Source: Syntrophothermus lipocalidus DSM 12680 (lineage in GTDB: Bacteria; Bacillota; Syntrophomonadia; Syntrophomonadales; Syntrophothermaceae). From it: 64,000 nucleotides of DNA. The notes under the pieces are model-generated. The model was not told the DNA's origin, searched no databases, and saw only the letters and a program-made list of their open reading frames with translations. Position numbers and translations under genes: made by a program. The number at the start of each line of letters is the position of its first letter. Position 1 is the first letter of the stretch. Of the stretch, positions 1 to 64,000 are shown in pieces. The DNA is taken from positions 1,178,001 to 1,242,000 of the forward strand of contig NC_014220.1 in assembly GCF_000092405.1 (NCBI RefSeq), given 5' to 3'.

Positions 1-1
1 C

Positions 2-106
2 TTCACTATTGAGGAAGAAGGGGGACATCAAGGGTCTCCAAAAACGTACACACTTACAAAAACACCCGACGGGTGGAAAGCGGACGACGAAGACAGCGGC
101 GAATAA
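2..106 (+). CDS. C-terminal fragment of an unknown protein, cut by the window edge
   Basis: Frame 2 is open from the first base to a TAA at 104-106 and encodes about 34 residues. The peptide is acidic and soluble-looking (reads ...TYTLTKTPDGW... then ...DDEDSGE), in the style of the tail of an ATPase or replication-type protein. The family cannot be named from so little sequence. It is annotated because its composition looks like protein and it ends cleanly before a non-coding stretch. Confidence 0.4.
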   Translation, partial: FTIEEEGGHQGSPKTYTLTKTPDGWKADDEDSGE

Positions 107-366
107 AACAGATACCGCCGAAGGTCAAAATGTCAAAACCGCTATATATATTTTTGAGCTTTGACCTTGGTCAAAGACGGGTTCGTCTGAAGCCGCTGAA
201 GCGGGACCGCGTTGTAGACGACGGTTCCACGCTCGCAGGGCTTCAGCAAACCTTACCCGGCGGCTTCAGGCAGTAAGCCCAAAACAAGAATTATTACCAA
301 ACTTGAGCTTTGAGCTTGATTGTTTGATAACTCTTTCCGATAAATAACCAAAGGGGGTTGGCGCAC
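107..366. other. Non-coding stretch with a near-perfect palindrome and short tandem repeats
   Basis: No convincing gene is present. It holds an inverted repeat, CTTTGACC-TT-GGTCAAAG at 159-176, just downstream of an AT run (tatatatat), and a tandem TTGAGCT repeat around 303-317. An 8+8 bp palindrome next to an AT run resembles a repressor site or a small hairpin, but no clear promoter pairs with it. The open frame at 73-276 looks spurious. Confidence 0.4.
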
Positions 367-645
367 TTGACTGTTCTCCCAAATGAGATTGCACAGCCGC
401 AGGTGATTATCCAATCTGACGGACGCATTAACATACCCAAAAAGGAAGACGGCAGTGTCTGGACGTTAGAAGAATTGAGAGAAAAAATGAAGTGGAGCCG
501 CTGGCCGATGTTCGATGAACTTGAGCCGCTTTTCCGCAGGTGGTGGGAGCTCCGCTACAAAAACCGCTTCCACCGTTACTGGACAGTTGAGGAACTGATG
601 GAGATGAAGGACATCCAGCAGTTTTTAGGGTTAGAGAACAGTTAA
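367..645 (+). CDS. Small hypothetical protein, about 92 aa
   Basis: I do not recognise a family. The protein is rich in Trp and charged residues, with two similar short helices reading WTLEELREKM (about residues 30-40) and WTVEELMEMK (about 72-82), which suggests two copies of a small helical motif. The start is TTG at 367 because the AAAGGGGG Shine-Dalgarno at 350-357 sits about 9 nt upstream; the TTG at 358 touches that site and is too close. The gene lies in an accessory region next to a frameshifted small gene and is probably phage- or plasmid-derived. No membrane segment or signal peptide is visible. Confidence 0.5.
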   Translation: MTVLPNEIAQPQVIIQSDGRINIPKKEDGSVWTLEELREKMKWSRWPMFDELEPLFRRWWELRYKNRFHRYWTVEELMEMKDIQQFLGLENS

Positions 646-671
646 TTTCGATTACTTTTGGAGGAGTTGAC

Positions 672-840
672 TTGATGACGTACCCTGTAAACCTACCAAT
701 GGAGGAAAGGGTACTTTATCCTCTGCGGGAAGCTTGGACTTCTGCACCTCAACAAACCTAAGTACCTTCCCGGCAAGAAGACTCTCATGTTTAAAGCGGT
801 CGCCCGAGAAGTAGAAGTCGTCAAGCCAGTTTACGAATAA
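672..840 (+). pseudogene. Small hypothetical gene with a +1 frameshift
   Basis: A GGAGG site at 659-664 precedes TTG/ATG at 672/675. The first frame reads MTYPVNLPMEER and soon stops at 759-761. The +1 frame, open from 691 to TAA at 838-840, reads YFILCGKLGLL...NKPKYLPGKK...VVKPVYE, which looks like real protein. Joining the two frames near the AAAGGG run at 706-711 gives a plausible protein of about 54 residues. Either one extra G was inserted (mutation or sequencing error) or a +1 slip is used. The family is unknown. Confidence 0.45.
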
Positions 841-1192
841 CTACTTTCACATGGGTATACTTTCTCCAGTGAATAATATTTTAACACCCTGCACGTCGTT
901 AGGAGCACGTCAGATTTGTTACTTGTCCTGATGGGAGATGTATTCCAATGAGGATGGCAAACCCATACCGGTACTGGATTACGGAAATTTCCGGGTTCAC
1001 AAAGTACTAATTCGTTCACCGATGTCTTGCAAGTGGTCTTGCGGCTATAGCACAGTGGAGGAATCCTTCCGGGGTCTAGTTCTCACCATCGGTTTCCATC
1101 CCCGTTTACCCGGTAACACAAATAAACGTCGTCATTCAACCGCCCTTACTGTGGACAGTTTTTTGTTTTTGCTTTAACGGTAGAGCCAACTC
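841..1192. other. Intergenic region, no confident gene
   Basis: About 350 bp separate the frameshifted gene from the promoter at 1193. A short open frame at 903-1010 encodes a protein-like tail (reads CPDGRCIPMRMANPYRYW) but has a stop codon at 900 and no good start, so it may be a decayed small gene. The longer open frames on either strand here look random. Confidence 0.4.
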
Positions 1193-1221
1193 TTGTTGTT
1201 TTTATGAGATTATGATACAAT
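1193..1221 (+). promoter_or_regulatory. Sigma-A type promoter of the DUF5343/HEPN operon
   Basis: TTGTTG at 1193-1198, a 17 bp spacer, then TACAAT at 1216-1221 with an upstream TG giving an extended -10. It lies about 40 bp ahead of the start codon at 1261. Its strength and position indicate that the two-gene module carries its own promoter. Confidence 0.65.
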
Positions 1222-1260
1222 ACAAACAAAAAGAAAAATTTGTAAAGGGAGTTGATAATC

Positions 1261-2028
1261 ATGGCGGTTGAATCAAGCTTGCCTGCTTACACTACAATAG
1301 AGAACATCTTAAAATTAATTGATGCTCTAAGACGAAAAAATAATGATGAAGAAGAAGCTAAGCCTTTATTCGGAATGGGTGATACTGCTTTTAGGAGTAC
1401 CAAATCTGTATTACGAACATTTAACATTATTGAAGAATCAAACACAAATTTTACTGCTACAGGACGTCAAATTGCTTATGCTGGAAATGACGAGGAAAGA
1501 AAAAAGATTATTCTTGAAGTTATCAAGAGGTATCCTCCTTATGAGGCATTATTACATAATATTGCTGAAAAAAAGGAACCAGAAACAGAAATTAACTATA
1601 TTGTTAGTTTTTGGGGAAAATTTAATTATGGTAGTACAGAACGGAACAGAAAAGATGCTGCAACCCTATTTGGTAATATAATAGAGTATATAGGGTTTGG
1701 TACATTTAAAAAAGGACGCAGTAATTATCCAACACGAATTATCTGGAAACCTGGGATTGAGTCTCAAATCCTAAACACTGGTCAGAAATCTGAAGAGCCA
1801 GAAAGGGAGTTTAATGAAGATTCCTTAATCCAACAAAGAGTCGAAGAAAAACAAACTGATAATGGAATACCAGAGCATGAGAAAGATACAGGTTATTCTA
1901 ATCAATATAGGTACATAAACGCAAAAAAAGGTCCATTTATAATAGTTAAAGTTGATATGACAAATTGGCCGGAAGAAAAAATGAAAAATTTTTTTAAACT
2001 TGCATATGGAAACTTTGGGGATGATTAA
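1261..2028 (+). CDS. DUF5343-like winged-helix protein, first gene of a candidate defence operon
   Basis: The product is 255 aa and soluble. Residues 1-100 (LPAYTTIENILKLIDAL, then FRSTKSVLRTFNIIE) resemble the DUF5343 family, a helix-turn-helix-like domain of unknown role often found in accessory regions. A charged low-complexity linker follows (about 165-215), and the C-terminal 30 residues (KGPFIIVKVDMTNWPEEKMKNFF) look like a small separate domain. ATG at 1261 follows AAAGGGAG with good spacing. The stop is 1 bp from the next gene's ATG, so the two are probably translated together. GC content is visibly lower than in the flanking genes, suggesting transfer. The family call is moderate; function is not known. 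Confidence 0.6.
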   Translation: MAVESSLPAYTTIENILKLIDALRRKNNDEEEAKPLFGMGDTAFRSTKSVLRTFNIIEESNTNFTATGRQIAYAGNDEERKKIILEVIKRYPPYEALLHNIAEKKEPETEINYIVSFWGKFNYGSTERNRKDAATLFGNIIEYIGFGTFKKGRSNYPTRIIWKPGIESQILNTGQKSEEPEREFNEDSLIQQRVEEKQTDNGIPEHEKDTGYSNQYRYINAKKGPFIIVKVDMTNWPEEKMKNFFKLAYGNFGDD

Positions 2029-2029
2029 T

Positions 2030-3019
2030 ATGTCATACAAGTTGCCTTCACACAATGTTCCATTAATTCTGGTTGCCGACATCGTTGCTTTTATTAGCAT
2101 GTGTCCAAATAGTACAATAGAAAAAATATGTAATTTTACAGGCAAGAGTTCTTCTTATGTTAGAAGTGGGCTTGCTATTGCAAAAATATTAGGAATAACT
2201 ATACAACAAGAAGATGGGTTAATAGAGGTTACTAAAGAATGTTCAAGTTTATTAGGAAGAACACCTAATATAGAAACCAAAATAACAGTAATGAGAAAAT
2301 ATCTTCAGCAATGGGAACCTTTCATTCTGTTTATAAAGTTTTGTTTAAATGGTAACTCGTTGAACGAGGCGTCAAGGAAGGTTTATGTATTATATGATTT
2401 TCAAGGAAAAGACCCCGACTTTTTGAAAAATCTACTTTTATCCTGGGGTACTACAACTGAAATATTTAGTTTTGATGATAATACCTTAACTTTATCTAAA
2501 GAGATAAATATTAAGACTAAAAATATCTCAAAAGACATTTTATCACTTGACGAAGATATTGCGATTCGATTAGAAGTTGCCAATATTTTAGGGGAAGAGT
2601 CTTTTTCTTATCTCAGCCATGATGAGGTATATGAATTAATTGACGCATTTAAGAAACAGAATAAGGACCCTAGGGGTGCAATAGAATGTGCAGGAAGAGC
2701 ATTTGAAGATTTCTTAAGACGAATTTCAATTGATGTTGGAATAGATGCTTCTAAAGCTATCGGAATCGGTCAGGTCATAAATAGGCTTTATAATAACAAG
2801 AATGGAAAAGGGTTATTAGATAACAAAGTACATTATAAACATTATTCTATTGGTAGTGCTATTGGAGATGTTAGAAATATGGCCGGGCACAGTAAAGAGT
2901 CAAAAACAATGGAAAGATGGAAGTTAACAAAAAACGCCAGTCAAGCTTATTTATTTTTAGTTTTAAGTAGTATTAAAAGTATTTATTCGTATATAAAAAA
3001 AGATGAGTATCTGTTTTAA
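2030..3019 (+). CDS. HEPN-type protein with RNxxxH motif, abortive-infection-like
   Basis: The product is 329 aa. The N-terminal 70 residues look like a winged helix (STIEKICNFTGKSSSYVR). The C-terminal 110 residues are helical and carry RNMAGH around residue 288, matching the RNxxxH signature of HEPN ribonucleases; the segment (AIECAGRAFEDFLRRI ... GDVRNMAGHS) resembles the Abi C-terminal (Abi_C) family. HEPN domains of this type act as RNA-cleaving toxins in several defence systems; that role here is inferred. The start is ATG 2030, one base after the upstream stop; ATG 2021 is a possible alternative. It is AT-rich like its partner. No separate antitoxin is visible, so the DUF5343 protein may be the sensor or restraint. 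Confidence 0.65.
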   Translation: MSYKLPSHNVPLILVADIVAFISMCPNSTIEKICNFTGKSSSYVRSGLAIAKILGITIQQEDGLIEVTKECSSLLGRTPNIETKITVMRKYLQQWEPFILFIKFCLNGNSLNEASRKVYVLYDFQGKDPDFLKNLLLSWGTTTEIFSFDDNTLTLSKEINIKTKNISKDILSLDEDIAIRLEVANILGEESFSYLSHDEVYELIDAFKKQNKDPRGAIECAGRAFEDFLRRISIDVGIDASKAIGIGQVINRLYNNKNGKGLLDNKVHYKHYSIGSAIGDVRNMAGHSKESKTMERWKLTKNASQAYLFLVLSSIKSIYSYIKKDEYLF

Positions 3020-3409
3020 GTATATAGATAATTATTTCTATGAAAATTTAAAGTACCTACATTCTACATTAAGTTATGGATAAGGAGTCAAACTGCTCTA
3101 TGAGAATTCAATAACTATAATGAATGGTAGTGAATCTAAATTTAAGCGATTCCTAAATACTGAAGACTATATAGTTCACCCTTCTCGCAGTGAAATCAAG
3201 CCTTCGTACTGGTATCAACCCTGGGAATCAATTCCTCTGACCTGCGGCGGATTTCGGAGGGTTCAAGGCCTTCCTAAGCCATCAAGGCGGCTTCGTATTC
3301 AATACGCCCGCTTCCGGTGGAAAGATTGCGTCGAAATATGTCTGACAGCCGACAAGCTTGCTAATCCTTTGGATCAACCAGAATCAACCACAAGAACCGC
3401 CTCTCTGGT
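3020..3409. other. Intergenic boundary between AT-rich accessory DNA and the core
   Basis: The first 150 bp are AT-rich like the preceding operon; from about 3220 the composition shifts to that of the core genes. A small hairpin, CGTATT-C-AATACG, lies near 3294-3306. No intrinsic terminator with a T-run and no convincing gene was found. The composition shift probably marks an edge of the acquired segment. Confidence 0.4.
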
Positions 3410-6400
3410 TTACTGCCCCTGCCTCAGTATCTCTTCGACTTTTTCTGCTGGCATAGGTCTGTAAAAGTAAAATCCTTGAACCTCCCGGCAGCTCCACCTG
3501 GTCAAAAACTCGAGCTGTTGCTCTGTCTCTACGCCCTCGGCGACTACCCTCACCCCGATGTTCCTGGCAAGATATAAAATGGCCTTGGCAATGGCTTCAT
3601 CCTTTGGAGTAGTGGGAAGGTCCTGTATTAAGCACATCGCCATCTTGATCCTGTCTACCGGCATCGAGCGTAAACGACCCAGCGAAGAGTATTCACTCCC
3701 AAAATCGTCGATAGCAATTGAAACTCCCAGTTCTTTGAGTTGGCGCAGGGACCTAATAACAGTTTCCGCTTCCTTAACCGCGACGCTTTCAGTGATTTCC
3801 AATTCGAGGTATTGCGGGGGTAAACGTGTATCTTCCAACACGTTTTTGACTATCGCTACCAACTTCGGGTTCTTAAATTGTTCTGGCGACAGGTTAACGG
3901 CAACCCTGATAGGAGGCAGTCCTATATCCTGCCAGCGCTTGTTCTGCTCGCAGGCGGTTCTCAGTACCCATTCGCCTATCGAGTGGATAAGGCCCGACTG
4001 CTCTGCGAGCGGAATGAAAACCGAAGGCTGAACCATCCCTAACCCGGGGTGGTTCCATCGAATCAAGGCTTCTACGCCCGTAATCCTGCCAGTCAAAATA
4101 TCTACTTGAGGCTGGTAGTAGAGGAGCAGTTCTTGCTTTTCCAGAGCCCGATAAAGCCCGTTGATAAGTATCGTCTTCTGCTGTATTTCTCCCCTCATCT
4201 CGCGGGAGTAAAACGCATACCGATTCGTGCCTCGCTCCTTAGAGGCGTTCATAGCCAGATCTGCATTCTTAACAAGGTCTTCCGGGTTTTTCCCATCCAA
4301 AGGGTATACCGAGATACCGGCGTTCGAATTGACAAAGAACTCTTGGTTATGGATCATTACCGGTTTTCGCACGGCTTCTATAATCCGTTCAGCAGTGTCA
4401 GACAGGACATTGTAGGCAGTCACACCGGTCATAACGACAACAAACTCATCTCCTCCAAACCGGCACACTACGTCACCCGGTCGGACACAGTCGGTTATAC
4501 TCTGAGCTATCTTCTTCAGCAGCATGTCCCCAGCTTCATGGCCGATGGTATCGTTTATCTCCTTAAAGGAGTGCAAATCGATGAGTATTATGCCGACTGA
4601 TGTGCCTTTTGCCGCAGCCGTCGATACCGCTTGTTCTAACAGATCCCACATAAGAAACCGATTGGGAAGCCCGGTAAGGTAATCGTAATACGCCAAACGA
4701 TAGACTTCTTGTTCGGACTTTATCCTGGCAAAGGCATGAGCCAAAATATTAGCAATAATTTGCAGGGTTTCCAGATGGTCTGCACGCCATTGGGCATCTT
4801 GCGATAGAGCTTGAATTTCCAAATATCCTATCGGACGGTGGCTGCTTTCGAGATAAACAGCCAGCATCGACTTGGTACCACATGCCAGAAGAAGCTTTTT
4901 GCTCTCAGGGGGTAATTCGGGCACCCTCTCGATATCCGGCATGAACAAGCGCTTTTTCTCTTTAAGCTGCTCCGTCAGCCAAGAATGATAGGAATCCCGC
5001 TGGTCAAACGGAGTGCTAGAAGGGTCAGTGCTGTCGGCGCGCCATTCGTAGGCCCGGACCGCCGACTTGTTATACTCTGAAAAAATAACGAGATGAGCCA
5101 GGTCTGCTCGGTAAAGTTTCCCGATGGTTTCGAGCGCTTTATCCACCTTGGTATCAAAATTTTCGGCGCTTACCGTGGCAAAATCCGCGGACATACTAGA
5201 AATAACTTGCTGCAGGCCAACTTGTTCTTCGTTTTCTTGCAGCCTCTGCATATAGATACGGTTTACCAGAAAAGCAAAAAACGCTCCGAAGAGGTAGACG
5301 ATAATCCTTGACATGTGCTCGAAAGGCCCAACGGTCAGCTCTTTTCTGGGCAGTTCTAACCATAACCAGAGCTCCGTGACTACAGCAGCAGCCACGATGG
5401 TTATGAGGATGCGTCTGGCCGAAAAGACACAAGCCGTCAACATGAGGAGCAGGGGGAACGACCAAACAATGTTGGCGGCGTTGATGTTTTTCGTGTAATA
5501 CGTCATGGAAAAGACGAAACCAGCTACCACCGCCGCCATGACCGTGTCTTGAACGCCGCTGGGCAACGGCAGGAAGGGGAGAGACAACACTAGCAAGCAA
5601 CAGGCAAACATTACCAAGCTTATCCACAACATTACTTGGAGGTCTACTCCCCATACGAAATAGAGCAGGAGATTAAACACCCCCCCTGCCCCTGACGCCA
5701 CTCCTATGAAGAAATAAACCTGCCGGCGCTGTATCTCGCTCAGAATATGCCCCGTTTCTGCTATCCTAGTTTCTGAAGGCAACATCAAACCGTAGCGTTT
5801 GATACAGTAAAGAAAGGTAGCTATTGGGATGATTATGAAGACAGATGCTAATTGGGGGACTTTAAGCGGGGTATAAGCATTCAGGAAAACGTCGAAAGCA
5901 GCGCCCAAGACAAAAGCAAGCAAAAAAGAAAAAAGCAATATGCGGGATTGGGTTTTTTCCCTCTTGTCCTCAGTTTCGCAGCGCCAACGCCAGAGGAGCC
6001 ACATGGCTGCGACATCAAAGCCGACGAAGTATACGTTGAAGTACAAATCCCACAAGTTGTTCGCAAAGACGTTTGTCCAGCCCGTGCCTGTTTTTACTAG
6101 GACATGCTGGACGGAAGACCATTCCTCGCTTGCTCCAAAAACGTAGACGTTTATTATCGCAGGCACGTAGAGCAAGAAATAAACCCACGGTTTTGAAAGT
6201 AGTCTGTGCCGCCCGGTCATACTCAGGCAGAGATGGACGAGTACGCTGTGGAAAGTGCCCCAACCCAGAGCTGATAAGCGTCTCCAAAAAAGCGCAGTGT
6301 GATAATCCGGCGCCGATATTACGATGGAATATGTAAAGGTCCATACACAAAGCGTTAAGCACGCCGCAGCGAACAACCGGTTGGTGAGGGCCCTGCTGTT

Positions 6401-6484
6401 CAGGAACAGTACGTAAGCACCGAAACAGAAGTATGTAAAGAACGCAGCTAGGTAAACGAGCGAGAATACTGTAGGAAGACTCAT
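3410..6484 (-). CDS. Membrane GGDEF-EAL cyclic-di-GMP signalling protein
   Basis: The protein is 1024 aa. The N-terminus resembles the 7TM sensor region of histidine kinases (about 1-230), followed by a second multi-helix membrane block (about 250-410), a GAF-like domain (about 430-590), a GGDEF domain and an EAL domain. GGDEF is intact (FGGDEF), and an RxxD inhibitory site (RPGD) sits five residues upstream, so it should be a diguanylate cyclase with product feedback. The EAL domain keeps EAL, the NLSPEQF Asn, ELEITES, DDFG and AEGVE, but the usual KID motif reads K947-M-A949, so its Asp is lost and phosphodiesterase activity is uncertain. It could feed the riboswitch and PilB near 48-51 kb. 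It appears monocistronic. Confidence 0.9.
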   Translation of the reverse strand: MSLPTVFSLVYLAAFFTYFCFGAYVLFLNSRALTNRLFAAACLTLCVWTFTYSIVISAPDYHTALFWRRLSALGWGTFHSVLVHLCLSMTGRHRLLSKPWVYFLLYVPAIINVYVFGASEEWSSVQHVLVKTGTGWTNVFANNLWDLYFNVYFVGFDVAAMWLLWRWRCETEDKREKTQSRILLFSFLLAFVLGAAFDVFLNAYTPLKVPQLASVFIIIPIATFLYCIKRYGLMLPSETRIAETGHILSEIQRRQVYFFIGVASGAGGVFNLLLYFVWGVDLQVMLWISLVMFACCLLVLSLPFLPLPSGVQDTVMAAVVAGFVFSMTYYTKNINAANIVWSFPLLLMLTACVFSARRILITIVAAAVVTELWLWLELPRKELTVGPFEHMSRIIVYLFGAFFAFLVNRIYMQRLQENEEQVGLQQVISSMSADFATVSAENFDTKVDKALETIGKLYRADLAHLVIFSEYNKSAVRAYEWRADSTDPSSTPFDQRDSYHSWLTEQLKEKKRLFMPDIERVPELPPESKKLLLACGTKSMLAVYLESSHRPIGYLEIQALSQDAQWRADHLETLQIIANILAHAFARIKSEQEVYRLAYYDYLTGLPNRFLMWDLLEQAVSTAAAKGTSVGIILIDLHSFKEINDTIGHEAGDMLLKKIAQSITDCVRPGDVVCRFGGDEFVVVMTGVTAYNVLSDTAERIIEAVRKPVMIHNQEFFVNSNAGISVYPLDGKNPEDLVKNADLAMNASKERGTNRYAFYSREMRGEIQQKTILINGLYRALEKQELLLYYQPQVDILTGRITGVEALIRWNHPGLGMVQPSVFIPLAEQSGLIHSIGEWVLRTACEQNKRWQDIGLPPIRVAVNLSPEQFKNPKLVAIVKNVLEDTRLPPQYLELEITESVAVKEAETVIRSLRQLKELGVSIAIDDFGSEYSSLGRLRSMPVDRIKMAMCLIQDLPTTPKDEAIAKAILYLARNIGVRVVAEGVETEQQLEFLTRWSCREVQGFYFYRPMPAEKVEEILRQGQ

Positions 6485-6589
6485 GGCGCTACCTTCCTTG
6501 CTCTATTTGTTTTGTACTTGAGAGACCATCTCTAAAGCAGTTCACTTCTTAGGCCGAACCGTCGATCCAGGAAAGGCTTAAATCGCTTT

Positions 6590-8464
6590 TTATTGTTGTA
6601 AAGATGGTTTTTCCTGCAAGTATAGGGCGTCTAGGTTCAAGCTGTGACGAATAATATCGTTCCGGGGATCGACCGATATTTCGATGTCATTGAAGACCAA
6701 CATGACCTTCACTTCAGGGGTCTCCAATTTCAGAATCATGTCCTCAGCATTCCCCACCTGCGGTTGCACACCGCGGCCCGGCGGGTATTTTCCAGCTATT
6801 CTGTCAATGTACGAGTTCATGTCTTCGTTCAGGATTTCTTTGTCATTGAGTGTGATCCTCAGCGTTGGAATTCCGTAGGCAGGATCGATGTTCCAGTAGA
6901 TTTTGTAAGAGCCACGGTCGCCATTTATCGTTACCGGATTCTGCTCTATTCCGTAGTTCTCCTGGGAACTCACTGCCCAGCGATAAGCACTGATATCAAC
7001 CGCTCCAGCGGGTCTGTGAAGGATAGTTGCCATGTAATCCCCGCCAATGTCCGGCGTTTCTGGTTTGGGCCATGCCTGCTCGAATCCCAGCTTGGCCTTG
7101 AATGTCTCATTGTAGGCTAGATCCCTGTCAAACCAGGACGGCAATTCGACGTCCTGGGAAGCAGCAAGAAAAACTACCGCGTCGGTTATCGATTCGCGGA
7201 CCGATAATTCAGGTTCGGTAGCCGCGGGCACCAGTTTGCCGTCCTTAAGCATACCCTGGCTCACCAGCAGATTCTGCAGGCGGTTGACTTGAAACGCCAC
7301 CGGCAGCGCATGATATCCGATGACGGGAAAAACCGAGAAAATCGCCAGGACGCAAGCCAAGACGACTATCGGTTGGTGAGCTTTATCCTTTTTAACTATC
7401 AGCCACACTGCTCCCGCTACAGCCAATATCCAGATAATAATGAACCAGTATTCTGCAGTTTTGAGACCAGAAGCGCTGAGTTGTATCCAAAGGGCCCGGG
7501 CCTCGAAGGCTAAAATCACCAACGCCGCGTATGGATAGAACCGGCGATAGAATTGGGCCAGGTTGGATTCATGATGGGTGACCATTATGTGCAGCCAAAT
7601 ACCTCCGATCGCATAACTAGTCGCGATCGACGAGAGCCGGCTGAATGGGACTGCCACTCCAGTTACTAATGATTTGACTGTCCAGATTAACAGAACCACG
7701 GTCAGGGCAGTCATAATGGGCACCATAATGGAGGAAAATAGTACCGCCACGAAACGTGGCTGCTGCTGAGCTTCCTGTCGGCGCGGATCTACCACGCCCC
7801 TTCGGAAGTCAGGGAAGTAACCGACGAAAATAGCAAAAGCCAGGAAACCGCTCAGGGTTCCTATATACATGTAGACCTTTTCACTCATAGCATTGTATAG
7901 CAAGGCCTGAACCGCTCCCGCCACTCCAGAAAGCCCGGCCATGATGGTTCCACCGTAGATCAAAGCAACAAAAAATGCCTTCAGAGTCATAAATGAGGAC
8001 CGGGCAAAATCAGACTGGTCCTTTGGGTATCCGGCCAGCATTACAAATAGCAAGAAACTTACCAGCATAGCCGCACTGACCCGGGCGGCAGCAAGACGAG
8101 AAACTACCCTGTACCGGTATCCGGTCGAGACGGGATCAGTCCCACCAAAATAATATAAGGCGAGAAAAGTCACTACTGCTGCTAAGATGCCCAGTAAGTT
8201 GGCGAGCAGAAATGCTTTCCTCTTACTATAAAGGGTCTGCGCCGCCGTTATAGCCGCCAGACTGAAAATCGCGCCCAGAGCTAGCGACAAATGCAGACAA
8301 TTGAAGAGAAAATTGTACGGTTCCTGCTGCGGCCAATCAAGATTAATCCTGATTATGGTTACGACAGCAAACGCCAGCGCGCTGAGCATCGCAGCCGGGA
8401 ATTTCTTGAAAGCGTTGAGCGCATCCGTTGATAATTTAATAATCTTCCCTAAGAAAGCATTCAA
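6590..8464 (-). CDS. DUF4153 family membrane protein
   Basis: About 624 aa. The first 390 residues form roughly eleven hydrophobic segments. The remainder is soluble, probably extracytoplasmic, and contains patterns such as DISAYRWAV and GSYKIYWNID typical of DUF4153 proteins, whose function is unknown. I favour the TTG start at 8464 because GGAGGG lies 7 nt upstream; the GTG at 8479 sits directly against a G-run. No operon partner is evident. Confidence 0.7.
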   Translation of the reverse strand: MNAFLGKIIKLSTDALNAFKKFPAAMLSALAFAVVTIIRINLDWPQQEPYNFLFNCLHLSLALGAIFSLAAITAAQTLYSKRKAFLLANLLGILAAVVTFLALYYFGGTDPVSTGYRYRVVSRLAAARVSAAMLVSFLLFVMLAGYPKDQSDFARSSFMTLKAFFVALIYGGTIMAGLSGVAGAVQALLYNAMSEKVYMYIGTLSGFLAFAIFVGYFPDFRRGVVDPRRQEAQQQPRFVAVLFSSIMVPIMTALTVVLLIWTVKSLVTGVAVPFSRLSSIATSYAIGGIWLHIMVTHHESNLAQFYRRFYPYAALVILAFEARALWIQLSASGLKTAEYWFIIIWILAVAGAVWLIVKKDKAHQPIVVLACVLAIFSVFPVIGYHALPVAFQVNRLQNLLVSQGMLKDGKLVPAATEPELSVRESITDAVVFLAASQDVELPSWFDRDLAYNETFKAKLGFEQAWPKPETPDIGGDYMATILHRPAGAVDISAYRWAVSSQENYGIEQNPVTINGDRGSYKIYWNIDPAYGIPTLRITLNDKEILNEDMNSYIDRIAGKYPPGRGVQPQVGNAEDMILKLETPEVKVMLVFNDIEISVDPRNDIIRHSLNLDALYLQEKPSLQQ

Positions 8465-8629
8465 ATCCTGGCCCTCCACTCCCCCAGCAATAAACTGAAC
8501 CGGTCTTGTAGCTTATAGACACTTAAACATACGTACACCGTTCGACTAAGGTCGCAACAATCCTGCCTGGAGAATTACAATTATGCAAAAAGCAAGCTGT
8601 GCAAAATATGGTTGGCATCGCTCTACGAT

Positions 8630-9076
8630 TCACCGTCCAACTGAACCGTCACCGACCGATAACCAAAGCCCTTCACCCCATGCGGCTGCATTCAGGCGTC
8701 TGTCGAAAGTGAGAAGGCCTAGTTCTGGCAGATCCTGTTTCAACCTCACGGCCAAAGCCAGATGCCATAAGTCGGCTCCCCGCAAAGGCCATTTCCGCGC
8801 CAAGGAAGCTATGTCAGAAGGCAGAGGATCAAGGCGAACCAAACGCCACGGACCTTGGGAAAAAGCTTCCAATGCAGCCTTCACGAGGATATCTGCCAGG
8901 TAACCCTCGCGGTTCATGCGGTTCAAAACAGCGTGGACCTCAGCTACCACGAGCGAGGATATCAAGTGATAAGCTTTTTTACGCGCTGACTCCCAAGCCT
9001 GATCGCTGTGTCTGTCCTTTACCAGTGCAGAAAGCACCGCTGAACTGTCCCAGTACAGTACGGAATCCGGCGGCAT
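8630..9076 (-). CDS. VapC-type PIN-domain toxin
   Basis: 148 aa. The PIN-domain acidic residues are all present: Asp in YWDSSAVL (about residue 10), Glu in SSLVVAEV (about 46), Asp in RGADLWHLA (about 100) and Asp in LTFDRRL (about 124). PIN toxins of this family are Mg-dependent endoribonucleases cutting tRNA or rRNA. The start codon overlaps the stop of the upstream antitoxin gene (TAATG), the usual layout of a toxin-antitoxin operon. Confidence 0.88.
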   Translation of the reverse strand: MPPDSVLYWDSSAVLSALVKDRHSDQAWESARKKAYHLISSLVVAEVHAVLNRMNREGYLADILVKAALEAFSQGPWRLVRLDPLPSDIASLARKWPLRGADLWHLALAVRLKQDLPELGLLTFDRRLNAAAWGEGLWLSVGDGSVGR

Positions 9077-9366
9077 TATTCTCTGTCCTCCTCCAGAAGC
9101 CTCTGCGCCACGTCTCCTTCTAATGGAATCGGTGGCGGAAGAGATCGGAGGCTTCTCTTTTCGCTCTCCAAAACCCCGTTTTTCACCATCTCTTGTATCC
9201 GGGCATCCAGAGATAGATTTTCTTTGGGAATCCCAGTCAGCCTGGCTACTTCTTTCCCACGATCGGTGATGATTATGTCCTTGCCTTTTTGTACCTCCTT
9301 TATGAGCCTGCTGAGATTCATCTTCGCTTCTCGGATGCCTATCCTGGTGGTTGCCACCTTATTCAC
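9076..9366 (-). CDS. Phd/YefM-type antitoxin of the VapC toxin
   Basis: 96 aa. The N-terminus (IGIREAKMNLSRLIKEV, then DIIITDRGKEVARL) is the typical Phd/YefM fold, which dimerises and binds the operon promoter. The C-terminal 45 residues are charged and lack hydrophobic runs, as expected for the toxin-binding tail. It is followed with overlap by the PIN toxin gene. Phd-type antitoxins with PIN toxins are a common pairing. Self-repression is expected, but I saw no clear palindrome upstream. Confidence 0.88.
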   Translation of the reverse strand: MNKVATTRIGIREAKMNLSRLIKEVQKGKDIIITDRGKEVARLTGIPKENLSLDARIQEMVKNGVLESEKRSLRSLPPPIPLEGDVAQRLLEEDRE

Positions 9367-9540
9367 TCCTCATGGTAAGAGTAAAGAACTACTATTACTA
9401 CAATACCAATGTAGACATTGTGGTTCCTTATGTCAAGCTGGTTATTTTCGCGCACCGGGGCCCCTGTGATAGCTAAACAGAACCAGTGGTGGCGAAAAGG
9501 CTCGCAAGGAAGTGGATCACTCCATTCACACCGTATCCCC

Positions 9541-9894
9541 TCACTTACAATCGTCACCCGACATCCAAAACGGTCTGTGCTTCCCGAACCTGCCCCGTAC
9601 CCATACTGTTATAACCAGCTCATGCGCACCGTCGTTCGTGATATCCGCGACAACGAAGCCTTCGACTTTCCAATCTGACGGCGACTCCCATATCAGCTTA
9701 TCTTCCTCGCTGGCGGTCAAGGTGCTCCCTTTCAATACGTACATCTCCGGTACGCCGTTGCGGTTGAGGTCGCTCCCGCTAACCGTCACTTCCCTGTCGA
9801 TGCCCAAGAAGTAACCCAGCCACCAAAGAAAAAGCCCGGCCGCAAGAGCCAGGCCCAGCCATCTCCAACAACTCCGGTACCCTCGATGTTCCAT
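9541..9894 (-). CDS. Membrane-anchored FG-GAP/VCBS-like protein, possibly truncated
   Basis: About 117 aa. One transmembrane helix lies near the N-terminus (WLGLALAAGLFLWWLGYFLG). It is followed by two calcium-loop-like repeats, DLNRNGVPEMYVL and DITNDGAHELVIT, as in VCBS/FG-GAP proteins. ATG 9894 is preceded by GAGG at good spacing and lies just past the stop of the DUF3160 remnant at 9905, suggesting co-transcription. Proteins of this type are usually longer, and the end (FGKHRPFWMSG) stops abruptly, so a truncation like that of its neighbour is likely. Confidence 0.55.
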   Translation of the reverse strand: MEHRGYRSCWRWLGLALAAGLFLWWLGYFLGIDREVTVSGSDLNRNGVPEMYVLKGSTLTASEEDKLIWESPSDWKVEGFVVADITNDGAHELVITVWVRGRFGKHRPFWMSGDDCK

Positions 9895-9904
9895 AACCTG
9901 GTCC

Positions 9905-11000
9905 TCACTGCCAAACCGGTACAATCGGCCACTCTTCCATTCTGGCGGTGAATATCCCGGTCCAGCTCGGAGGTTCGGGAGCCTTCCCGGAGCGCAGCAT
10001 TTCCTGCCATTTCTGGTCGGTCAGGCGATCGGCGGCAGACCAGGGAAACTCGTAGTAGGAATAGACCCCACCCCGGGCTATGCGGAGCTTCCCTTCCACG
10101 GGGACGACAACGTAAATGTCCCAGATGTAGCCTGTTCCCTCCTCCAATACCAGTTCGGGAGGGGCCGTAGCAACGTCTGCTACTACCGGTGCCGGGTTTT
10201 CCCATATCTGGGACCGGCTTTGCACATCGTCCCGCAAGGCTTCCAGCCAGAAATGCTCCAGCTGTCCGCCGAAAGTGCGGATGAGCTCGTAATCCGCTTC
10301 CGACAGAGGTTCGTTATTCAGTTCCTTCACCGCTATGTCCTTGAGGTCCAAAGCCAGTTTCTCCAGCCGGTTCAGGCTCTCTTTGTCCCTTTCTGCTAAG
10401 AGACCGCGAGTTTCCAAACCGTTTCTGGTCATGGCCGTCAAGGCAGCCAGGCGGGCGTAGACTTCGGGGTTAGGCTCCACATAACCCCGGTCATCTCCTT
10501 CTTCCCAGCCTCCCCCCATCTCCGCGTAGACCTGTTTGGCGTAGAGAACGGTATCGTGCTTCAGTTCAGTCCAGCTACCGAGATAGGTGTTCAGCTCTTT
10601 CCTCGCCCAGGCCTGGTTACGCATAAACGATGGATAACCTTCGGGTTTTTCTTTCAAAAGGGATACCGTCGTACCTGTTGTTTTCATAGACTATGAAGAA
10701 TTCTGGGTTCTGAGCCGGAATCACGACGAAGCCGTTTGCAGCCAACAGCTTTCTGGCTTCCTGGGAAAACTTAAAGCGATCTCGGTTCGTGATATTTTCG
10801 AGGTTCGGTGCCACTTTATATTCAGGCACCCGCGGGTTCACATCGACCACAACCTCTCGATAGGGAGCAAAATCACTGGCAAGCGCGGTCTTCGGCCCGG
10901 TCGGTACCGTGGTAGTTACCCTTCCGCCGGTACACCCCGTAGCTATAAACAACAATAAGACTATAATATTCACAAAGGCAAGCCATCTTCTCTTTCTCAC
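9905..11000 (-). pseudogene. DUF3160 lipoprotein gene with internal deletion and frameshift
   Basis: The 5' part (11000 to about 10660) encodes a lipoprotein signal (hydrophobic run ending IATGC) and the DUF3160 opening, including NNRYDGIPF. The 3' part (about 10660 to 9905), in another frame, encodes the DUF3160 C-terminal half, including FMRNQAWARKELNTYLGSW and AELKHDT-like sequence followed by YAKQVYAEMGGG. Intact family members are several hundred residues longer, so the middle of the protein appears to have been deleted with loss of frame. Read separately, the pieces are 127 and 260 aa. A functional short product is unlikely. Confidence 0.75.
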
Positions 11001-11236
11001 GCTCTCGCCCTCCAGTCCAGACCTTTTTCTCGTTGTTATCTACGCCCCTTTCACCCGGTTTCTTTCAGACAATTTCCCAGTTTTTGGCCCGAATTCAAAA
11101 AATCATTTTACGCCACGGTCTCACTCATAATACTCTTGTCTGGCTTACGGACTCTACAGGGATTGTCACATGAGTTTTTTATAGTAAAATAATGGTAAGG
11201 CATAGGTACGTTGGAGCCCAGGAGCCTATAACAAAC

Positions 11237-11655
11237 TCAGGGTAACAACTTATCGTGCGAGTGAAGATTGCCGAAAACGTCGGTGGTGGACATACAGAAT
11301 CTAATACAAACGGCCTTATCGCGCGGCTGAAGATTACGGAAAACCCTTAAAAGGCTCGTTTTCCACCAACGGCACATATTCTTTGTCATGGGTGCTGGCC
11401 GGGGTTGCATGAAAAGCCAACGGCAGCCCCGACCTAGCTTCACAGACGGCATGAGCCTGTATCCGAACCACTTAACCGGGTTACCGTTGGTGTAGGTCTT
11501 AACGCCCCAGTCGGCACTTCTGCCGTCCTGGTTTATGTCCTTCTCGGGCAGTGCTTTTTCGTAAGCCTTTAAAGTATCGATTAGCCCCATATCCTCGGCT
11601 TTCTCGACCAGGGAACTAAGAAGGAGAAATGCATCCTTACCTAATATTCATAGGT
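11237..11655 (-). pseudogene. Fragment of a DDE (IS4-superfamily-like) transposase
   Basis: The upstream frame reads ...KAEDMGLIDTLKAYEK... then ADWGVKTYTNGNPVKWFGYRL. After a one-base shift near 11440 it continues as HAVCEARSGLPLAFHATP, ASTHDKEYVPLVENEPFKG, then stops. This is the RNase H-like core around the first catalytic Asp (ADWG) of an IS4/IS1182-type transposase. Both ends are missing. A dispersed repeat lies 40 bp upstream of the fragment and may be a former end of the element. Confidence 0.7.
11249..11338. repeat. Two imperfect direct repeats of about 24 bp, 66 bp apart
   Basis: CTTATCGTGCGAGTGAAGATT at 11249 and CTTATCGCGCGGCTGAAGATT at 11315 share about 18 of 21 bases. They sit at the decayed 3' end of the transposase fragment and are probably a local duplication. 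Two copies are not enough to suggest an array. Confidence 0.5.
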
Positions 11656-11696
11656 GACTTCATCCTTATCTGTTTTGTTGTTTTCGGATGTTTTCA

Positions 11697-11796
11697 CCTA
11701 AAGAATTCGGCAAAACGGGGGGGTGAAGTCCTTTTTTATCTACGATATATCCCCGATTTTTAAGGACCGGTCAGTTTGCAAAAGTCTCATTCGATA
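11697..11796 (+). repeat. Dispersed repeat, copy A
   Basis: About 95 bp running from AAAGAATTCGGCAAAACGGG to TTTGCAAAAGTCTCA. It matches copy B at 19543-19634 at roughly 85 percent, including an identical run of AGTCCTTTTTTATCTACGATA. It lies between the transposase remnant and the GH18 gene. The likely explanations are a non-autonomous element or the end of a dead insertion sequence. Confidence 0.65.
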
Positions 11797-11818
11797 CCAC
11801 CCTTGCCGGAGGTCAAAA

Positions 11819-13081
11819 ATGAAGCGGTTACTCTCTATCACTCTCATTTCGATGGTTATACTGGCCGGCGGTTTCGCGCTGCCGGCCTACGCTCAAGAAC
11901 AGAAAGAAATTCCTGTTCTGATTGACGGGTTGCCGGTTATCTTTGACGTGCAGCCAGTCATCCAGAACGGGTGCACGCTGGTTCCCTTCCGGGCTATAGC
12001 GGAAGCGTTGAACGTGAAGGTTAACTGGGACGGCACCGCTCAAACGATAATCGCTACGGACGGGAAAACCTCTATCCGGCTCCAGATTGGCAACAACACA
12101 GCTTATCGCAATGACTCCCCTATCCTCCTTGACGTTCCGCCGCAAGTCCTGGGCGGGAGAACAATGATACCCCTGCGGTTCTTCAGTGAAGCCTTTAACT
12201 GTAAGGTGGAGTGGGATAAGTCGATCAACGGGGTCAGGATTAGCTCCCCATCCAAACAGATGACGGTGATCGGGTTCTACGCCTTGGGCGACAGCAAGAC
12301 CAGCAGCTGGACCAACCTCTTTGGGAAACCCTACCCGGAACATTCATCAGTAAATACAGATGTGGTAGGCGAACTGGCGCTGGGCTGGTACAGTCTGGAC
12401 AAAGAAGGCAACCTCTTGACCAGGAGCAGAACCGGCTGGCAGAGGCCCGACGGTTGGGAGAAGGTGCTGGAAGCGGCCAATAAGTACAACCTGAAGAGCG
12501 AGATGGTAGTCCACGTGACCGACGGTGACGGCACCATTTCTTCTCTGTTAAAGGATGAGGCTGCTATGACCAGGGCGGTTGATAGTATAGTGATGGAAGC
12601 GAGGCTGTATCAGGGAATCAATCTCGATTTCGAGGGTTTGGGCTACCAAGATAGCGGTGAGCAGTTGAAAACGGTGCAGGACGAATTTACCAGGTTCGTG
12701 AGGCTCTTAGCGGAGCAGGTGAAGACTACTAACCTCACATTAACCCTTACCCTCCACGCCCCCAACAGCGCTTATAAGGGTTACGACTACCGGGCGCTGG
12801 GAAAGATTGCCGACCGGATTATCATTATGGCCTACGACTACGGTTCTAAGCCGGAACCGGTGAGCCTTGTCACGCAAGCTGTGGAAATGGCTAAGGCTTC
12901 TGTTCCGCCGGAAAAGCTGGTACTAGGTATTTCCGCTCCCACCGAAACGCCGGAAAGCATTCTAACCAAGGTGGGCATCGCTAAGCGATATAACCTTGAC
13001 GGTATCGCCATCTGGCGGCTGGGTCTGGTAACCGGTGAGATGTGGGAGGCTTTGCGGTCTGCCGTAATACCGAGGAGGTGA
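11819..13081 (+). CDS. Secreted GH18-like hydrolase with copper-amine-oxidase-like domain
   Basis: About 420 aa. A signal peptide (about 1-25, ending ALPAYAQ) is followed by a copper amine oxidase-like N-terminal (stalk) domain (about 32-140; NGCTLVPFRAIAEALNVKV and GGRTMIPLRFFSEAFNCKV) and a GH18 domain (about 145-420). The GH18 active site reads GINLDFEG: the catalytic Glu and the Asp two before it are kept, as in spore-cortex lytic enzymes of the YaaH/SleL type, which vary at the other acidic positions. IIIMAYDYG is the matching barrel strand. A cell-wall-cleaving role is inferred. ATG 11819 follows GGAGG; the longer open frame upstream lacks a ribosome site. Confidence 0.85.
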   Translation: MKRLLSITLISMVILAGGFALPAYAQEQKEIPVLIDGLPVIFDVQPVIQNGCTLVPFRAIAEALNVKVNWDGTAQTIIATDGKTSIRLQIGNNTAYRNDSPILLDVPPQVLGGRTMIPLRFFSEAFNCKVEWDKSINGVRISSPSKQMTVIGFYALGDSKTSSWTNLFGKPYPEHSSVNTDVVGELALGWYSLDKEGNLLTRSRTGWQRPDGWEKVLEAANKYNLKSEMVVHVTDGDGTISSLLKDEAAMTRAVDSIVMEARLYQGINLDFEGLGYQDSGEQLKTVQDEFTRFVRLLAEQVKTTNLTLTLTLHAPNSAYKGYDYRALGKIADRIIIMAYDYGSKPEPVSLVTQAVEMAKASVPPEKLVLGISAPTETPESILTKVGIAKRYNLDGIAIWRLGLVTGEMWEALRSAVIPRR

Positions 13082-13184
13082 CTTTGGTAGGGTTGTCGAA
13101 GATTTTTTCGCGGGAAGCGGAACGAAATAGCCGGTTCGTGCGTTTATACTTTTTGGAGAAAAATTTAAAGGGAGGGTTTTGCCA

Positions 13185-13805
13185 GTGGGGAAGAAGTGGT
13201 TAGTAGTTACAGGTGCCGTTGGGTTAACTATAGTCCTGGCTACCGTAGCCTTCGCCGCTAACCCTATCAAGCTCATTGTTAACGGCCAGGAGATTAAGCC
13301 GGATGTCCCTCCACAGTTGATTGGTGGCAGAACAATGGTACCTATACGGTGGGTAGCAGAGGCACTGGGTGCTGATGTACAGTGGGATGAACAAAATCGG
13401 ACTGTTATTGTTTCTCTTACTGAGAAATTGGAGGCAGATTTAATTAGTAATTATTTACGAACAGCGGACACTCCTAAGCATTTTGTAGAGAATTTTGCTC
13501 GCGCCTTGCAGGGTAGAAACGGTGCTGTTGCGCGTTTATTTTTAACTCCTGAAATTAGAGAGCAGATAAAGCCAGAAGTAATAGGTACCTCTACACCGGT
13601 AAAAGAGATTGAAATTAATGAGGCTACCGCTAGTGAGAATAGTTACAGATACAACATTAAGGCATACTATGGTCCTTACGAAGACCAGCCACCGGCGTTA
13701 GCTTTTGAGATGAACCTAACAGTTGAGCCGGAAAAATATCCCGATGGTTCAGTGGTACCGGGTAGATACTTTGTTACTAAATTAGAGGCGTCCCATTGTG
13801 ACTAA
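13185..13805 (+). CDS. Secreted copper-amine-oxidase-domain protein, paralogue 1
   Basis: About 206 aa. Signal peptide (LVVTGAVGLTIVLATVAFAA), then one copper amine oxidase-like N-terminal domain (NPIKLIVNGQEIKPDVPPQ, GRTMVPIRWVAEALGADVQW), then a C-terminal domain of about 120 residues that I do not recognise. The first 70 residues are nearly identical to those of the protein at 17504-18349, while the C-terminal parts are unrelated. GTG 13185 is preferred because GGAGGG is 8 nt upstream; TTG 13179 is too close. The stop overlaps the start of a recombinase stub. Confidence 0.75.
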   Translation: MGKKWLVVTGAVGLTIVLATVAFAANPIKLIVNGQEIKPDVPPQLIGGRTMVPIRWVAEALGADVQWDEQNRTVIVSLTEKLEADLISNYLRTADTPKHFVENFARALQGRNGAVARLFLTPEIREQIKPEVIGTSTPVKEIEINEATASENSYRYNIKAYYGPYEDQPPALAFEMNLTVEPEKYPDGSVVPGRYFVTKLEASHCD

Positions 13806-13947
13806 GGCTGTAGGCTATATTAGGGTAAGTACAGAAGAACAGACCCAGCACGGCTACTCTCTTGAGGCTCAGACCCAAGCAATCAAGAAATACTGTGAGC
13901 TTCAGGGATGGGAGCTCGTAAGGATTTCTTCTTCAACCGATATATGA
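13798..13947 (+). pseudogene. Serine recombinase N-terminal stub
   Basis: GTG at 13798 opens a 49-codon frame reading KAVGYIRVSTEEQ...HGYSLEAQ...AIKKYCELQGWELV, the N-terminus of the resolvase/large serine recombinase family with the nucleophilic Ser in YIRVS. The frame then leaves the family pattern and stops at 13945-13947. All DNA-binding parts are missing. The start overlaps the preceding gene's stop by 8 bp. Confidence 0.85.
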
Positions 13948-13962
13948 TGGATTAAGAGATCC

Positions 13963-14235
13963 ATGTACATACGCATTGTTAAAGTCAGGGATTTCCGATA
14001 CATGCAGGTGGTACACAACTATTATGTTAGCGGAGAGTACCCCAGACAACAAGTAATTTCATCGCTGGGACGCTATGATGAAGACCGTTACCGACAGATC
14101 CAGGAAATCCTCCGGGACATGCAGCAATTGAAACGAATGCAGGAAGTAGTCAACGAGATAGAGAACCCTCCAATATTCCCAGGCATAGGATCCTGCCGCA
14201 TGTTTAGTCTGCGGCCAAGGTCCAGAAAGGGTTAA
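13963..14235 (+). CDS. Small protein like the N-terminus of IS1634-type transposases
   Basis: 90 aa. It reads MYIRIVKVRDFRYMQVVHNYY and later QQVISSLGRYDEDRY, matching the N-terminal module of IS1634-type transposases, in which a strand-rich head is followed by a VIANLGR-like motif. No catalytic domain follows. Instead, a ribosome site and the DUF1670 gene begin 13 bp after its stop, so the two look like an operon. It may be a remnant or a free-standing DNA-binding head. The Shine-Dalgarno before ATG 13963 is weak. Confidence 0.6.
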   Translation: MYIRIVKVRDFRYMQVVHNYYVSGEYPRQQVISSLGRYDEDRYRQIQEILRDMQQLKRMQEVVNEIENPPIFPGIGSCRMFSLRPRSRKG

Positions 14236-14247
14236 GGAGGTGCACTG

Positions 14248-15612
14248 GTGGGACGAGCCAAGGAATACCGTCAGCGCTTGAAATACCAGGTGGCATCAGC
14301 CCGCAAGAAGACCCTTGAGAGCATGCTCGCCTTTCGTTTTGTCGAAGAGTTGGGCATGAGCGAGACCGAGGCCCGGTTGCTGGGGTACCGGACCGCCAGG
14401 TGGATTTTAAATCAGCCGGGGGTGCGGGGGCCGAACCAGATACTCTTTGATGCCGTATCCGGAAAGGATTCCTTTTCGCGAAGGCATAAAACCCTAAAAA
14501 AGATCAGGCTCACCCCTTACGACATAGAGGACCTCGACCTGGAGCTGGAGTTCGGGCTGTCCACCATGCAGGCTGGCCGCATCCTCCGTTTGATCGAGGA
14601 AGCCTACCGCCAGGACGCCCTCTTGAGCGCCAAGCAACTGACCATGCTCTGTAACATCACGCCCACCTCCCTCAGGAGCCGCCTGGCGGGACTGCGCCGG
14701 GAAGGAATGTGGGTACCGGTAGCCGGTCTCTCCAGGGTCGACCGGGAGCGGCGCGGTGAGCTGCGCTCCGCCTGGGCGCTGTCCCGGTACCTGTATGGGC
14801 AGCCCCTGGCGGAAGTCAGGCAGAGGGCCGCCCTCTCCCGGGAAGCGTTCCGCCACCTCTGGTCCCGCTTTTCCCACGTTGCCCGCTCGATCCTAAAGGG
14901 TAGGTTTAAGCAGGGCGATCCCGAGGAGGAGGCCTGGGCAGCCATCGTGCATACCGTCCCGAAGAAGACCCTGATCCCCCTGCTGGAAGAGCCGGAGATG
15001 CCCCTCATTGTGACTCATGTCAGCGCCCGCCTCTCGGAAGACGTCAGTACCCGCTTCAGGCAGCTGACGCCGGTGATTATCACCGTCTGGAAGCCTGAGG
15101 AGTTGGACCGGCAGCCGGACACCGTGCCGGGATTCCTGGCGCAGCTGAAGAGGCGCATCGTGCGGGTCTGTTTCGAGGCCTACCGCCAGAACGGCCTCTT
15201 GACTCTGATGGAGTTGCAGTGGATCTTCCAGATCAGTGCCGCCCGCATCTCGGAATTGATTCGCAGCGTGCAGCGGGAACATAACCTGGTGGTGCCCACC
15301 CCGGGGACTATCCTTGATGCCGGGAGAAGCATGACACACAAGGATGTGATCGTCGGCCTGCATCTCCAGGGCTACACGGTTAAAGACATTGCCCGGATGA
15401 CTCATCATTCGCCACGGGTGGTGGATAACTACATCGGAACCTTCGAATCAGTCCTGATTTTGTATTTGTTCGGTGTTCCGCCTGAGCTTATGGCACGCCT
15501 GCTAAAAAGGGGGATCTCCTTGATAAATGAGCACCTGAAACTTGTCCGGGAACGCTACCGGGATCATGAGGAGATTAAGGAATATCTAGCTTCAAAGGGG
15601 GTAAAAATTTAA
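14248..15612 (+). CDS. DUF1670 domain protein
   Basis: 454 aa, soluble and Arg-rich. The opening (GRAKEYRQRLKYQVASARKK, then EELGMSETEARLLGYRTARW) and LTPYDIEDLDLELEFGLS are hallmarks of DUF1670, a family of unknown function in Firmicutes and some archaea. Several helix-turn-helix-like stretches are present, for example ISAARISELIRSVQRE (about 330) and YTVKDIARMTHHSPRVVDNYI (about 375). GTG 14248 follows GGAGGTG. It is paired with an IS1634-head-like gene. DNA binding is inferred; no catalytic motif is visible. Confidence 0.8.
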   Translation: MGRAKEYRQRLKYQVASARKKTLESMLAFRFVEELGMSETEARLLGYRTARWILNQPGVRGPNQILFDAVSGKDSFSRRHKTLKKIRLTPYDIEDLDLELEFGLSTMQAGRILRLIEEAYRQDALLSAKQLTMLCNITPTSLRSRLAGLRREGMWVPVAGLSRVDRERRGELRSAWALSRYLYGQPLAEVRQRAALSREAFRHLWSRFSHVARSILKGRFKQGDPEEEAWAAIVHTVPKKTLIPLLEEPEMPLIVTHVSARLSEDVSTRFRQLTPVIITVWKPEELDRQPDTVPGFLAQLKRRIVRVCFEAYRQNGLLTLMELQWIFQISAARISELIRSVQREHNLVVPTPGTILDAGRSMTHKDVIVGLHLQGYTVKDIARMTHHSPRVVDNYIGTFESVLILYLFGVPPELMARLLKRGISLINEHLKLVRERYRDHEEIKEYLASKGVKI

Positions 15613-15684
15613 TCCATCACATCTTGACAATTTAAATATGTATAATGTAATTACGTATAATTACTGGGGGGTAATTAATTTTTC

Positions 15685-15891
15685 GTGAAAAAAACCGCAA
15701 ATTCGAATAATAAACTGAAAAGATTTTTATTCATAGCCTTGGGTGGTTTATTGGGAGCTACGTTGTATGGAATTGGGCAGTATTTAATCACCGGCCACAC
15801 TGATATTGAACATTTGATAACATTTACTATTACTTGGTTAATAGGAGGCTCAATCGGTTACTTAATTGCCATAAAGATGTTGGGTTATTAA
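15685..15891 (+). CDS. Small two-helix membrane protein
   Basis: 68 aa with two hydrophobic helices (FIALGGLLGATLYGIGQYL and LITFTITWLIGGSIGYLIAI) and a basic N-terminus, so the N-terminus is probably cytoplasmic. Family unknown. The start is GTG 15685, with a G-run about 14 nt upstream. The leader has TTGACA at 15624, TATAAT at 15641 and again at 15656, and a repeated TAATTAC, so a promoter with a repressor site is likely, although neither spacing is ideal. It sits just outside the IS256 element. Confidence 0.55.
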   Translation: MKKTANSNNKLKRFLFIALGGLLGATLYGIGQYLITGHTDIEHLITFTITWLIGGSIGYLIAIKMLGY

Positions 15892-15914
15892 CTTGTTTAC
15901 GCAGCAATAAAACG

Positions 15915-17289
15915 GTCAAGTCCAAAATCTTGTGTAAAAAGAACCGGCAAAATGGTATATTTCGCTGTCATGATACTTGGCGTATAGCAGTAACATTGTG
16001 AGCTTGCTGCTTGCGCCATTCGAGATAATCAGTCATATCTAAGTAGCGGCGGCCCTCGGCCCACTTGTTGTCTATTTCGAGGAGCACTGCTCCAATAAGT
16101 CTTAATGCAGATTCACGGTTAGGGAATATGCGGATTACTCTTTCCCGGCGCCGTATTTCTTCGTTCAACCTTTCTAGGCCGTTTGTAGTTCTCAACTGCT
16201 TGCGGTACTTTTCTGGTAAAGCCAGTACAGCCAACGCATCTTCGAATCCGGTTTCTGGTATTTTCATGGCCCGGGGACCCTTTTTTTCGAAGGCATCTAT
16301 GGTCTTTGCGAGCAACGAACGAGCAGTCTCCATATCAGGCGAATCCAGAATGGCTCTTTTCCTGGCCTTGACTTCATCCCGGCAAGAACTGGGGGTGACA
16401 TCGAGGATATTACGCATAAAGTGGGTCTGACACCTCTGCCACGATGCACCTTGAAAATGCTTTCTAATGGCCTTAACTAAGCCGCCGTGCTGGTCAGATA
16501 CCACTAAGTCTACGCCGGATAGGCCGCGCTCTTTAAGCCAGGCAAAGAAATCGCTCCAATTGTCTTCAGATTCGCTGTCACCAATTCTTATACCTAGAAC
16601 TTCTCTTTGCCCGGTTTCCCCGATTCCTACGGCGATTAGGACACTGCGGTGACGTACCCGGTTATCTTCCCGGATACGTATCACTATGGCATCCACGATA
16701 ACAAAAGGATACTCTTGTTCGTCTAAGGGACGGTTGTTCCAAGCCGTCAGCATAGGGTCTAATCGTTTACATAACTCGGATACCAGTGATTTTGAGATCC
16801 TGGTACCGCACAGTTCTTCGGTAATCTCGGTTACTTTGCGGGTAGATACACCGTTGACCACCATCTCCATCAGGGCAAGTATAAAAGCCTGTTCACTGCG
16901 CTGGTACCGGGAAAACAACTCGGTCGAGAATTTGCCGTTTCTGAGCCTTGGAACCCTTAAGGTAATCGTTCCTACCCTGGTGGTAAGGTTGTAAGGGTAG
17001 GTCCCGTTACGGTATCCCAAACGTTCCTCTGTGCGCTCGTACGGCTCTGCTCGCAGTTGCTCGGTGGCTTGAGCTTCTAACACCTGATTCAAAACTGATT
17101 GAAGCAGTCTCGCCATGCCGGCATCTTTAGCATCTGACAAAAAGAGCTGCTGCAATAATTCAGAATCAATGGTAACATGGTATTGAGCCATTGCAAGACA
17201 CCTCCTCGGTTTTGGTTTTTTTGCTCAATACCATTTTACCGGGAGCCTTGCCTTGGCTCACTATTTTTACACAATTATACGGACTTAAC
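15915..17289 (-). mobile_element. Complete IS256-family insertion sequence
   Basis: About 1.37 kb bounded by imperfect terminal inverted repeats. The left end (from about 15916) reads TCAAGTCCAAAATCTTGTGT and the inverted right end (from about 17288) reads TTAAGTCCGTATAATTGTGT; about 20 of 27 positions match. The transposase fills the interior. No 8 bp target duplication is evident, which suggests an old insertion or a later rearrangement of the flanks. Confidence 0.8.
15968..17191 (-). CDS. IS256-family (Mutator-like) transposase
   Basis: 407 aa, full length for the family. The N-terminal zone has RLGYRNGTY and TLRVPRLRNGKFSTELF. The DDE residues are seen as Asp in FVIVDAIVIRI (about 166), Asp in VVSDQHGG (about 232) and Glu in TNGLERLNEEIRRR (about 342). 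The family signature WQRCQTHFMRNIL precedes the helical insertion. The frame is intact, so the enzyme may be active. ATG 17191 follows GAGGAGGTG. Confidence 0.95.
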   Translation of the reverse strand: MAQYHVTIDSELLQQLFLSDAKDAGMARLLQSVLNQVLEAQATEQLRAEPYERTEERLGYRNGTYPYNLTTRVGTITLRVPRLRNGKFSTELFSRYQRSEQAFILALMEMVVNGVSTRKVTEITEELCGTRISKSLVSELCKRLDPMLTAWNNRPLDEQEYPFVIVDAIVIRIREDNRVRHRSVLIAVGIGETGQREVLGIRIGDSESEDNWSDFFAWLKERGLSGVDLVVSDQHGGLVKAIRKHFQGASWQRCQTHFMRNILDVTPSSCRDEVKARKRAILDSPDMETARSLLAKTIDAFEKKGPRAMKIPETGFEDALAVLALPEKYRKQLRTTNGLERLNEEIRRRERVIRIFPNRESALRLIGAVLLEIDNKWAEGRRYLDMTDYLEWRKQQAHNVTAIRQVS

Positions 17290-17404
17290 TTGGCATTATG
17301 TAGGCTAAGTAAGTAGTGAAATACAAGTTTGTACAAATCCTGCCACATTAATCCCTCCTCCTTATGGTGGTCTCATCTATAATGACGCGATAAAAAACAA
17401 AAAG

Positions 17405-17447
17405 TAAACAAAAACCAGGAGAATTTTCTATAAACACGCTCCTGGTT
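17405..17447 (-). terminator. Intrinsic terminator after the copper-amine-oxidase-domain gene
   Basis: On the minus strand AACCAGGAG (17447-17439) pairs with CTCCTGGTT (17421-17413) and is followed by TTTTGTTTACTTTTTG. It lies about 57 bp past the stop of the gene ending at 17504. Confidence 0.8.
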
Positions 17448-17503
17448 GTTGGTTATCATAGTGTACGCTGCTGTCTGGCGACCTCATTAAATGCCCTCTT
17501 ATT

Positions 17504-18349
17504 TCATCGCACGGGAAGAAGCTGTGCGGCCTGCTCTAGTTCGTAACCATCGGGGGTAACAACCCGAAAAAGCATAAGGCTAGGTTCTGTTGCTTCGTCT
17601 ATCGTCATCCCTACATCATCATAGTTTATTTTCACTGTTTGATAACCTTGAAGTTGGGGTTCGACTACCACCAACCACTCGTCACCCAATCGGTAAATCT
17701 CCTTGACTTTGCGGTTTATCAACCAGAGCTCAAAAGAGTTCAATGAATTAAAGAAAGTGCTGCCCACCTTTTCTTTGGTAAATCCCAAACTGTAATATAA
17801 TCCTGTTCCCTCAGAGAGGCCACCGGTATAGACAAAAAGATTACGTTGGGCGCAGCTTACAAGTGTACTAACATCACTGTATTTACCACCCATGAATGTA
17901 CTGTGCCAGTATTTGGAGTAAACAGGCCGAACCCAAGTATCATCTTCGCTCGCAATTTCAAAAGGGACTTTGCGACCTAAAGAACGAATATCTTGGATGG
18001 AATAGAGTTGATTTTGTTCTAAGAACTGTTTAACTCGCTCCCTGTTCAATTCATTCACTATTGTTTCTGGCTGTTCTGGCTCGATGGCGCGGAGCCTCTG
18101 TAAGACTTCTGCAGTAATTTTTACTATGTTACCCTCACTACTTTGTTCCCACTGAACACCAGCACCCAAAGCTTCAACAACCCAACGTATAGGAACCATA
18201 ATTCTTCCGTTAACAATTTGTGGTGGAACGTCTGGTTTGATTTCTTGCCCGTTAACAATGAGCTTAATCGGGTTAGCTGCGAAAGCGCCCGCAGCCAGGG
18301 CTAGAGTTAACACAACAGCACCTGTAACTGCTAACCACTTCTTCCCCAC
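17504..18349 (-). CDS. Secreted copper-amine-oxidase-domain protein, paralogue 2
   Basis: About 281 aa. Signal peptide and one copper amine oxidase-like N-terminal domain (to about residue 80), nearly identical to the protein at 13185-13805. It continues into an unrelated C-terminal region of about 200 residues (LYSIQDIRSLGRKVPFEI ... GYQTVKINYDDVG) that I do not recognise. GTG 18349 is chosen because AGGGGGAG lies 8 nt upstream; GTG 18355 touches it. A hairpin (CTGCGATT/AATCGCAG, 18385-18409) lies just upstream and may be an operator. A terminator follows the gene. Confidence 0.75.
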   Translation of the reverse strand: MGKKWLAVTGAVVLTLALAAGAFAANPIKLIVNGQEIKPDVPPQIVNGRIMVPIRWVVEALGAGVQWEQSSEGNIVKITAEVLQRLRAIEPEQPETIVNELNRERVKQFLEQNQLYSIQDIRSLGRKVPFEIASEDDTWVRPVYSKYWHSTFMGGKYSDVSTLVSCAQRNLFVYTGGLSEGTGLYYSLGFTKEKVGSTFFNSLNSFELWLINRKVKEIYRLGDEWLVVVEPQLQGYQTVKINYDDVGMTIDEATEPSLMLFRVVTPDGYELEQAAQLLPVR

Positions 18350-18436
18350 TGGCACTCCCCCTATCTCAATAAATTGATAACTAGCTGCGATTATCTCTCA
18401 AAATCGCAGTATTTCATTTTTTCGTCAGCAATGTGC

Positions 18437-18637
18437 TTTCTACAAACACACTGATACCAGCGCTATCTGGTACATCAATTGCCGTAGTGACGGCCTGCCC
18501 CGTTTGGTTATGGTTGTCTTGCCTTTGTGCTGACCAGAACTGTTTTCCTTCAGGTTCAAGCCGGCCTTCTTTTGCACCTGTTTGTAGTTTTTATACATGG
18601 TATTGGGTTGAATTAGCTTGACGTTCTTTGTTATCAT
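18437..18637 (-). pseudogene. IS110-family transposase C-terminal fragment
   Basis: The frame reads QKKAGLNLKENSSGQHKG then TTITKRGRPSLRQLMYQIAL, the C-terminal transposase domain of IS110/IS116/IS902 enzymes, where a G-x-ITKRG-x-x-LR pattern follows a conserved Ser. The N-terminal DEDD catalytic domain is missing and the ends are ragged, so it is a remnant. Confidence 0.8.
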
Positions 18638-18858
18638 GAAATTACTTCTGGTATTTAGATTTAGGGTGAGCCCGTGTATGCAGCATATTGCTGCTTTTTA
18701 GGCCGCCCTATTCTTTATACCAGGTTTTCTTTTTCCCCTTCAAAGCCGCTCTGCTTCATTACAGGAATGCTTTTTTCGGGCATAGAAAAAGCAGCTCCGA
18801 AGAAGTGCTAATAAATACAGGTTTATTGATTTTTTCCTTTTTTATAGTTTTAGTATTT

Positions 18859-19170
18859 TCACTTGAACAATTTTGTCAAATCCATCTTTGCATATATTAC
18901 GCGATGGACTTCAACTATTTTCTCCGCTTCCCGAACAACGTAAAAAACAGCATAATTTTTCACAATCAACATTCGATAATCTTCTCCCAAAGGCTTTATA
19001 GGGCGGTATATCTTGTGTGCGTAAGGAAAATCCCTCAACAGGGAGATAGAATGCTCTAATGCATCCAGCAAATCCATTGCCGCCTTTGGCGCATTTAACT
19101 GGTCGGATATATACAGGATAATGTCCGTTATATCCTGCTTGGCTATCGGGAGGTAAATGATTTCATACAT
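18859..19170 (-). CDS. ParE/RelE-family toxin
   Basis: 103 aa. It has the RelE/ParE fold pattern: YLPIAKQDITDIILYISDQL at the N-terminus, FPYAHKIYRPIKPLGEDYRM in the middle, and strands ending YAVFYVVREAEKIVEVHRVIYAK. The family includes ribosome-dependent mRNases and gyrase poisons; which applies here is not evident. The start overlaps the antitoxin gene by 8 bp. Confidence 0.88.
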   Translation of the reverse strand: MYEIIYLPIAKQDITDIILYISDQLNAPKAAMDLLDALEHSISLLRDFPYAHKIYRPIKPLGEDYRMLIVKNYAVFYVVREAEKIVEVHRVIYAKMDLTKLFK

Positions 19171-19450
19171 TCCCGTCGTCTACCTTTTTCTGCAAAGTTT
19201 GCCTTAAACTGTCGAAGAACTCTTTATGGGAAAACCGCTGATTGGTTTGTTTTGCTTGCAATTCTGCTTCCTTCAATTTAAAATATACTTCGCTTTCAAA
19301 TTGTAGCTTTTCATAAGTTTCAAAGCTCATCACAACCATATCTCCATAACCATTTTTTGTAAGAAAGACAGGTTCGGAGGTTTCGTGGACAATCCTTGAA
19401 ATCTCTGCGAAATTATTTCGCAAATCGGATACCGGCCTAATCTTTGGCAT
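19163..19450 (-). CDS. Phd/YefM-type antitoxin
   Basis: About 95 aa from ATG 19450, which has GGAGGTG 8 nt upstream; the longer frame to 19480 lacks a ribosome site. IRPVSDLRNNFAEISRIV, EPVFLTKNGYGDMVVMS and FETYEKLQ are the Phd/YefM pattern. A Lys/Gln-rich C-terminal tail should bind the toxin. A perfect palindrome upstream (19471-19505) overlaps the likely promoter and is the expected autorepression site. Confidence 0.88.
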   Translation of the reverse strand: MPKIRPVSDLRNNFAEISRIVHETSEPVFLTKNGYGDMVVMSFETYEKLQFESEVYFKLKEAELQAKQTNQRFSHKEFFDSLRQTLQKKVDDGNV

Positions 19451-19470
19451 AGAAAAACACCTCCACATTT

Positions 19471-19505
19471 TATTTAGCATAATTTTATCATAATTATGCT
19501 AAATA
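19471..19505. promoter_or_regulatory. Palindromic operator of the Phd/ParE pair
   Basis: Two 14 bp arms, TATTTAGCATAATT and AATTATGCTAAATA, flank TTATCAT. The palindrome sits 20-55 bp upstream of the antitoxin start and contains a TAAAAT that could serve as -10 on the minus strand. A second copy with compensating arm changes lies at 20414-20446. Confidence 0.8.
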
Positions 19506-19542
19506 ATTAGAGCGCGCGTCTGAAGCTGTCTTTGTCACCTTA

Positions 19543-19634
19543 AGAATTCAGCAAAACGGGGGTGCAGTCCTTTTTTATCTACGATAATTCCCCGATTTTT
19601 AGGGATTGGTTAGCGTGCAAAAGTCTCAATTGAG
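19543..19634 (+). repeat. Dispersed repeat, copy B
   Basis: It runs from AAGAATTCAGCAAAACGGGG to GTGCAAAAGTCTCA and is about 85 percent identical to copy A at 11697-11796. It lies between the two toxin-antitoxin operons. A short third piece resembling its 3' end is at 20463-20497 (GACTGGTCAATGTGCAAAAT). Confidence 0.65.
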
Positions 19635-19700
19635 ATTGACAAAGATAAAAAGTCCGCAGAGAAAATAGAGAGCTGTTTTTTATGTTAATTTGCTAACCGC

Positions 19701-19729
19701 TTGCATATGGCAATACAATTGAGTAGAAT
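19701..19729 (+). promoter_or_regulatory. Promoter of the RelB/ParE operon
   Basis: TTGCAT at 19701-19706 and TAGAAT at 19724-19729 with a 17 bp spacer, 25 bp ahead of ATG 19754. A strong GGAGG Shine-Dalgarno lies between. Confidence 0.65.
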
Positions 19730-19753
19730 ATATCCAGAAGGAGGTGCTTCGAA

Positions 19754-20059
19754 ATGGCAAGAACCGCTAATATATTTGCCCGCGTTGAACCTGAAATTAA
19801 AGAACAAGCTGAAAAGGTGCTTGAGCAGCTTGGCATTCCGATGTCCAATGCAATCGGGCTTTTTCTGCGTCAGGTTGTGCTTCAGCGCGGAATTCCATTT
19901 GAGATAAAACTCCCTAAAAACAAGCCGTTGTTGATAGAAGAGCTTAGTGAGCAGCAGTTTAATGCGAAAATTGAGGAAGGTATGGCTGATTTAAACAGCG
20001 GAAAGGTTGTTTCGGCAGAAAAAGTTTTTGCCAGGCTAAGCAAGGATTACGGGCTATGA
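19754..20059 (+). CDS. RelB/DinJ-family antitoxin
   Basis: 101 aa. ARTANIFARVEPEIKEQAEK and LGIPMSNAIGLFLRQVVLQR form the ribbon-helix-helix of RelB/DinJ antitoxins, followed by GIPFEIKLP, typical of the family. The acidic and hydrophobic tail after residue 60 should wrap the toxin. ATG overlaps the toxin gene (ATGA). Confidence 0.92.
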   Translation: MARTANIFARVEPEIKEQAEKVLEQLGIPMSNAIGLFLRQVVLQRGIPFEIKLPKNKPLLIEELSEQQFNAKIEEGMADLNSGKVVSAEKVFARLSKDYGL

Positions 20060-20382
20060 GCGCTTGGAAAGTGGTTTATACCGAACAGGCGGAAAACGAC
20101 CTGCGCGCCATTTACGAATACATCGCTTTTTCGCTGCTTGAGCCTAAAATTGCAGAAAGACAGACGAAACGGATTATTGAAGCTGCAGCAAAACTAAATG
20201 AAATGCCTTACCGCTGTCGTTTATATGAAAAAGAACCGTGGCGCAGCAAGGGGCTTCGGGTTTTACCGGTTGATAATTATTTGGTGTTTTATCTGCCCGT
20301 TGAAGATCGGGGAACTGTTGTAATAATCCGTATTATGTATGGCGGGCGGAATATCGAGAAGCAATTGCATAACGGAGAATAG
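20056..20382 (+). CDS. RelE/ParE-family toxin
   Basis: 108 aa. WKVVYTEQAENDLRAIYEYI at the start and LRVLPVDNYLVFYLPVEDR, then VVIIRIMYGGRNIEKQL at the end, are the RelE/ParE pattern, closest to plasmid-stabilisation type toxins. It starts within the antitoxin stop (ATGA overlap), so translation is coupled. It is not closely similar to the toxin at 18859-19170. Confidence 0.92.
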   Translation: MSAWKVVYTEQAENDLRAIYEYIAFSLLEPKIAERQTKRIIEAAAKLNEMPYRCRLYEKEPWRSKGLRVLPVDNYLVFYLPVEDRGTVVIIRIMYGGRNIEKQLHNGE

Positions 20383-20392
20383 CTTATAGAAC

Positions 20393-20446
20393 AGAAAAAC
20401 ACCTCCACATATTGCTTAGCATAATTTTATCATAATTATGCTAAGC
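20393..20446. repeat. Orphan copy of a toxin-antitoxin promoter/operator
   Basis: AGAAAAACACCTCCACAT (20393-20410) is identical to 19451-19468 and contains the complement of the antitoxin ribosome site. It is followed by the palindrome GCTTAGCATAATT-TTATCAT-AATTATGCTAAGC (20414-20446). No antitoxin gene follows on the minus strand, so this is a duplicated control region without its gene. Confidence 0.75.
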
Positions 20447-20579
20447 TATGCGATAAATCACCGATTATACAAGACTGGTCAATGTGCAAAATCTCATATA
20501 AGAAAAATTGTCAATTTCCCATGCCCGTCATCCTCAAAAAATGGCCAGAATCCCCCTCCAAACCTCAACCTACAAGGCT

Positions 20580-21956
20580 TCACCCCCTGTTGTTCTTCTT
20601 GAGCAAGACCACAGTCTCCACATGCCCGGTCTGGGGAAACATGTCGACCGGCTGCACTGCATTTATTGTGTAACCTTGGTTTGCCAGGTGGCCCAAGTCT
20701 CTTGCCAAGGTAGCCGGGTTACAGGAGACGTACACCAGGCGGGCCGGGCTCATAGTAACCAAGGCCTGCAGGAACCCCCGATTGAGTCCCTGGCGCGGCG
20801 GGTCTACCACGGCTACATCTGGTCGCTCGTGATCCAAGGCGGCATTCGTGACCCAGTCCTCAACCCTCTGGGCGATAAACCGCACATTCTTGATACCGTT
20901 ACCTCTGGCATTTTTCTGTGCATCCGCTACAGCTTTCTCGTTCTCTTCCACGGCGATAACTTTTTTCGCTCTCTCGGCTAAAAACAAAGCTATAGTCCCC
21001 ACCCCGGAATAGGCGTCGAGTACCGTTTCCGTCCCATTTAGCTCAGCAAATTCGCTAACAATGCGGTAAAGTAACTCGGTTTGAACCCGGTTCACTTGAA
21101 AGAAAGAGCCGGGAGAAATTTCGAAGCTCAAATGCTCTATTTTATCGGTTATCTCTGGTTTGCCGGAGAGAAGCCTGAACTTCGGTCCCAAAGCCAACGG
21201 GCTCCTGCCCGGGTTGATGTTTTGGTAAACCGAAGTTAGCTGGGGAAAAGCTTCACCGAGGCCCTGAAGGAAATGAGAGTTTAGCGATTTTTCGTGGGTA
21301 GTAACAAAGACAGCCATCATTTCTCCTGTTGCAGAGCTTTCGCGGATGACCAGGTTTCGCAACCGACCATCGCCGGTCTGGGGATGGTAAACCTCTACCC
21401 CCGATTCAGTAAGGGATTGCTCCAGGTAACCTAGCAGGTTATTGACCGCCGGGCTGAAGAGCAAGCAATCTCGTGCAGGAACAGCTTGGTAGCTTCCCGG
21501 TTTGAAAAATCCAAAAAACACCCGACCATCGTTTTTACCGGCATGAAATTGGCCTTTGTTCCGGTAATGCCACGGGTTATCCATCCCTCTAACAGGCAAA
21601 ACCTCACACTCAAGATGTCCTATCCTTTTTAATGCCTGTACTACCACTTCCCTTTTTAGTTCCAGTTGCCGGCTGTAATCTATGTGTTGAAGCTGGCAAC
21701 CCCCACATTGACCAAAAACCGGACAAACTGGAGTTGCCCGGTGCGCGGAACGAGTAACTATCTCTTCTAAGGCAGCTCTCGCATAACGAGACCTTACTTC
21801 GGTTATCCGAGCCAGCACCGTTTCCCCTGGAATGGCTCCAGGTACGAACACCGTAAACCCCTTAATCTTACCGACGCCTTCACCGTTGTGGCTAAGCCCG
21901 GTAATGTTCACTTCATATATCTTTGTCGCGGCAACAGGCCTGTCCTTAACCCGCAT
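20580..21956 (-). CDS. rlmD: 23S rRNA (uracil-5-)-methyltransferase, RumA/RlmD type
   Basis: 458 aa. An N-terminal TRAM domain (about 10-70; GLSHNGEGVGKIKGFTVFV) is followed by a 4Fe-4S-type cysteine cluster (CPVFGQCGGC about 77-86 and ARDC later) and a Rossmann methyltransferase: VLDAYSGVGTIALFLA binds SAM, VVDPPRQGL follows, and YVSCNPATLARD carries the catalytic Cys. It methylates a U in 23S rRNA; Firmicutes homologues may modify two sites (RlmCD), so the exact target is open. ATG 21956 follows GGAGG. Confidence 0.92.
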   Translation of the reverse strand: MRVKDRPVAATKIYEVNITGLSHNGEGVGKIKGFTVFVPGAIPGETVLARITEVRSRYARAALEEIVTRSAHRATPVCPVFGQCGGCQLQHIDYSRQLELKREVVVQALKRIGHLECEVLPVRGMDNPWHYRNKGQFHAGKNDGRVFFGFFKPGSYQAVPARDCLLFSPAVNNLLGYLEQSLTESGVEVYHPQTGDGRLRNLVIRESSATGEMMAVFVTTHEKSLNSHFLQGLGEAFPQLTSVYQNINPGRSPLALGPKFRLLSGKPEITDKIEHLSFEISPGSFFQVNRVQTELLYRIVSEFAELNGTETVLDAYSGVGTIALFLAERAKKVIAVEENEKAVADAQKNARGNGIKNVRFIAQRVEDWVTNAALDHERPDVAVVDPPRQGLNRGFLQALVTMSPARLVYVSCNPATLARDLGHLANQGYTINAVQPVDMFPQTGHVETVVLLKKNNRG

Positions 21957-22023
21957 TTACAACCTCCTGTCATCGCACAGCATACCGCACCCCGGGTCAA
22001 TTCCTCTCTCACCCGCACAACCA

Positions 22024-22914
22024 TTAAGTCACCACATAGTACTCGTTGTCTTTGACCACCCTGCCCTGAGCTATAAGGCGTTCCAGGTGCTTGACATCCA
22101 TATTCCTTTCAATAACGCGGTACAACGCTTCGTATTCTTCCGGGTAGTTATATTTACCGTAAATTGTCTTCCAGCTCACTATTTCGTTCAAAGTAGCCTT
22201 GCCAAAGCGCTTGAGATTGGCCACAAGATCATCCTCCCGCTTGAAGATGATATCGCGGTAATCGCGCAGGCGCTGGCGGACATTACGCTTTACTATTCCT
22301 TCCCCGTGTCCGGCTAAAATCATGTCCGGCTGGAGTTCTATCAAGAACTCGAGGCTGGAAATAAAATCTTCAATAGAGGATACGGGGTTGCCGTAGAAAG
22401 GACCGAAATCGGTCAAATCAATATCCCCAGAATAAAGGATCCCCTCGTCCAAGAAAAAGAACCCGCAATGCCCCGGCGTGTGGCCTGGCAGGTGTAGAAC
22501 TTGAATCCGGTTTTTCCCCAAGTCTATGACCTGCCCGGGAAAAAGGTGCCCGTCCGGTTTTCCTGAACTCCATTCCCCTGCCTGCATCATCAGCTTTCCA
22601 AAAACCTTTTCTTCTGAACTGCTAAACCCAAAAGCTTCCAAGAATTTCTGTTCCGATTCCATCCACATCTCTTCCATGGGATAAAGGCAGAAGGGCTTAT
22701 GTATCCTGTTGCGGTTGTAAACGTGATCGAGGTGGCCGTGCGTGTACAACACCACATCCACCTGCTTCCCTTCTATGATCTCAAGCAAGTGGCTGGCTGG
22801 CATGGCGGTGTCTAAGAAGCAGCACCGGTCGTCCTGTACCAACACGCAATGGCAGTACGGGAACTGGAAAAAGGGTCCTTCGATAAAAGTGATGGTGTCC
22901 GTGATCCTTTTCAC
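22024..22914 (-). CDS. MBL-fold metallo-hydrolase, paralogue 1
   Basis: About 296 aa. The metal-binding motif THGHLDH (about 62-68) is followed by LPGHTPGHCGFFFLD and LYSGDIDL (Asp ligand) and a late AGHG His, so the di-metal site is complete. The C-terminal 90 residues form a helical winged-helix-like domain. GTG 22914 is chosen because it follows the SGNH gene with GGGGGTG overlapping that gene's stop; the longer frame runs into that gene. It is homologous to the protein at 23538-24449. Substrate unknown. Confidence 0.82.
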   Translation of the reverse strand: MKRITDTITFIEGPFFQFPYCHCVLVQDDRCCFLDTAMPASHLLEIIEGKQVDVVLYTHGHLDHVYNRNRIHKPFCLYPMEEMWMESEQKFLEAFGFSSSEEKVFGKLMMQAGEWSSGKPDGHLFPGQVIDLGKNRIQVLHLPGHTPGHCGFFFLDEGILYSGDIDLTDFGPFYGNPVSSIEDFISSLEFLIELQPDMILAGHGEGIVKRNVRQRLRDYRDIIFKREDDLVANLKRFGKATLNEIVSWKTIYGKYNYPEEYEALYRVIERNMDVKHLERLIAQGRVVKDNEYYVVT

Positions 22915-22918
22915 AGCA

Positions 22919-23464
22919 TCACACCCCCTGATCGAATACCCTCGGGTCGATGGCTCGCCCCATCGCTTCGTATCCTTGCCTGCTAGGATGAGCCCCATCC
23001 AGGAAATAACTATCGATTACATTGCCGTTACCGTCTATGAAAGCCGAATAAAAATCTATAATCGGCAGGTTTTTCGCTTGGGCATGAGCCTTTATCCACT
23101 CTCGTAGCCTGACCAATCGCCTTTCCATTTCCTCATCGTCGATGGGAATGGGCAAGCCCAGTACCGGCTTAATGCCATTCGCTTCGGCAAGTTCGACCAT
23201 CCTCTTCAGGTTATCCACAATGCGGTCATGCGATTCTCTCCAGACCACATCGTTCGTGCCTCCCATTATGACCACGTGGGTGGGACGGTGAGCCAGTACA
23301 CTCCGCTCAAAGCGCCTCAACATATCTCCCGTCGTGTTCCCGTTGATACCTTCGTTGATGACCTCGTACCCGGTTATTTCAGCCAGGTATGTCGTCCACG
23401 ATGTCCTGGGACCATACGGGAACCCATAAGTAAGGCTGTCTCCTAAGCAAACGATACGTTTCAC
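22919..23464 (-). CDS. SGNH/GDSL-family hydrolase
   Basis: 181 aa. The four blocks of the SGNH fold are present: CLGDSLTYG with the nucleophilic Ser (about 10), INGNTTGDML with Gly, VIMGGTNDV with Asn (about 69), and DGAHPSRQGY with the Asp-His pair. There is no signal peptide, so it is a cytoplasmic esterase/lipase of the TesA-like class. It lies between two related MBL-fold genes and shares translation signals with the downstream one. Confidence 0.9.
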   Translation of the reverse strand: MKRIVCLGDSLTYGFPYGPRTSWTTYLAEITGYEVINEGINGNTTGDMLRRFERSVLAHRPTHVVIMGGTNDVVWRESHDRIVDNLKRMVELAEANGIKPVLGLPIPIDDEEMERRLVRLREWIKAHAQAKNLPIIDFYSAFIDGNGNVIDSYFLDGAHPSRQGYEAMGRAIDPRVFDQGV

Positions 23465-23537
23465 TCCCCATCTCCTCCTAGGTAAAGAACGATCACCGGT
23501 AGTGCCGACCTCGCCTTTCGGAATGAAGTAAGTTAAA

Positions 23538-24449
23538 TCATACCTTATACCACACGTTGCCGTCTGTACCCACTACACCCATTTTTTCCAGCCTATCCAG
23601 GTGTTTGAGTAACATCAGCTTTTCCCAGAATTCATAGTAAACATGAGGATGGTCAGAGTAAATGATGCCTTTGGATGCCAGGTCATTTAGAGTCTGTGGA
23701 GTTTCCAGAAGACCTATGACCCGGGACTCTCTCTCAAAAATCTTCTGCCGATAGGCATCGAGCTCTGCTCCGATGTTCTCTGTGATGTAACGCCGGTGGC
23801 AACTGACTATCACTTGCGGGGCAAGCATCTTCAATTTCTCGATGGAGCTGAGGAAATCGTCCAAGTTGGAGAGGTAGCTGGCATACCAGGGACCAAAAGG
23901 GATCAAGTCTATATCACCGGAAAACAAAACCCCCTCCTGTTCAAAGAAAAAGCAACTGTGGCCAGGAGTATGACCAGGAGTATGGATAACCGTCGCTTTT
24001 GTTTTCCCAAAGTCGAAAACGTCACCCTCTTGAAACATCAGGTCAATCCTCTTCACCCGAGAGGTGACGTCTGGGAAATCGGGATCGGGATGTCGTTCTC
24101 TCATCATCTTGCCATATTCTAGGTTAGGGGCTTCCAACAACTCATCCCATAGTTGTAGCCCCACGTAATAGAAGTACTTTTCACGCGATACCATCGCGGG
24201 ATAATCGAGAGCATGGATACAGTAAGTGGACTTAGCAAAGAGTTCGTGGCCGTGAGTATGGTCGGGGTGAAAATGGGAATAAATCACCATATCGACTGAT
24301 TCAGGATCCAGTTCCGCGAAAGCTTTCCTTCCCGCCCCGGTGTCGAACACGGCTTTCACGTCCCCGTCCACGTACAGGCAGTGGCAATAAGGGTAAGCCG
24401 CTTTGGACTGGGCCCGGATTATCTTTATCGGTCCTGTCAGTTCTGTCAT
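23538..24449 (-). CDS. MBL-fold metallo-hydrolase, paralogue 2
   Basis: About 303 aa. SHFHPDHTHGH is the metal-binding core (about 62-72). HTPGHTPGHSCFFFE, LFSGDIDLIPFGPWY and a late SCHRR supply the rest of the site. It shares the PYCHC motif near the N-terminus, the GDID block and the C-terminal helical domain with the protein at 22024-22914, so the pair arose by duplication. ATG 24449 follows a G-run; the frame to 24473 has no better signal. Confidence 0.82.
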   Translation of the reverse strand: MTELTGPIKIIRAQSKAAYPYCHCLYVDGDVKAVFDTGAGRKAFAELDPESVDMVIYSHFHPDHTHGHELFAKSTYCIHALDYPAMVSREKYFYYVGLQLWDELLEAPNLEYGKMMRERHPDPDFPDVTSRVKRIDLMFQEGDVFDFGKTKATVIHTPGHTPGHSCFFFEQEGVLFSGDIDLIPFGPWYASYLSNLDDFLSSIEKLKMLAPQVIVSCHRRYITENIGAELDAYRQKIFERESRVIGLLETPQTLNDLASKGIIYSDHPHVYYEFWEKLMLLKHLDRLEKMGVVGTDGNVWYKV

Positions 24450-24487
24450 GACACGTAATCCCCCGTGATTCAAGCAGTCTCAAGCAC

Positions 24488-27229
24488 CTACGGTGCAACC
24501 TTCTTTTCCATACTGTCCAAAACCGTCTTCAGTTTTTCGATGTTTTCCCCATATCCGGCCCAGTTGCCCTGCCGCAGGTTTTCCTGGGCCTGGTCGTAAT
24601 AGTCTTGCGCTTGTTTGACCAGTTCTTCCAGAGTAACTTCGCCGGGAGCAACCGGGGTTAGATCAGGACGGGTTTCCTGGGCAGTCTGGTTTTCACCGAA
24701 CAACTGGACCATGGCCTCATCCAGGCTCTCGGCCATGACAACCCTGTCTCCGTAAACGGCAATGACGGCTCTCAGCTCCGGGATCTGGCTTTGTTCCGCC
24801 TGGAGGTAGAGCGGTTCAATATACAGTATCGAATGGTTGATAGGGATAACCATGAGATTACCGCGGTAAGCCCTTGACCCCCTTTGATTCCACAAGGTCA
24901 GTTGCTGCGATATCCTAGAATCCTGGTTGATGCGCGACTCCACCTGCATTGGACCAAATACCAATTCCTGTTTAGAGAAGTCGAACAAAAGAAGTCTTCC
25001 GTAATCCTCACCGTCGGAACGGGCACAGAGCCAGGCCACCATATTTTGTTTCTTGGCTGGGGTAAAAGGCATCATCAAGATGTATTCGGGCTCGGGTTCG
25101 CCTGGCAGGCGCATTATGATGTAGTACGGTTCCATGTCTCTGGGCTGGTCTTCAAAAATCTCGCGCGGTATATTCCACTTGTCCTCTTTATTGTAGAACA
25201 CACGGGGATCCTGCATGTGGTACACAGCCAGCATCTGGGCCTGCACCGAGAAAAGGTCCTCCGGATAGCGGACGTGCTGCCGCAACCCTTTGGGCATTTT
25301 TTCCATCGGAGTGAAAAGGCGGGGGAAAATGCGGGCATACGACCTTACTACTGGGTCCCGGCTGTCAGCCAGATAAAACTTCGTTTCTCCAGTGTACGCG
25401 TTAACAACGACCTTGACCGAGTTGCGTATATAATTGGCTCCGCTGTTTTCAAAAGGAGCTGAATACGGGTACATGTCGGTTAAGGTGTAGGCGTCTCGTA
25501 TCCAGTACAGCTGGCCTGAATCTATTACCAGGTAAGGGTCCCCGTCAAACCTCAAAAAAGGAGCTATCTTGCGCATCCTTTCATCTATATTGCGATAGAA
25601 CAACACGTAACTGTCAGATGTTATATCGTTTGAAAGCAGTATCTTGTAATCGTGAAAGACCCAAGCCAAAATCAACCTGCGGCCAAACGAATTGATCTTG
25701 ACCCCGCTCGTGTCCTGGTAGGTGGTCCACACGTTTTTATCGCCCGACGGGTAGTCGAACTCCTGGGTTTTGGTCCTGACGAAAACATACTGGTCAGTAC
25801 TCTCGCCGAAATAGATTTCCGGTCGTTCGATTTTCAGGTCAGTCAAAAACCTCGGGGGTATATCCCGGATAAACAACCGCGGCAAACCTTCTTGGGCAAC
25901 CTCGTTGACCGGGCTCATCGCTACGCCATAACCGTGGGTATACTTTAGGTGTTGATTTATCCAGGTTCGCGCTTGTTCCGGCAGTTTATCCTGAGCCAGT
26001 TCCCGTCCCGCCAGCATAACCTGGCGGTATTTGCCATCGATAACATAACGGTCGACATCGATATCATTGAATTGGTAATACAACCGGATCTCCTGTATTT
26101 CTTTGTACGTCTTCTTTAGGGGCTGCCAGTCCCACAAGCGAATATTCCTGACGGTATCTTCGTTGTTCTTAATATCATCCCAACCTAGATTGTATTGAAC
26201 GTTAAACGTCTTGCTTTCCACCCTGTCGAGGCCGTAGGCCTCCCTTGTCATTTTGATGTTATGTTCAATGTACTGTTGTTCCCGCGCAAACTCGTTAGGC
26301 TCGACCGCGAACTTCTGAACAAGCCAGGGGTAAATCCCGAGTAGGGTTACCGAGGAAACCACCCACACGGCTAGGCCAGCCACGATCCAGCTCATCTTTT
26401 GGAGAAAAACATTCATGGCAATAACCAAACCGACAAGTAACGCGATAACCAGGAGCACCTTGTACCCCAGTAACCGGGCGTGAATATCCGCATAGCCCGC
26501 CCCGTATACCACTCCACTCGGCGAATACAGAAGAGCATAACCCGCAAGCTTGTATCCCCAAGCCTTCAAAAATAAGATGGCAGCCACTAGAACCGCCAGG
26601 TGCTTCTTCGAGTAGGAAAACTCCCTCCAATCAGCAAAAAATACCTCGAAGGTGACCGTCATAAGGTACAAGAGCGCGGTGCAGATGGTAGCTATGATGA
26701 GAGTACCCATGAGATAACCATATAAGAGGCGGTAAAACTTGAGGCTAAAAACGTAGAACCCTATATCTTTGTTGAAAACAGGGTCGGTTTTGCCGAAAGG
26801 AACCGAGTTGAGATACTGGAGAACAACCGCCCACTTTCCACCCACAATCGATGCAAGTATAAAGGCCAGGAAAAGGCTTATGGCTAAAAGTATCCACCCT
26901 GAGACGCGAGCTCCCAACCACCGTTGCCAGGGGGTTTCGGGATTGAGGTAGATGATGCTACGTCCTTCGTCATTGACCGGTGGGGGCTGGTCGCGAAGCA
27001 CGTTACGCCGGGCAACCGCCAAATTAACATATATGATGGCAAAAGCAAACAGGAATGCTGCTGTTGTGACCAGTATTTTGCTTACTAGGGCAGTGCCGAA
27101 AACACTGCCGAACCCCAGCGAATCGAACCACAACCAGTCAACGTACAGCCTGGCCCCGGTAGAAGCCAGCCCTACTAAAAGCAATAAAAGAATCAGCCAC
27201 CCGTACCGACTAATGCCACCCTTCACCAA
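24488..27229 (-). CDS. UPF0182 family membrane protein
   Basis: 913 aa, full length for the family. Seven or so transmembrane helices lie in the first 310 residues (opening WLILLLLLVGLASTGARLYVD), then a large extracytoplasmic domain (about 310-850; AYGLDRVESKTFNVQYN, YSAPFENSGANYIRNSVKVV). The C-terminal 60 residues are helical (AQDYYDQAQENLRQGNWAGY) as usual in UPF0182. Function unknown. The start is TTG 27229 or GTG 27226 behind AAAGGAG. Confidence 0.9.
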   Translation of the reverse strand: MVKGGISRYGWLILLLLLVGLASTGARLYVDWLWFDSLGFGSVFGTALVSKILVTTAAFLFAFAIIYVNLAVARRNVLRDQPPPVNDEGRSIIYLNPETPWQRWLGARVSGWILLAISLFLAFILASIVGGKWAVVLQYLNSVPFGKTDPVFNKDIGFYVFSLKFYRLLYGYLMGTLIIATICTALLYLMTVTFEVFFADWREFSYSKKHLAVLVAAILFLKAWGYKLAGYALLYSPSGVVYGAGYADIHARLLGYKVLLVIALLVGLVIAMNVFLQKMSWIVAGLAVWVVSSVTLLGIYPWLVQKFAVEPNEFAREQQYIEHNIKMTREAYGLDRVESKTFNVQYNLGWDDIKNNEDTVRNIRLWDWQPLKKTYKEIQEIRLYYQFNDIDVDRYVIDGKYRQVMLAGRELAQDKLPEQARTWINQHLKYTHGYGVAMSPVNEVAQEGLPRLFIRDIPPRFLTDLKIERPEIYFGESTDQYVFVRTKTQEFDYPSGDKNVWTTYQDTSGVKINSFGRRLILAWVFHDYKILLSNDITSDSYVLFYRNIDERMRKIAPFLRFDGDPYLVIDSGQLYWIRDAYTLTDMYPYSAPFENSGANYIRNSVKVVVNAYTGETKFYLADSRDPVVRSYARIFPRLFTPMEKMPKGLRQHVRYPEDLFSVQAQMLAVYHMQDPRVFYNKEDKWNIPREIFEDQPRDMEPYYIIMRLPGEPEPEYILMMPFTPAKKQNMVAWLCARSDGEDYGRLLLFDFSKQELVFGPMQVESRINQDSRISQQLTLWNQRGSRAYRGNLMVIPINHSILYIEPLYLQAEQSQIPELRAVIAVYGDRVVMAESLDEAMVQLFGENQTAQETRPDLTPVAPGEVTLEELVKQAQDYYDQAQENLRQGNWAGYGENIEKLKTVLDSMEKKVAP

Positions 27230-27312
27230 TCTGTCTCCTTTCTCTGTGGCTCAACCTGTGAGCCCTTGCTCTCCTGTGAAACCGGTTACATCATCTGCGC
27301 CGATTATCTGGA

Positions 27313-28152
27313 TCAGTAGATGCCTTTAAGCAGCGTTTCTTTCCGCAGACCGGAACAGTTGCAGCGTGTAGCCGCAGGGATCGAGCGAACAGTCTCCACG
27401 ATGACGCGTCCCAGCGAGTATCCTTCTGAGTAGAATATTTCTTCCAGTTCACGGTGCTCCCAAGATTCTACCACGCCTTCAGCATAGTTGACGACCAGGT
27501 ATATCCCAGCGTAACATGCCCCTATTTCCCGGGCCAGGTATACTTCAGGGCACAGGCTCTGACCTACCACGTCAGCCCCGGCCATTCGGAACAGGTTGAC
27601 CTCGGCCGGGCTTTCAAAGTGTCGCCCGTCGGTGACCGCATAAACCCCGCGATCAAATACCCGATACGAAGTCAGTCTGGCAGCCGTTTCTACTAATAAA
27701 CGGCGCAGTTCGGGACAAAGTGCCTCTCGCATTATCAGAAGATAGTGATCGTCGAGCCCGACGTCTTTCCGCATGGAAAAGTCTATGTAGTCGTTAGGCA
27801 CAACCACATCCCTGGGTTTGAGTAGGTGGTTTATACCCCCTACTCCCCCTTCACCGATTATCTTTTGAACCCCCGCCTCCCGCAAAACCCAAAAAACCTG
27901 CTGGGATGCCTGTTTGCGGGTTACGCCCCGTCTCCAGCCGTGCATGCGGCAGGTCAGAATATGACGGGATTCTCCCTCTTCCGTAGTCAGTTCAAAACGT
28001 TTAAAAGCCGGGCTTCTGCCGTAAGGGGTATCGAACTGCAATCCGTCTTCGATCGCACGCACATAATCAAGCCCCAATTCCTCAGGGAAGTCTATGTTGA
28101 AGGTGCTGGATCCCCCGATGACCGCATATTCGCAAGCAGGGATACTCTTCAC
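27313..28152 (-). CDS. MTAP-family purine nucleoside phosphorylase in the menaquinone cluster
   Basis: About 279 aa. YAVIGGSSTFNI near the N-terminus, the central EGGVGGINHLLKPRDVVVP and VVGQSLCPEVYLAREIGACYAG are the MTAP/PNP phosphorylase pattern. The start is GTG 28152, which has AGAGGGG 9 nt upstream; the frame to 28170 begins inside the mqnC stop. Directly behind mqnE-mqnA-mqnC, it may remove the purine from (amino)futalosine, a step for which no other gene is seen here, or recycle 5'-deoxyadenosine made by the two radical SAM enzymes. Both roles are inferences. Confidence 0.82.
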   Translation of the reverse strand: MKSIPACEYAVIGGSSTFNIDFPEELGLDYVRAIEDGLQFDTPYGRSPAFKRFELTTEEGESRHILTCRMHGWRRGVTRKQASQQVFWVLREAGVQKIIGEGGVGGINHLLKPRDVVVPNDYIDFSMRKDVGLDDHYLLIMREALCPELRRLLVETAARLTSYRVFDRGVYAVTDGRHFESPAEVNLFRMAGADVVGQSLCPEVYLAREIGACYAGIYLVVNYAEGVVESWEHRELEEIFYSEGYSLGRVIVETVRSIPAATRCNCSGLRKETLLKGIY

Positions 28153-28166
28153 GCTTCTCGCCCCTC

Positions 28167-29240
28167 TCACAGCTCATCGTAAACCTGCAGAATCTTGTAT
28201 TCGGTGTCCCTCAAAGCCGGAGTCTTTCCCGTTTTCCTGATAAGCTCTATCATGCGCTCCCGGCTCATCCTGTAGCAGAGTCCGGTAGCTTTGACCACGT
28301 TCTCTTCAATCATGATGCTGCCCAGGTCATCGGCTCCGAAAAAAATCGACAACTGCCCTATTTGCTCTCCCTGGGTAACCCACGAACCCTGAATGTGCTC
28401 TATGTTATCCAGGTACAGCCGGCTCAAGGCCAGTGTACGCAGGTACTCACTGCTGGTTACCTTTTGCCCCATCAGTTCGTTGTTACCCGGCTGGTAGGTC
28501 CACAGGATAAAAGCGCGAAACCCTCCGGTCCGGTCCTGCAGCGAACGCACAGCTTCTAGGTGGGCCAGGCGGTGCTCCGGCCCGTCAATGCTACCCATCA
28601 TCATGGTGGCAGTAGTCTTGAGGCCGGTTTCGTGAGCCTCCTCCATTATGCGCAGCCACTCTTTGGTTTTTATCTTGTTGGGGCTGATGTACGACCTTAT
28701 CTCATCATGCAGCACTTCTGCCCCGCCTCCCGGCAGGGAATCCAGACCGGCTGCGGCCAGCCTTTTCAATGTCTCGCGGGTAGTAAGGCCCGACACTTTG
28801 GCGATGTGAGCTATCTCGGGGGCGGTAAGAGAGTGCACGGTGATATTAAAGTTTTCTTTTATGCTTCGAAACATGTTTTCAAAAAACTCTATGCCTAAAT
28901 CAGGATGCAGGCCTCCCTGTATCATTACCTGCGTGGCCCCGAGATCAAGGGCTTCTCGGATCTTGTTGAACAATTCTTCTTCCGTTATCACGTAGCCGTC
29001 CTCTGCCCCGGGAGAACGGTAGAACGCGCAAAATCTGCATCCACACGAGCATATGTTTGTATAATTGATATTGCGATCGATAATGAAAGTCACAAGATTG
29101 TCGGGAAAAAGCCGGTCCCTGACCAGAGCCGCAGCCTGTGCCAGCTCTAATAGATCAGCTTCGTGAAAAAGAAACAAGAACTCCTCTGACTCCATGCGCC
29201 GGCCCTGGACCAGCTCGGCCAGAATATTTTTGGCATTCAA
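28167..29240 (-). CDS. mqnC: Cyclic dehypoxanthinyl futalosine synthase MqnC
   Basis: 357 aa radical SAM enzyme. The cluster motif appears as CSCGCRFCAFY (CxxxCxxC, about 63-73), with GGLHPDLG, LPGGGAEVLHDEIR, WVTQGEQIGQL and FGADDLGSIMIEENVV matching MqnC rather than MqnE. It closes the cyclic ring from dehypoxanthine futalosine in the futalosine route to menaquinone. TTG 29240 follows GGAGG and nearly abuts the mqnA stop; its own stop overlaps the reading region of the phosphorylase gene. Confidence 0.93.
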   Translation of the reverse strand: MNAKNILAELVQGRRMESEEFLFLFHEADLLELAQAAALVRDRLFPDNLVTFIIDRNINYTNICSCGCRFCAFYRSPGAEDGYVITEEELFNKIREALDLGATQVMIQGGLHPDLGIEFFENMFRSIKENFNITVHSLTAPEIAHIAKVSGLTTRETLKRLAAAGLDSLPGGGAEVLHDEIRSYISPNKIKTKEWLRIMEEAHETGLKTTATMMMGSIDGPEHRLAHLEAVRSLQDRTGGFRAFILWTYQPGNNELMGQKVTSSEYLRTLALSRLYLDNIEHIQGSWVTQGEQIGQLSIFFGADDLGSIMIEENVVKATGLCYRMSRERMIELIRKTGKTPALRDTEYKILQVYDEL

Positions 29241-29243
29241 CGC

Positions 29244-30071
29244 TTATACCTCCAAGAACTCCAGTGAAGGGACGCCTGTTAAGGCTCCTATACTGTGAGC
29301 TTCTTCGTAATACCGCCTCAGTCCCTGTTTGAGCTTCGCATCAAAGCCGAACTTGAGAACGGAGAAATACTCCTCCAAGAATTGCGCGGAGAATGAACTA
29401 CCATTGACCGCGGCCTGGGCTACTTCCTGCGTCCGGTTCAGACTATACTGAACCGAGCTTACCAGCGCTTTCTGTATGAATGTAGCCTCCTCTAAGTTGG
29501 TTTCAGCAAAATCCCGACGTACAGCCCATACCGCGCAAACCATGGGTTCTCCGGTATAATCCTTCCACTCCTCGCCGAGGTCATAGACAAAAAGTTCACC
29601 GTTCGCCCGCTGGCTGGAATGCATGGCGTCGTCCCCAATCAACAACGCAGCGTCCGCCTCCTTCAGCATGAAGTCGAGATCGGGCTCTGTTACCGCGTAC
29701 TCCGCTTCCAGCTTGTACTTGCGTTCCATCAGTATGCGTAACAAAACGTGGGAGGTGGCCGAAACGTTAGTCAGGGCTATCCTCTTTCCGCCTAATTCTG
29801 CTATGGGAAGTTTCGAAAAAAGAAGGATGCTCATCACCCTGCCGTCGCAACTTATCGAGATACCAGGAACCAGCAGCAGATCTTCCGCATTTCGGGCATA
29901 CTGTATAGAAGATATGGGAGTAAGGTCTAGTTCTCTGCTCACAAGCATCCGGTTCAGCTGAGCCGGTGTGCCCTGCACCAGCTCTATGTCCGGCAGAGCG
30001 TCAAGCGCTCTCAACCCGTACAGTACGGGGAAACAGTTGAGAAACCGAATATGTCCAATCCTTGCTCTCAC
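29244..30071 (-). CDS. mqnA: Chorismate dehydratase MqnA
   Basis: 275 aa with the periplasmic-binding-protein-like fold of MqnA: IGHIRFLNCFPVLYGL at the start, ELDLTPISSIQYARN, VSATSHVLLRIL and LLIGDDAMHS. It removes water from chorismate in the first futalosine-pathway step. GTG 30071 follows AAAGGGG. It lies between mqnE and mqnC and is clearly co-transcribed. Confidence 0.93.
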   Translation of the reverse strand: MRARIGHIRFLNCFPVLYGLRALDALPDIELVQGTPAQLNRMLVSRELDLTPISSIQYARNAEDLLLVPGISISCDGRVMSILLFSKLPIAELGGKRIALTNVSATSHVLLRILMERKYKLEAEYAVTEPDLDFMLKEADAALLIGDDAMHSSQRANGELFVYDLGEEWKDYTGEPMVCAVWAVRRDFAETNLEEATFIQKALVSSVQYSLNRTQEVAQAAVNGSSFSAQFLEEYFSVLKFGFDAKLKQGLRRYYEEAHSIGALTGVPSLEFLEV

Positions 30072-30116
30072 CGTAAAAATGCCCCTTTTCGTTTTCAGAC
30101 TGGAACGCTGTCTAGA

Positions 30117-31196
30117 CTAATACCTGGCAACAACGTTGTAGACGGTATCTCTTTCTACCGGCTCGTAGCCAGCCGCTTTGATCAACCGTATGAGTTCTGG
30201 TTTAGCAATCCCTACATCGGTCTTAGCACCCGCCGCGTGGGTAATCCGTTCTTCCACCACCGTGCCGTCCAAGTCATCGGCCCCAAATTCCAGGGAAAGC
30301 TGAGCCAAAGGCACTCCCAGCATTATCCAGAAGGCTTTTATATGATCCACGTTGTCGAGCATCAGACGCGATATGGCGAGAACCTTGAGATCTTCCACCG
30401 CCGTCGTGCGCTGGATATGACTTAGCCGGGTGTTTTCGGGATGGAAAGGCAGAGGTATAAAAGCTTGAAAGCCCCCGGTCTCGTCCTGAAGTTCGCGCAA
30501 TGACAATAGGTGGTCAACCCTGTCTTCAATCGATTCGATGTGCCCGTAAAGCATGGTAGCGTTGGTACGTAATCCTAATTGATGAGCAGTGCGGTGCACG
30601 TCGAGCCATTCCTCGGCCGTAGCTTTCCTGGGACAAGTGATACCACGCACTTCGTCCTTCAATATCTCCGCTCCGCCTCCGGGAAGCGACCCCAAACCTG
30701 CAGCTTTAAGGGTCTCCAAGACTTCCCTAACGGTGAGACCAGATATCTTTGAAAAATACTGTATCTCCACCGCGGTAAACGCTTGGAGGTGAACATGGGG
30801 AAATTCCCGATGCAGCTCGTTTATAACCTGTACATAATAATCAAACGGGAGTTGGGGATGTAAAGCGCTCACCACGTGTATTTCGGTTATGTTCAGGGGT
30901 ACAGCCTCTCTGGCTAGTCTCAAGGCTTCTTCCACCGTCATAGTGTAGGCACCAGGAGCCTTTGCATCCCTGCCAAAGGCGCAAAACTCGCACTGGGAAA
31001 TGCAAACATTAGTAAGGTTTATGTGTCGGTTCACGTTGAAGTAAACATCGCGCCCGGTTTTTCTCCACTTAACCGCCCTGGCCATCTCCCCCAGGGTTAG
31101 GATATCATTTACGGAAAAGAGATAAATTCCCTCCTCCCGGTTCAGTCTTTCTCCGTCTTCGACCTTCGCTCTTATTTCGCTCAATCTCCTGTCCAT
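30117..31196 (-). CDS. mqnE: Aminofutalosine synthase MqnE
   Basis: About 359 aa radical SAM enzyme. CISQCEFCAFGRD (CxxxCxxC, about 62-74), VSALHPQLPFDYY, LPGGGAEILKDEVR and FGADDLDGTVVEERI identify MqnE. It joins the MqnA product to the adenosyl moiety of SAM. ATG 31196 has GGAGA about 10 nt upstream; the frame to 31220 has none. It is the first gene of the mqnE-mqnA-mqnC-phosphorylase operon; mqnD is not in this window. Confidence 0.93.
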   Translation of the reverse strand: MDRRLSEIRAKVEDGERLNREEGIYLFSVNDILTLGEMARAVKWRKTGRDVYFNVNRHINLTNVCISQCEFCAFGRDAKAPGAYTMTVEEALRLAREAVPLNITEIHVVSALHPQLPFDYYVQVINELHREFPHVHLQAFTAVEIQYFSKISGLTVREVLETLKAAGLGSLPGGGAEILKDEVRGITCPRKATAEEWLDVHRTAHQLGLRTNATMLYGHIESIEDRVDHLLSLRELQDETGGFQAFIPLPFHPENTRLSHIQRTTAVEDLKVLAISRLMLDNVDHIKAFWIMLGVPLAQLSLEFGADDLDGTVVEERITHAAGAKTDVGIAKPELIRLIKAAGYEPVERDTVYNVVARY

Positions 31197-31245
31197 CGTG
31201 TCTCTTTCTCCTCGCAACACTTTATTTAGGTTGGATCCTTAAACT

Positions 31246-31254
31246 ATTATAGCA
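31246..31254 (-). promoter_or_regulatory. Extended -10 promoter of the mqn operon
   Basis: On the minus strand TGC-TATAAT lies about 50 bp ahead of the mqnE start. There is no good -35 at 17 bp, as is common for extended -10 promoters. It sits in the short gap after the ABC-class ATPase gene. Confidence 0.5.
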
Positions 31255-31285
31255 AAAACGATTACGGTCCTATTTTATTTTTCAG

Positions 31286-33001
31286 TCAGTTTTTAACCCT
31301 CAGTGTACGCATCCGATTTATGGCTGCAGCTGTTTCCAATATCCTAGGAAACGCCAGATCCCCAGGGTGTTGCCCGTAGAATGGCGAAACCACATCTAGC
31401 CCTTTTTCTGTTATGTCTTCATACACTAATTCCAACACTTGACGCAGCGAACGTTGCCCATCGACGTAACGCGTGCAATACAGAATGATATCGGCGATAG
31501 CTCGCGTCTGGCTGGAATCAACTATCTGTTCCACTAAACTCAAATCGATTGTCAGCTCGCCAAACACCACCGTGTGCAGACCTCTGGCCTCAGCTTTCAC
31601 TTTGCGCCCGCGGAACGGATTAAAGCTTTCCTTGAGAGGCACGCGTTGTCTGCAAGCCGGCAAACCTCCCGGAACTTCCGGCTGCCTTTTGGTGGGTAAC
31701 TGCCGGGAAGTCAGCTTGGCTTCCTTCGTCACATCATGCGGACGATAATTATCCATCATAATTACGGTGTCGCACACGTCGAAGTAGTCCCCTGCCCCGC
31801 CCATGACTATTATGGTCGATACCCCTTTTTCGCGGTACAACTGCTGCACCCGGTCGATGTAAGGGGTAATAGGTTCTTTCTCCTTCGGTACCAGCATCTG
31901 CATGCGGGCATCCCTGATCATGAAATTGGTGGCACTTGTATCTTCGTCTAGGAGCAAGACCTCGGCTCCCATTTCCAGGGCTTCGATTATGTTGGCTGCT
32001 TGGGAAGTGCTGCCACTGGCATTTTCAGTAGTGAAGCTGCTCGTAGGCTCTCCCGACGGCAAGTTGCTGATAAAAGTAGTTATGTCAACTTTTTGCACAT
32101 AACGCCCATCCTCGGCTCGGATTTTGACCGCGGTCGGATTAGTAATTACCCACTCGCGTCCGTCCCCCGCGATATGGTTGTATATTCCCCTCTCGATAGC
32201 CTTCAAAAGGGTGCTTTTGCCGTGGTACCCTCCCCCTACGATCAAGGTTACCCCGGTCGGAATACCCATACCGGTTATCGGTCCGTGATGTTTGGTGTCG
32301 ATCACTACTTCAAGGGTTGAGGGAGCAAAAAACCGGACAACTTCTGAGGTGGTCATCGGCTTGTTGCTGATACCGCTTTTTCGTGGAAGAACCGAGCCGT
32401 TGCCGATAAAAGCTACCAGCCCCAGCGCCTTCAGTTGGCTACGGATCCAGTTCTGATCTTCGAACATCCATACGTGCCGGCGTAATTCCTCCTCCTTCCA
32501 GGCGTTCATAAAAAAGGTGCCTTCAACTACAGCTCCCAATTCCTCCGTCAACATGCTAGCCGCCTCGTGTCCCAAAACAGTGCGACCGGCTGCGGGTAAC
32601 CCGACAGAAATTCTAGCTTCCAAGTAATCGGTGCCGATCCTTACCGCAGTTCGTGGCAGGACCTCTTGTTCCCCGGCATCGATGTGAATCATCCCGCTCT
32701 TGCCCGTTCCTCTTCGCCCCTTCACAAGGCGAGCAATAACCATCTCTGCGCGACGGGCCAATATATCTCCCAACGCCACCTTGCGCTCTATTCCGTCCAG
32801 GAGATAGTCTGGAAATCCCGCCCGACTCAGGGGCACTTGAACCCGAACTCGAGATGGGGAAGCAAAAGGGTCTCCTTGTACGTGGTCTATATAGAGTAAG
32901 TGAGTCCCCATTTCGTAGCTTCCTCTTATCTCCTGATAGGCCTTGTAACCTCTTCCTTCAATCCGCGACAGAATCTTGACTAAATCCGCCTTTTTCAACA
33001 T
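31286..33001 (-). CDS. ABC-class ATPase domain protein
   Basis: 571 aa. It belongs to the large single-protein ABC_ATPase family, without transporter partners. GVTLIVGGGYHGKSTLLKAI is the Walker A (about 257), AEVLLLDEDTSATNFMIRD the Walker B region, and SGSTSQAANI an ABC-signature-like segment. The family is thought to act on nucleic acids or RNA but its role is not established. ATG follows GGAGG. A strong hairpin at 33048-33083 separates it from the upstream gene. Confidence 0.88.
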   Translation of the reverse strand: MLKKADLVKILSRIEGRGYKAYQEIRGSYEMGTHLLYIDHVQGDPFASPSRVRVQVPLSRAGFPDYLLDGIERKVALGDILARRAEMVIARLVKGRRGTGKSGMIHIDAGEQEVLPRTAVRIGTDYLEARISVGLPAAGRTVLGHEAASMLTEELGAVVEGTFFMNAWKEEELRRHVWMFEDQNWIRSQLKALGLVAFIGNGSVLPRKSGISNKPMTTSEVVRFFAPSTLEVVIDTKHHGPITGMGIPTGVTLIVGGGYHGKSTLLKAIERGIYNHIAGDGREWVITNPTAVKIRAEDGRYVQKVDITTFISNLPSGEPTSSFTTENASGSTSQAANIIEALEMGAEVLLLDEDTSATNFMIRDARMQMLVPKEKEPITPYIDRVQQLYREKGVSTIIVMGGAGDYFDVCDTVIMMDNYRPHDVTKEAKLTSRQLPTKRQPEVPGGLPACRQRVPLKESFNPFRGRKVKAEARGLHTVVFGELTIDLSLVEQIVDSSQTRAIADIILYCTRYVDGQRSLRQVLELVYEDITEKGLDVVSPFYGQHPGDLAFPRILETAAAINRMRTLRVKN

Positions 33002-33047
33002 TGTTGATCCTCCTAAACTATTATTTAGGCAGAACGCAATTTACAAT

Positions 33048-33083
33048 AAAACTAGCCTTAAGCCGTAGCCTAAGGCTAGTTTT
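33048..33083. terminator. Hairpin terminator, probably bidirectional
   Basis: AAAACTAGCCTTA (33048-33060) pairs with TAAGGCTAGTTTT (33071-33083), a perfect 13 bp stem. On the minus strand it is followed by ATTGTAAATT and ends the gene at 33142; it leaves about 45 bp for a promoter of the ATPase gene. Confidence 0.8.
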
Positions 33084-33141
33084 GCCCACTCTGGAGTGCA
33101 TAACCACCTAGCTTACTTTGTACGAAGAATAGGACGCGAGA

Positions 33142-33483
33142 TCATGAACTAGAAACTGCCTGTTTTTGCTTGCCCCTTCGATTCTTGCGGGGCTTGCGAC
33201 CCGAAGTAATACCACTGTCTTCCATTGAATAGAGTGCGAGCAACCATTCGAGCCTAGCGATGACTTCCTCCGTAGTTCCGCTACCCGTGTAAACCAAAGG
33301 CTGGCATGGGAACTTCTGTAGAAACCCCAAAAGATCCCGCACAGTCCCTGCAATGCTACTGGCTATCTGCTTCGTCTCCGCCGATACTACCTGTTGTTCA
33401 AGCTTTTGTTCGAGCTCCAAGGTATATTGTAGGATGTCTTCCAACTGATCCAAGATTATGCCGGCTGGTAAAAAATTCGTCAA
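33142..33483 (-). CDS. Hypothetical protein, 113 aa
   Basis: Family not recognised. It is helical and soluble: an N-terminal coiled-coil-like stretch (ILDQLEDILQYTLELEQKL), a middle TVRDLLGFLQKF, and a very basic C-terminal tail (SGRKPRKNRRGKQKQ) that could bind nucleic acid. The start is probably TTG 33483 behind GAGGG with short spacing. It lies between ddl and a terminator. Confidence 0.5.
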   Translation of the reverse strand: MTNFLPAGIILDQLEDILQYTLELEQKLEQQVVSAETKQIASSIAGTVRDLLGFLQKFPCQPLVYTGSGTTEEVIARLEWLLALYSMEDSGITSGRKPRKNRRGKQKQAVSSS

Positions 33484-33556
33484 GGTCCCTCATCCCTGAT
33501 AATTGATAGTTACTATTTCTACTTTTTCCGTCATAATCCTGCTCGTTTTTAAAAAC

Positions 33557-34501
33557 TTATTTTTTGGCGGATAAGGCCAATTCGACCAAGCGGGCACATA
33601 GGTCCTCAAAGCTCATTCCCGCCGCTCGAGCTGCATCCGGGAACAAGCTGAGCGAAGTCATGCCGGGAATTGTATTTATCTCGAGAACAAACGGATTGTC
33701 ATTCTTGTCTACGATGAAATCTACCCTCGAAAAACCCCGGCATTTGAAGGCATGGTATGTTTTCAACGCAATCTCTTCCACCCTGACCCGCGCCCGCTCA
33801 CTGATACGGGCCGGGATTATGTGGTGACTCATACCGGGCGTGTACTTGGCTTCGTAATCGTAGAACTCGTTTTCGGCCACTATTTCAATTAGGGGAAGTA
33901 CCTCGGCATCTTCGTTGCCTAACACTGATGCGGTTACTTCTGTACCGTCGATGAACCTTTCTACCACTAGCTCCCCGTCATAACCCAGAGCAGTTTCGAG
34001 GGCCGGAATAAGGGCCTCTTCCTTTTTGACGATGGTAGTGCCTATGCTAGACCCTTGAGTTGCAGGCTTGACTACTGCAGGCAGGCCCAGTTCCTTTACA
34101 ACTTTGTCCGCCATTTCTGCCAAGCCTATCTTGGGACCCCGTTCCGTGTTAAGGATGACAAAAGGAGCCGTAGGCAGTTGTTCATAGGCTAATATTTTCT
34201 TCGTCGTAGCCTTGTTTATACACACCGCACTGGTGAGAACGTCTGAACCGACGTAGGGTATTTCTAAGATATCGAGCAAGCCTTGGACTGTTCCATCCTC
34301 TCCGTACTTACCGTGAAGAGCGATGAATGCTACATCTGGCCTGTCCGCGACAATGCTGGCTACCGAGTTTTCATTTAGGTCGAGAACACTAACCTCGAAC
34401 CCCTTTTGGGACAGGGCATCGGCTACGGCCCTGCCGCTGCGAAGCGAGACCTCCCGTTCTTTAGATTTCCCCCCGTAAAGAACCAGCACCTTCTTACCCA
34501 C
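33557..34501 (-). CDS. ddl: D-alanine--D-alanine ligase
   Basis: 314 aa ATP-grasp enzyme making the D-Ala-D-Ala dipeptide for peptidoglycan. VLYGGKSKEREVSLRSG at the N-terminus, FIALHGKYGEDGTVQGLL, VVKPATQGSSIGTT (ATP loop), YDYEAKYTPGMSHHI, and FVLEINTIPGMT (Mg site) are all present. GTG 34501 follows AAAGGGG and overlaps the PHP gene by 8 bp. Confidence 0.95.
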   Translation of the reverse strand: MGKKVLVLYGGKSKEREVSLRSGRAVADALSQKGFEVSVLDLNENSVASIVADRPDVAFIALHGKYGEDGTVQGLLDILEIPYVGSDVLTSAVCINKATTKKILAYEQLPTAPFVILNTERGPKIGLAEMADKVVKELGLPAVVKPATQGSSIGTTIVKKEEALIPALETALGYDGELVVERFIDGTEVTASVLGNEDAEVLPLIEIVAENEFYDYEAKYTPGMSHHIIPARISERARVRVEEIALKTYHAFKCRGFSRVDFIVDKNDNPFVLEINTIPGMTSLSLFPDAARAAGMSFEDLCARLVELALSAKK

Positions 34502-35366
34502 TCTTTAGAACCCCTTTCTCTCTTAAAGCTACTTGAGCCTTTAACTGGGCAACTACCCCCTCCGGCACGTATACCTGTCCCAACTTGACATCCGGGGAAA
34601 ACCGCCCGTGGTAATCGCTTCCTCCAGTCATAACCAGGTTTCTCTCCCGAGCCAGGGTGTAATACCTCTGTCGCAGCTTTTCAGCATCGGGTCCGAGATA
34701 GTAATAGTACACCTCTAGTCCTAGCTTGGGATGGCGTAACAGATCCAGAACCAAGTGGTCATCCCGTATCAGCCCGGGATGCGCCAGCACCGGTATTCCC
34801 CCGCACTCTATAATGATTTCCACCGCTTCATAGTACGGGTTCTTAGAAAAATCGACATGAGCTAATCCGTGTTGAGCCAGGTAGTCCCGTAGGATATGGA
34901 TAATCTCGTCCTTCGTATTAATATAACCGGCTTCAATGAGCGCAAAAAGAAAATGGTTCTTCCCGATAGCCACGTTATCAGTCGCAATCTCTTTTACTCT
35001 TTCAAACTTAATGTCATAACCGTGCTTATTGAACTTGTCGACCATCTGTTCTGCTATTACGTTTCGGTCTTCCCTCAGTTCCTTTAACCAGGAATTAAGG
35101 ACCGGGGAATCAGGGTCTACATAATATCCCAGAAGATGTATTTCCCTTCCCTCGTGCATCGTGAGCAGCTCCACCCCAGGAATAAGCTCCAACCCCAGTT
35201 CTTCTGCCGTTTCTAACGCCTGCTTGTATCCTTCGATGCTTTCATGGTCACAAAAACTGATAGTTTTCAGGCCCATAGCAGCCGCCTGGTGTACGAGTTC
35301 CAGGGCAGAAGTAGCCCCGTCCGACGCGGTCGTGTGCAAGTGTAGATCCACGGTGGCTTTTACCAT
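34494..35366 (-). CDS. PHP-domain phosphoesterase
   Basis: About 290 aa. DLHLHTTASDG (HxH), FCDHESIEGYKQA, IPGVELLT, PVLAHPGLI and MTGGSDYHG supply the PHP metal ligands. It resembles YciV/RnaAM-type phosphoesterases (nucleotide 3',5'-bisphosphate or RNA 5' hydrolysis); substrate not proven. ATG 35366 follows AGAAGGTG. Its leader is a 70 bp tandem duplication (35370-35471). Confidence 0.87.
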   Translation of the reverse strand: MVKATVDLHLHTTASDGATSALELVHQAAAMGLKTISFCDHESIEGYKQALETAEELGLELIPGVELLTMHEGREIHLLGYYVDPDSPVLNSWLKELREDRNVIAEQMVDKFNKHGYDIKFERVKEIATDNVAIGKNHFLFALIEAGYINTKDEIIHILRDYLAQHGLAHVDFSKNPYYEAVEIIIECGGIPVLAHPGLIRDDHLVLDLLRHPKLGLEVYYYYLGPDAEKLRQRYYTLARERNLVMTGGSDYHGRFSPDVKLGQVYVPEGVVAQLKAQVALREKGVLKSG

Positions 35367-35369
35367 AGT

Positions 35370-35471
35370 CACACCTTCTAAGCATTTTCTTCTTGCGCTT
35401 CCTAGACGTATCCTGCATTCCCACCTCCCGTTCCTATAGCACACCTTCTAAGCATTTTCTTCTTGCGCTTC
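35370..35471. repeat. Tandem duplication in the leader of the PHP gene
   Basis: A 32 bp perfect repeat beginning CACACCTTCTAAGCATTTTC occurs at 35370-35401 and 35440-35471, a 70 bp period. It includes the gene's Shine-Dalgarno (AGAAGGTGTG on the minus strand). In the upstream copy the start codon is lost (CTATAGG instead of CTATGG). Confidence 0.85.
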
Positions 35472-35664
35472 TTACAATATAATAGCAAATAGCAAGAAGC
35501 GTATTCCAATTTTTTTGCCGGCCGAAAAGCCCAGGCAGGTTGAATCGGCCACAATCGTATGCTAAAATAGGTGCTGGGAAGCCGCATGTTGGAATGCCTG
35601 CAAGGGCGGTCACCACGGCATTTGCCGCAGCGAAAGAGTTTCTTGCAAATGACTTTTAGTTCGC

Positions 35665-35740
35665 AGGGGAGTAGCTCAATTGGCAGAGCATCGGTCTCCA
35701 AAACCGAGGGCTGGGGGTTCGAGGCCTCTCTCCCCTGCCA
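35665..35740 (+). tRNA. tRNA-Trp (anticodon CCA)
   Basis: 76 nt including encoded CCA. The acceptor stem AGGGGAG pairs with CTCCCCT; the D arm is AGCTC..GAGC; the anticodon loop CTCCAAA carries CCA at 35698-35700; the T arm is GGGGG-TTCGAGG-CCTCT with two G-U pairs. A terminator follows. Confidence 0.96.
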
Positions 35741-35753
35741 TATGAAAATAAGT

Positions 35754-35785
35754 AACCGCGCGGGTTGGCGCGGTTTTAACTTTTA
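35754..35785 (+). terminator. Intrinsic terminator after tRNA-Trp
   Basis: AACCGCGC (35754-35761) pairs with GCGCGGTT (35768-35775), followed by TTAACTTTTAT. It lies 14 bp past the tRNA CCA end. Confidence 0.8.
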
Positions 35786-35940
35786 TGCCGATTTACTATT
35801 TTGCAAATTATACGAACTAGGAATGGCTCTCATTCCGCACGAAGGTTCATCGCGATTGTAGTCGACGATCCGCTTTTCAACAGTGGGAGTACCCTTCTAT
35901 CGAAATCGGTTTTTGCGCACGAAAGGAGAAAGAAAAGAGT

Positions 35941-36735
35941 CTAACCAAGCAGCATTCTATCGTTCTCTATCCCGCTTCCGCTTCTCTGGCTAAAGAGGGA
36001 TACGAGTTTCTCCACAGTCATGTTTTCGCGTTCAGGACCCGCAATATCCAGTATAAGACGGCCATTATGCATCATGACGGTACGAGTACCGTATTCCAAG
36101 GCTTCCCTCATATTGTGCGTAACCATGATGGTTGTTAGTTGATGCTCCAAAACGATGTCCCGTGTTAGTTTAAGCACCCTCTGGGCAGTCGCAGGGTCCA
36201 AAGCTGCCGTGTGTTCGTCGAGCAACAACAGGCGCGGTCTCACAATGGTAGCCATGAGCAGAGTAAGGGCTTGTCTTTCTCCGCCCGATAGAAACCCGAC
36301 CTTCTGTCGTATTCTATCTTCCAATCCCAGGCCGAGTTCAGCCAATTTGTCCCTGAACAGCCTGGTTTCATTCCTTCGCACGCCGGGCAGAAGCCCACGA
36401 GTCTTGCCTTTCGCATAGGCCATGGCCAAATTTTCCTCTATAGTCATGTCGAATGCGGTGCCGAGGAGAGGATCCTGGAATACCCGCCCGATATAACGCG
36501 AACGTTTATACTCGGGCCAGAAGGTGATATCCATTCCATCCAGGATTATTCGGCCCGCGTCGGGTAAATGCACGCCAGAAATGCAGTTGAGCAAGGTGGA
36601 TTTGCCCGCTCCGTTGCTGCCAATCACGGTGATGAACTCGCCTTCCTCGAGGGTGAGACTCAAATTATCGAGGGCTATCTCTTTATTGACCTTGTCAGGG
36701 GCAAACGTTTTGCTAAGTTCTCGAATCTCAAGCAT
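35941..36735 (-). CDS. ABC transporter ATP-binding protein, TrpZ-like
   Basis: 264 aa. VIGSNGAGKSTLLN is the Walker A, FLSGGERQALTLLMA the ABC signature, RLLLLDEHTAALDP the Walker B, and VTHNMREAL the H-loop. It powers the permease encoded just upstream, with which it overlaps by 8 bp. This transporter type pairs with PF04392 substrate-binding proteins (TrpXYZ in streptococci). Substrate here is not proven. Confidence 0.92.
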   Translation of the reverse strand: MLEIRELSKTFAPDKVNKEIALDNLSLTLEEGEFITVIGSNGAGKSTLLNCISGVHLPDAGRIILDGMDITFWPEYKRSRYIGRVFQDPLLGTAFDMTIEENLAMAYAKGKTRGLLPGVRRNETRLFRDKLAELGLGLEDRIRQKVGFLSGGERQALTLLMATIVRPRLLLLDEHTAALDPATAQRVLKLTRDIVLEHQLTTIMVTHNMREALEYGTRTVMMHNGRLILDIAGPERENMTVEKLVSLFSQRSGSGIENDRMLLG

Positions 36736-37657
36736 CGCGCTTGTTCTCCCCTCCGTTCTTGCTGGCTTGGGCTTGGACTCGTCGTCTGGTTGCTGCTAAT
36801 TGCTCCTTAACGGCCGGAGCCGCCAGAGCCAGAGTGACAACTACCGCAGAAACGAGTTTGAGATCGGTCGGTGGCATACCGAGCTCCATTGCGATGGCAA
36901 TAACCAATCGATACACGATAGCCCCAAGCACTACTGCCAATAGGCGACGCAACAGGGGGTTAGTCCCGAAGACGCCTTCCCCGATGATCACCGAGGCCAG
37001 GCCGATAATCACCATGCCTACTCCCATGCTGATATCCGCGAAGAGTTGATACTGGGCAATCAGACAGCCGGATAGAGCTACTAGCCCGTTGGATAGGGCT
37101 AACCCGGCCAGGATAGTCACATCAGTGTTGACTCCAACAAAGCGCACCATTTGGGGGTTGTCCCCAGTAGCCCTAAGCACGAATCCGAAGCGTGTTTTCA
37201 AGAACAAAAACAGCAGTATAAGGATAAGGCCGAGCAGGGCGCTAGGCACTAAAAGCGTGGCGTACTCATTCATCCACCCACCCAGCCAGGGCCAGGAATG
37301 GAAAACGGTCTTCAAATTGATGAGCGGGATATTGGCTCGCCCCATCACCCGGAGGTTGACAGAGTAGAGAGCCAGCATGACCAGGATACCGGACAATAAA
37401 GGCTGTATCTTAAATTTGGTGTGCAAAAGAGCGGTTACCGATCCTGCCAAACATCCAGCTACAAAGGCCAGAGGCAGCCCCATCCAAGGGCTGCCCTGGA
37501 GACACATCACCGCAGAAACGGCTGCTCCTAAAGTGAAGCTGCCGTCTACCGTTAGATCGGGCATGTTAAGCGTACGAAACGATATGAAAACACCTAGGGC
37601 CATTATGGCGTAAATGATTCCGAGCTCAACCGACCCCTGAAAGGCTATAAACGTCAT
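36728..37657 (-). CDS. ABC transporter permease, TrpY-like
   Basis: 309 aa with about eight membrane helices in the branched-chain amino acid/sugar permease fold (LGIIYAIMALGVFISFRTL, MPDLTVDGSFTLGAAVSA, MVIIGLASVIIGEGVFG). It is the middle gene of a substrate-binding/permease/ATPase operon. ATG 37657 follows GGAG. Confidence 0.9.
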   Translation of the reverse strand: MTFIAFQGSVELGIIYAIMALGVFISFRTLNMPDLTVDGSFTLGAAVSAVMCLQGSPWMGLPLAFVAGCLAGSVTALLHTKFKIQPLLSGILVMLALYSVNLRVMGRANIPLINLKTVFHSWPWLGGWMNEYATLLVPSALLGLILILLFLFLKTRFGFVLRATGDNPQMVRFVGVNTDVTILAGLALSNGLVALSGCLIAQYQLFADISMGVGMVIIGLASVIIGEGVFGTNPLLRRLLAVVLGAIVYRLVIAIAMELGMPPTDLKLVSAVVVTLALAAPAVKEQLAATRRRVQAQASKNGGENKRDA

Positions 37658-37679
37658 TCAGTAAATCTCCTTCAAAATC

Positions 37680-38693
37680 TTAGTCACCGAAAACCTTTGC
37701 AGCTTTCTTTAAAATGTCGTCAGGGATGGTTACCCCAATCGCCTTAGCGGTTTCCAAATTGACATAGATATCCATGTCGGACATGGTTTTAACCGGAATG
37801 TCTCCCGGTTTCGTTCCTTTTAGAACTTGAACCGCCATCTCAGCCGTTTCTTTCCCCAACACCTCATAATTGATGCCGTAGGTTGCGAGGCCGCCGTCTT
37901 TGACCATAGAATCTGCACCAACATACATCGGTATCTTAGCTTTTCTTGTGACTTGGGTGACCACTGGCATCGCAGAGGCTACGGTGTTATCGATGGGCGA
38001 GAAAATGATATCTACCTTCCCTACAAGCGATGCCGTAGCCTGTTGAACCTCGGAAGAATTGGTAACCGTGGCATCCACCACTCGGAGGCCTTGTTTCTTC
38101 GCGTACTCTTTTAGGTTGTTGATTACTGACAGCGAGTTGGTTTCACTTGAGTTGTATAAAGCCCCAATAGTCTTGAACCCAGGAGTAATGCGCTGCGCTA
38201 GTTCCATTATCTTCTCTGCTGATACGGCGTCAGAAGTACCGGTGACATTACCCCCCGGCTTGTTAAGATCAGCAACCAGCCCAGAACCGACCGGATCAGT
38301 GCAAGCTGCAAAAACGATAGGAATATCCTTGGTTTCGCCAACAGCTGCCTGGGCTGAAGGGGTAGCTATGGCTACGATGAGATCGTATTTCTTGTTAGCA
38401 AATCTCTGGCAGATACTCTTCAGGTTGGACTGATCGCCCTGCGCATTCTGGTAATCGATAACTACATTATCGCCATCTTTATACCCTTGGGCGGCCAGGC
38501 CAGCGATAAATGACTCCCTAATGGTGTTGAGCGATGGATGCTCAACTATCTGAACGATACCGATGGTAAATTTTTTCTTTTCCGCTTTGTCTCCGGAGGT
38601 GCTGGAGGTATTCCCTGAACCGCAACCGGCCAGCATTAGAATCATAAAGCCGAACGCAACAGCTAACAGAGCCGAAAACCAACGCTTTATCAT
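37680..38693 (-). CDS. ABC transporter substrate-binding lipoprotein, TrpX-like (PF04392)
   Basis: About 337 aa. A lipoprotein signal (VAFGFMILMLAGCGSG) is followed by the periplasmic-binding fold: FTIGIVQIVEHPSLNTIRES, DLIVAIATPSAQAAVGETKD, VFAACTDPVGSGLVADLN and GGLATYGINYEVLGKETAEM. This family binds aromatic amino acids or related ligands. ATG 38693 has AGGGG 8 nt upstream. It leads the three-gene operon; the leader contains two strong hairpins (38785-38852), but I found no T-box or known riboswitch core. Confidence 0.9.
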   Translation of the reverse strand: MIKRWFSALLAVAFGFMILMLAGCGSGNTSSTSGDKAEKKKFTIGIVQIVEHPSLNTIRESFIAGLAAQGYKDGDNVVIDYQNAQGDQSNLKSICQRFANKKYDLIVAIATPSAQAAVGETKDIPIVFAACTDPVGSGLVADLNKPGGNVTGTSDAVSAEKIMELAQRITPGFKTIGALYNSSETNSLSVINNLKEYAKKQGLRVVDATVTNSSEVQQATASLVGKVDIIFSPIDNTVASAMPVVTQVTRKAKIPMYVGADSMVKDGGLATYGINYEVLGKETAEMAVQVLKGTKPGDIPVKTMSDMDIYVNLETAKAIGVTIPDDILKKAAKVFGD

Positions 38694-38784
38694 GCTCACT
38701 TCCCCTTTTTTAAAATCTCCCAGCCAATTATCATGGCAGGTGCGATAAGGATTGGTAATAACCCTGTTGACACTAACTTAGGCG

Positions 38785-38852
38785 CCCCCTAAGGGCGCCA
38801 GCTATCCTTTAAAGGAAGGAGAAATACAAAAGGCCGGCGAGAACCAGCCTTT
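38785..38852 (-). promoter_or_regulatory. Two hairpins in the leader of the ABC transporter operon
   Basis: On the minus strand, AAAGGCTGG pairs with CCGGCCTTT (around 38828-38852), then GGCGCCC pairs with GGGCGCC (around 38785-38802). The first resembles a terminator with a weak T-run. This could be attenuation of the operon or the terminator of an upstream unit; no known aptamer was recognised. Confidence 0.4.
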
Positions 38853-39012
38853 ATCTTTTCAGCCGATGCTCTTCTCACCTCATACCTTCTCCTCTCGTCT
38901 GTGGTCTATTCTCAGCTTCTCGCGATCTGTATTTTGAACCTCTTAAAATTGATTGTATGCCCACCTCTTTTGTGCGTCAACAAGATATTCATCTGCAAAC
39001 CATGCAAATCAG

Positions 39013-39194
39013 GGACCGTTGGTCAGGTTCGCAGCACGGAGCACTGGTACTATGAAAAGGTTTTATTAGGTGGTACGGTGCTCCGGACCAAATTAGCTCG
39101 CTCGCTTCCCAAGGAGATCCCAAAGCACTTGTGGCAGAGGATTCTCAAAAAACAGCTCAAAATAACTGAAAAAGAGTTTGGGGATTCCCTATAA
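39013..39194 (+). pseudogene. Fragment resembling a HicA/YcfA-like toxin C-terminus
   Basis: The frame reads RSTEHWYYEKVLLGGTVLRT then KLARSLPKEIPKHLWQRILK and KQLKITEKEF, similar in style to small HicA-like mRNA interferase ends (polar His-Tyr hairpin, then an IPxxLWxxIL helix). No proper N-terminus or ribosome site is seen, so it is a remnant. The family assignment is tentative. Confidence 0.35.
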
Positions 39195-39233
39195 TGTCTG
39201 CGCGTTGTTTGCTAAACCACAAAAACAAGTTTT

Positions 39234-39914
39234 TTACCCTTCCTTAGCCGGCAAAAGCGGGATCAGCCAGTCGAGGAATGCGCGGGTGCTGCGGGTCTGC
39301 AGGAAGATGGTGCCGGGACCTTCATATTCGCAAACCAGGCCTTCGCCGCTGGTGATGGTACTCATTATCCCGGCTGCGGCTTTCTTTATGGAGTAATTAA
39401 CGGTTGACTGAAAAGCCACGATATGACTGGTGTCCACTACGTATCTCTCTCCTGGCACCAGTTTTTTCTCCATGATAGCTCCATAACTGGTCAATATCAG
39501 CATCCCACTGCCGCTGATCTTGAGAAGGAACAGCCCCTCGCCTGCGAAAAAGGTTTTGGCTCCTCCGAATTTGGTGTCGATCTGAAGGCTGGTGTCACCT
39601 GCCAGGTAAGAACCCGACTGGACGAAGTAGGTCTCGTTGTTGAGAACCAGGCCCATTACGTCCCCGGGTACAGCCGGTGCCAGTGTAACTTCACCGCTGC
39701 CGCCTTCCGCCACGTAGTTGCTGACAAAGAAACTTTCCCCGCCCAGAACTTTGCGCTTCAGGGCTCCCATGAACCCTCCTTTCATTTCCGTTTTCAAGCT
39801 TATGGTAGGGCTCATAGAGACCATAGCTCCTGGTTCCGCCTGTATGCCTTCCCCTGGGTTAAGCTTCACCACCGCCAAAGAATATGAAGGACGGTAAAGA
39901 ATTTCCAACTGCAC
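39234..39914 (-). CDS. AIM24/TIGR00266 family protein, paralogue 1
   Basis: 226 aa, beta-rich and soluble. GEGIQAEPGAMVSMSP, GGESFFVSNYVAEGGSGEV, GGAKTFFAGEGLFLLKISG and ITSGEGLVCEYEGPGTIFLQ are the TIGR00266 repeats, a double-stranded beta-helix. Function is unknown in bacteria. It directly follows a paralogue and was probably formed by tandem duplication. GTG follows GAGGAGGGAG. Confidence 0.9.
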   Translation of the reverse strand: MQLEILYRPSYSLAVVKLNPGEGIQAEPGAMVSMSPTISLKTEMKGGFMGALKRKVLGGESFFVSNYVAEGGSGEVTLAPAVPGDVMGLVLNNETYFVQSGSYLAGDTSLQIDTKFGGAKTFFAGEGLFLLKISGSGMLILTSYGAIMEKKLVPGERYVVDTSHIVAFQSTVNYSIKKAAAGIMSTITSGEGLVCEYEGPGTIFLQTRSTRAFLDWLIPLLPAKEG

Positions 39915-39932
39915 GTTTCTCCCTCCTCACGA

Positions 39933-40625
39933 TCAATCATGGTCTCGGCTGCTGCGCTTGACCGGACGGTACTTATCGATCCACCATGCATAGGCGACCG
40001 CATTGCGGCTCTGGGTCCAGACTTTGCCTGGACCGCGAAAACGACAGACAAAACCTTCACCGCTGGTGAGAAACGACTTAAAGCCGCCTGCCGAAGTCAC
40101 CGTGTACATCGTGTTCCCGTGGAACCCCGCTACGTGGCCTGTGTCGATAACGTAATCTTCTCCTAACCCGAGTGTTGTCTCCCTGAGAGCGCCGAAAGTA
40201 GCCAGCCAGACAAGTCCTGTTCCCGTGATTTCAAGCAGAAATAGCATATTTCCGGCAAAGAACCCCCTCGCTCCTCCCCACCCGGCATTGACATGGACTC
40301 CAGGGGTACAGGCGACAAAGGCGCCGGACTGCGCGTAGATAGTCTCGTTATTCAAAGAAACGCACCACATGTCACCCGGTTGACCCCTCCCCAATACCAG
40401 TTCGGCTTCTCCCAGAGCGGTAAACGTAGTGGTAAAGAAAGACTCCTTGCCAAAAAAGGACCTGGCCATGCTTTTCAAAACCCCGCCCCGGGCAAATTCT
40501 GCTTTTACTTCTAGGTTCGGGGTCATGGCGATCATGGCTCCCGGCTCAGCGATCACGCTCTCTCCCGGGAGCAGCTTGATTTTAGCCACCGCGTACTCCG
40601 GGGAATAGAGTATTTCCTGTTCCAA
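39933..40625 (-). CDS. AIM24/TIGR00266 family protein, paralogue 2
   Basis: About 230 aa with the same repeats as its neighbour (GESVIAEPGAMIAMTP, FGKESFFTTTFTALGEAEL, GGARGFFAGNMLFLLEITG, LTSGEGFVCRFRGPGKVWTQ). The start may be TTG 40625, which aligns with the neighbour's N-terminus and has GGAGGG 7 nt upstream; ATG 40640 is possible but has a weak site. The two genes are 19 bp apart and form an operon. Confidence 0.88.
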   Translation of the reverse strand: MEQEILYSPEYAVAKIKLLPGESVIAEPGAMIAMTPNLEVKAEFARGGVLKSMARSFFGKESFFTTTFTALGEAELVLGRGQPGDMWCVSLNNETIYAQSGAFVACTPGVHVNAGWGGARGFFAGNMLFLLEITGTGLVWLATFGALRETTLGLGEDYVIDTGHVAGFHGNTMYTVTSAGGFKSFLTSGEGFVCRFRGPGKVWTQSRNAVAYAWWIDKYRPVKRSSRDHD

Positions 40626-40890
40626 CCTCCATCCCTCCATTCTTCACAAAATGTGACTTAAACAAGCTCAGGTCTACAGAAGCGCGAAAGGGCCAAAATC
40701 CACAACTTTAAGCTTGGAACCAGGGCTCCCTTATTCCTTTTTTCTCCATGATTGCGGTTCAGTTCACCCTGCCCCACTATCTTGGGGTAAAACGAGAATA
40801 ACCAAAAATGCAGGGATTTTTCAATGCGGAAAGCCGGGTTGTCAAGGACAAATAGATTGTCATGATGCTGTGAGCGCGAGAAGAGATGAA

Positions 40891-41688
40891 CTACTTAGGA
40901 TTGCTGATCTCCGTACTTGGGCCGGGATACCCGCCTCCCGTCTCCTCTCCAGCATTAACCGGGGATGGGGGTGCAGCAGTTGCTGAGCCTTGGCTGTTCA
41001 CCTGCTCTAGGACAGACGGCTTCAGCATTTCATAAGGCCAGGATTTTGGCATCACAAAACTCATAAAAGGATAACTTCCAGGATCTTTTTGCGGCCGACC
41101 AAGAACAAAGACCCGCAGGGTGAGCGAACACAGCACGTTATCGAACGCCACGACTTCCAACTGCAGGTTCTCGATTTGGACCAACCTCGGCATTTCTTCT
41201 ATCCCTTTTAGAAAAGCGTATACCTGGTAGGGCGAACCGTAGATATTAAGCTTCAGGTCATAGGTGGTATAGCCGCTGCGGCTGACCGGTTTTTCTATCT
41301 TTATTCCTGATTTGCGATCACCTTTCCAAGCCGGCTTGACCCCGCATTTTTCAGCCAGCCCTGATATGTAAACCGTAACCCCGGGCAGGTCTTGGTAATC
41401 GGGCACGACTTCCCTCAATTCTGCCAGCTTCTCATCGAAGCCCGCGATATCCTTTTGCATCCCTTGGATGTCATCCCAGCGTTCCTTTTCAGCCCGGGCT
41501 ACGGCCTTTCCCATCTCGGCTTGTTCAGTTTTGAGCCGGTTTATGTTATTCAGGTGAGGATGGAAATACCATTTATACGCTGCCCAGAGGCCCAAAAAGG
41601 ACAGCAAAATAGCGAAAATAAGCCTCAACTTCCATTGTTCAGCGAACCCTAATGAAAAAAGCCTGCGTTTCAACAATGCTGCCATCAC
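40891..41688 (-). CDS. pilO: Type IV pilus alignment protein PilO-like
   Basis: 265 aa. One N-terminal membrane helix (LIFAILLSFLGLWAAYKWYF), a coiled coil (about 45-95) and a ferredoxin-like PilO domain (DLPGVTVYISGLAEKCGV, LKLNIYGSPYQVYAFLKGIE). A Pro/Gly-rich tail of about 45 residues is unusual. PilO pairs with PilN at the inner membrane to link the motor to the rest of the apparatus. It is the last gene of the pilus operon. Confidence 0.85.
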   Translation of the reverse strand: MMAALLKRRLFSLGFAEQWKLRLIFAILLSFLGLWAAYKWYFHPHLNNINRLKTEQAEMGKAVARAEKERWDDIQGMQKDIAGFDEKLAELREVVPDYQDLPGVTVYISGLAEKCGVKPAWKGDRKSGIKIEKPVSRSGYTTYDLKLNIYGSPYQVYAFLKGIEEMPRLVQIENLQLEVVAFDNVLCSLTLRVFVLGRPQKDPGSYPFMSFVMPKSWPYEMLKPSVLEQVNSQGSATAAPPSPVNAGEETGGGYPGPSTEISNPK

Positions 41689-41722
41689 CGTTCCTCAGGG
41701 TTAGTTGACGTGACACCGGAAA

Positions 41723-42292
41723 TCAATTGCGGGGCGAACTCCCGCCTCCGGCCTTAAGGGAAAGGTAAAATTCAACCTGGGCAACGCCCGAACCTAGGGG
41801 CACCTCGTTAGTTTCGATCCTATCGAATAGTCCTAGGGAATCAAGCCCAGCCATGAACCTGGCAGCAGCCAAGGTACTGGTGGCTTCGCACTTCAGCCGA
41901 ACGGCCCTCCCTGCCTCCACCTCTATATCGGTCACCCAGAGCCCTGGTGGAAGAGCATCGTAAATGGCGTCTATGATAGCAACCACCGAGATGTTTTCCT
42001 TCTTCAGTTTTTCCACGACCGCCTTTTCCCGGAAGTATTGTTTTTCCTTGGCTACCAGTTCTTCGCGGTAGGGCCGCCCTTTTTCCAGCTCCCGGTAACG
42101 AGCAGTCAAAAGCTCGAGCTGGTAACGTTCGCGTGCCTCCACATACAATGGCAAAGAAAAGGCTATTCCGGCCAAAAGCCCTGCGACAACCGCCGTTTTG
42201 AGCCGCTGTGTTAATCTTCTCTTTTTATCCCTTTCCAGGAGTACCGCTTGCGGCAAGAAATTAACGTCTTTGGCTACTACCCTCGTTGCCAC
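41723..42292 (-). CDS. pilN: Type IV pilus protein PilN-like
   Basis: 189 aa. The KDVNFLPQAVL segment near the N-terminus is the INxLP-type motif that binds PilM. One membrane helix (AVVAGLLAGIAFSLPLYV) and a coiled coil follow, then a ferredoxin-like domain (AIIDAIYDALPPGLWVTDIE). It starts 4 bp after pilM and precedes pilO. Confidence 0.88.
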   Translation of the reverse strand: MATRVVAKDVNFLPQAVLLERDKKRRLTQRLKTAVVAGLLAGIAFSLPLYVEARERYQLELLTARYRELEKGRPYREELVAKEKQYFREKAVVEKLKKENISVVAIIDAIYDALPPGLWVTDIEVEAGRAVRLKCEATSTLAAARFMAGLDSLGLFDRIETNEVPLGSGVAQVEFYLSLKAGGGSSPRN

Positions 42293-42296
42293 TTCA

Positions 42297-43214
42297 TCAA
42301 CCCTTTCTCAGAAGCGCGCCGATCAAAGCAGCGTACGCACATTCTGCCTGGCTAAAGGCCTCTGCCCGGCGACCGCAAACAGCTAACCCTACTCCCGAAG
42401 CAGCCAGCATTTCTACGGGAACCGGCAAAAATTCGGCCAATTCTCTCACCCATTCGCCATCACAGCCTGCTTGTCCTGCTAGCCGGACCTGGTCAATGGT
42501 TTTTCCTTGGTTGCGCGATGAATAAAAATCCAAGTAACCCCTTACCTCCCTCGCCACTTCGCCCGCCTCAACCCCAGCAAGGCTGGCGAACGGCAAATCG
42601 GCATACACCAACAAACCCCGTTTTTCCATTACCATCACAAAGCCCCCATCCGCTCTGAGGTTCAAAACAAGGCTGTCTGGCTGAGACGAACGCTGAAACA
42701 GCCTCAATACGGAGCGTGGAGCGACTTCGACCGCCTCTACGTACGCATCCCACGCCTGGGCCATGACCCCGACCTGCTCCACCATGAAGCGAGGGACACC
42801 GGCTAGAAAGACCTGATAGTATTTTTCGTTTCCCTCTTCTACCATTTGCAGCACTGCATAATCTGAAACGTATTCTTCAGGATCCACCGGCAGGAACGAT
42901 CCCATCTCATTACGCAGAAACCGGTCCAAAAGGCGCGGTTTAAGAACCGGCACCCGGGCCGTTCTCGCCACAATGCCCCTTCGGTCCAGGACCACCATGT
43001 ATCGTTTCGCCGATAATCCTTGTTCCTGAGCAAGGTTTTTGATCCGTTCCCCTACCGCGAAGAGATCGCCCGCGTCCCGTGCTCTCCCCAGGCCTTCCTC
43101 CAAAGACAAGGCAGCAAACCCCTCGACAAACACACGCTTGCCATCTGCCCGGCCCAGAAGCAGCCGCACGCAGTTTTCTTCCAGTGATATATAAAGCTTG
43201 TTCCTCCGAAACAT
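42297..43214 (-). CDS. pilM: Type IV pilus actin-like ATPase PilM
   Basis: 305 aa, actin/FtsA-like fold. KLYISLEENCVRLLLG opens the nucleotide-binding half, RYMVVLDRRGIVARTARVP and FLRNEMGSFLPVDPEEYVSD match PilM, and DSLVLNLRADGGFVMVMEK the second phosphate region. It is a cytoplasmic protein that binds the PilN N-terminus. ATG follows AGAGGTGACG. Confidence 0.87.
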   Translation of the reverse strand: MFRRNKLYISLEENCVRLLLGRADGKRVFVEGFAALSLEEGLGRARDAGDLFAVGERIKNLAQEQGLSAKRYMVVLDRRGIVARTARVPVLKPRLLDRFLRNEMGSFLPVDPEEYVSDYAVLQMVEEGNEKYYQVFLAGVPRFMVEQVGVMAQAWDAYVEAVEVAPRSVLRLFQRSSQPDSLVLNLRADGGFVMVMEKRGLLVYADLPFASLAGVEAGEVAREVRGYLDFYSSRNQGKTIDQVRLAGQAGCDGEWVRELAEFLPVPVEMLAASGVGLAVCGRRAEAFSQAECAYAALIGALLRKG

Positions 43215-43224
43215 ATCGTCACCT

Positions 43225-44940
43225 CTAAGGAACGGTAATAATACCGTTGGTTATGCTGCCCTCCCGCGGACGCCCTACTATCTTGACCGCAATACTGTTG
43301 ACGAGATCCCTTGGGTAGGCCTGCGCTCTATCATCCCAGTCTCTGAAGACTGCTTGATTTACATAAATTGAACGCAGCGGGTTCAACGTACCGGCGGTCA
43401 TAACTATTTCCCCTGTTAACCCGGCGTCTAGCACCGCCTGGGAAACGTCAATGTCGCCGAGACTGGTTATACGGATAGCTCCGCCCGTTGATATCCTAAG
43501 ACTGCTGCCGCTGGCGTCGATTGCTCCGTGGGCGTCAAGTAAAACATCGCCCGCAAAAGTCGTGCAGTCGACATGCTTGGCTTCTATACCACCGGTTTGG
43601 CTGCTTATTTTAATTCCGGACGCCGCTTCTATAGTACTATTCTCATTAGGATTACCCGGGTCAAAAAGGCGGACCGTTCCTTGGGCATTCAGAACGGCTT
43701 GTCCCAAAAGGGAAGAAATCTTTGTTCTGCTGACTTCAATTTGTTCTTCGGCGTTAATGCTAACTGTTGAAAATGCTTGAATCTTACCTCTATCAAGGAC
43801 CACACCTGCTGAGCTGTCCAAACTAATTCCGCCAAACCCGACCTTGATGTCAGACCGCTCCACCGCCAGTTGACCTGAAACCGTATTTACAGCTATGTCT
43901 CCCAGTGAACTGTAAATCCCCGCCCGGGTTTGCCCCTGTCCGGAGACAGTAACCGTTCCTCCTTTTAACGTCACAGCGGTTGTACCAAACAACGGCGTTT
44001 CATTGCCTACCCGGGCCTGATCGATAATCACTGGGCCGCTCCCCCCGTCAAGGCAGATCGGAGCCAGCCAGGTATTTATTTCTACCCCTTTTCCAATAAC
44101 AATACCGTTGCCAGCTCGGTAGTCTACCTTCGTAAACCAGGACGGGCTAATGGTCCCTACCCCCTGCGGGATTACCAGCCGGTAAGGGGTTGCCAATACC
44201 TGCCCACTCTCCAGACGTTGCCTGGGCACGATCTCTTCGCCCGGATCATAACGGTTGTCATAGTCGCGGTCTATGAAAGCAAACCCGGTACCTATGTCGT
44301 AGCTGAATTGAGCGATATCGCTTTGCAGGCCGTTTTTTACTGCTATGGCCTTAATGGTTGTCGATATTCCTATAGTAATAGGTCCTACATACACCGGGCT
44401 GTCTGTAGTCGGATCCTCGCCATTCAGCGTGTAATGGATTACGGCTCCCGGGGTCGTAGTTGAAAGCGTAACCGTTTGCGGTTGTGCATAGTACCCTGGC
44501 GGGGGCGATGCTTCGGGAGTCGCCGGCCTCAATATAACGTACTCGAATACCGCAATCGTACTGGTTATGCCGTCTTTAACCGCTATTGCTTTTACAGTAG
44601 TAGAAGTTGCTATCGTTATAGGCTCCACGTACAGCTGACTCTGGGGAGTCGGATCCTCACCGTCAGTAGTATAGTAGATCGACACTCCAGGTAACGTCGA
44701 TGTCAGAGCTACATCCAGGCGTCGGTCATAAGTGCCGGGCGGCGGGTCGGCTTCAGGCGGCTCCACAGTACACGGAGGAACTATCCTAGTATCGTCAATA
44801 CCAGTAATGGTGCGGCTGGTATGCAGATCTCCGGAACTGACCACCAGCATTGTGGTCCCAATACTTAAGAGTATCAAGGTTATAATGATGACCATCACCA
44901 GGGCTGCGCCTCTTGTACTGTGGTTTCGCGGTTTCAGCAT
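43225..44940 (-). CDS. PilX-like pilus-associated protein with chitobiase-type repeats, adhesin candidate
   Basis: About 571 aa. It has a prepilin/PilX-like N-terminal helix (GAALVMVIIITLILLSIGTT). Two chitobiase/beta-hexosaminidase C-terminal-type repeats follow (about 60-195; VSIYYTTDGEDPTPQSQLY and AVIHYTLNGEDPTTDSPVY), then a calcium-loop-like DRDYDNRYDPGEE, and then a beta-helix-like region with many GxI/xVxLxx repeats (about 250-560). This layout suggests a surface-exposed minor pilin that binds a substrate or tip adhesin; that is inference. ATG 44940 has GAGGGG 8 nt upstream; ATG 44994 has none. No C-terminal anchor is visible. Confidence 0.75.
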   Translation of the reverse strand: MLKPRNHSTRGAALVMVIIITLILLSIGTTMLVVSSGDLHTSRTITGIDDTRIVPPCTVEPPEADPPPGTYDRRLDVALTSTLPGVSIYYTTDGEDPTPQSQLYVEPITIATSTTVKAIAVKDGITSTIAVFEYVILRPATPEASPPPGYYAQPQTVTLSTTTPGAVIHYTLNGEDPTTDSPVYVGPITIGISTTIKAIAVKNGLQSDIAQFSYDIGTGFAFIDRDYDNRYDPGEEIVPRQRLESGQVLATPYRLVIPQGVGTISPSWFTKVDYRAGNGIVIGKGVEINTWLAPICLDGGSGPVIIDQARVGNETPLFGTTAVTLKGGTVTVSGQGQTRAGIYSSLGDIAVNTVSGQLAVERSDIKVGFGGISLDSSAGVVLDRGKIQAFSTVSINAEEQIEVSRTKISSLLGQAVLNAQGTVRLFDPGNPNENSTIEAASGIKISSQTGGIEAKHVDCTTFAGDVLLDAHGAIDASGSSLRISTGGAIRITSLGDIDVSQAVLDAGLTGEIVMTAGTLNPLRSIYVNQAVFRDWDDRAQAYPRDLVNSIAVKIVGRPREGSITNGIITVP

Positions 44941-45034
44941 ACCTCGTACCCCTCGCTTGCACCCTGTTCGCAGGCCCAGCAGTGCGTTACTCATTGTCTA
45001 GCCAAAAGCATATCGGAGAAGATAAATGCCAACT

Positions 45035-45688
45035 TCAATCGCTGATCCAACCCGAGTACACATAGGTCGTTACCCTGCAGGCCGCTTCGCCACTGCCTTC
45101 TTTATCCGTTTCGACTGTAACACGGAAAAAAACAGCATCGTCAGGAAGTTCTAATACCTCCGAACCCCCATCTATGTACGGCTTTATATCCGTGCCTAAC
45201 ACCGTAGAAACCTCAAGGCTATCAACGTATTTTGCCACTTCCAGCCAGTCGCCTTCGTTTTCGTCATAGCGATAAAGAGACCGGTCGCTACCCCTGTATA
45301 ACCGGCATTCCGCGGAATGGTCCTCGTCTATGCTCAGCACTTGGTGCGGCTCTCCTTCTCCTTCTCTTCCTAATATCTTAGTCCCGGTCGGGTCAACCTC
45401 CAGAGTCCACTTGCGTTCTCTGCGCGCTTCATCTAAAACGTCAACAATCGCCTCCATGGCTGCCCTTGCTTCGGCTATGTTTTCCCGTTCGACCAAAAAT
45501 GAAAAAAGCATGCCGAAGTACGCCTTCAATATCCCTCCCACTATCCCCAATACTACTGCCAAAACCGCTAGCACCAGCATTACCTCTAACAGAGTGAAGC
45601 CGCGTGACGAACGGTTATGGTGGCTGCCAGTCCCTTCAGTTAATTTTCTATTCCTTTCTTTAGCAAGCATCTTCTCACTAGTAATCAT
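45035..45688 (-). CDS. Minor prepilin, PilW/GspJ-like
   Basis: About 217 aa. The prepilin cleavage motif reads RGFTLLEVMLVLAVLAVVLG, preceded by an unusually long, polar 30-residue leader. The remainder is a beta-rich globular domain. ATG 45688 overlaps the stop of the upstream prepilin gene by 11 bp; ATG 45670 is an alternative start that would shorten the leader. It is one of three minor pilins in a row. Confidence 0.8.
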   Translation of the reverse strand: MITSEKMLAKERNRKLTEGTGSHHNRSSRGFTLLEVMLVLAVLAVVLGIVGGILKAYFGMLFSFLVERENIAEARAAMEAIVDVLDEARRERKWTLEVDPTGTKILGREGEGEPHQVLSIDEDHSAECRLYRGSDRSLYRYDENEGDWLEVAKYVDSLEVSTVLGTDIKPYIDGGSEVLELPDDAVFFRVTVETDKEGSGEAACRVTTYVYSGWISD

Positions 45689-46061
45689 TTTCGTCATTTC
45701 TGCCGTAAATCTCTGCTGAAACACGGTTCCCTTCGTACTTTATCTTCGCCTTCCATTCTTTGGGATAAGGTCCCTCATAAAACAAAAGATCCTTTTCTAC
45801 CCCTTTCTCCCGAATCTTGAGCGGGTACACCCACACCTCGCCGCCTTGTGAGGAAAGTTTTCCAGATGCGGCCAGCACGGCAGCTATCTCCAGCACAGAT
45901 CTCTCGGTATATGCTCTCTGTAATTCGCGGCAGCTGTCACCTAGGAGCTGGTAAGCAACCTTTACCATCCCGGTCATTACAGTCAAGACCGCCGCCAGTA
46001 CACCTACCGCGATCAACACCTCTATTAGAGTAAACCCGCCACGCCTTTTTCTTGCCATCAC
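45678..46061 (-). CDS. Minor prepilin, PilV/GspI-like
   Basis: 127 aa. RRGGFTLIEVLIAVGVLAAV is a classic type III prepilin signal with the Glu at position +5. A short globular domain follows. The gene overlaps both neighbours by a few bases, so the minor pilins are translated as a unit. Confidence 0.85.
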   Translation of the reverse strand: MMARKRRGGFTLIEVLIAVGVLAAVLTVMTGMVKVAYQLLGDSCRELQRAYTERSVLEIAAVLAASGKLSSQGGEVWVYPLKIREKGVEKDLLFYEGPYPKEWKAKIKYEGNRVSAEIYGRNDENDY

Positions 46062-46534
46062 GGATATACGACCTCCACCCTGCCGGTATAAGGTTTCACT
46101 TTCACCTGAGCCCGGCTGCTGCCAGCACTGCCGACCGTTATGGTGATCTCATGAGTGAGTTCCGAACCGTCCGCGGTAATCGGCCGTCCCCGTTCGTTAA
46201 ACCCGAATACGTTACCGCTCAAAGCCGGGTTTAGGCTTTCCAACGTCGCGGCGCCGGGCCATTCACGCCTGCGCAGCTCTTCTTGCAGGCCTCCGTTCTC
46301 TTTGTACACCGAGTAGCCCCTTTCGTCGAACCGTACGCACACCCGCGTCTTTGCGGCACGGGCCGCCGCCCGGGCCCATCCCAGGTCGACCTCCAGCACC
46401 CGCACCGACTGTTCCAGGTCGGCTTCATGCAGCACCGGCTTGAAATTGGGCACGGCCACCGCTATCACCAGGCACAGGAGCCCGATGACCAGAAGGAGTT
46501 CCAGCAAACTAAAGCCACGATGAAGAGACTTCAT
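46058..46534 (-). CDS. Minor prepilin, FimT/GspH-like
   Basis: About 158 aa. The prepilin motif RGFSLLELLLVIGLLCLVIA follows a short basic leader; the body resembles GspH/FimT (VCVRFDERGYSVY). ATG 46534 has GAGGAG 6 nt upstream and lies within 11 bp of the pilC stop; the longer frame is not needed. Confidence 0.85.
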   Translation of the reverse strand: MKSLHRGFSLLELLLVIGLLCLVIAVAVPNFKPVLHEADLEQSVRVLEVDLGWARAAARAAKTRVCVRFDERGYSVYKENGGLQEELRRREWPGAATLESLNPALSGNVFGFNERGRPITADGSELTHEITITVGSAGSSRAQVKVKPYTGRVEVVYP

Positions 46535-46544
46535 AGACAACTCC

Positions 46545-47753
46545 TCAGCGTTTAAAAGAAGACACCAGGTCAAAAAGCGGAAACATAACCGAAAGAACGA
46601 TGGTGCCGACTACTAGCCCCATGATCAATACCATGACCGGTTCCAAAAGGCTCATGAGTTGGGCTATACCGGTTTGGGCCTCTTTTTCGTAAAAATCCGC
46701 CATCTGCTGCATGATCTCGTCCAGACTGCCGGTTTCTTCGCCTACCCTTATCATTTGTACGACCAGGGGGTCAAAATAGCCAGTAGTTGCCAGGTGGTAG
46801 GCTATCGTATCGCCGCGTCTTACCCCTTCCACCGCTTTGTCCAAAGCCCTTGCCGCCACCTCGTTGCCAGCGTTTTCCCGCAGGAGCTCCAAAGCTGGCA
46901 ATACCGGTATGCCACTCCTAAATACCATGGCCGCCGTACTGGCAAAACGAACTGTAACCACGTTCCTGACTACGTTTCCAACTAGAGGTAGTTTGGCTAC
47001 GGTTCGATCCCAGAGAAACTTGCCCTGAGGAGTAGCCAGGTATAAGGTCCCCGCCAATAGCACCGCTACCAGTACCACGGTTAGAGCCAGGAAATGGTTC
47101 TGCAAAAAATGCGTGATGCCCAGAATAATCCTCGTCACTAAAGGCAGTCTTGCCCCTGCCGAATGGAGCAAGCTCTCAACCTGGGGAATCAAGAAAGCAA
47201 AAACATAAGCCAAGAGGCCGATGCCCACTACCATCAGCAGGGCCGGGTATATCAATGCCCCTTTCACCCGCTTCTCCGTCTCGTACCGCTGCTGGTAGTA
47301 CTGGCTCATGTTGTGCAGTATCTGCTCCAAGTTACCCGAAGCTTCTCCGGTGGCCACCATCCTGGCCAACAAACCGGGTATCAGGCTGTCCTCCGCCATC
47401 ATGGCTTCCGACAAACTCCTGCCGCTCAAGACCTCGCGGTACAACCGCAGAGCCTCCCTTCGCAAGAGCCTGTCGCTGACCTGGCGGCTGACCAGCTCCA
47501 GTCCATCGCTCACACCCATCCCCGATCGCAGAACCATGGCCATCTGCCGGCACAAAACGGCCAGGGACTGGGACCCTATTTTCTTGGTAACCGGCGCTCT
47601 CCACTGCAGCCACCAAGCCTTGCTTCTGACATAAACCGGCAGGATTCCCTTCTCCCGCAGCAGTGACTCAGCCATGACCGCACTATCTGCCTGCAGTACA
47701 CCCTGTTCCAGGTGCCCAGCGGCGTTTACTCCCGCATAACTGAACTCCGGCAC
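46545..47753 (-). CDS. pilC: Type IV pilus inner-membrane platform protein PilC
   Basis: About 402 aa. MPEFSYAGVNAAGHLEQG at the N-terminus and two T2SF repeats, each with a membrane helix pair (GALIYPALLMVVGIGLLAYV and LLEPVMVLIMGLVVGTIVLS). GTG 47753 is preferred because the family begins PEFxY and AGGGGAG is 11 nt upstream; the frame to 47804 starts with an atypical extension. PilC couples the PilB/PilT motors to pilin. Confidence 0.9.
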   Translation of the reverse strand: MPEFSYAGVNAAGHLEQGVLQADSAVMAESLLREKGILPVYVRSKAWWLQWRAPVTKKIGSQSLAVLCRQMAMVLRSGMGVSDGLELVSRQVSDRLLRREALRLYREVLSGRSLSEAMMAEDSLIPGLLARMVATGEASGNLEQILHNMSQYYQQRYETEKRVKGALIYPALLMVVGIGLLAYVFAFLIPQVESLLHSAGARLPLVTRIILGITHFLQNHFLALTVVLVAVLLAGTLYLATPQGKFLWDRTVAKLPLVGNVVRNVVTVRFASTAAMVFRSGIPVLPALELLRENAGNEVAARALDKAVEGVRRGDTIAYHLATTGYFDPLVVQMIRVGEETGSLDEIMQQMADFYEKEAQTGIAQLMSLLEPVMVLIMGLVVGTIVLSVMFPLFDLVSSFKR

Positions 47754-47826
47754 TTTTTGCCCAGCTCCCCTTCGGTAATCGAGCTGTCGACAGAACCGAG
47801 TCAAATCCCGGCGGCGACCACTACCT

Positions 47827-49530
47827 TTAGTAAGAACTCGTGACCCGCAGGGCCTCTTCTAAGGTGGTGATTCCTTCCAGCACCTTGCGCCTGCAGTCTT
47901 CCCACAGGGGCACCATGCCCTTGAGTAACGCCGCCTCGCGCACTTCGTCGGCCGATACCCCGCGGTTGATGAGCTTTCTCAGCTCCCCGTCAACTTCCAT
48001 GATCTCGAAAACGCCGGTTCGGCCCCGGTAGCCGGTTCCCCGGCAGGCTACACAGCCCCCGGATCGCACCAGCAGCAGAGGCTCGTCTTCAGGCATTCCC
48101 AGCATCCTTTTTTCTTCGGGACCCGCATCGTATTCTTTTCTGCAGTCGGGACAGACTTTTCGCACCAGGCGCTGGGCTACAACCCCGGCCAAGGCAGATG
48201 AGATGAGGTAGGGCATGAGCCCCATATCCATAAGCCGGACAACGGTGCTCGCGGCATCGTTGGTGTGAAGCGTCGAGAGCACCAGGTGCCCGGTCAATGC
48301 TGCCCTGGCCGCGATTTCCGCGGTTTCTTCGTCCCGTATTTTTCCTACCATTATAATATCAGGGTCCTGCCGCAGCATGGTCCGCAGCCCGCTGGCAAAA
48401 GTCAGCCCGGCCTGAACGTTGATCTGGGTTTGGCTTATCCCTTCCATGTCGTATTCGATAGGATCTTCTAGAGTGGCGATGTTCTTTCGTTCCGAGTCCA
48501 TCTCGGCCAGCATCGCGTACAGGGTCGTGGTCTTACCGCTGCCGGTAGGCCCCGTTACCAGAATTATACCCCAGGGGCGGCTCACCAGCCGGTTGAATTT
48601 TTCTATATCTTCCAGGCTCAGCCCCAGCTGAGATTTATCGATAAAAAAAGAAGCCCGGTCGAGAATCCTGATGGCCACCTTTTCTCCGTAGGCGGTCGGC
48701 ATGGTAGCAACCCTCAGGTCTATAGGCCGCCCGTCCACCCGGGTTACTATCTTTCCATCCTGGGGTATCCTTTTTTCCGCGATGTTGAGGCCGGCCATAA
48801 CCTTGATGCGGCTCACAACCGGAGCGTGGGCCCGTATATCCGTACTCAATACTTCGTGGAGAACTCCGTCCACCCGGTTCCTCACCCGCATCCGCTTCTC
48901 GCTGGGCTCTATATGTATGTCGCTGGCCCGGCTCCGGACCGCGTTTTCGATTAAAGAATTCACTAGCCTCACCGCAGGCGCGCTCTCGATATCGAGAGTT
49001 GCTGCCGCCTGGGCTGCAGCCTCTTCCTGCATCCTGGACGCGTCGCGGGCCGCCTGCTCAGCCGCCCTTCGCTGGGAAAACACGTTTTCGATGGTGTCCA
49101 GGATGTCCTTTTCTGAGGCCAGCAGCGGAGTTACTGGCATGCCCGTTACCAGGCGGATGTCCTGCACCGCCAGCATGTCCAGGGGGTCCTTCATGGCCAC
49201 GATAAGAGCACCGTCTACCACCTGGACAGGGATGGCCGTGTGGCGGCGCGCCAGATTTTCCGGAATCCTGCGCGCCGCTTCCACGTCGATCGGAGCAATC
49301 TTGAGATCAACGCTCCTTATCCCCAGCTGTTCTTCCAAGGCCCTGGCCAGCTCGGCTTCCGTAACAAAACCGTTCTTTACCAGGATATCCCCCAGCCGCT
49401 GGCCCGGCCCTGCTTGCTTCTGCAGCTCCAGAGCCTGCTTAAGCTGGTCTTCGGTTATGACTCCGGCTTGAAGTAAGATTTCGCCAAGTTTAAGTCTGCT
49501 CTTAACTCCTTGTGTACCCAATACCTTCAC
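47827..49530 (-). CDS. pilB: Type IV pilus assembly ATPase PilB with altered Walker B
   Basis: 567 aa. Two MshEN motifs (KLGEILLQAGVITEDQL about 14-30, RLGDILVKNGFVTEAEL about 45-61) are predicted cyclic-di-GMP sites. Walker A is TGPTGSGKTTTLYAM, the Asp box EDPIEYDMEG, the His box TGHLVLSTLHTND, and the zinc site uses CPDC and CVAC. Walker B reads DPDIIMVGKIRDEET: the catalytic Glu of GEIRD is Lys (codon 397, AAA at 48342-48340). In PilB this Glu is needed for ATP hydrolysis, so the extension motor may be weak or dead, or the base may be an error. The co-located PilT keeps GEMRD. Confidence 0.93.
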   Translation of the reverse strand: MKVLGTQGVKSRLKLGEILLQAGVITEDQLKQALELQKQAGPGQRLGDILVKNGFVTEAELARALEEQLGIRSVDLKIAPIDVEAARRIPENLARRHTAIPVQVVDGALIVAMKDPLDMLAVQDIRLVTGMPVTPLLASEKDILDTIENVFSQRRAAEQAARDASRMQEEAAAQAAATLDIESAPAVRLVNSLIENAVRSRASDIHIEPSEKRMRVRNRVDGVLHEVLSTDIRAHAPVVSRIKVMAGLNIAEKRIPQDGKIVTRVDGRPIDLRVATMPTAYGEKVAIRILDRASFFIDKSQLGLSLEDIEKFNRLVSRPWGIILVTGPTGSGKTTTLYAMLAEMDSERKNIATLEDPIEYDMEGISQTQINVQAGLTFASGLRTMLRQDPDIIMVGKIRDEETAEIAARAALTGHLVLSTLHTNDAASTVVRLMDMGLMPYLISSALAGVVAQRLVRKVCPDCRKEYDAGPEEKRMLGMPEDEPLLLVRSGGCVACRGTGYRGRTGVFEIMEVDGELRKLINRGVSADEVREAALLKGMVPLWEDCRRKVLEGITTLEEALRVTSSY

Positions 49531-49722
49531 CCAATCGTATTGGCAATCTCATTTTAGACACTATTGCTTAAACAGCAACTACGTTGGCGCATGATGGAAA
49601 AACAAAATACAAACAAAAAGATAAAACATTCATTCTTGTCCCGTCACAGATGTCTATTTTCAAAAACCCATGCAACTTCCCACGTCGTATGACAGAATCC
49701 ACGAAAAAGCCATGTTCGATTT

Positions 49723-50211
49723 TCAGTCCACCGTTACGGAATCAAGCGTGTTCCCATTTGCATCATAACCAGTAATGACTTTGGTTAAAAGACCATTACT
49801 ATCTTCTAAAACCTGAACCCATACTAATCCCTTCGGTCCATTCGAAGGTGCTTCTCCGCCACTAACGTTTACAGCCTTAGTAGAGTCTGAAGCTGTGCTG
49901 AGGTCTCCTAGATCGATAGCACCCTTTTTACCTGTAAATGGGTTTTGAAGAGCATTCGAGTTGTTTATTCTCGTTACGAGAGCCTCCCTAAAATCATTGT
50001 CGCTATCATATGTCTTGCTCGACATGCCCTCCATTATCGCTTGTACCAATCTCATGTTAGCCTGTACGCCGGCCTCTTTCGCGGACTTCTGTACTACGCC
50101 GGACCTGGGAATCAACACCGCCGCCAATATCGCTATAACCGCGATGACTATCATCAGTTCGATTAACGTGAATCCTTTTTGCTTTTTTCTCCTAATTTTC
50201 GACAGTGACAT
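49723..50211 (-). CDS. pilA: Major type IV pilin PilA
   Basis: 162 aa. KQKGFTLIELMIVIAVIAIL is the canonical type IVa prepilin signal and helix with Glu5. The remainder is a short, low-cysteine globular domain. ATG 50211 follows GGAGGAG. It lies between pilD and pilB; the 190 bp gap to pilB shows no clear terminator. Confidence 0.92.
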   Translation of the reverse strand: MSLSKIRRKKQKGFTLIELMIVIAVIAILAAVLIPRSGVVQKSAKEAGVQANMRLVQAIMEGMSSKTYDSDNDFREALVTRINNSNALQNPFTGKKGAIDLGDLSTASDSTKAVNVSGGEAPSNGPKGLVWVQVLEDSNGLLTKVITGYDANGNTLDSVTVD

Positions 50212-50296
50212 AACATCTCCTCCTTTTCTTAAATTGCCTGAAGCTTACCGATATCCTTATTCCCCGTCAGGTTCCCTCTGAGTCTCACCCCCTTCA

Positions 50297-51055
50297 CTAC
50301 GGCACCAGCAGCTTCAGGTACCAGTCGACAATTTCCTGTCCCCAGAAAAAGGCCACCAGGCCCCCGAGGGATAAAAAAGGGCCAAAGGGTATGAGATCCT
50401 TGGCACCTTTTCTGCCTGCGACTACCAGCGATAAGCCGACCAGGGCTCCGGCAACAAAAGCCACAAAAAGCCCCACCAAGGTGCCGCCCACGCCCAGGAA
50501 CAGACCCAAAACTCCTGCCAGTTTGACATCTCCCCAGCCCATACCTCCCCTGGACACGAGGATTACCAGCGCCAGGAAATTGGCGGCCCCTAGCCCTGAT
50601 GCCAGGCCCCATTTCAACCGGGCCCAAGAATCCAGGTACAGCAAAATTCCACCTGTCACCAGAGCAAAGATGATGACTTCGTCCGGTATGACCATGTGTT
50701 TCAGGTCGGCCACGGTGATGACGGTTAGGCAGGACACCAACACCCAGGCGAGTAGGACATTCCAGGAGTACCCGAACCGCGCCCAGGCACCGGCAAAGAG
50801 CAACCCGGTTATCATCTCGACCATCGGGTATTGCAGGGAAAAGGAGGTTTGGCAGTAACGGCACCTGCCTTTGAGATAAAAGTAGCTGAGCACCGGGATA
50901 AGGTCCAATAACCCTAACCTGTGCCCGCAGGCGGCGCAGTGTGAAGGGGGGGATATCACGGATTCTCCCTTAGGTAGGCGTTCGATGCAGACGTTGAGAA
51001 AACTCCCGACCGACAGGCCCAGCAAAAAAACCAACAAACCCGTCCCCAACTGCAC
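50297..51055 (-). CDS. pilD: Prepilin peptidase/N-methyltransferase PilD
   Basis: 252 aa with about eight membrane helices. The zinc-binding Cys pairs CAAC and CRYC (about 40-68) and the aspartic protease motifs DLKHMVIPD and GMGWGDVKL are present, so it should both cleave and methylate prepilins. It is the first gene behind the cyclic-di-GMP riboswitch. Confidence 0.93.
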   Translation of the reverse strand: MQLGTGLLVFLLGLSVGSFLNVCIERLPKGESVISPPSHCAACGHRLGLLDLIPVLSYFYLKGRCRYCQTSFSLQYPMVEMITGLLFAGAWARFGYSWNVLLAWVLVSCLTVITVADLKHMVIPDEVIIFALVTGGILLYLDSWARLKWGLASGLGAANFLALVILVSRGGMGWGDVKLAGVLGLFLGVGGTLVGLFVAFVAGALVGLSLVVAGRKGAKDLIPFGPFLSLGGLVAFFWGQEIVDWYLKLLVP

Positions 51056-51242
51056 TCCCCTCCCCTTTGTTCGTCTGCTGATAGGCGTAGATTAACAATG
51101 GTCTTTTCTAAAAAGTTAACCTTATTATCAAACAGTGCTGGATCTAATACGCGTAAGATTCCATCTCCGAATTATTTTCTCACCAGTTATTCATCAGCGT
51201 TAATCAGCGTCTAATTCATAAATCAGTGTCGTCTATAACACA

Positions 51243-51292
51243 AAACCCCAGAACCTAAGATATGCTACGCTGTACTTAGGAATTCTGGGGTT
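51243..51292 (-). terminator. Terminator-like hairpin of the cyclic-di-GMP riboswitch
   Basis: On the minus strand AACCCCAGAA-TT-CCTAAG pairs with CTTAGG-TTCTGGGGTT, then TTGTGTT. It starts 6 bp after the aptamer. The CCTAAG strand resembles the aptamer P1 strand (CCTTAGG), so mutually exclusive pairing is plausible. Confidence 0.75.
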
Positions 51293-51297
51293 AATTT

Positions 51298-51381
51298 CCT
51301 AAGGCAACCCGGCCGCCATAGACTCCTCGCCCTTAGGCCCGAGGCTTTGCGCCCTCACCTTTCGGTGAGTTTGCCCTTAGT
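51298..51381 (-). promoter_or_regulatory. Cyclic-di-GMP-I (GEMM-I) riboswitch ahead of the pilus operon
   Basis: The minus strand reads AAGGGCAAAC, then TCACCGAAAGGTGA, then GGGCGCAAAGCCTCGGGCCT, and ends GGCCGGGTTGCCTTAGG. These match the GEMM-I core: GCAAAC, a GAAA tetraloop on P2, CGCAAAGCC, GGCCUAA and the receptor helix. P1 is CTAAGG/CCTTAG. It is followed by a terminator hairpin and then pilD. Confidence 0.93.
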
Positions 51382-51409
51382 TGTTATGTATTCAGGCTAC
51401 TTCCACGAT

Positions 51410-51439
51410 ATTATAACCGCATTCTGGCTACCCTGGCAA
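51410..51439 (-). promoter_or_regulatory. Promoter of the riboswitch-pil operon
   Basis: On the minus strand TTGCCA (51439-51434), an 18 bp spacer, then TATAAT (51415-51410). It sits just after the pilT stop at 51468 and about 30 bp ahead of the aptamer, so the pilus operon starts separately from pilT. Confidence 0.75.
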
Positions 51440-51467
51440 CCGTTTCATTATATGGACCAGCCCGTCC

Positions 51468-52748
51468 CTAACCTCGCCTTTCCAGATACCTGGAAAGCAG
51501 GCGGGAATCGGCAGCTCTTTCCCTTGCCCGCTCCTCTGTGATCACACCCATTCTCACCAGTTCGGCCAAGGCACGATCCAGAGGTATCATCCCTTCCTGA
51601 GCTCCCGTTTCAATGATTGAAGGCACTTGATGGGTCTTACCTTCTCTGATCAGTGCTCTCGCCGCGTGGGTGACTACCAACACCTCGGCTGCACACACCA
51701 GTCCCTGCCCGTCCAGGCGCGGGAGTAACTGTTGAGATATAACTCCCTGCAGCACTGAAGCCAGCTGGGCTCTAACCTGGGATTGCTGGTGCGGAGGAAA
51801 AGCATCGATTATACGCTCCACCGTCTCCGCCGCCGTATTGGTATGCAGGGTGGACAGAACCAGGTGCCCGGTTTCGGCTGCGGTAATAGCGGTAGCTATC
51901 GTTTCCAGGTCCCGCATCTCACCTACCATTATAACGTCGGGGTCTTCGCGCAGGGCAGCCCTCAATCCTTCGGCAAAACTCTCCACGTCTTCTCCTACCT
52001 CACGCTGGTTCACAATACTCTTTTTATGCCGGTGCAAGTACTCGATCGGGTCTTCGAGGGTTATTATGTGCTTCTTAAAGTTTACGTTGATGTGATTGAC
52101 CATAGCCGCCAGAGTAGTCGATTTGCCCGAGCCGGTAGGCCCGGTTACCAATACCAACCCCCGCGGCAGTTCGGCCAGCCGCCGCACCACCAGACCCACT
52201 GAAGGCGTGCAGGGGAAGAGTTCTTCGGCCGTAGGTATTCTGCTGGCCAAAACCCGGCAGGCCACAGCGAAACTTCCTCGCTGCCGGTATACGTTTACCC
52301 GAAACCGCGAAAGCCCAGGGAGCGACACCGCGATATCGGCGTTGCCTTTCTTCTTCATCTCCTCGGAGCGGCGGGAATCCGCTACCAAACAGGTGGCAAT
52401 TTCTTCGGTTTGCACCGGATTCAGGGCATGGCCAGCCTCGGGCCACATATGTAAAAATTGTCCAACTTCCCTGCGGCCTTCGTCCGGGCCTCTGGCCGCC
52501 AGGTCTCCGAGGTCCCAAAGGACTCCGTTCAGCCTCACTACCGGAGGCTTACCCACGGTGAGGTGAATATCGGCGGCCCCCAGCCGTACCGCGCATACAA
52601 GAAGGTCGTGAAAAAACGATTCTCTTTTGTATCCTCTTCCTGCTGGACCCCCTGTGACATCGTGCTCCGCTTCTTGACGCTCATCCGGCAAAACACCAAC
52701 CCCCTGTTTATCAACCCCTATAAAGAGGCGTCTCTCTAACCAGCGCAA
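51468..52748 (-). CDS. pilT: Type IV pilus retraction ATPase PilT
   Basis: 426 aa, longer than the usual 350 or so because of a possible N-terminal extension and a short insertion (LAARGPDEGRREVGQF) in the PAS-like domain. Walker A is TGPTGSGKSTTLAAM, the Asp box EDPIEYLHR, Walker B DPDVIMVGEMRDLET with the Glu kept, the His box TGHLVLSTLHTNTA, and ALIREGKTHQVPSII is the PilT signature. The true start may be internal, since the family-like region begins near residue 43. Confidence 0.93.
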   Translation of the reverse strand: MRWLERRLFIGVDKQGVGVLPDERQEAEHDVTGGPAGRGYKRESFFHDLLVCAVRLGAADIHLTVGKPPVVRLNGVLWDLGDLAARGPDEGRREVGQFLHMWPEAGHALNPVQTEEIATCLVADSRRSEEMKKKGNADIAVSLPGLSRFRVNVYRQRGSFAVACRVLASRIPTAEELFPCTPSVGLVVRRLAELPRGLVLVTGPTGSGKSTTLAAMVNHINVNFKKHIITLEDPIEYLHRHKKSIVNQREVGEDVESFAEGLRAALREDPDVIMVGEMRDLETIATAITAAETGHLVLSTLHTNTAAETVERIIDAFPPHQQSQVRAQLASVLQGVISQQLLPRLDGQGLVCAAEVLVVTHAARALIREGKTHQVPSIIETGAQEGMIPLDRALAELVRMGVITEERARERAADSRLLSRYLERRG

Positions 52749-52831
52749 CTACAGGTTCGACGTCTATCAGAATACATACGACCAAAGGATCGAACCTATT
52801 TACAGTCATTGCCAGTTTGAGCGGCGTAATG

Positions 52832-53653
52832 CTACAGCTTGGCCGCAATCTCCTCCAGCTGCTCCGAAAGGGAGGCTACCTCCTCTACTGAAGCGGTGAT
52901 CTCTTCTGCTGCCGCCGCCTGCTCCTCGGTACCCCTCACCATCTGGTTTACGTAATCTCCTAGGTGTTCTGTGACCTCGTGTATGCTCTTGGTCATGGCT
53001 TGAGCCGTGTCTACCAGGCTTCTTGACTCCTCCGCCAGTTTACGGACTTCGTCTGCTACAACCGCAAAACCCCGACCCTGTTCCCCAGCGCGGGCTGCTT
53101 CAATAGCCGCATTGAGACCAAGCATTTTAGACTCCGCCGCGATCTGCCTGATAGCTCCCGCTATCTCTTCAATCTTCCTGACCGCTTCTACCGCCGATTG
53201 AATCTCTTCCTCCAGCCGCTTGGCGCTCAGGTTGATCTCGTTAGCCGAAGCTGCCGTTTCCTCAATAGCTGCTGCAATCTGGTGCATGTTTTCCCGAAAA
53301 GCCTGGGCCATTTCTCTTGTTTTCACCGCGATATCTCGCGGAAAAGCTATCCCGTAAACCCCGATGGCGTTGCCATGGTCATCCAAAACAGGTACGCCAA
53401 CGCTCTTTAAAGCCACACCATATACGGACGCGTCTACCTCGATGACTACGGGCTGTTTGGTAAGCATCGCCCGTTCAATAGCGCCCCCTTTTTGAACCGG
53501 CTTTCCCACTTTAGCGAAGGGCACCTCAAAGTTCTTTTCCTCTACGACGGTAAATTTCTCGGTATCAGAAGCATATGCCACTGCCCTGTCCCAGAAGTGA
53601 AGAATCCTGCGCCCAATCTCCGCATAGTTCCTCCAAAAATCGATCGCTTCCAC
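52832..53653 (-). CDS. Soluble methyl-accepting chemotaxis-type protein
   Basis: 273 aa with no membrane segment. The N-terminal 110 residues look PAS/cache-like ([20 protein letters not shown]). The C-terminal half is the MCP signalling domain, with tip sequence [20 protein letters not shown] and [11 protein letters not shown]. It is short for an MCP and lacks a HAMP domain. Its position upstream of pilT suggests a role in twitching or pilus control, which is inferred. Confidence 0.85.
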
Positions 53654-53866
53654 TTACCGTCCCCCCTTGCTGCTTTACTAGCATATAGACCCCTCCGCGC
53701 CATGCTACCCCGGCTCTTATGCCCGTTCTTCAGGGCCATAAACAATATTTTGACACTATTTGTCTGCAGCGCTGCACGTAACACGCAATATACTTCTGTA
53801 CAGCAACGACAAATTCCTTCCCTCGCCTGATTCATTCACCAAAAAAGATGTCGAACTCTTCGCTCG

Positions 53867-54292
53867 TCAAAAACGGTCCCCCTTTGCAAAAGGATCCAAC
53901 GTGAAGCCACCATGCTCACAGGCTTCAAGTATTTCAGGATCCCGGGTAACGATTTCTCCTCTCGTCTCGTTAGCCAGGGCAAGAACAAATGCGTCAGCGT
54001 AGGAGATGCTGTACCTGCCTTTTAGTCTGGCCGCCTCCCAGACACGCGCATTTGTAGCGGGCATAACCTTCCACGGAAAAACGTGCCTGGTAACATCCGA
54101 CATGAACAGGGCGGCATCCTGTTCGCGACCGACTTTTATCAAACGATAGACGACCTCACCAATGTTAATCGCCGAGATCCGGATATCCAGGGAACCCTTC
54201 TCGGCTTTTTCCATGAGGTCTTCTATATAAGAGGCGCCCGGTTCCTCCTGCATCCAGCACAACACAGCATAAGCGTCAAATACCTTGATCAT
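53867..54292 (-). CDS. VapC-type PIN-domain toxin
   Basis: 141 aa. The acidic residues are Asp in VFDAYAVLCW (about 6), Glu in INIGEVVYRL (about 47), Asp in SISYADAFVLALA (about 100) and Asp in IVTRDPEI (about 118), a complete PIN active site. It overlaps the AbrB-type antitoxin gene by 17 bp. Confidence 0.92.
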   Translation of the reverse strand: MIKVFDAYAVLCWMQEEPGASYIEDLMEKAEKGSLDIRISAINIGEVVYRLIKVGREQDAALFMSDVTRHVFPWKVMPATNARVWEAARLKGRYSISYADAFVLALANETRGEIVTRDPEILEACEHGGFTLDPFAKGDRF

Positions 54293-54527
54293 CCCCGACC
54301 ACCTCGAGCCTGTGTTCTTCTAGGTGTCCCTGAAGTGCCTGATCTCCTTTCAAGGCCCCCTTCCAGCGGTGCCAGTCGGTTTCGGTTAGCGGCTCAACGG
54401 GTTCAAGAATTATCCTGCCCCCGATTAAATCTACTTTCAACTGTTCGCCGGGCTTAAGCCCAAGATGTTCCCTTATTTTCTTAGGAAGAACTAGCTGTCC
54501 TTTTGAAGACAATCGGACTATCGACAT
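54276..54527 (-). CDS. AbrB/MazE-type antitoxin
   Basis: About 83 aa. VRLSSKGQLVLPKKIREHLG and LKPGEQLKVDLIGGRIILEP form the SpoVT-AbrB swapped-hairpin DNA-binding domain. The C-terminal 35 residues bind the toxin. ATG 54527 has AGGGGG 9 nt upstream; the frame to 54581 has no signal. Confidence 0.92.
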   Translation of the reverse strand: MSIVRLSSKGQLVLPKKIREHLGLKPGEQLKVDLIGGRIILEPVEPLTETDWHRWKGALKGDQALQGHLEEHRLEVVGDDQGI

Positions 54528-54695
54528 GACCAATACCCCCTTTCTTACTTTCATTGTAAGACAGCTTTTCCCGAGGCACAACCTTTTCTACCTAAGGGAT
54601 GGCAACAGACACATATCAGCTTTTCGGCTCCCACTTGCGGTCCTCCCCAACTTCTAGCACTCCCATTTTTCCAGACGCGCTTGGGTTTCTTTTCA

Positions 54696-54727
54696 TAAAA
54701 AAAAGGCAGACCCTCTGAGGTCTGCCT
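54696..54727 (-). terminator. Intrinsic terminator of the CoA-transferase operon
   Basis: On the minus strand AGGCAGACC (54727-54719) pairs with GGTCTGCCT (54712-54704), followed by TTTTTTTT. It lies 60 bp past the last gene at 54788. Confidence 0.92.
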
Positions 54728-54787
54728 GGGAAAGTAAACGTACATGGGGAGGAATGAGCTCTCAAGCTATGGTATAGTAGGGGCTGG

Positions 54788-55540
54788 TTATTTAAACTCG
54801 TAGTAGAGTATCCCGTTGGGGTCAACCTTCTTCAATGCCTTGAGTTCTTCCTCAGTGGGAGGAGGCACTACTGGTACGTCTGTTTCTTCGATTTCCCAAC
54901 CCGTATTCGCTTTTACTTCTTCGACTGTAGTGTACGGGAATATGCAGTCTAACTTGAGAAACTTCTCTCCGGCCGGCTTTCGGAATATGCACAGTGGCGT
55001 TATTACCGTGAACGGCTTATCTACAGCCGGAGCAGTGGTAGCAAACTGTACGTGGGGCACAAAAGTTCTGGTATCATGCTGCGGCTTCCAAATGATCGTA
55101 CGCTTAGTAACAGGGGTCAAAGTAGCGCTCCCTGCTCCACCTGGCCCTCTCAGCTTGGGATGGTCATAGTCTTTTCCGCCTAAAACCGACATCGCAATAC
55201 GCCCGGACTTGTCCATCTGCAAACAGGACAGAAACGCGATATCGCCTTTCCCTGAAGCATAGAGGTCGAATATCTCATCCAGTCCGAAAGTAGCCACCGA
55301 ACCCTCGTAAGTGTTAGCCGTAAGAGTCGAAGCCACGTATGGCGGGTTTTGCCAGTTGTGGTCAACCCCGTCACTTAAAGTGACATAAGTGAAGTCTTTG
55401 CCTAGAGCTTTTGCAGCCTTCATCGCTACCATGGGAGTCGGCGAAGCCAGGCCATGGAATACAATATCCCCGTCTTGAATCTCACGAATGATGGCTACCG
55501 CCATCATTTCCGCTTTGCCGTAGTCCTTGCCATATTCCAT
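54788..55540 (-). CDS. Family I CoA-transferase beta subunit, atypical active site
   Basis: 250 aa, glutaconate CoA-transferase B-like. HGLASPTPMVAMKAAKALG, CLQMDKSGRIAMSVLGG and LRGPGGAGSATLTPVTKRT match the family. At the position of the catalytic Glu (FTEGG in the paralogue at 57863-58657) it reads TLSDG, with Ser56/Asp57 instead. So it may be inactive as a transferase, use another residue, or serve a different reaction. It is the last gene of the operon; its alpha partner contains an in-frame UGA. Confidence 0.85.
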   Translation of the reverse strand: MEYGKDYGKAEMMAVAIIREIQDGDIVFHGLASPTPMVAMKAAKALGKDFTYVTLSDGVDHNWQNPPYVASTLTANTYEGSVATFGLDEIFDLYASGKGDIAFLSCLQMDKSGRIAMSVLGGKDYDHPKLRGPGGAGSATLTPVTKRTIIWKPQHDTRTFVPHVQFATTAPAVDKPFTVITPLCIFRKPAGEKFLKLDCIFPYTTVEEVKANTGWEIEETDVPVVPPPTEEELKALKKVDPNGILYYEFK

Positions 55541-55542
55541 GT

Positions 55543-56364
55543 CTAAAGCCTCCCTTCCAGCATTTTCGCCGCAAACTGGGGAACCTCTTCCGCCTTGACC
55601 GCTTTCTGGTAGGCTTTATGCGTGTCCCAGTCCACCGTGACGTACTCGGGGTAGCATATCCCGTGTTTCGCCCCACCCGGCAGCTCTACTACCGCCTCCA
55701 CCAAAAAGTGAGGGATGGCCGTCAGTTTCGGCTCTTCCTGCATCCGGTAAGTGCCGACAATCCGTTCCGTTGTCAGTATTACCTTCTTAGCTGCCCGCGC
55801 CATCAATGGGTCCTGATAACTAGGTCCTAGTATCCTGGCATTTCCGTAAATGTCCGCTTCCTGCACGTGAATTATTGCGTAATCGGGCACTAAGGCCTTT
55901 ACACATACTACTTCTTCGTCGCCGAATGGGCTCTTCATTACCTGGTAGAACTCAGGCCGAAGACCTACCAAATCACTTCCCCACATACCGCCGACCGGCA
56001 TAAATGGGATTCCGTATGCTCCCGCACGGAGAGCGTGGATTATGGCAGTTCAGGAACCTTCGATGGCTTTAGCCTTCGGTTCCTCCCCTTCCATAGCCTT
56101 CCGCATCCCCGGAGCCAGACCAGCTTCATTTTCGAGCCCAAAGAATCCGAAATAAGCTGTATCTGCCTGGCCCGTTGCGAACAAAACATCTGCTGCGATT
56201 CCCAGCGCCGCACCGCACACCTTGAGATCCTTCACCGGCCTCTGAGTCAGGGCCAGGGAAAACAGTAGTGGATTGCGGTGCATGCCGTTTCCCCCGATGG
56301 CAAGCAGCATGCCATCTTTGACCAGGTCTACGGCTTGTGACAGAGACACTACTTTCTCTTTCAT
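55543..56364 (-). pseudogene. Family I CoA-transferase alpha subunit with in-frame UGA (pseudogene or selenoprotein)
   Basis: Two open pieces in the same frame, codons 1-104 and 106-273, are separated only by TGA at 56052-56050. The first reads SLSQAVDLVKDGMLLAIGGN to KAIEGS; after the TGA comes TAIIHALRAGAYGIPFMPVG. Together they are a full-length GctA-like subunit. Right after the TGA a hairpin (GCUC-u-CC, loop GUGC, GGGAGC) begins, with its loop 23 nt downstream, as in bacterial SECIS elements. Selenocysteine, nonsense mutation and sequencing error are all possible. ATG 56364 follows AAAGGAGG. Confidence 0.8.
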
Positions 56365-56422
56365 GAATTGACCTCCTTTACTACGATATTGCCAGTCTTA
56401 TACCGCCACTCGGTCAGTCCAG

Positions 56423-57742
56423 CTAGCTCAGAGCGCTCTTTTCTTTCTGAGTTGCATAGACCACCAAGCCAACGATCAGTGCTACGAAGCAGAAGAGGAA
56501 AGCCGACTTAAAGGCAGTAGCAGGGATAAGTTGAGCAGCCGTGGTCGGGTACTTCGCGATGATCGCAGCCATAACTTGCTGGAACACAGCTCCACCGACG
56601 AATACGAACACGTTCAGATAACCGGTGGCCGTCCCCTGAATTTGCAGGTCAACGTTTTCTTTCAGGTTAGCGTACATTACTACAAAGAATCCGCCGAAGA
56701 AACCGTATACGAAGAACAGCACCTTCAGGAACGCAGGAGACATGGTATTAGTCATCCATATCAGGGGTATCCAGGTCAAGAGGTAGATCAGGGTTCCGCC
56801 AAAAACCACTTTCTTCCTGCTCTTCAGTATCCGGTCAGAAATGATCCCTGACAGCGGGCAGCCAAAAATCATGCCTAGAGGAATAAGGCTCAACACCTTA
56901 CCTGCGGCTGCTTTGTCCATTCCGTACACGTTCATCAGGTAGGGACCAGCCCACAGTCCCTGGAATCCCATGATGGTTCCGTAGAGGATAAAGAACAGTA
57001 CCGATATGGTCCAGAAGTTGTAGTTCCGCGAAATTATGGCCAGGGCTTGCCCGATGCCTAACGACGGCCCTGCTGTTCCAGCTACTACGGTCCCTTCAAT
57101 CTCAGGTATGCTGGCTCCGCCAACTTCGTGGGGCTTGTTCCTAATGAACAAATAAGCCAAAAGCGCAATAACCATCGAAATTACGCCCACTGAGATCATC
57201 GAGCTTCTCCACCCGATGGCGGCCATCAGAGCTACCAGAGGAGCAGCCGAAGCTAGAGACCCAATGTTACCCACAGCTAGCAGCAGTCCCGAATAGGTTG
57301 CAAACTCGTTCTTCTTGAACCAGTCAGCCAGTATCCGCATAGCCGGCACATAGACGAAACCTACCCCAAACCCGACCAGGAATCTTCCAACAAGTGCCGT
57401 GCTAAACGTACCCGCCATTCCGAAGATTATAGCTCCGATGCCGGCAATGAACACGAACAGAGCCATGGTCTTGCGGGCTCCCCACCTGTCCGCCAAAATC
57501 CCGGCCGGCAACTGTCCCAAAGCGTAAGCGTAGAAGTACATCGATCCGAACAATCCCAGGGCAGTTGGAGCGATGTTAAAAGCTTTAGTCAGTTCCGGAG
57601 CCATGACGGCTGCCGAAGTGCGGTGGAAATACACGAAGAAATAAGCCAGAGCCACTACCAGGTATATGATGTACCGGTAAGACAGGGTTTTTTGAATCAT
57701 CGCCTTGGTTACGCCTTTTGCTTCCGATACGATTTCCGCCAT
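56423..57742 (-). CDS. MFS carrier between two CoA-transferase pairs
   Basis: 439 aa, twelve membrane helices. YFHRTSAAVMAPEL in the first loop and LPAGILADRWGARKTMALF, the MFS loop 2-3 motif, are clear. It resembles anion or organic acid:proton carriers of the glycerol-phosphate/hexuronate type. Flanked by CoA-transferase genes, it probably imports or exports the acid they handle; the substrate is unknown. Confidence 0.85.
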   Translation of the reverse strand: MAEIVSEAKGVTKAMIQKTLSYRYIIYLVVALAYFFVYFHRTSAAVMAPELTKAFNIAPTALGLFGSMYFYAYALGQLPAGILADRWGARKTMALFVFIAGIGAIIFGMAGTFSTALVGRFLVGFGVGFVYVPAMRILADWFKKNEFATYSGLLLAVGNIGSLASAAPLVALMAAIGWRSSMISVGVISMVIALLAYLFIRNKPHEVGGASIPEIEGTVVAGTAGPSLGIGQALAIISRNYNFWTISVLFFILYGTIMGFQGLWAGPYLMNVYGMDKAAAGKVLSLIPLGMIFGCPLSGIISDRILKSRKKVVFGGTLIYLLTWIPLIWMTNTMSPAFLKVLFFVYGFFGGFFVVMYANLKENVDLQIQGTATGYLNVFVFVGGAVFQQVMAAIIAKYPTTAAQLIPATAFKSAFLFCFVALIVGLVVYATQKEKSALS

Positions 57743-57769
57743 ACAGACTCTCCTCTCTTAAATAATTTG

Positions 57770-57840
57770 CAGGACCCCGGGCTGTAGGCCGGGAAGAGGG
57801 GGGGATTCCCCCGACCCGCCCGGGGCTTATTCCTGCTTTT
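57770..57840 (-). promoter_or_regulatory. Intercistronic GC-rich hairpin ahead of the MFS gene
   Basis: On the minus strand GCCCCGGGC pairs with GCCCGGGGTCC, enclosing GGGGGAATCCCCC. There is no T-run. It may stabilise or process the mRNA between the CoA-transferase beta gene and the carrier gene rather than terminate. Confidence 0.5.
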
Positions 57841-57862
57841 GCCTTGAGGTTAACAGAGTCCC

Positions 57863-58657
57863 TTACTTCTTACGGAGCGAGCCGGTTACGTCTACTGCCC
57901 GGAGATTTGCTAGTTCTTGTTCTGTGGGTTCCGGAATAACTTTTACGTCGGGTGATACCTTTAATTCCCATCCGGTATTTGCTTTGATTTCGTCGATGGT
58001 TGCATAGGGGAAGTAGGCATCTAGATAAAACTCTTTAGTAACAGGATCCGGGCGCAAAATGCCTAACGTCGTAATTATGGCAGAGGGCCCTCCGCCTGGG
58101 AAACCGTACTTCTCACGGTCGTTACCGCCGTTGATATAACCGGGAGAGGAGATGTAGTCTACCTTATCTACGAAACGTTTCTTTTCGTGGGTTACCATGA
58201 TGATATAACGCTTGCATCCAACCGCGATTTCGTTCGCTCCCCCGCTGCCGTTCAGACGTACCCGCGGTAAGGTGTACCTCCCGACTTTCCACGGCACCTG
58301 GTCTGGATCCCAGATTCCGGTCGTATTAACATTGCCGTACTTATCGATTTGAGCTGCCCCGATTATCCCCACATCGCAACGACCGGAAGCAACCAGGCAA
58401 CCAAGAGCGTCAATGGCATTGGTAAAGCTGGTCGCGTTCGCGGAAATACGGTTGCACTCAATGCCCCAAGGGAGTCCTCCTACCGGAGTTGAGCCGAAAA
58501 CTCCGCCCTCGGTAAAAGCCATCAGATTAGGAGCGTGGTTTTTAATGGCAAAATACCCGGCAAGCATACTCAAGCCCACACCGAATATGGCCAGTTCACC
58601 ATCGCGCAGTTCCCTTCCGGTTACTATTGCCATGAATTCCTGTCTACTGTAATCCAT
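57863..58657 (-). CDS. Family I CoA-transferase beta subunit, intact active site
   Basis: 264 aa, GctB-like. The catalytic Glu is in AFTEGGVFGS (Glu50), which forms the glutamyl-CoA thioester in this family. GRCDVGIIGAAQIDKYGNVN and RLNGSGGANEIAVGCKRYII are the other blocks. It follows the alpha gene at 58689 and precedes the carrier gene. The acid substrate is not identified. Confidence 0.9.
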   Translation of the reverse strand: MDYSRQEFMAIVTGRELRDGELAIFGVGLSMLAGYFAIKNHAPNLMAFTEGGVFGSTPVGGLPWGIECNRISANATSFTNAIDALGCLVASGRCDVGIIGAAQIDKYGNVNTTGIWDPDQVPWKVGRYTLPRVRLNGSGGANEIAVGCKRYIIMVTHEKKRFVDKVDYISSPGYINGGNDREKYGFPGGGPSAIITTLGILRPDPVTKEFYLDAYFPYATIDEIKANTGWELKVSPDVKVIPEPTEQELANLRAVDVTGSLRKK

Positions 58658-58688
58658 CTCGTAACCTCCCTTCTTAAGTCCTTACACC

Positions 58689-59690
58689 TTATTGCCCGCT
58701 CTCGGCCTGAGCTGCCTTTTCCAGCTCAGCGATTTCTTCGTCGCTCTTGATCCATTTCCGGTACGGATCCATCAAAAAGGCGGTAGGAGTGTCGGTGAGT
58801 TTTTCGATCTTTTCTTTACCGATGACCTCTAAATATTCTTCCCTGGTGTTGTAGCTGTAGACGTACTTCTGCAGGTATTCCTCGGTGCCCTCAGGGGTTG
58901 CCAAGGCCTTGTTCATGTAGAACATGTGCTCTTCGTCGCTGTCATACACCCCGGTGGAGCAGGCCGGCCATACTCCCAGCGGCCAGTAGACTACGGCATT
59001 GACCACTTCGCCCGGGATTCTGACCAGGTTCGGAAACTGTCTCATGCAGTCTGTGTCCACTATGAAGTCGGCCTGCAACACAACTTGCTTAGCAGCTCTC
59101 GACAATTCGTAACGGCTCCATTCCGTCCCCAGCATAATGGCGTTTCCGTAGATATCGGCCATGGTAACGTGGATCACTGCTACGTCGGGCTTTATAACTG
59201 GGAACGCCCAACACTTTTTGCCGGTAAAGGGGTCAACGATCTCAGGAGTCTTATTCTGGGCCGGATACTCGTCCGGCTTGTCTGCCCAACACCACTGCTG
59301 GTCGCAGCCGATGTTTACGGTAGCCGGTATGAAGGGCCAGTTTAAGGCTCCGCCCAGAAGCCTTAGCGGGATAGCTCCGTTGGAGTAGTCTTCAAGAATA
59401 GTTTGTCCGGTTTCCACCGCTCTTCTCAAACCGTTGGCAAACCCATAGACCTCCAAACCGCTGAATCCTACTTCGATCCTGCGAACGGCCCCCACTGCGG
59501 CCAAGAGGTTGGACTGCTGGGTATTACAGTTGGATATCAGGTTAAGGTCCTTTCTTCCTTGCTTTACCATTTCCCGCCCAAAGGCGATGGAATCAGATCC
59601 TACTGGCAGGGCGCCGCCGTGGGCGTAGGTCATTCCGTCCCACGTGTATTTCTTGACAGCCTCTTGCATCGATATCAGCTTGTTACGCAA
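58689..59690 (-). CDS. Family I CoA-transferase alpha subunit
   Basis: 333 aa, GctA-like. It has MQEAVKKYTWDGMTYAHGGA, LEDYSNGAIPLRLLGGALNW and HVTMADIYGNAIMLGTEWS. Partner of the beta subunit encoded 31 bp downstream. TTG 59690 follows GGAGGG. It is longer at the C-terminus than the second alpha subunit at 55543-56364. Confidence 0.9.
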   Translation of the reverse strand: MRNKLISMQEAVKKYTWDGMTYAHGGALPVGSDSIAFGREMVKQGRKDLNLISNCNTQQSNLLAAVGAVRRIEVGFSGLEVYGFANGLRRAVETGQTILEDYSNGAIPLRLLGGALNWPFIPATVNIGCDQQWCWADKPDEYPAQNKTPEIVDPFTGKKCWAFPVIKPDVAVIHVTMADIYGNAIMLGTEWSRYELSRAAKQVVLQADFIVDTDCMRQFPNLVRIPGEVVNAVVYWPLGVWPACSTGVYDSDEEHMFYMNKALATPEGTEEYLQKYVYSYNTREEYLEVIGKEKIEKLTDTPTAFLMDPYRKWIKSDEEIAELEKAAQAESGQ

Positions 59691-59790
59691 CGGGTTTCCC
59701 TCCTTCTCGTTTTTTTACTGTTTGCTCAATCAATGCGGGGGAATTAGAATGAGTCTGGGAGCTTATTTTAAATTATTGTTTTCTTGTGGG

Positions 59791-59815
59791 GCCGGGCTAA
59801 ACCCGGCTTTTTTTT
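59791..59815 (+). terminator. Plus-strand intrinsic terminator with no gene in front
   Basis: GCCGGG-CTAAA-CCCGGC followed by TTTTTTTT on the plus strand. All neighbouring genes are on the minus strand, so the hairpin either ends an unseen plus-strand transcript or is a leader hairpin of the CoA-transferase operon. Confidence 0.6.
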
Positions 59816-59964
59816 ACCTCCTTTCCCGTGTGGAGTGCGTCCGGGCTTTTCAACGTGCTTGTCTCTCACCTCCCTGGCGCAATATTTCACATGCTTTCGC
59901 ATTTTCTATGCTTCAGATCCCCGAGCCCGAAACCCTCGAAGACCGGACCCAGAGGACATGAATT

Positions 59965-60819
59965 CTAATATAACCCCTTCGCTCTCAATAAAGGAAGCGG
60001 TGATGTTAACAACTTGTTCAGGCCCAACTCCTTAACCGAGTGTCCGAACGCAAGACCCATTAACTGGGTAAAGTAGATTATCGGTAACCCATACCTGACT
60101 CCGCGCTCGGCCTCTACCAGTGACTGCCTGGTATCCAAATTAGTCTGGCATAACGGGCACCCGACCACTATTGCTTCGGCTCCCGCCTGCTTCGCAGCCT
60201 CCAATATTTCCCCAGACAGCTGAACCACTATCTCGGTCTGGCACGCAGCCATGCCCGCGCCGCAACACTCAGCTTTGTGGGACCAATTGACAGTTTCCGC
60301 TCCGAGAACTTTCAACAAATCATCCAATACCCTGGGCTGCTCCGGGTCGTCGAACCTGGTAAGCCCCCGCGGCCTGGTCAAGAGACAGCCATAGTAAGCC
60401 GCCAAACGAAGCCCTGACAGTGGCCGTTTCACCTCCTGGGCTATGGTTTCGAGGCCGACCTTCTCAACCAGAAACTGCAATACATGTGATGCCTCCACCT
60501 GTGAGCCTTGCGGGCTTTGCTTATTGGCCCCAATGCTTTCTTTCAGCGTGGACTCAGCCGTTTTTAGCCGGCTGTAACACCCGGCACACGGCGTCGTAAC
60601 AGTAGTAAGCCCCATCTTTTCCACCAATCTCAGATTGCGAAAATTCAATTCCAAGGCCAGGGAATGATTCAAACTATGAGCCGCGCTGGCCCCGCAACAG
60701 TTCCAATCCTCTACCTCGTGAAGGACGAGGCCCAGGTGACGACAGACCACCGCTGTGGACAGTTGGTATTCACGGGACATCCCGTGGCCAGAACACCCGG
60801 GATAATATGCAACCTCCAT
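59965..60819 (-). CDS. HdrB-like heterodisulfide reductase subunit (CCG domains)
   Basis: 284 aa. Two cysteine-rich CCG domains are present: YYPGCSGHG with WNCCGASAAHS and TPCAGCYSR, then YYGCLLTRP with KAECCGAGMAACQ and VGCPLCQTNLD. In HdrB these bind unusual iron-sulfur clusters where disulfide reduction occurs. It is the fifth gene of the Hdr block and is next to hdrC-like 60824-61381; it is related to, but distinct from, the HdrB at 62450-63391. Confidence 0.9.
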   Translation of the reverse strand: MEVAYYPGCSGHGMSREYQLSTAVVCRHLGLVLHEVEDWNCCGASAAHSLNHSLALELNFRNLRLVEKMGLTTVTTPCAGCYSRLKTAESTLKESIGANKQSPQGSQVEASHVLQFLVEKVGLETIAQEVKRPLSGLRLAAYYGCLLTRPRGLTRFDDPEQPRVLDDLLKVLGAETVNWSHKAECCGAGMAACQTEIVVQLSGEILEAAKQAGAEAIVVGCPLCQTNLDTRQSLVEAERGVRYGLPIIYFTQLMGLAFGHSVKELGLNKLLTSPLPLLRAKGLY

Positions 60820-60823
60820 CTTC

Positions 60824-61381
60824 TTATCCCTCCTTCCCCGGCCTGTATAACTTGAACAGCTTTCTTACCGCTCGCCGGTCCCTGACTCCCGGAACAAACG
60901 GCATCATTTTCCCCTTAAAGAACAGCCTCTGACCAAGCTTGACATCCTTTGTATATTGGCCAGTCTTTAGATTAAACCTCAGTGCCAGTTCCGCTTCCGA
61001 CACTCTTCCGCGCTTAAACACATGGTCTAACATCAGCTTATTGAACAAAAACACATGGTTGGTTTCCGATACGACTCCTTCGCCACAGCTCATTTCTCGC
61101 AGGTAATCCATGATCCTAGGTATATCAATGGCTGCCGGGCACCGGTCCTGACACAGGTGACAGCTCACGCAGACCCATATCGCCTTGCTCTGCAACAACG
61201 CTTCTTTGGCTCCTAGTTTTATAAGCTGAATAACTTGCCGCGGCGTGTAGTCCATAAGGTAGGCCGTCGAACATCCACCCGAGCACTTACCACACTCGTA
61301 ACAGCAACTCAGGTCGACCCGGCAGTCATTTTCAATTTGTTCTTGTAACGTCGAGCTGGTAGCATCCAGCTGAATCGGCAT
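60824..61381 (-). CDS. HdrC-like iron-sulfur subunit
   Basis: 185 aa. Two 4Fe-4S motifs: CCYECGKCSGGCS (about 26-38) and CVSCHLCQDRCP (about 68-79), followed by a helical C-terminal region, as in HdrC. It passes electrons between HdrA- and HdrB-type partners. It is 4 bp ahead of the HdrB gene. Confidence 0.92.
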   Translation of the reverse strand: MPIQLDATSSTLQEQIENDCRVDLSCCYECGKCSGGCSTAYLMDYTPRQVIQLIKLGAKEALLQSKAIWVCVSCHLCQDRCPAAIDIPRIMDYLREMSCGEGVVSETNHVFLFNKLMLDHVFKRGRVSEAELALRFNLKTGQYTKDVKLGQRLFFKGKMMPFVPGVRDRRAVRKLFKLYRPGKEG

Positions 61382-61411
61382 CCCTTTCCCCTCCTAACTT
61401 CACACGGCTGC

Positions 61412-62446
61412 TTACCGGGAAAACAGGGCTATGACTTCCGCAGCCGCAGCCGCTCCCTGCTCTCGCGCCCCCGGTATATCAACAGGGAACCCGCTTCCAC
61501 CGGCAAAGAAGACCTTATCCGCGCTTCTTACCGGGCTCATGCCGTCATCTTCCAAGAACCCGTACTCATCTGTCTTCGCACCGAACATCTTCGCAAGCTC
61601 TACCGTTTCCTTCCTCGCCACTGCCGCTCCCGCCAAAACGATCATGTCTACCCTTATTTCAATCGGGTTACCCATAAGCGTATCTTCCGCTCGGATTAAC
61701 AGCCGTCCCGCGTCGGGTATCACCTTGGCCGGCCTACCCCTAACGTATCTAACCTTCTTGTCCTCAATTGCCCGGCGCACAAACTCCTCGTATCCTTTGC
61801 CTGCTGCCCGGATATCCATGTAGAAGACATAGCAAGCAGTGGTTGGCGAGAGTTCCTTCACCATAGCCGCTTGTTTAGCGGTATACATGCAGCAAATCTT
61901 AGAACAGTACGGGTAGCCTTTTGACCGGTCCCTGGATCCCACACACTTGAAAAACGCTATGGCCTTGGGTATGTTTTGGCGATATCCTAACTGGCGCCAT
62001 CCCTTCAGCATTCCCTCGAATTCAACCGCACTTACAACCCCGTTATATGTCCCGTAGCCATATTCTCCGTAAGCCGACAGGTCAAAGTAGTCAAAACCGG
62101 TAGCTATCACGACCGCGTCTACGTTTACATCTGCAACCGTATCATCTGCGGTCTGTTTCAAACTTACTCTGAAGCCTTCACCGTCGCGCTGCCCCCCGAC
62201 AACCGTTGTTCCGGTTTTGACCACGACTTTTCCGCTTTCCTCAATGAGCCTCAGGCTATTGGCCAACATGGCCGAAGTATCCTCGTTGCGTGGAAAGGTC
62301 CCTGCCAGAAGATTCAGGCGTCCTCCCAAAACTGACTCCCTCTCCACCAAAATCACATCATGACCGGCTTGGCCAATTTTGACAGCTGCTTCTATACCTG
62401 CCGGGCCTCCTCCAATTACTAGAGCCGTTTTGCCTGTGCTCTCCAT
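61412..62446 (-). CDS. HdrA-like flavoprotein
   Basis: 344 aa, shorter than classical HdrA. ALVIGGGPAGIEAAVKIGQAG is the FAD-binding loop, FKCVGSRDRSKGYPYCSKIC the conserved Cys region (Cys throughout, not selenocysteine), and VFFAGGSGFPVDIPGAREQG the C-terminal FAD motif. It lacks the N-terminal and C-terminal ferredoxin-like extensions of full HdrA. It sits centrally in the Hdr block and is the likely flavin branch point. Confidence 0.9.
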   Translation of the reverse strand: MESTGKTALVIGGGPAGIEAAVKIGQAGHDVILVERESVLGGRLNLLAGTFPRNEDTSAMLANSLRLIEESGKVVVKTGTTVVGGQRDGEGFRVSLKQTADDTVADVNVDAVVIATGFDYFDLSAYGEYGYGTYNGVVSAVEFEGMLKGWRQLGYRQNIPKAIAFFKCVGSRDRSKGYPYCSKICCMYTAKQAAMVKELSPTTACYVFYMDIRAAGKGYEEFVRRAIEDKKVRYVRGRPAKVIPDAGRLLIRAEDTLMGNPIEIRVDMIVLAGAAVARKETVELAKMFGAKTDEYGFLEDDGMSPVRSADKVFFAGGSGFPVDIPGAREQGAAAAAEVIALFSR

Positions 62447-62449
62447 AAA

Positions 62450-63391
62450 CTAGACTCCTTTCAGTCCAAGTTTTTCCAGTACCCCGTTAAGCGGTACAGT
62501 ATTGGCTTTGAAACCGAGCTTTTCTACCGGTACTCCAAGCGCTAACGCTATGAGTTGACCTAGGTCGATAACCGGAATATTGATTTCTCCATGACCGTTC
62601 CTGGCCAGGTTGGGTTGTTCCCTGTCTAGAGCCACGTTACACCCTGGACAAACCGTGGTTATGAGTTCTACGCCCGCTTCTTTAGCACTTCTCAGTTTCT
62701 TGCCCAGGTGAGGCTGCACCACCTCTTCTCGGTGGGTAAATCCCCTTCCCACCGAATAGCCACAGCAGGTCCTTCCCTCCTTATACGTAACAGGGGTAGC
62801 TCCCAAGATTTCAAACAATTCTTCGTGGAAAGTTGGTAGATCGCCGTCGTCAAGGATCCCGTACTGCTGGGCCAGGTAGTGACACCCGTAATGGGCGGCC
62901 ACCCGCAGCCCATTCAAAGGGCGTACCACTTTTGAAGCAATCCGGTCTTTTAAACGGTAGTATAATTCCTGAACGTGAAAGATGTTTGTCCGTCCCTTAT
63001 ACTCGTAGCCCCACCGTCCAATAAGATCGTTCGCCATTTTGAGATAATCCGGATTATGCAGAAGAATATGTGAAAGCTCCTTATTATACCCGAAACACCC
63101 GTTACAAAAGACGTAGGTATCCAGCCCCTTGGCTTCTACTAAGGCCAAGTTTCGAGCGGTAGCCGCCAGTGACACTTCTGGCAAGTACCCAGAACAGGTC
63201 AGGAGATACCCGGAACAACATGTCTGGTCCGGATCCATTACTACTTCAATACCCAAAATCTTCATTATCTCTTTGATTGCATTTTCGGTACCGGGATACT
63301 CGAGACTTCCGGTACAACTGCGAAACAGGAATATCTTTTCTGGAATCTCGGGTATCCTTTTTTCTACCGGAATCACTCTAGCTTTATTCAT
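62450..63391 (-). CDS. HdrB-like heterodisulfide reductase subunit (CCG domains)
   Basis: 313 aa. FLFRSCTGSLEYPGTE with DQTCCSGYLLTCSG and VFCNGCFGYNK form the first cysteine-rich domain; AAHYGCHYLAQQ, GRTCCGYSVGRGF and TVCPGCNVALD form the second. It overlaps the HdrC gene end by 8 bp and is followed by HdrA after 3 bp, so the three are tightly coupled. Confidence 0.92.
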   Translation of the reverse strand: MNKARVIPVEKRIPEIPEKIFLFRSCTGSLEYPGTENAIKEIMKILGIEVVMDPDQTCCSGYLLTCSGYLPEVSLAATARNLALVEAKGLDTYVFCNGCFGYNKELSHILLHNPDYLKMANDLIGRWGYEYKGRTNIFHVQELYYRLKDRIASKVVRPLNGLRVAAHYGCHYLAQQYGILDDGDLPTFHEELFEILGATPVTYKEGRTCCGYSVGRGFTHREEVVQPHLGKKLRSAKEAGVELITTVCPGCNVALDREQPNLARNGHGEINIPVIDLGQLIALALGVPVEKLGFKANTVPLNGVLEKLGLKGV

Positions 63392-63983
63392 AAATTATCC
63401 TTCCTTCCCGGTACTTGAACTCCACAGGTTTTTCCTTGCTTTCGTCCAGAGCCTCGAGCCACTCTGTGGTACCGGTCAAATCGAAAAGAGCCTGGTACTC
63501 GCTTCTGGCTTTGTCCGAAACCTCCGGCCAGGGGGTCATTCCTGCTTCGCTACGAATCTTCATAACTCTTTCCTTGCCCTTAGCACCCGGAACAAAGGTC
63601 ATCGCGTCTTCGCGGGCTTTCAAAGCAAAACGCTTGAAAGGCAGCACGTATTTAAGCCCGAAGTTGTGTTCGATGGCCTTGTAGCGTATCTGCATCATCA
63701 GTAACGGGTAGTGTATGTCGCTCGGGCATACCCTGTAACAGTTAGCACACCAAAAGCAGCGCCATATCTCTTCACTCTGAACCAGGCGAGACAGATTGCC
63801 CATAAGGACATCCCGGATGATCTGTCTTGGGTTATAGGAAGGGGTGATAGCCGCCACCGGGCAGTTTCCCACGCACTTTCCACAGGTCAAGCAGGCATCG
63901 AGGTTGCCTACCAAGTTATACCTATCCACTATTCTGTCTAGTCCCTGCACCCACTGGGTGTCGCTTTCTCTGGGCACAGCCAT
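63384..63983 (-). CDS. HdrC-like iron-sulfur subunit
   Basis: 199 aa. CLTCGKCVGNCP (about 32-43) and CFWCANCYRVCP (about 74-85) are two 4Fe-4S sites; the helical C-terminus resembles HdrC. The start is ATG 63983 because GAGGAG is 5 nt upstream; the TTG before it is too close. It is the first complete gene of the Hdr block; the operon may continue upstream beyond the window. Confidence 0.92.
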   Translation of the reverse strand: MAVPRESDTQWVQGLDRIVDRYNLVGNLDACLTCGKCVGNCPVAAITPSYNPRQIIRDVLMGNLSRLVQSEEIWRCFWCANCYRVCPSDIHYPLLMMQIRYKAIEHNFGLKYVLPFKRFALKAREDAMTFVPGAKGKERVMKIRSEAGMTPWPEVSDKARSEYQALFDLTGTTEWLEALDESKEKPVEFKYREGRIIYE

Positions 63984-64000
63984 CAACGCTCCTCTGTCTT

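Follow-up and report, generated by a model that had tools for sequence, protein, structure and literature searches.

Catalytic HEPN domains are RNases, and the architecture in which a DUF5343-type protein accompanies a HEPN protein is already known, being catalogued by PADLOC as the candidate PDC-M34. Its component M34A is a DUF5343 protein and M34B a HEPN_Swt1 protein, and the name covers the Swt1-like kind. A literature search found no mention of PDC-M34. The preliminary description of the locus reported here knew of no described system with this pairing, a claim that the catalogue entry overturns.

A search of 399 genomes found seven DUF5343 genes. In five cases a HEPN gene follows, at a distance of at most 16 bp or overlapping. 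These partners are of different HEPN types: Swt1-like with the motif RNVIMH (L053 and L054), Ymh with RNPRAH (L044), and two proteins with RNECAH/RHECAH (L045 and L055) that match no Pfam family and were judged HEPN-like from the motif. Ymh has been reported in restriction–modification (R-M) operons (PMC3710099). In G231 (L055:1658-8480), the RNECAH pair is flanked by PglXI and BrxHI, both part of a BREX locus. All five HEPN-paired DUF5343 proteins end in a strand–helix tail, which takes the form NIQIxLPExxDxxVYDxIFxSLKxHL in four of them; neither of the two unpaired proteins has this tail.

A two-gene unit and its candidate control region

The window, a stretch of 64,000 nucleotides from the Syntrophothermus lipocalidus genome (2,405,559 bp, one contig), contains two genes separated by 1 bp on the plus strand, each present in a single copy in the genome. 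The features of the unit and its surroundings are as follows, in window coordinates unless stated otherwise.

1191..1234, no strand: possible operator, an imperfect inverted repeat (1191-1205 with 1220-1234) that overlaps a candidate extended -10 promoter
1261..2028, plus strand: gene 1, 255 aa (ATG at 1261, stop at 2028), DUF5343-like winged-helix partner protein
1270..1698, plus strand: gene 1 residues 4-146, DUF5343-like, winged-helix-like module (profile alignment over 131 columns)
1924..2025, plus strand: gene 1 residues 222-255, C-terminal tail, strand then helix (FIIVKVDMTNWPEEKMKNFF); proposed HEPN-docking element
2030..3019, plus strand: gene 2, 329 aa (ATG at 2030, stop at 3019), N-terminal gene-1-like module and C-terminal HEPN domain
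2030..2545, plus strand: gene 2 residues 1-172, module homologous to gene 1
2588..3016, plus strand: gene 2 residues 187-329, predicted HEPN domain, Abi_C/Ymh-like
2705..2719, plus strand: E226-x3-R230, second HEPN signature (Ex3[KR]), invariant in three homologues
2873..2890, plus strand: RNMAGH, HEPN Rx4-6H catalytic motif, gene 2 residues 282-287
3208..3365, plus strand: relic, 124 bp sharing 91% identity with a stretch of a DegV-family gene, followed by 32 bp that match the gene after it
L010:2844-8922 (genome 1164843-1170921), strand opposite to the pair: complete type I R-M operon, upstream of the window

The GC content is 32.8% in gene 1 and 31.3% in gene 2, with a GC3 of 21-24%, compared with 51% for the published S. 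lipocalidus TGB-C1 genome (PMC3035303), which is consistent with a foreign origin of the pair. This bore out the AT-rich bicistronic unit of the preliminary description, and its coordinates were confirmed.

A ribosome-binding site, AAAGGGAG, precedes gene 1 at 1244-1251. The unit had also been credited with a strong promoter of its own, a claim that stood in part: a candidate extended -10 element, TGA-TACAAT (1213-1221), was found by eye, but the accompanying -35 (TTGTTG, 1193-1198), at a distance of 17 nt, is poor, and a consensus promoter scan returned no sigma-70 site upstream of gene 1 on the plus strand at its cut-off. Both elements fall within the 15-nt inverted repeat, in which 13 of 15 positions pair. 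Dinucleotide-preserving shuffles matched this repeat in 2 of 300 cases for a 131-bp region and in none of 300 for an 80-bp region, and the repeat is a possible operator. We saw nothing equivalent upstream of the related pair in genome G430 described below. An Rfam scan of window positions 1-9000 gave no match.

Shared modules and a predicted HEPN domain

Searches of curated libraries (Pfam, PADLOC, NCBIfam, PHROGs and PDB) with both proteins returned nothing above threshold, and Foldseek found no significant match with single-sequence models, of which that of gene 1 had a pLDDT of 54. Profile–profile comparisons did give matches; their E-values refer to single comparisons, not to database searches. 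Residues 4-146 of the gene 1 protein aligned end to end with a profile of seven DUF5343 proteins (hhalign, 95.5%, E 1.5e-8, 131 columns; at most 2.7% in 60 shuffled controls), whereas comparison with three DUF5343 proteins only gave 18%. The Pfam DUF5343 model (PF17278; gathering score 27 bits) did not detect gene 1, and matched nothing in the whole Syntrophothermus genome. On these alignments gene 1 is only remotely homologous to DUF5343 and not a member under the curated Pfam rule; its earlier assignment as DUF5343-like holds by profile–profile comparison only. The body of the protein also resembles AAA_assoc_C (PF09821; hhalign, 95.1%, E 3e-8), a domain found beside nitrate/sulfonate-type ABC ATPases, but gene 1 lacks an ABC transporter context and its Pfam match reaches 15 bits against a cut-off of 27.6.

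The C-terminal end of gene 1 (FIIVKVDMTNWPEEKMKNFFKLA) resembles the tails of the HEPN-paired DUF5343 proteins. Tail-to-tail comparison with hhalign gave a score of 18.2, against a maximum of 13.0 in 100 shuffles, at a probability of only 18.5%, a weak match. From this resemblance we infer that the tail could dock the HEPN protein. A homologue of gene 1 in Thermomicrobium (T. roseum) also has the tail, yet no neighbouring HEPN gene was identified there; this speaks against a role strictly in HEPN docking.

For gene 2, we compared the C-terminal part with Abi_C and Ymh profiles built from family members gathered in this analysis. The match to Abi_C was 83.1% (E 9e-6, 101 columns), with the RN..GH motifs in register; the match to Ymh was 81.0%, with the motif likewise in register and just 38 columns around it aligned. 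Column-shuffled controls reached at most 1.3% for Abi_C and 3.0% for Ymh. By contrast, gene 2 lies below detection by the Pfam models Abi_C (PF14355) and Hypoth_Ymh (PF09509), with no match at E-values of up to 10 for Abi_C. A single-sequence AlphaFold (AF2) model of the C-terminal part was all-helical, with a pLDDT of 65 that fell below 50 in the RN region.

The hallmarks of the HEPN superfamily are an Rx4-6H motif, a polar residue after the arginine and an Ex3[KR] signature (PMC3710099). Gene 2 has all of these, the Ex3[KR] lying upstream. The three intact gene 2 homologues found (the window protein and two relatives) all share residues R282, N283, G286 and H287, and in them the motif reads RNMAGH (window), RNMSGH (G430) and RNPSGGH (Haladaptatus), the spacing being Rx4H in the window protein and Rx5H in Haladaptatus. 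The earlier reading of RNMAGH as a HEPN signature in an Abi_C-like context was thus sustained.

Unexpectedly, the front of gene 2 matches gene 1. Residues 1-172 aligned with the gene 1 profile at 84.2% (E 7e-6, 118 columns), and 40 shuffles gave at most 0.6%. Because of this match, a single ancestral module appears to have given rise both to gene 1 and to the front of gene 2. This homology between the N-terminal regions likewise supports the winged-helix-like starts proposed earlier for both proteins.

Conservation of the pair and its neighbourhoods

Among 399 genomes of the phylum, an intact gene 2 was present in two, Syntrophothermus (G000) and G430, and strong gene 1 matches were confined to the same two. 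In G430, gene 1 precedes gene 2 with a gap of 2 bp, and the two proteins are 45% and 50% identical to those of the window. Translated searches located a further homologue of gene 2, carried by a plasmid of Haladaptatus (29% identity at E 1e-29 in the search, and 30% in the comparison of the three homologues), and gene 1 homologues in Thermomicrobium and Halobacterium plasmids. The gene that converges on gene 2 in Haladaptatus encodes a protein with a gene 1 homologue as its C-terminal half. Gene 1 therefore adjoins gene 2 in all three intact cases, and the pair is kept together elsewhere, as the preliminary description had proposed to check. The family is rare, and with three intact pairs the neighbourhood statistics are thin.

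In G020, a relative of the window genome, gene 2 survives as a fragment of 46 residues (67% identity) flanked by intact genes (L009:5089-5343), which suggests an earlier loss of the module in that relative. Pattern scans of genome and viral contigs found no gene 2 relatives, although they used short peptide patterns and do not imply absence; the phage records searched gave no match. Several weaker matches to gene 1 were set aside. The G234 match is of the AAA_assoc_C type and is encoded next to an ABC transporter, and those in G378, G106 and G130, for which no HEPN partner was seen, map to or next to a histidine kinase, HemN/HrcA-type genes and a 151-aa open reading frame without assignment.

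The pair had been placed in an accessory zone, and its surroundings confirm this: at 7-16 kb upstream are found the type I R-M operon and a gene for a serine recombinase. Other genes upstream of the window start encode LysM, UDG-like, GreA-like and AAA proteins. The relic on the other side derives from L010:1351-1474 and 1913-1944, 17.9 kb upstream; it is a decayed partial duplication, and the accessory zone has its right edge here. The relic and its DegV-family source bracket the R-M operon, the serine recombinase and the pair. No tRNA was found in the 20 kb around the pair. In another genome, G096 (L046:4321-7473), an HsdR very similar to that of Syntrophothermus is encoded near a solo DUF5343 gene. 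Further along the window, at 8630-9076 on the minus strand, is a gene for a PIN-domain (VapC-like) protein, a possible toxin–antitoxin component.

In G430, genes for BrxF, PglZ (divided between two frames), BrxA and Mrr come before the pair, and one for an MkoA-like helicase comes after it. The genes at this locus (L008:4010-7783) are BREX type 3-like and in apparent decay, with BrxF joined to a piece of PglX and the two PglZ frames overlapping. On the Haladaptatus plasmid, a gene for a PbeA-like helicase lies upstream of gene 2. All three pairs in this small sample are thus near restriction, BREX or defence-type helicase genes, a kind of association that the preliminary description had proposed to check.

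A candidate two-component HEPN module

Like PDC-M34, the window pair comprises two tandem genes, the DUF5343-like one first and the HEPN one second, with a spacing of a few base pairs and defence surroundings. This order holds in the window and in G430, whereas the Haladaptatus genes are convergent. Three differences separate the pair from PDC-M34. Gene 1 and gene 2 match no M34 model at E-values of up to 10, and the PADLOC models matched neither the window proteins nor their homologues; the HEPN domain of gene 2 is Abi_C/Ymh-like and scored 0.2% against the M34B HEPN domains; and gene 2 carries an additional N-terminal module related to gene 1. Assignment of the gene 2 HEPN domain to the PDC-M34B or the RNECAH type was rejected, as neither gave a profile match (0.2% and 0.1%). 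Because no PDC-M34 model matches, the pair is probably a divergent form of that system, in which the effector is Abi_C-like and the winged-helix module is present twice. The new element is a far more divergent branch missed by the models searched, with another HEPN type and a partner-related module in the effector, in bacteria and haloarchaea.

Our preferred reading, to which we assign a probability of about 0.62, is that the pair is a two-component HEPN-RNase defence module of the abortive-infection type and a divergent relative of PDC-M34. Its computed basis is the operon, the conserved HEPN signature, the relationship by homology that links gene 1 with DUF5343 and with the N-terminus of gene 2, the pairing in three distant genomes and the defence neighbours. 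Gene 2 would be the effector, a latent Abi_C-like HEPN ribonuclease whose N-terminal module is shared with gene 1; its RNase activity would follow from what is established about catalytic HEPN domains. Gene 1 would be the control partner, repressing its own promoter and keeping gene 2 inactive through heteromeric contact of the related modules, through its C-terminal strand–helix tail, or both. The presence of related modules in both proteins suggests such a heteromeric complex. A phage, another invader or stress would disturb the complex and so free or activate the HEPN domain, which would then cut RNA and cause growth arrest. We infer the RNase activity, the restraint by gene 1, the autoregulation, the trigger and the defence role alike.

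The main rival is a plain type II toxin–antitoxin (addiction) system, in which gene 1 would be antitoxin and autorepressor and gene 2 a HEPN toxin, serving the maintenance of a mobile element with no phage sensing. The bicistron with its 1-bp spacing, the candidate operator over the promoter, the mobile surroundings with a serine recombinase and the homologue on a plasmid all fit such a system, and HEPN toxins are common in modules of this kind (PMC3710099). However, both proteins are larger than those of usual toxin–antitoxin pairs, gene 2 contains a module homologous to its own partner, and the neighbours are restriction or BREX genes; moreover, the Haladaptatus pair is convergent rather than an operon, a poor fit to toxin–antitoxin regulation. 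We consider addiction alone unlikely. Another rival is a backup effector dedicated to a given R-M or BREX system nearby: the pair would monitor that system or be set off when it fails, with no phage sensing of its own. HEPN domains have been described as backup RNases in R-M/BREX-type loci (PMC3710099, PMC12839542), and the proximity of type I R-M genes in the window genome, of BREX remnants and Mrr in G430 and of BREX genes around the analogous pair in G231 points the same way. The neighbouring system varies, though, from type I R-M to BREX type 3 to a PbeA-like helicase; the R-M genes lie more than 8 kb from the window pair on the other strand; and the DUF5343–HEPN pair at L053 has no such system in the stretch read. 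Dedication to a particular neighbour is improbable in our estimation.

Least probable is that the two proteins are transcription regulators whose winged-helix parts bind DNA, the HEPN-like bundle being only a dimerisation or ligand domain. Winged-helix-like modules do occur in both proteins, and catalysis has been lost in some HEPN domains (PMC3710099), but the catalytic R, N and H and the E..R pair are invariant across the bacterial and archaeal homologues, which would be needless in a non-catalytic bundle.

The pair, which the PADLOC 2.0.0 defence models miss entirely, extends the PDC-M34 candidate to a far more divergent, cross-domain family. It also makes the trigger and restraint of HEPN effectors testable in a system of only two genes; being compact and from a thermophile, this system should suit structural work. 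The range of partners suggests a rule of one DUF5343-type partner with interchangeable HEPN RNases. A bolder version of this idea, which we put forward only tentatively, is that the DUF5343-like protein is a shared platform onto which unrelated HEPN RNases (Swt1-like PDC-M34B, Ymh, RNECAH and Abi_C-like) have been swapped, with the tail as their common docking element; here, a copy of the platform might also have become part of the effector, so that sensor and effector would form a self-paired complex, one that would have passed between bacteria and haloarchaea.

On the Halobacterium hubeiense plasmid (L005:7989-11769), the gene 1 homologue is followed by a gene for a DUF87 (HerA-type) ATPase. 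No HEPN gene was noticed among the listed neighbours, which include a second protein with tandem AAA-associated-like modules, and the locus is possibly a related system with a different effector.

Follow-up and report, generated by a model that had tools for sequence, protein, structure and literature searches.

The locus lies in a 64,000-nucleotide stretch of the Syntrophothermus lipocalidus DSM 12680 genome, referred to here as the window. On its minus strand, two adjacent genes, here called alpha and beta, both match the Pfam family CoA_trans (PF01144; 1.2e-21 and 1e-11), and the alpha gene is interrupted by an in-frame UGA with a hairpin directly after it (Table 1). Next to this pair are an MFS transporter gene, a paralogous alpha-beta pair, and five Hdr-like genes.

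Table 1. Features of the alpha-beta locus and its operon (positions in the window)
Feature	Position	Strand	Remarks
Beta subunit gene	54788..55540	-	Leu at transferase Glu position; PGGAGSA loop retained
Alpha subunit gene	55543..56364	-	273 aa with predicted Sec105 when UGA is read through
SECIS-like hairpin GCUCUCCGUGCGGGAGC	56018..56034	-	Loop CGUGC at 56024-56028; synonymous constraint, compensatory changes
In-frame UGA, codon 105, predicted Sec	56050..56052	-	Homologs keep TGA or Cys
MFS transporter of operon	56423..57742	-	Pfam MFS_1; gene order conserved
Paralogous beta subunit	57863..58657	-	Catalytic Glu (TEGG)
Paralogous alpha subunit	58689..59690	-	Asn at Sec column
HdrB-like protein 1	59965..60819	-	
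HdrC-like protein 1	60824..61381	-	
Short HdrA-like flavoprotein	61412..62446	-	
HdrB-like protein 2	62450..63391	-	
HdrC-like protein 2	63384..63986	-	

The alpha frame runs for 104 codons to the TGA and then stays open for 168 sense codons up to a real stop, in agreement with the first-pass annotation, which had described a single frame split by TGA at codon 105. The window has 69 TGA stops at the end of frames of at least 90 codons; only after the one in the alpha gene does the frame stay open for another 168 codons or more (1/69). We rejected a chance open frame on this comparison, as the other 68 stops all lacked such a continuation. The paralogous alpha subunit carries Asn at the aligned position, as had also been claimed.

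Conservation of the in-frame UGA

A search of 63 genomes from the class gave 14 full-length orthologs (with the window's own gene counted among them; 77-100% identity), and each of the 14 contained a single stop, which was always TGA. Codon 105 was TGA in 17 sequences that we inspected individually, two of which were ~60% identical. A scan of 398 genomes of the phylum added seven homologs with TGA at the Sec column, which come from other families and are 38-61% identical, and three with Cys (L094, L095, and L098). Cys, encoded by TGT, also occupied this column in L071 (57% identity), and another class yielded seven more UGA homologs with the motif [DE]HxU. The total came to 31 distinct UGA sequences and four Cys homologs (L071, L094, L095, and L098). 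The alignment of homologs proposed as a check in the first-pass annotation thus returned UGA or Cys at codon 105 in relatives of the gene, so that the refuting case of Trp, Arg, or Gly did not arise; Cys was the only replacement in the U/C groups, where we found no Trp or Arg.

These counts bear on the possibility of a nonsense mutation, sequencing error, or pseudogene, the first of which had been put forward as the simpler alternative to selenocysteine. The standard code reads UGA as a stop, and default annotation would split the gene there. However, many species, at identities as low as 38%, share the TGA at this codon, the sequence downstream of it is conserved, Cys replaces it in some relatives, and the hairpin is constrained. 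Because the UGA is conserved in many genomes, a nonsense mutation is excluded, and a pseudogene or sequencing error is likewise ruled out; we assign such explanations a negligible probability.

The [DE]HxU motif marks a second group of UGA-containing alpha genes (L096, L097, L099, and L120-L126), with a hairpin of another kind (GGC loop on a 7-bp stem) and other gene contexts, e.g., amidohydrolase-like genes. Directly downstream of the Cys pair L071, we observed a gene for a YedF-type selenium-metabolism protein (TIGR03527, 118 bits; L115:9630-10010).

The hairpin and the selenocysteine machinery

The hairpin was located where it had first been described, with the G of its GUGC loop 23 nt after the UGA. 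Its upper stem had been drawn with a bulged U. Comparing 17 orthologs, we found 102/102 cells paired when the 6-bp stem was drawn without interruption, with a U-G wobble that never varies and CGUGC as the loop; the bulged-U stem was paired in 97.1% and also explained fewer compensatory changes. The hairpin itself is upheld, and a bulge may form, but the continuous wobble stem fits the covariation better. A scan of the alpha gene against Rfam matched no family, and the loop is unlike that of the Escherichia coli fdhF type.

Selection on the hairpin was also visible in codon usage. Among 17 UGA sequences, the strongest synonymous-codon constraint of the gene fell on codons 111-116, which are the hairpin (codon identity 0.74 observed vs. 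0.25 expected). A second peak, at codons 267-272, overlaps the probable ribosome-binding site for beta and served as a control. The 6-bp stem was paired in 126/126 cells of the EGSU group (21 sequences), with 7 double changes, while slid controls reached at most 66%; for the 10 sequences of the [DE]HxU group, the values were 98.6% pairing of a 7-bp stem, 10 double changes, and slid controls of at most 44%. The corresponding stretch barely folds in the Cys homologs L094, L095, and L098 (-2.6, -4.4, and 0.0 kcal/mol), and a weaker hairpin is retained in the Cys homolog L071 (-7.5 kcal/mol).

The first-pass annotation had also suggested looking for the genes of selenocysteine synthesis and insertion, and all were present in the genome: a tRNA-Sec (73 bits, anticodon UCA), SelB (402 bits) adjoining SelA (593 bits), and SelD (377 bits). 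The SelD gene, too, has a TGA within its frame, after which comes a hairpin with a stem of 7 bp and the loop GGG (G000:C1:2373934-2374854); SelD is itself a selenoprotein and a useful positive control. SelB scored above the cut-off in all seven UGA genomes of the phylum scan and in all 12 further genomes tested. We considered whether the Cys forms arose through loss of SelB and rejected this explanation because the Cys-bearing genomes carry SelB, too.

In combining a UGA, a SECIS-like hairpin, Cys homologs, SelABD, and tRNA-Sec, the alpha gene resembles known prokaryotic selenoproteins. The Sec apparatus and the UGA and Cys of relatives lend strong support to the original proposal of selenocysteine with a SECIS-like hairpin, and these sequence data make it almost certain that Sec is inserted at codon 105, where SelB, bound at the hairpin just 3' of the UGA, would deliver Sec-tRNA(Sec). 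One could instead imagine that the UGA is read as another residue, or that a short product is programmed and the hairpin regulates translation, as a hairpin located before the start of beta might in principle make ribosomes pause. Yet, homologs in the U/C groups have Cys and never Trp or Arg at the Sec column, the genome has a complete Sec machinery, and the hairpin is weaker or absent in the Cys homologs, all of which leave this reading very improbable.

Paired residues in the two subunits

The residue at the Sec column of alpha was matched by the residue at the transferase Glu position of beta. Where alpha had Sec (31) or Cys (4), beta had Ile, Leu, or Val in all 35 pairs (35/35); where alpha had Asn (39) or His (11), beta had Glu (50/50). 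With alpha Glu (3), beta had Thr or Pro, and there were zero exceptions in 88 gene pairs. In the tree, however, one supported deep branch separated the U/C/E rows from the N/H rows (SH-aLRT 97), and the alpha/beta exclusivity counts as only one to two independent pairs. Because the tree has essentially this single deep split, the pattern marks a clade, and we rejected repeated co-evolution of the two positions. Inside the U/C/E clade, the Sec label changed at least three times on supported branches. In three Bacillota relatives (L100, L101, and L102) on the Sec/Cys side of the tree, Glu fills the Sec column and beta lacks its Glu, which gives them an IpdAB-like appearance.

Nearest characterized relatives

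When alpha was read through the UGA, its predicted fold had a mean pLDDT of 94 and a pTM of 0.92, with residue 105 as the first of the helix following the 99-102 strand. The nearest solved structure was IpdA, from the COCHEA-CoA ring-cleaving hydrolase IpdAB (PDB 6CO6, 6CO9, 6COJ, and 6CON), which was the closest match to alpha both in fold and as a single sequence. Residue 105 is the one mutated in 6COJ, an entry titled IpdAB E105A, and a profile alignment placed Sec105 opposite IpdA Glu105 without gaps, opposite Gln in GctA, and opposite Gly in AibA. Because AibA has Gly and GctA has Gln there, this column is not always catalytic. IpdAB resembles our pair in having a beta subunit without the transferase Glu, and it showed no transferase activity (PMC5380842). 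It differs in sequence (~28% identity), in its steroid substrate, in having Glu rather than Sec or Cys at residue 105, and in having Gly at the beta Glu position (PMC5380842) vs. Leu or Ile here.

Beta was nearest to AibB by both sequence and fold, and its closest solved relative is thus AibA/AibB, a 3-methylglutaconyl-CoA decarboxylase (PDB 5MZW and others). The transferase Glu is replaced in both, and AibAB breaks a C-C bond of an acyl-CoA by decarboxylation and withstands the loss of its beta Cys (PMC7756340). That Cys (56 of AibB) lies in beta and not alpha, and the AibAB-type Cys was absent from the beta Glu position in the window, where we found Leu.

With glutaconate CoA-transferase (GctAB, PDB 1POI) and family I in general, the pair shares the PF01144 fold in both subunits and the alpha-beta gene order, but it has no catalytic beta Glu and has Sec in alpha vs. 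Gln, Asn, or His. The first-pass assignment to the family I CoA-transferases holds for the fold and the Pfam family; the catalytic Glu of that family is missing from beta, and transferase activity is probably absent. Because beta is without this defining residue in every U/C member found, a transferase function is improbable, and from sequence we judge that the pair is very probably not a classical CoA-transferase.

It could still transfer CoA in a Sec-dependent manner, with a selenoester on the alpha Sec replacing the anhydride on the beta Glu. The PF01144 match of both subunits, the retained glycine-rich loop of beta, and the occurrence of Sec exactly where the beta Glu is lost fit such a reaction. 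However, chemical inference suggests that a selenoester would activate a free carboxylate less directly than a Glu anhydride, the operon already has a canonical Glu-bearing transferase, and neither IpdAB nor AibAB, the nearest relatives that lack the beta Glu, is a transferase. Overall, we consider Sec-dependent CoA transfer unlikely.

Operon context

In Syntrophomonadaceae, the pair is usually last in a cluster of the order HdrC-HdrB-HdrA-HdrC-HdrB-GctA-GctB-MFS-alpha-beta. Hdr genes are adjacent to the EGSU homologs of other families as well, with fewer detected at L108. In one genome (L082), the Sec pair comes directly after the Hdr genes, and the canonical transferase is missing between them; in L083 and L087, a thiolase-like gene adjoins the Sec pair. 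The [DE]HxU and Cys groups occur in other contexts, with no Hdr genes nearby. Because of these differing operons, one substrate shared by all groups is unlikely, and the groups probably differ in this respect.

This context raises the possibility of a redox role, in which CoA-SH or some other thiol is joined to Sec as a selenenyl-sulfide and the HdrBC-HdrA complex reduces or oxidizes the Sec. The EGSU group is strongly operon-linked to five Hdr-like genes, and most characterized prokaryotic selenoproteins are redox proteins, the majority thioredoxin-like (PMC13188914). By contrast, we looked in alpha for the partner Cys of a CxxU or UxxC motif and found none, the fold itself is non-redox, and Hdr genes are not near the [DE]HxU and Cys groups. 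A redox role therefore appears improbable, slightly more so than CoA transfer.

Three further features of the neighborhood were observed. The Hdr-like genes (59965-63986) have the order C-B-A-C-B with a short HdrA, an order like that of the sulfur-oxidizing sHdr cluster, and are found here in a relative of fermenting syntrophs. Beside the operon, two small overlapping ORFs (53867-54581) have the look of an AbrB-type antitoxin and a PIN-domain toxin (VapBC-like). Genes like those for type IV pilin, prepilin peptidase, and PilT ATPase lie at 49723-52748.

Discussion

Taken as a whole, the pair is likely a Sec-dependent selenoenzyme with the glutaconate CoA-transferase fold, and its proposed reaction is the cleavage of a C-C bond in an acyl-CoA. 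For C-C bond cleavage as the reaction, argued from the analogy with IpdAB and AibAB, we see a somewhat less than even chance. Sec would sit at the start of a helix, in the position of IpdA Glu105, where we infer an active-site role. The partner subunit keeps the glycine-rich loop and has Leu in place of the Glu that forms the acyl-anhydride in transferases, such that CoA transfer between acids would most likely be absent. The selenolate, or Cys in some relatives, may instead act as a nucleophile or in acid-base catalysis on an acyl-CoA, leading to cleavage of a C-C bond. Precedents in the same fold are the retro-aldol ring hydrolysis by IpdAB and the decarboxylation by AibAB. Within the operon, a substrate might be taken up by the MFS transporter, activated by the neighboring canonical transferase, and then passed to the Sec enzyme, with electrons from the pathway possibly reaching the Hdr-like complex.

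The 119 families of prokaryotic selenoproteins inventoried in 2026 include no CoA-transferase or PF01144 member (PMC13188914), although the family may have been named earlier elsewhere. No CoA-transferase selenoprotein is in PMC12013277 either, and alpha has no selenoprotein model of its own in NCBIfam (June 2026). The genes described here apparently represent an undescribed, widespread family of selenium enzymes that act on CoA compounds. More tentatively, the catalytic residue may have shifted from the beta Glu to the alpha Sec, which would make this the first selenoenzyme with covalent (selenoester) Sec catalysis on acyl-CoA, widespread in anaerobes and encoded by genes that are likely annotated as split genes or pseudogenes.

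Most characterized selenoproteins are redox proteins, whereas here Sec is predicted to occupy a catalytic position in a fold of acyl-CoA enzymes, and the partner subunit has lost the standard nucleophile. This family accounts for seemingly broken CoA-transferase genes in many genomes and opens the function of a conserved double-HdrBC operon to experiment. If the proposed chemistry is true, Sec would have a further, new role in catalysis, and syntrophic anaerobes would have a new class of enzymes.
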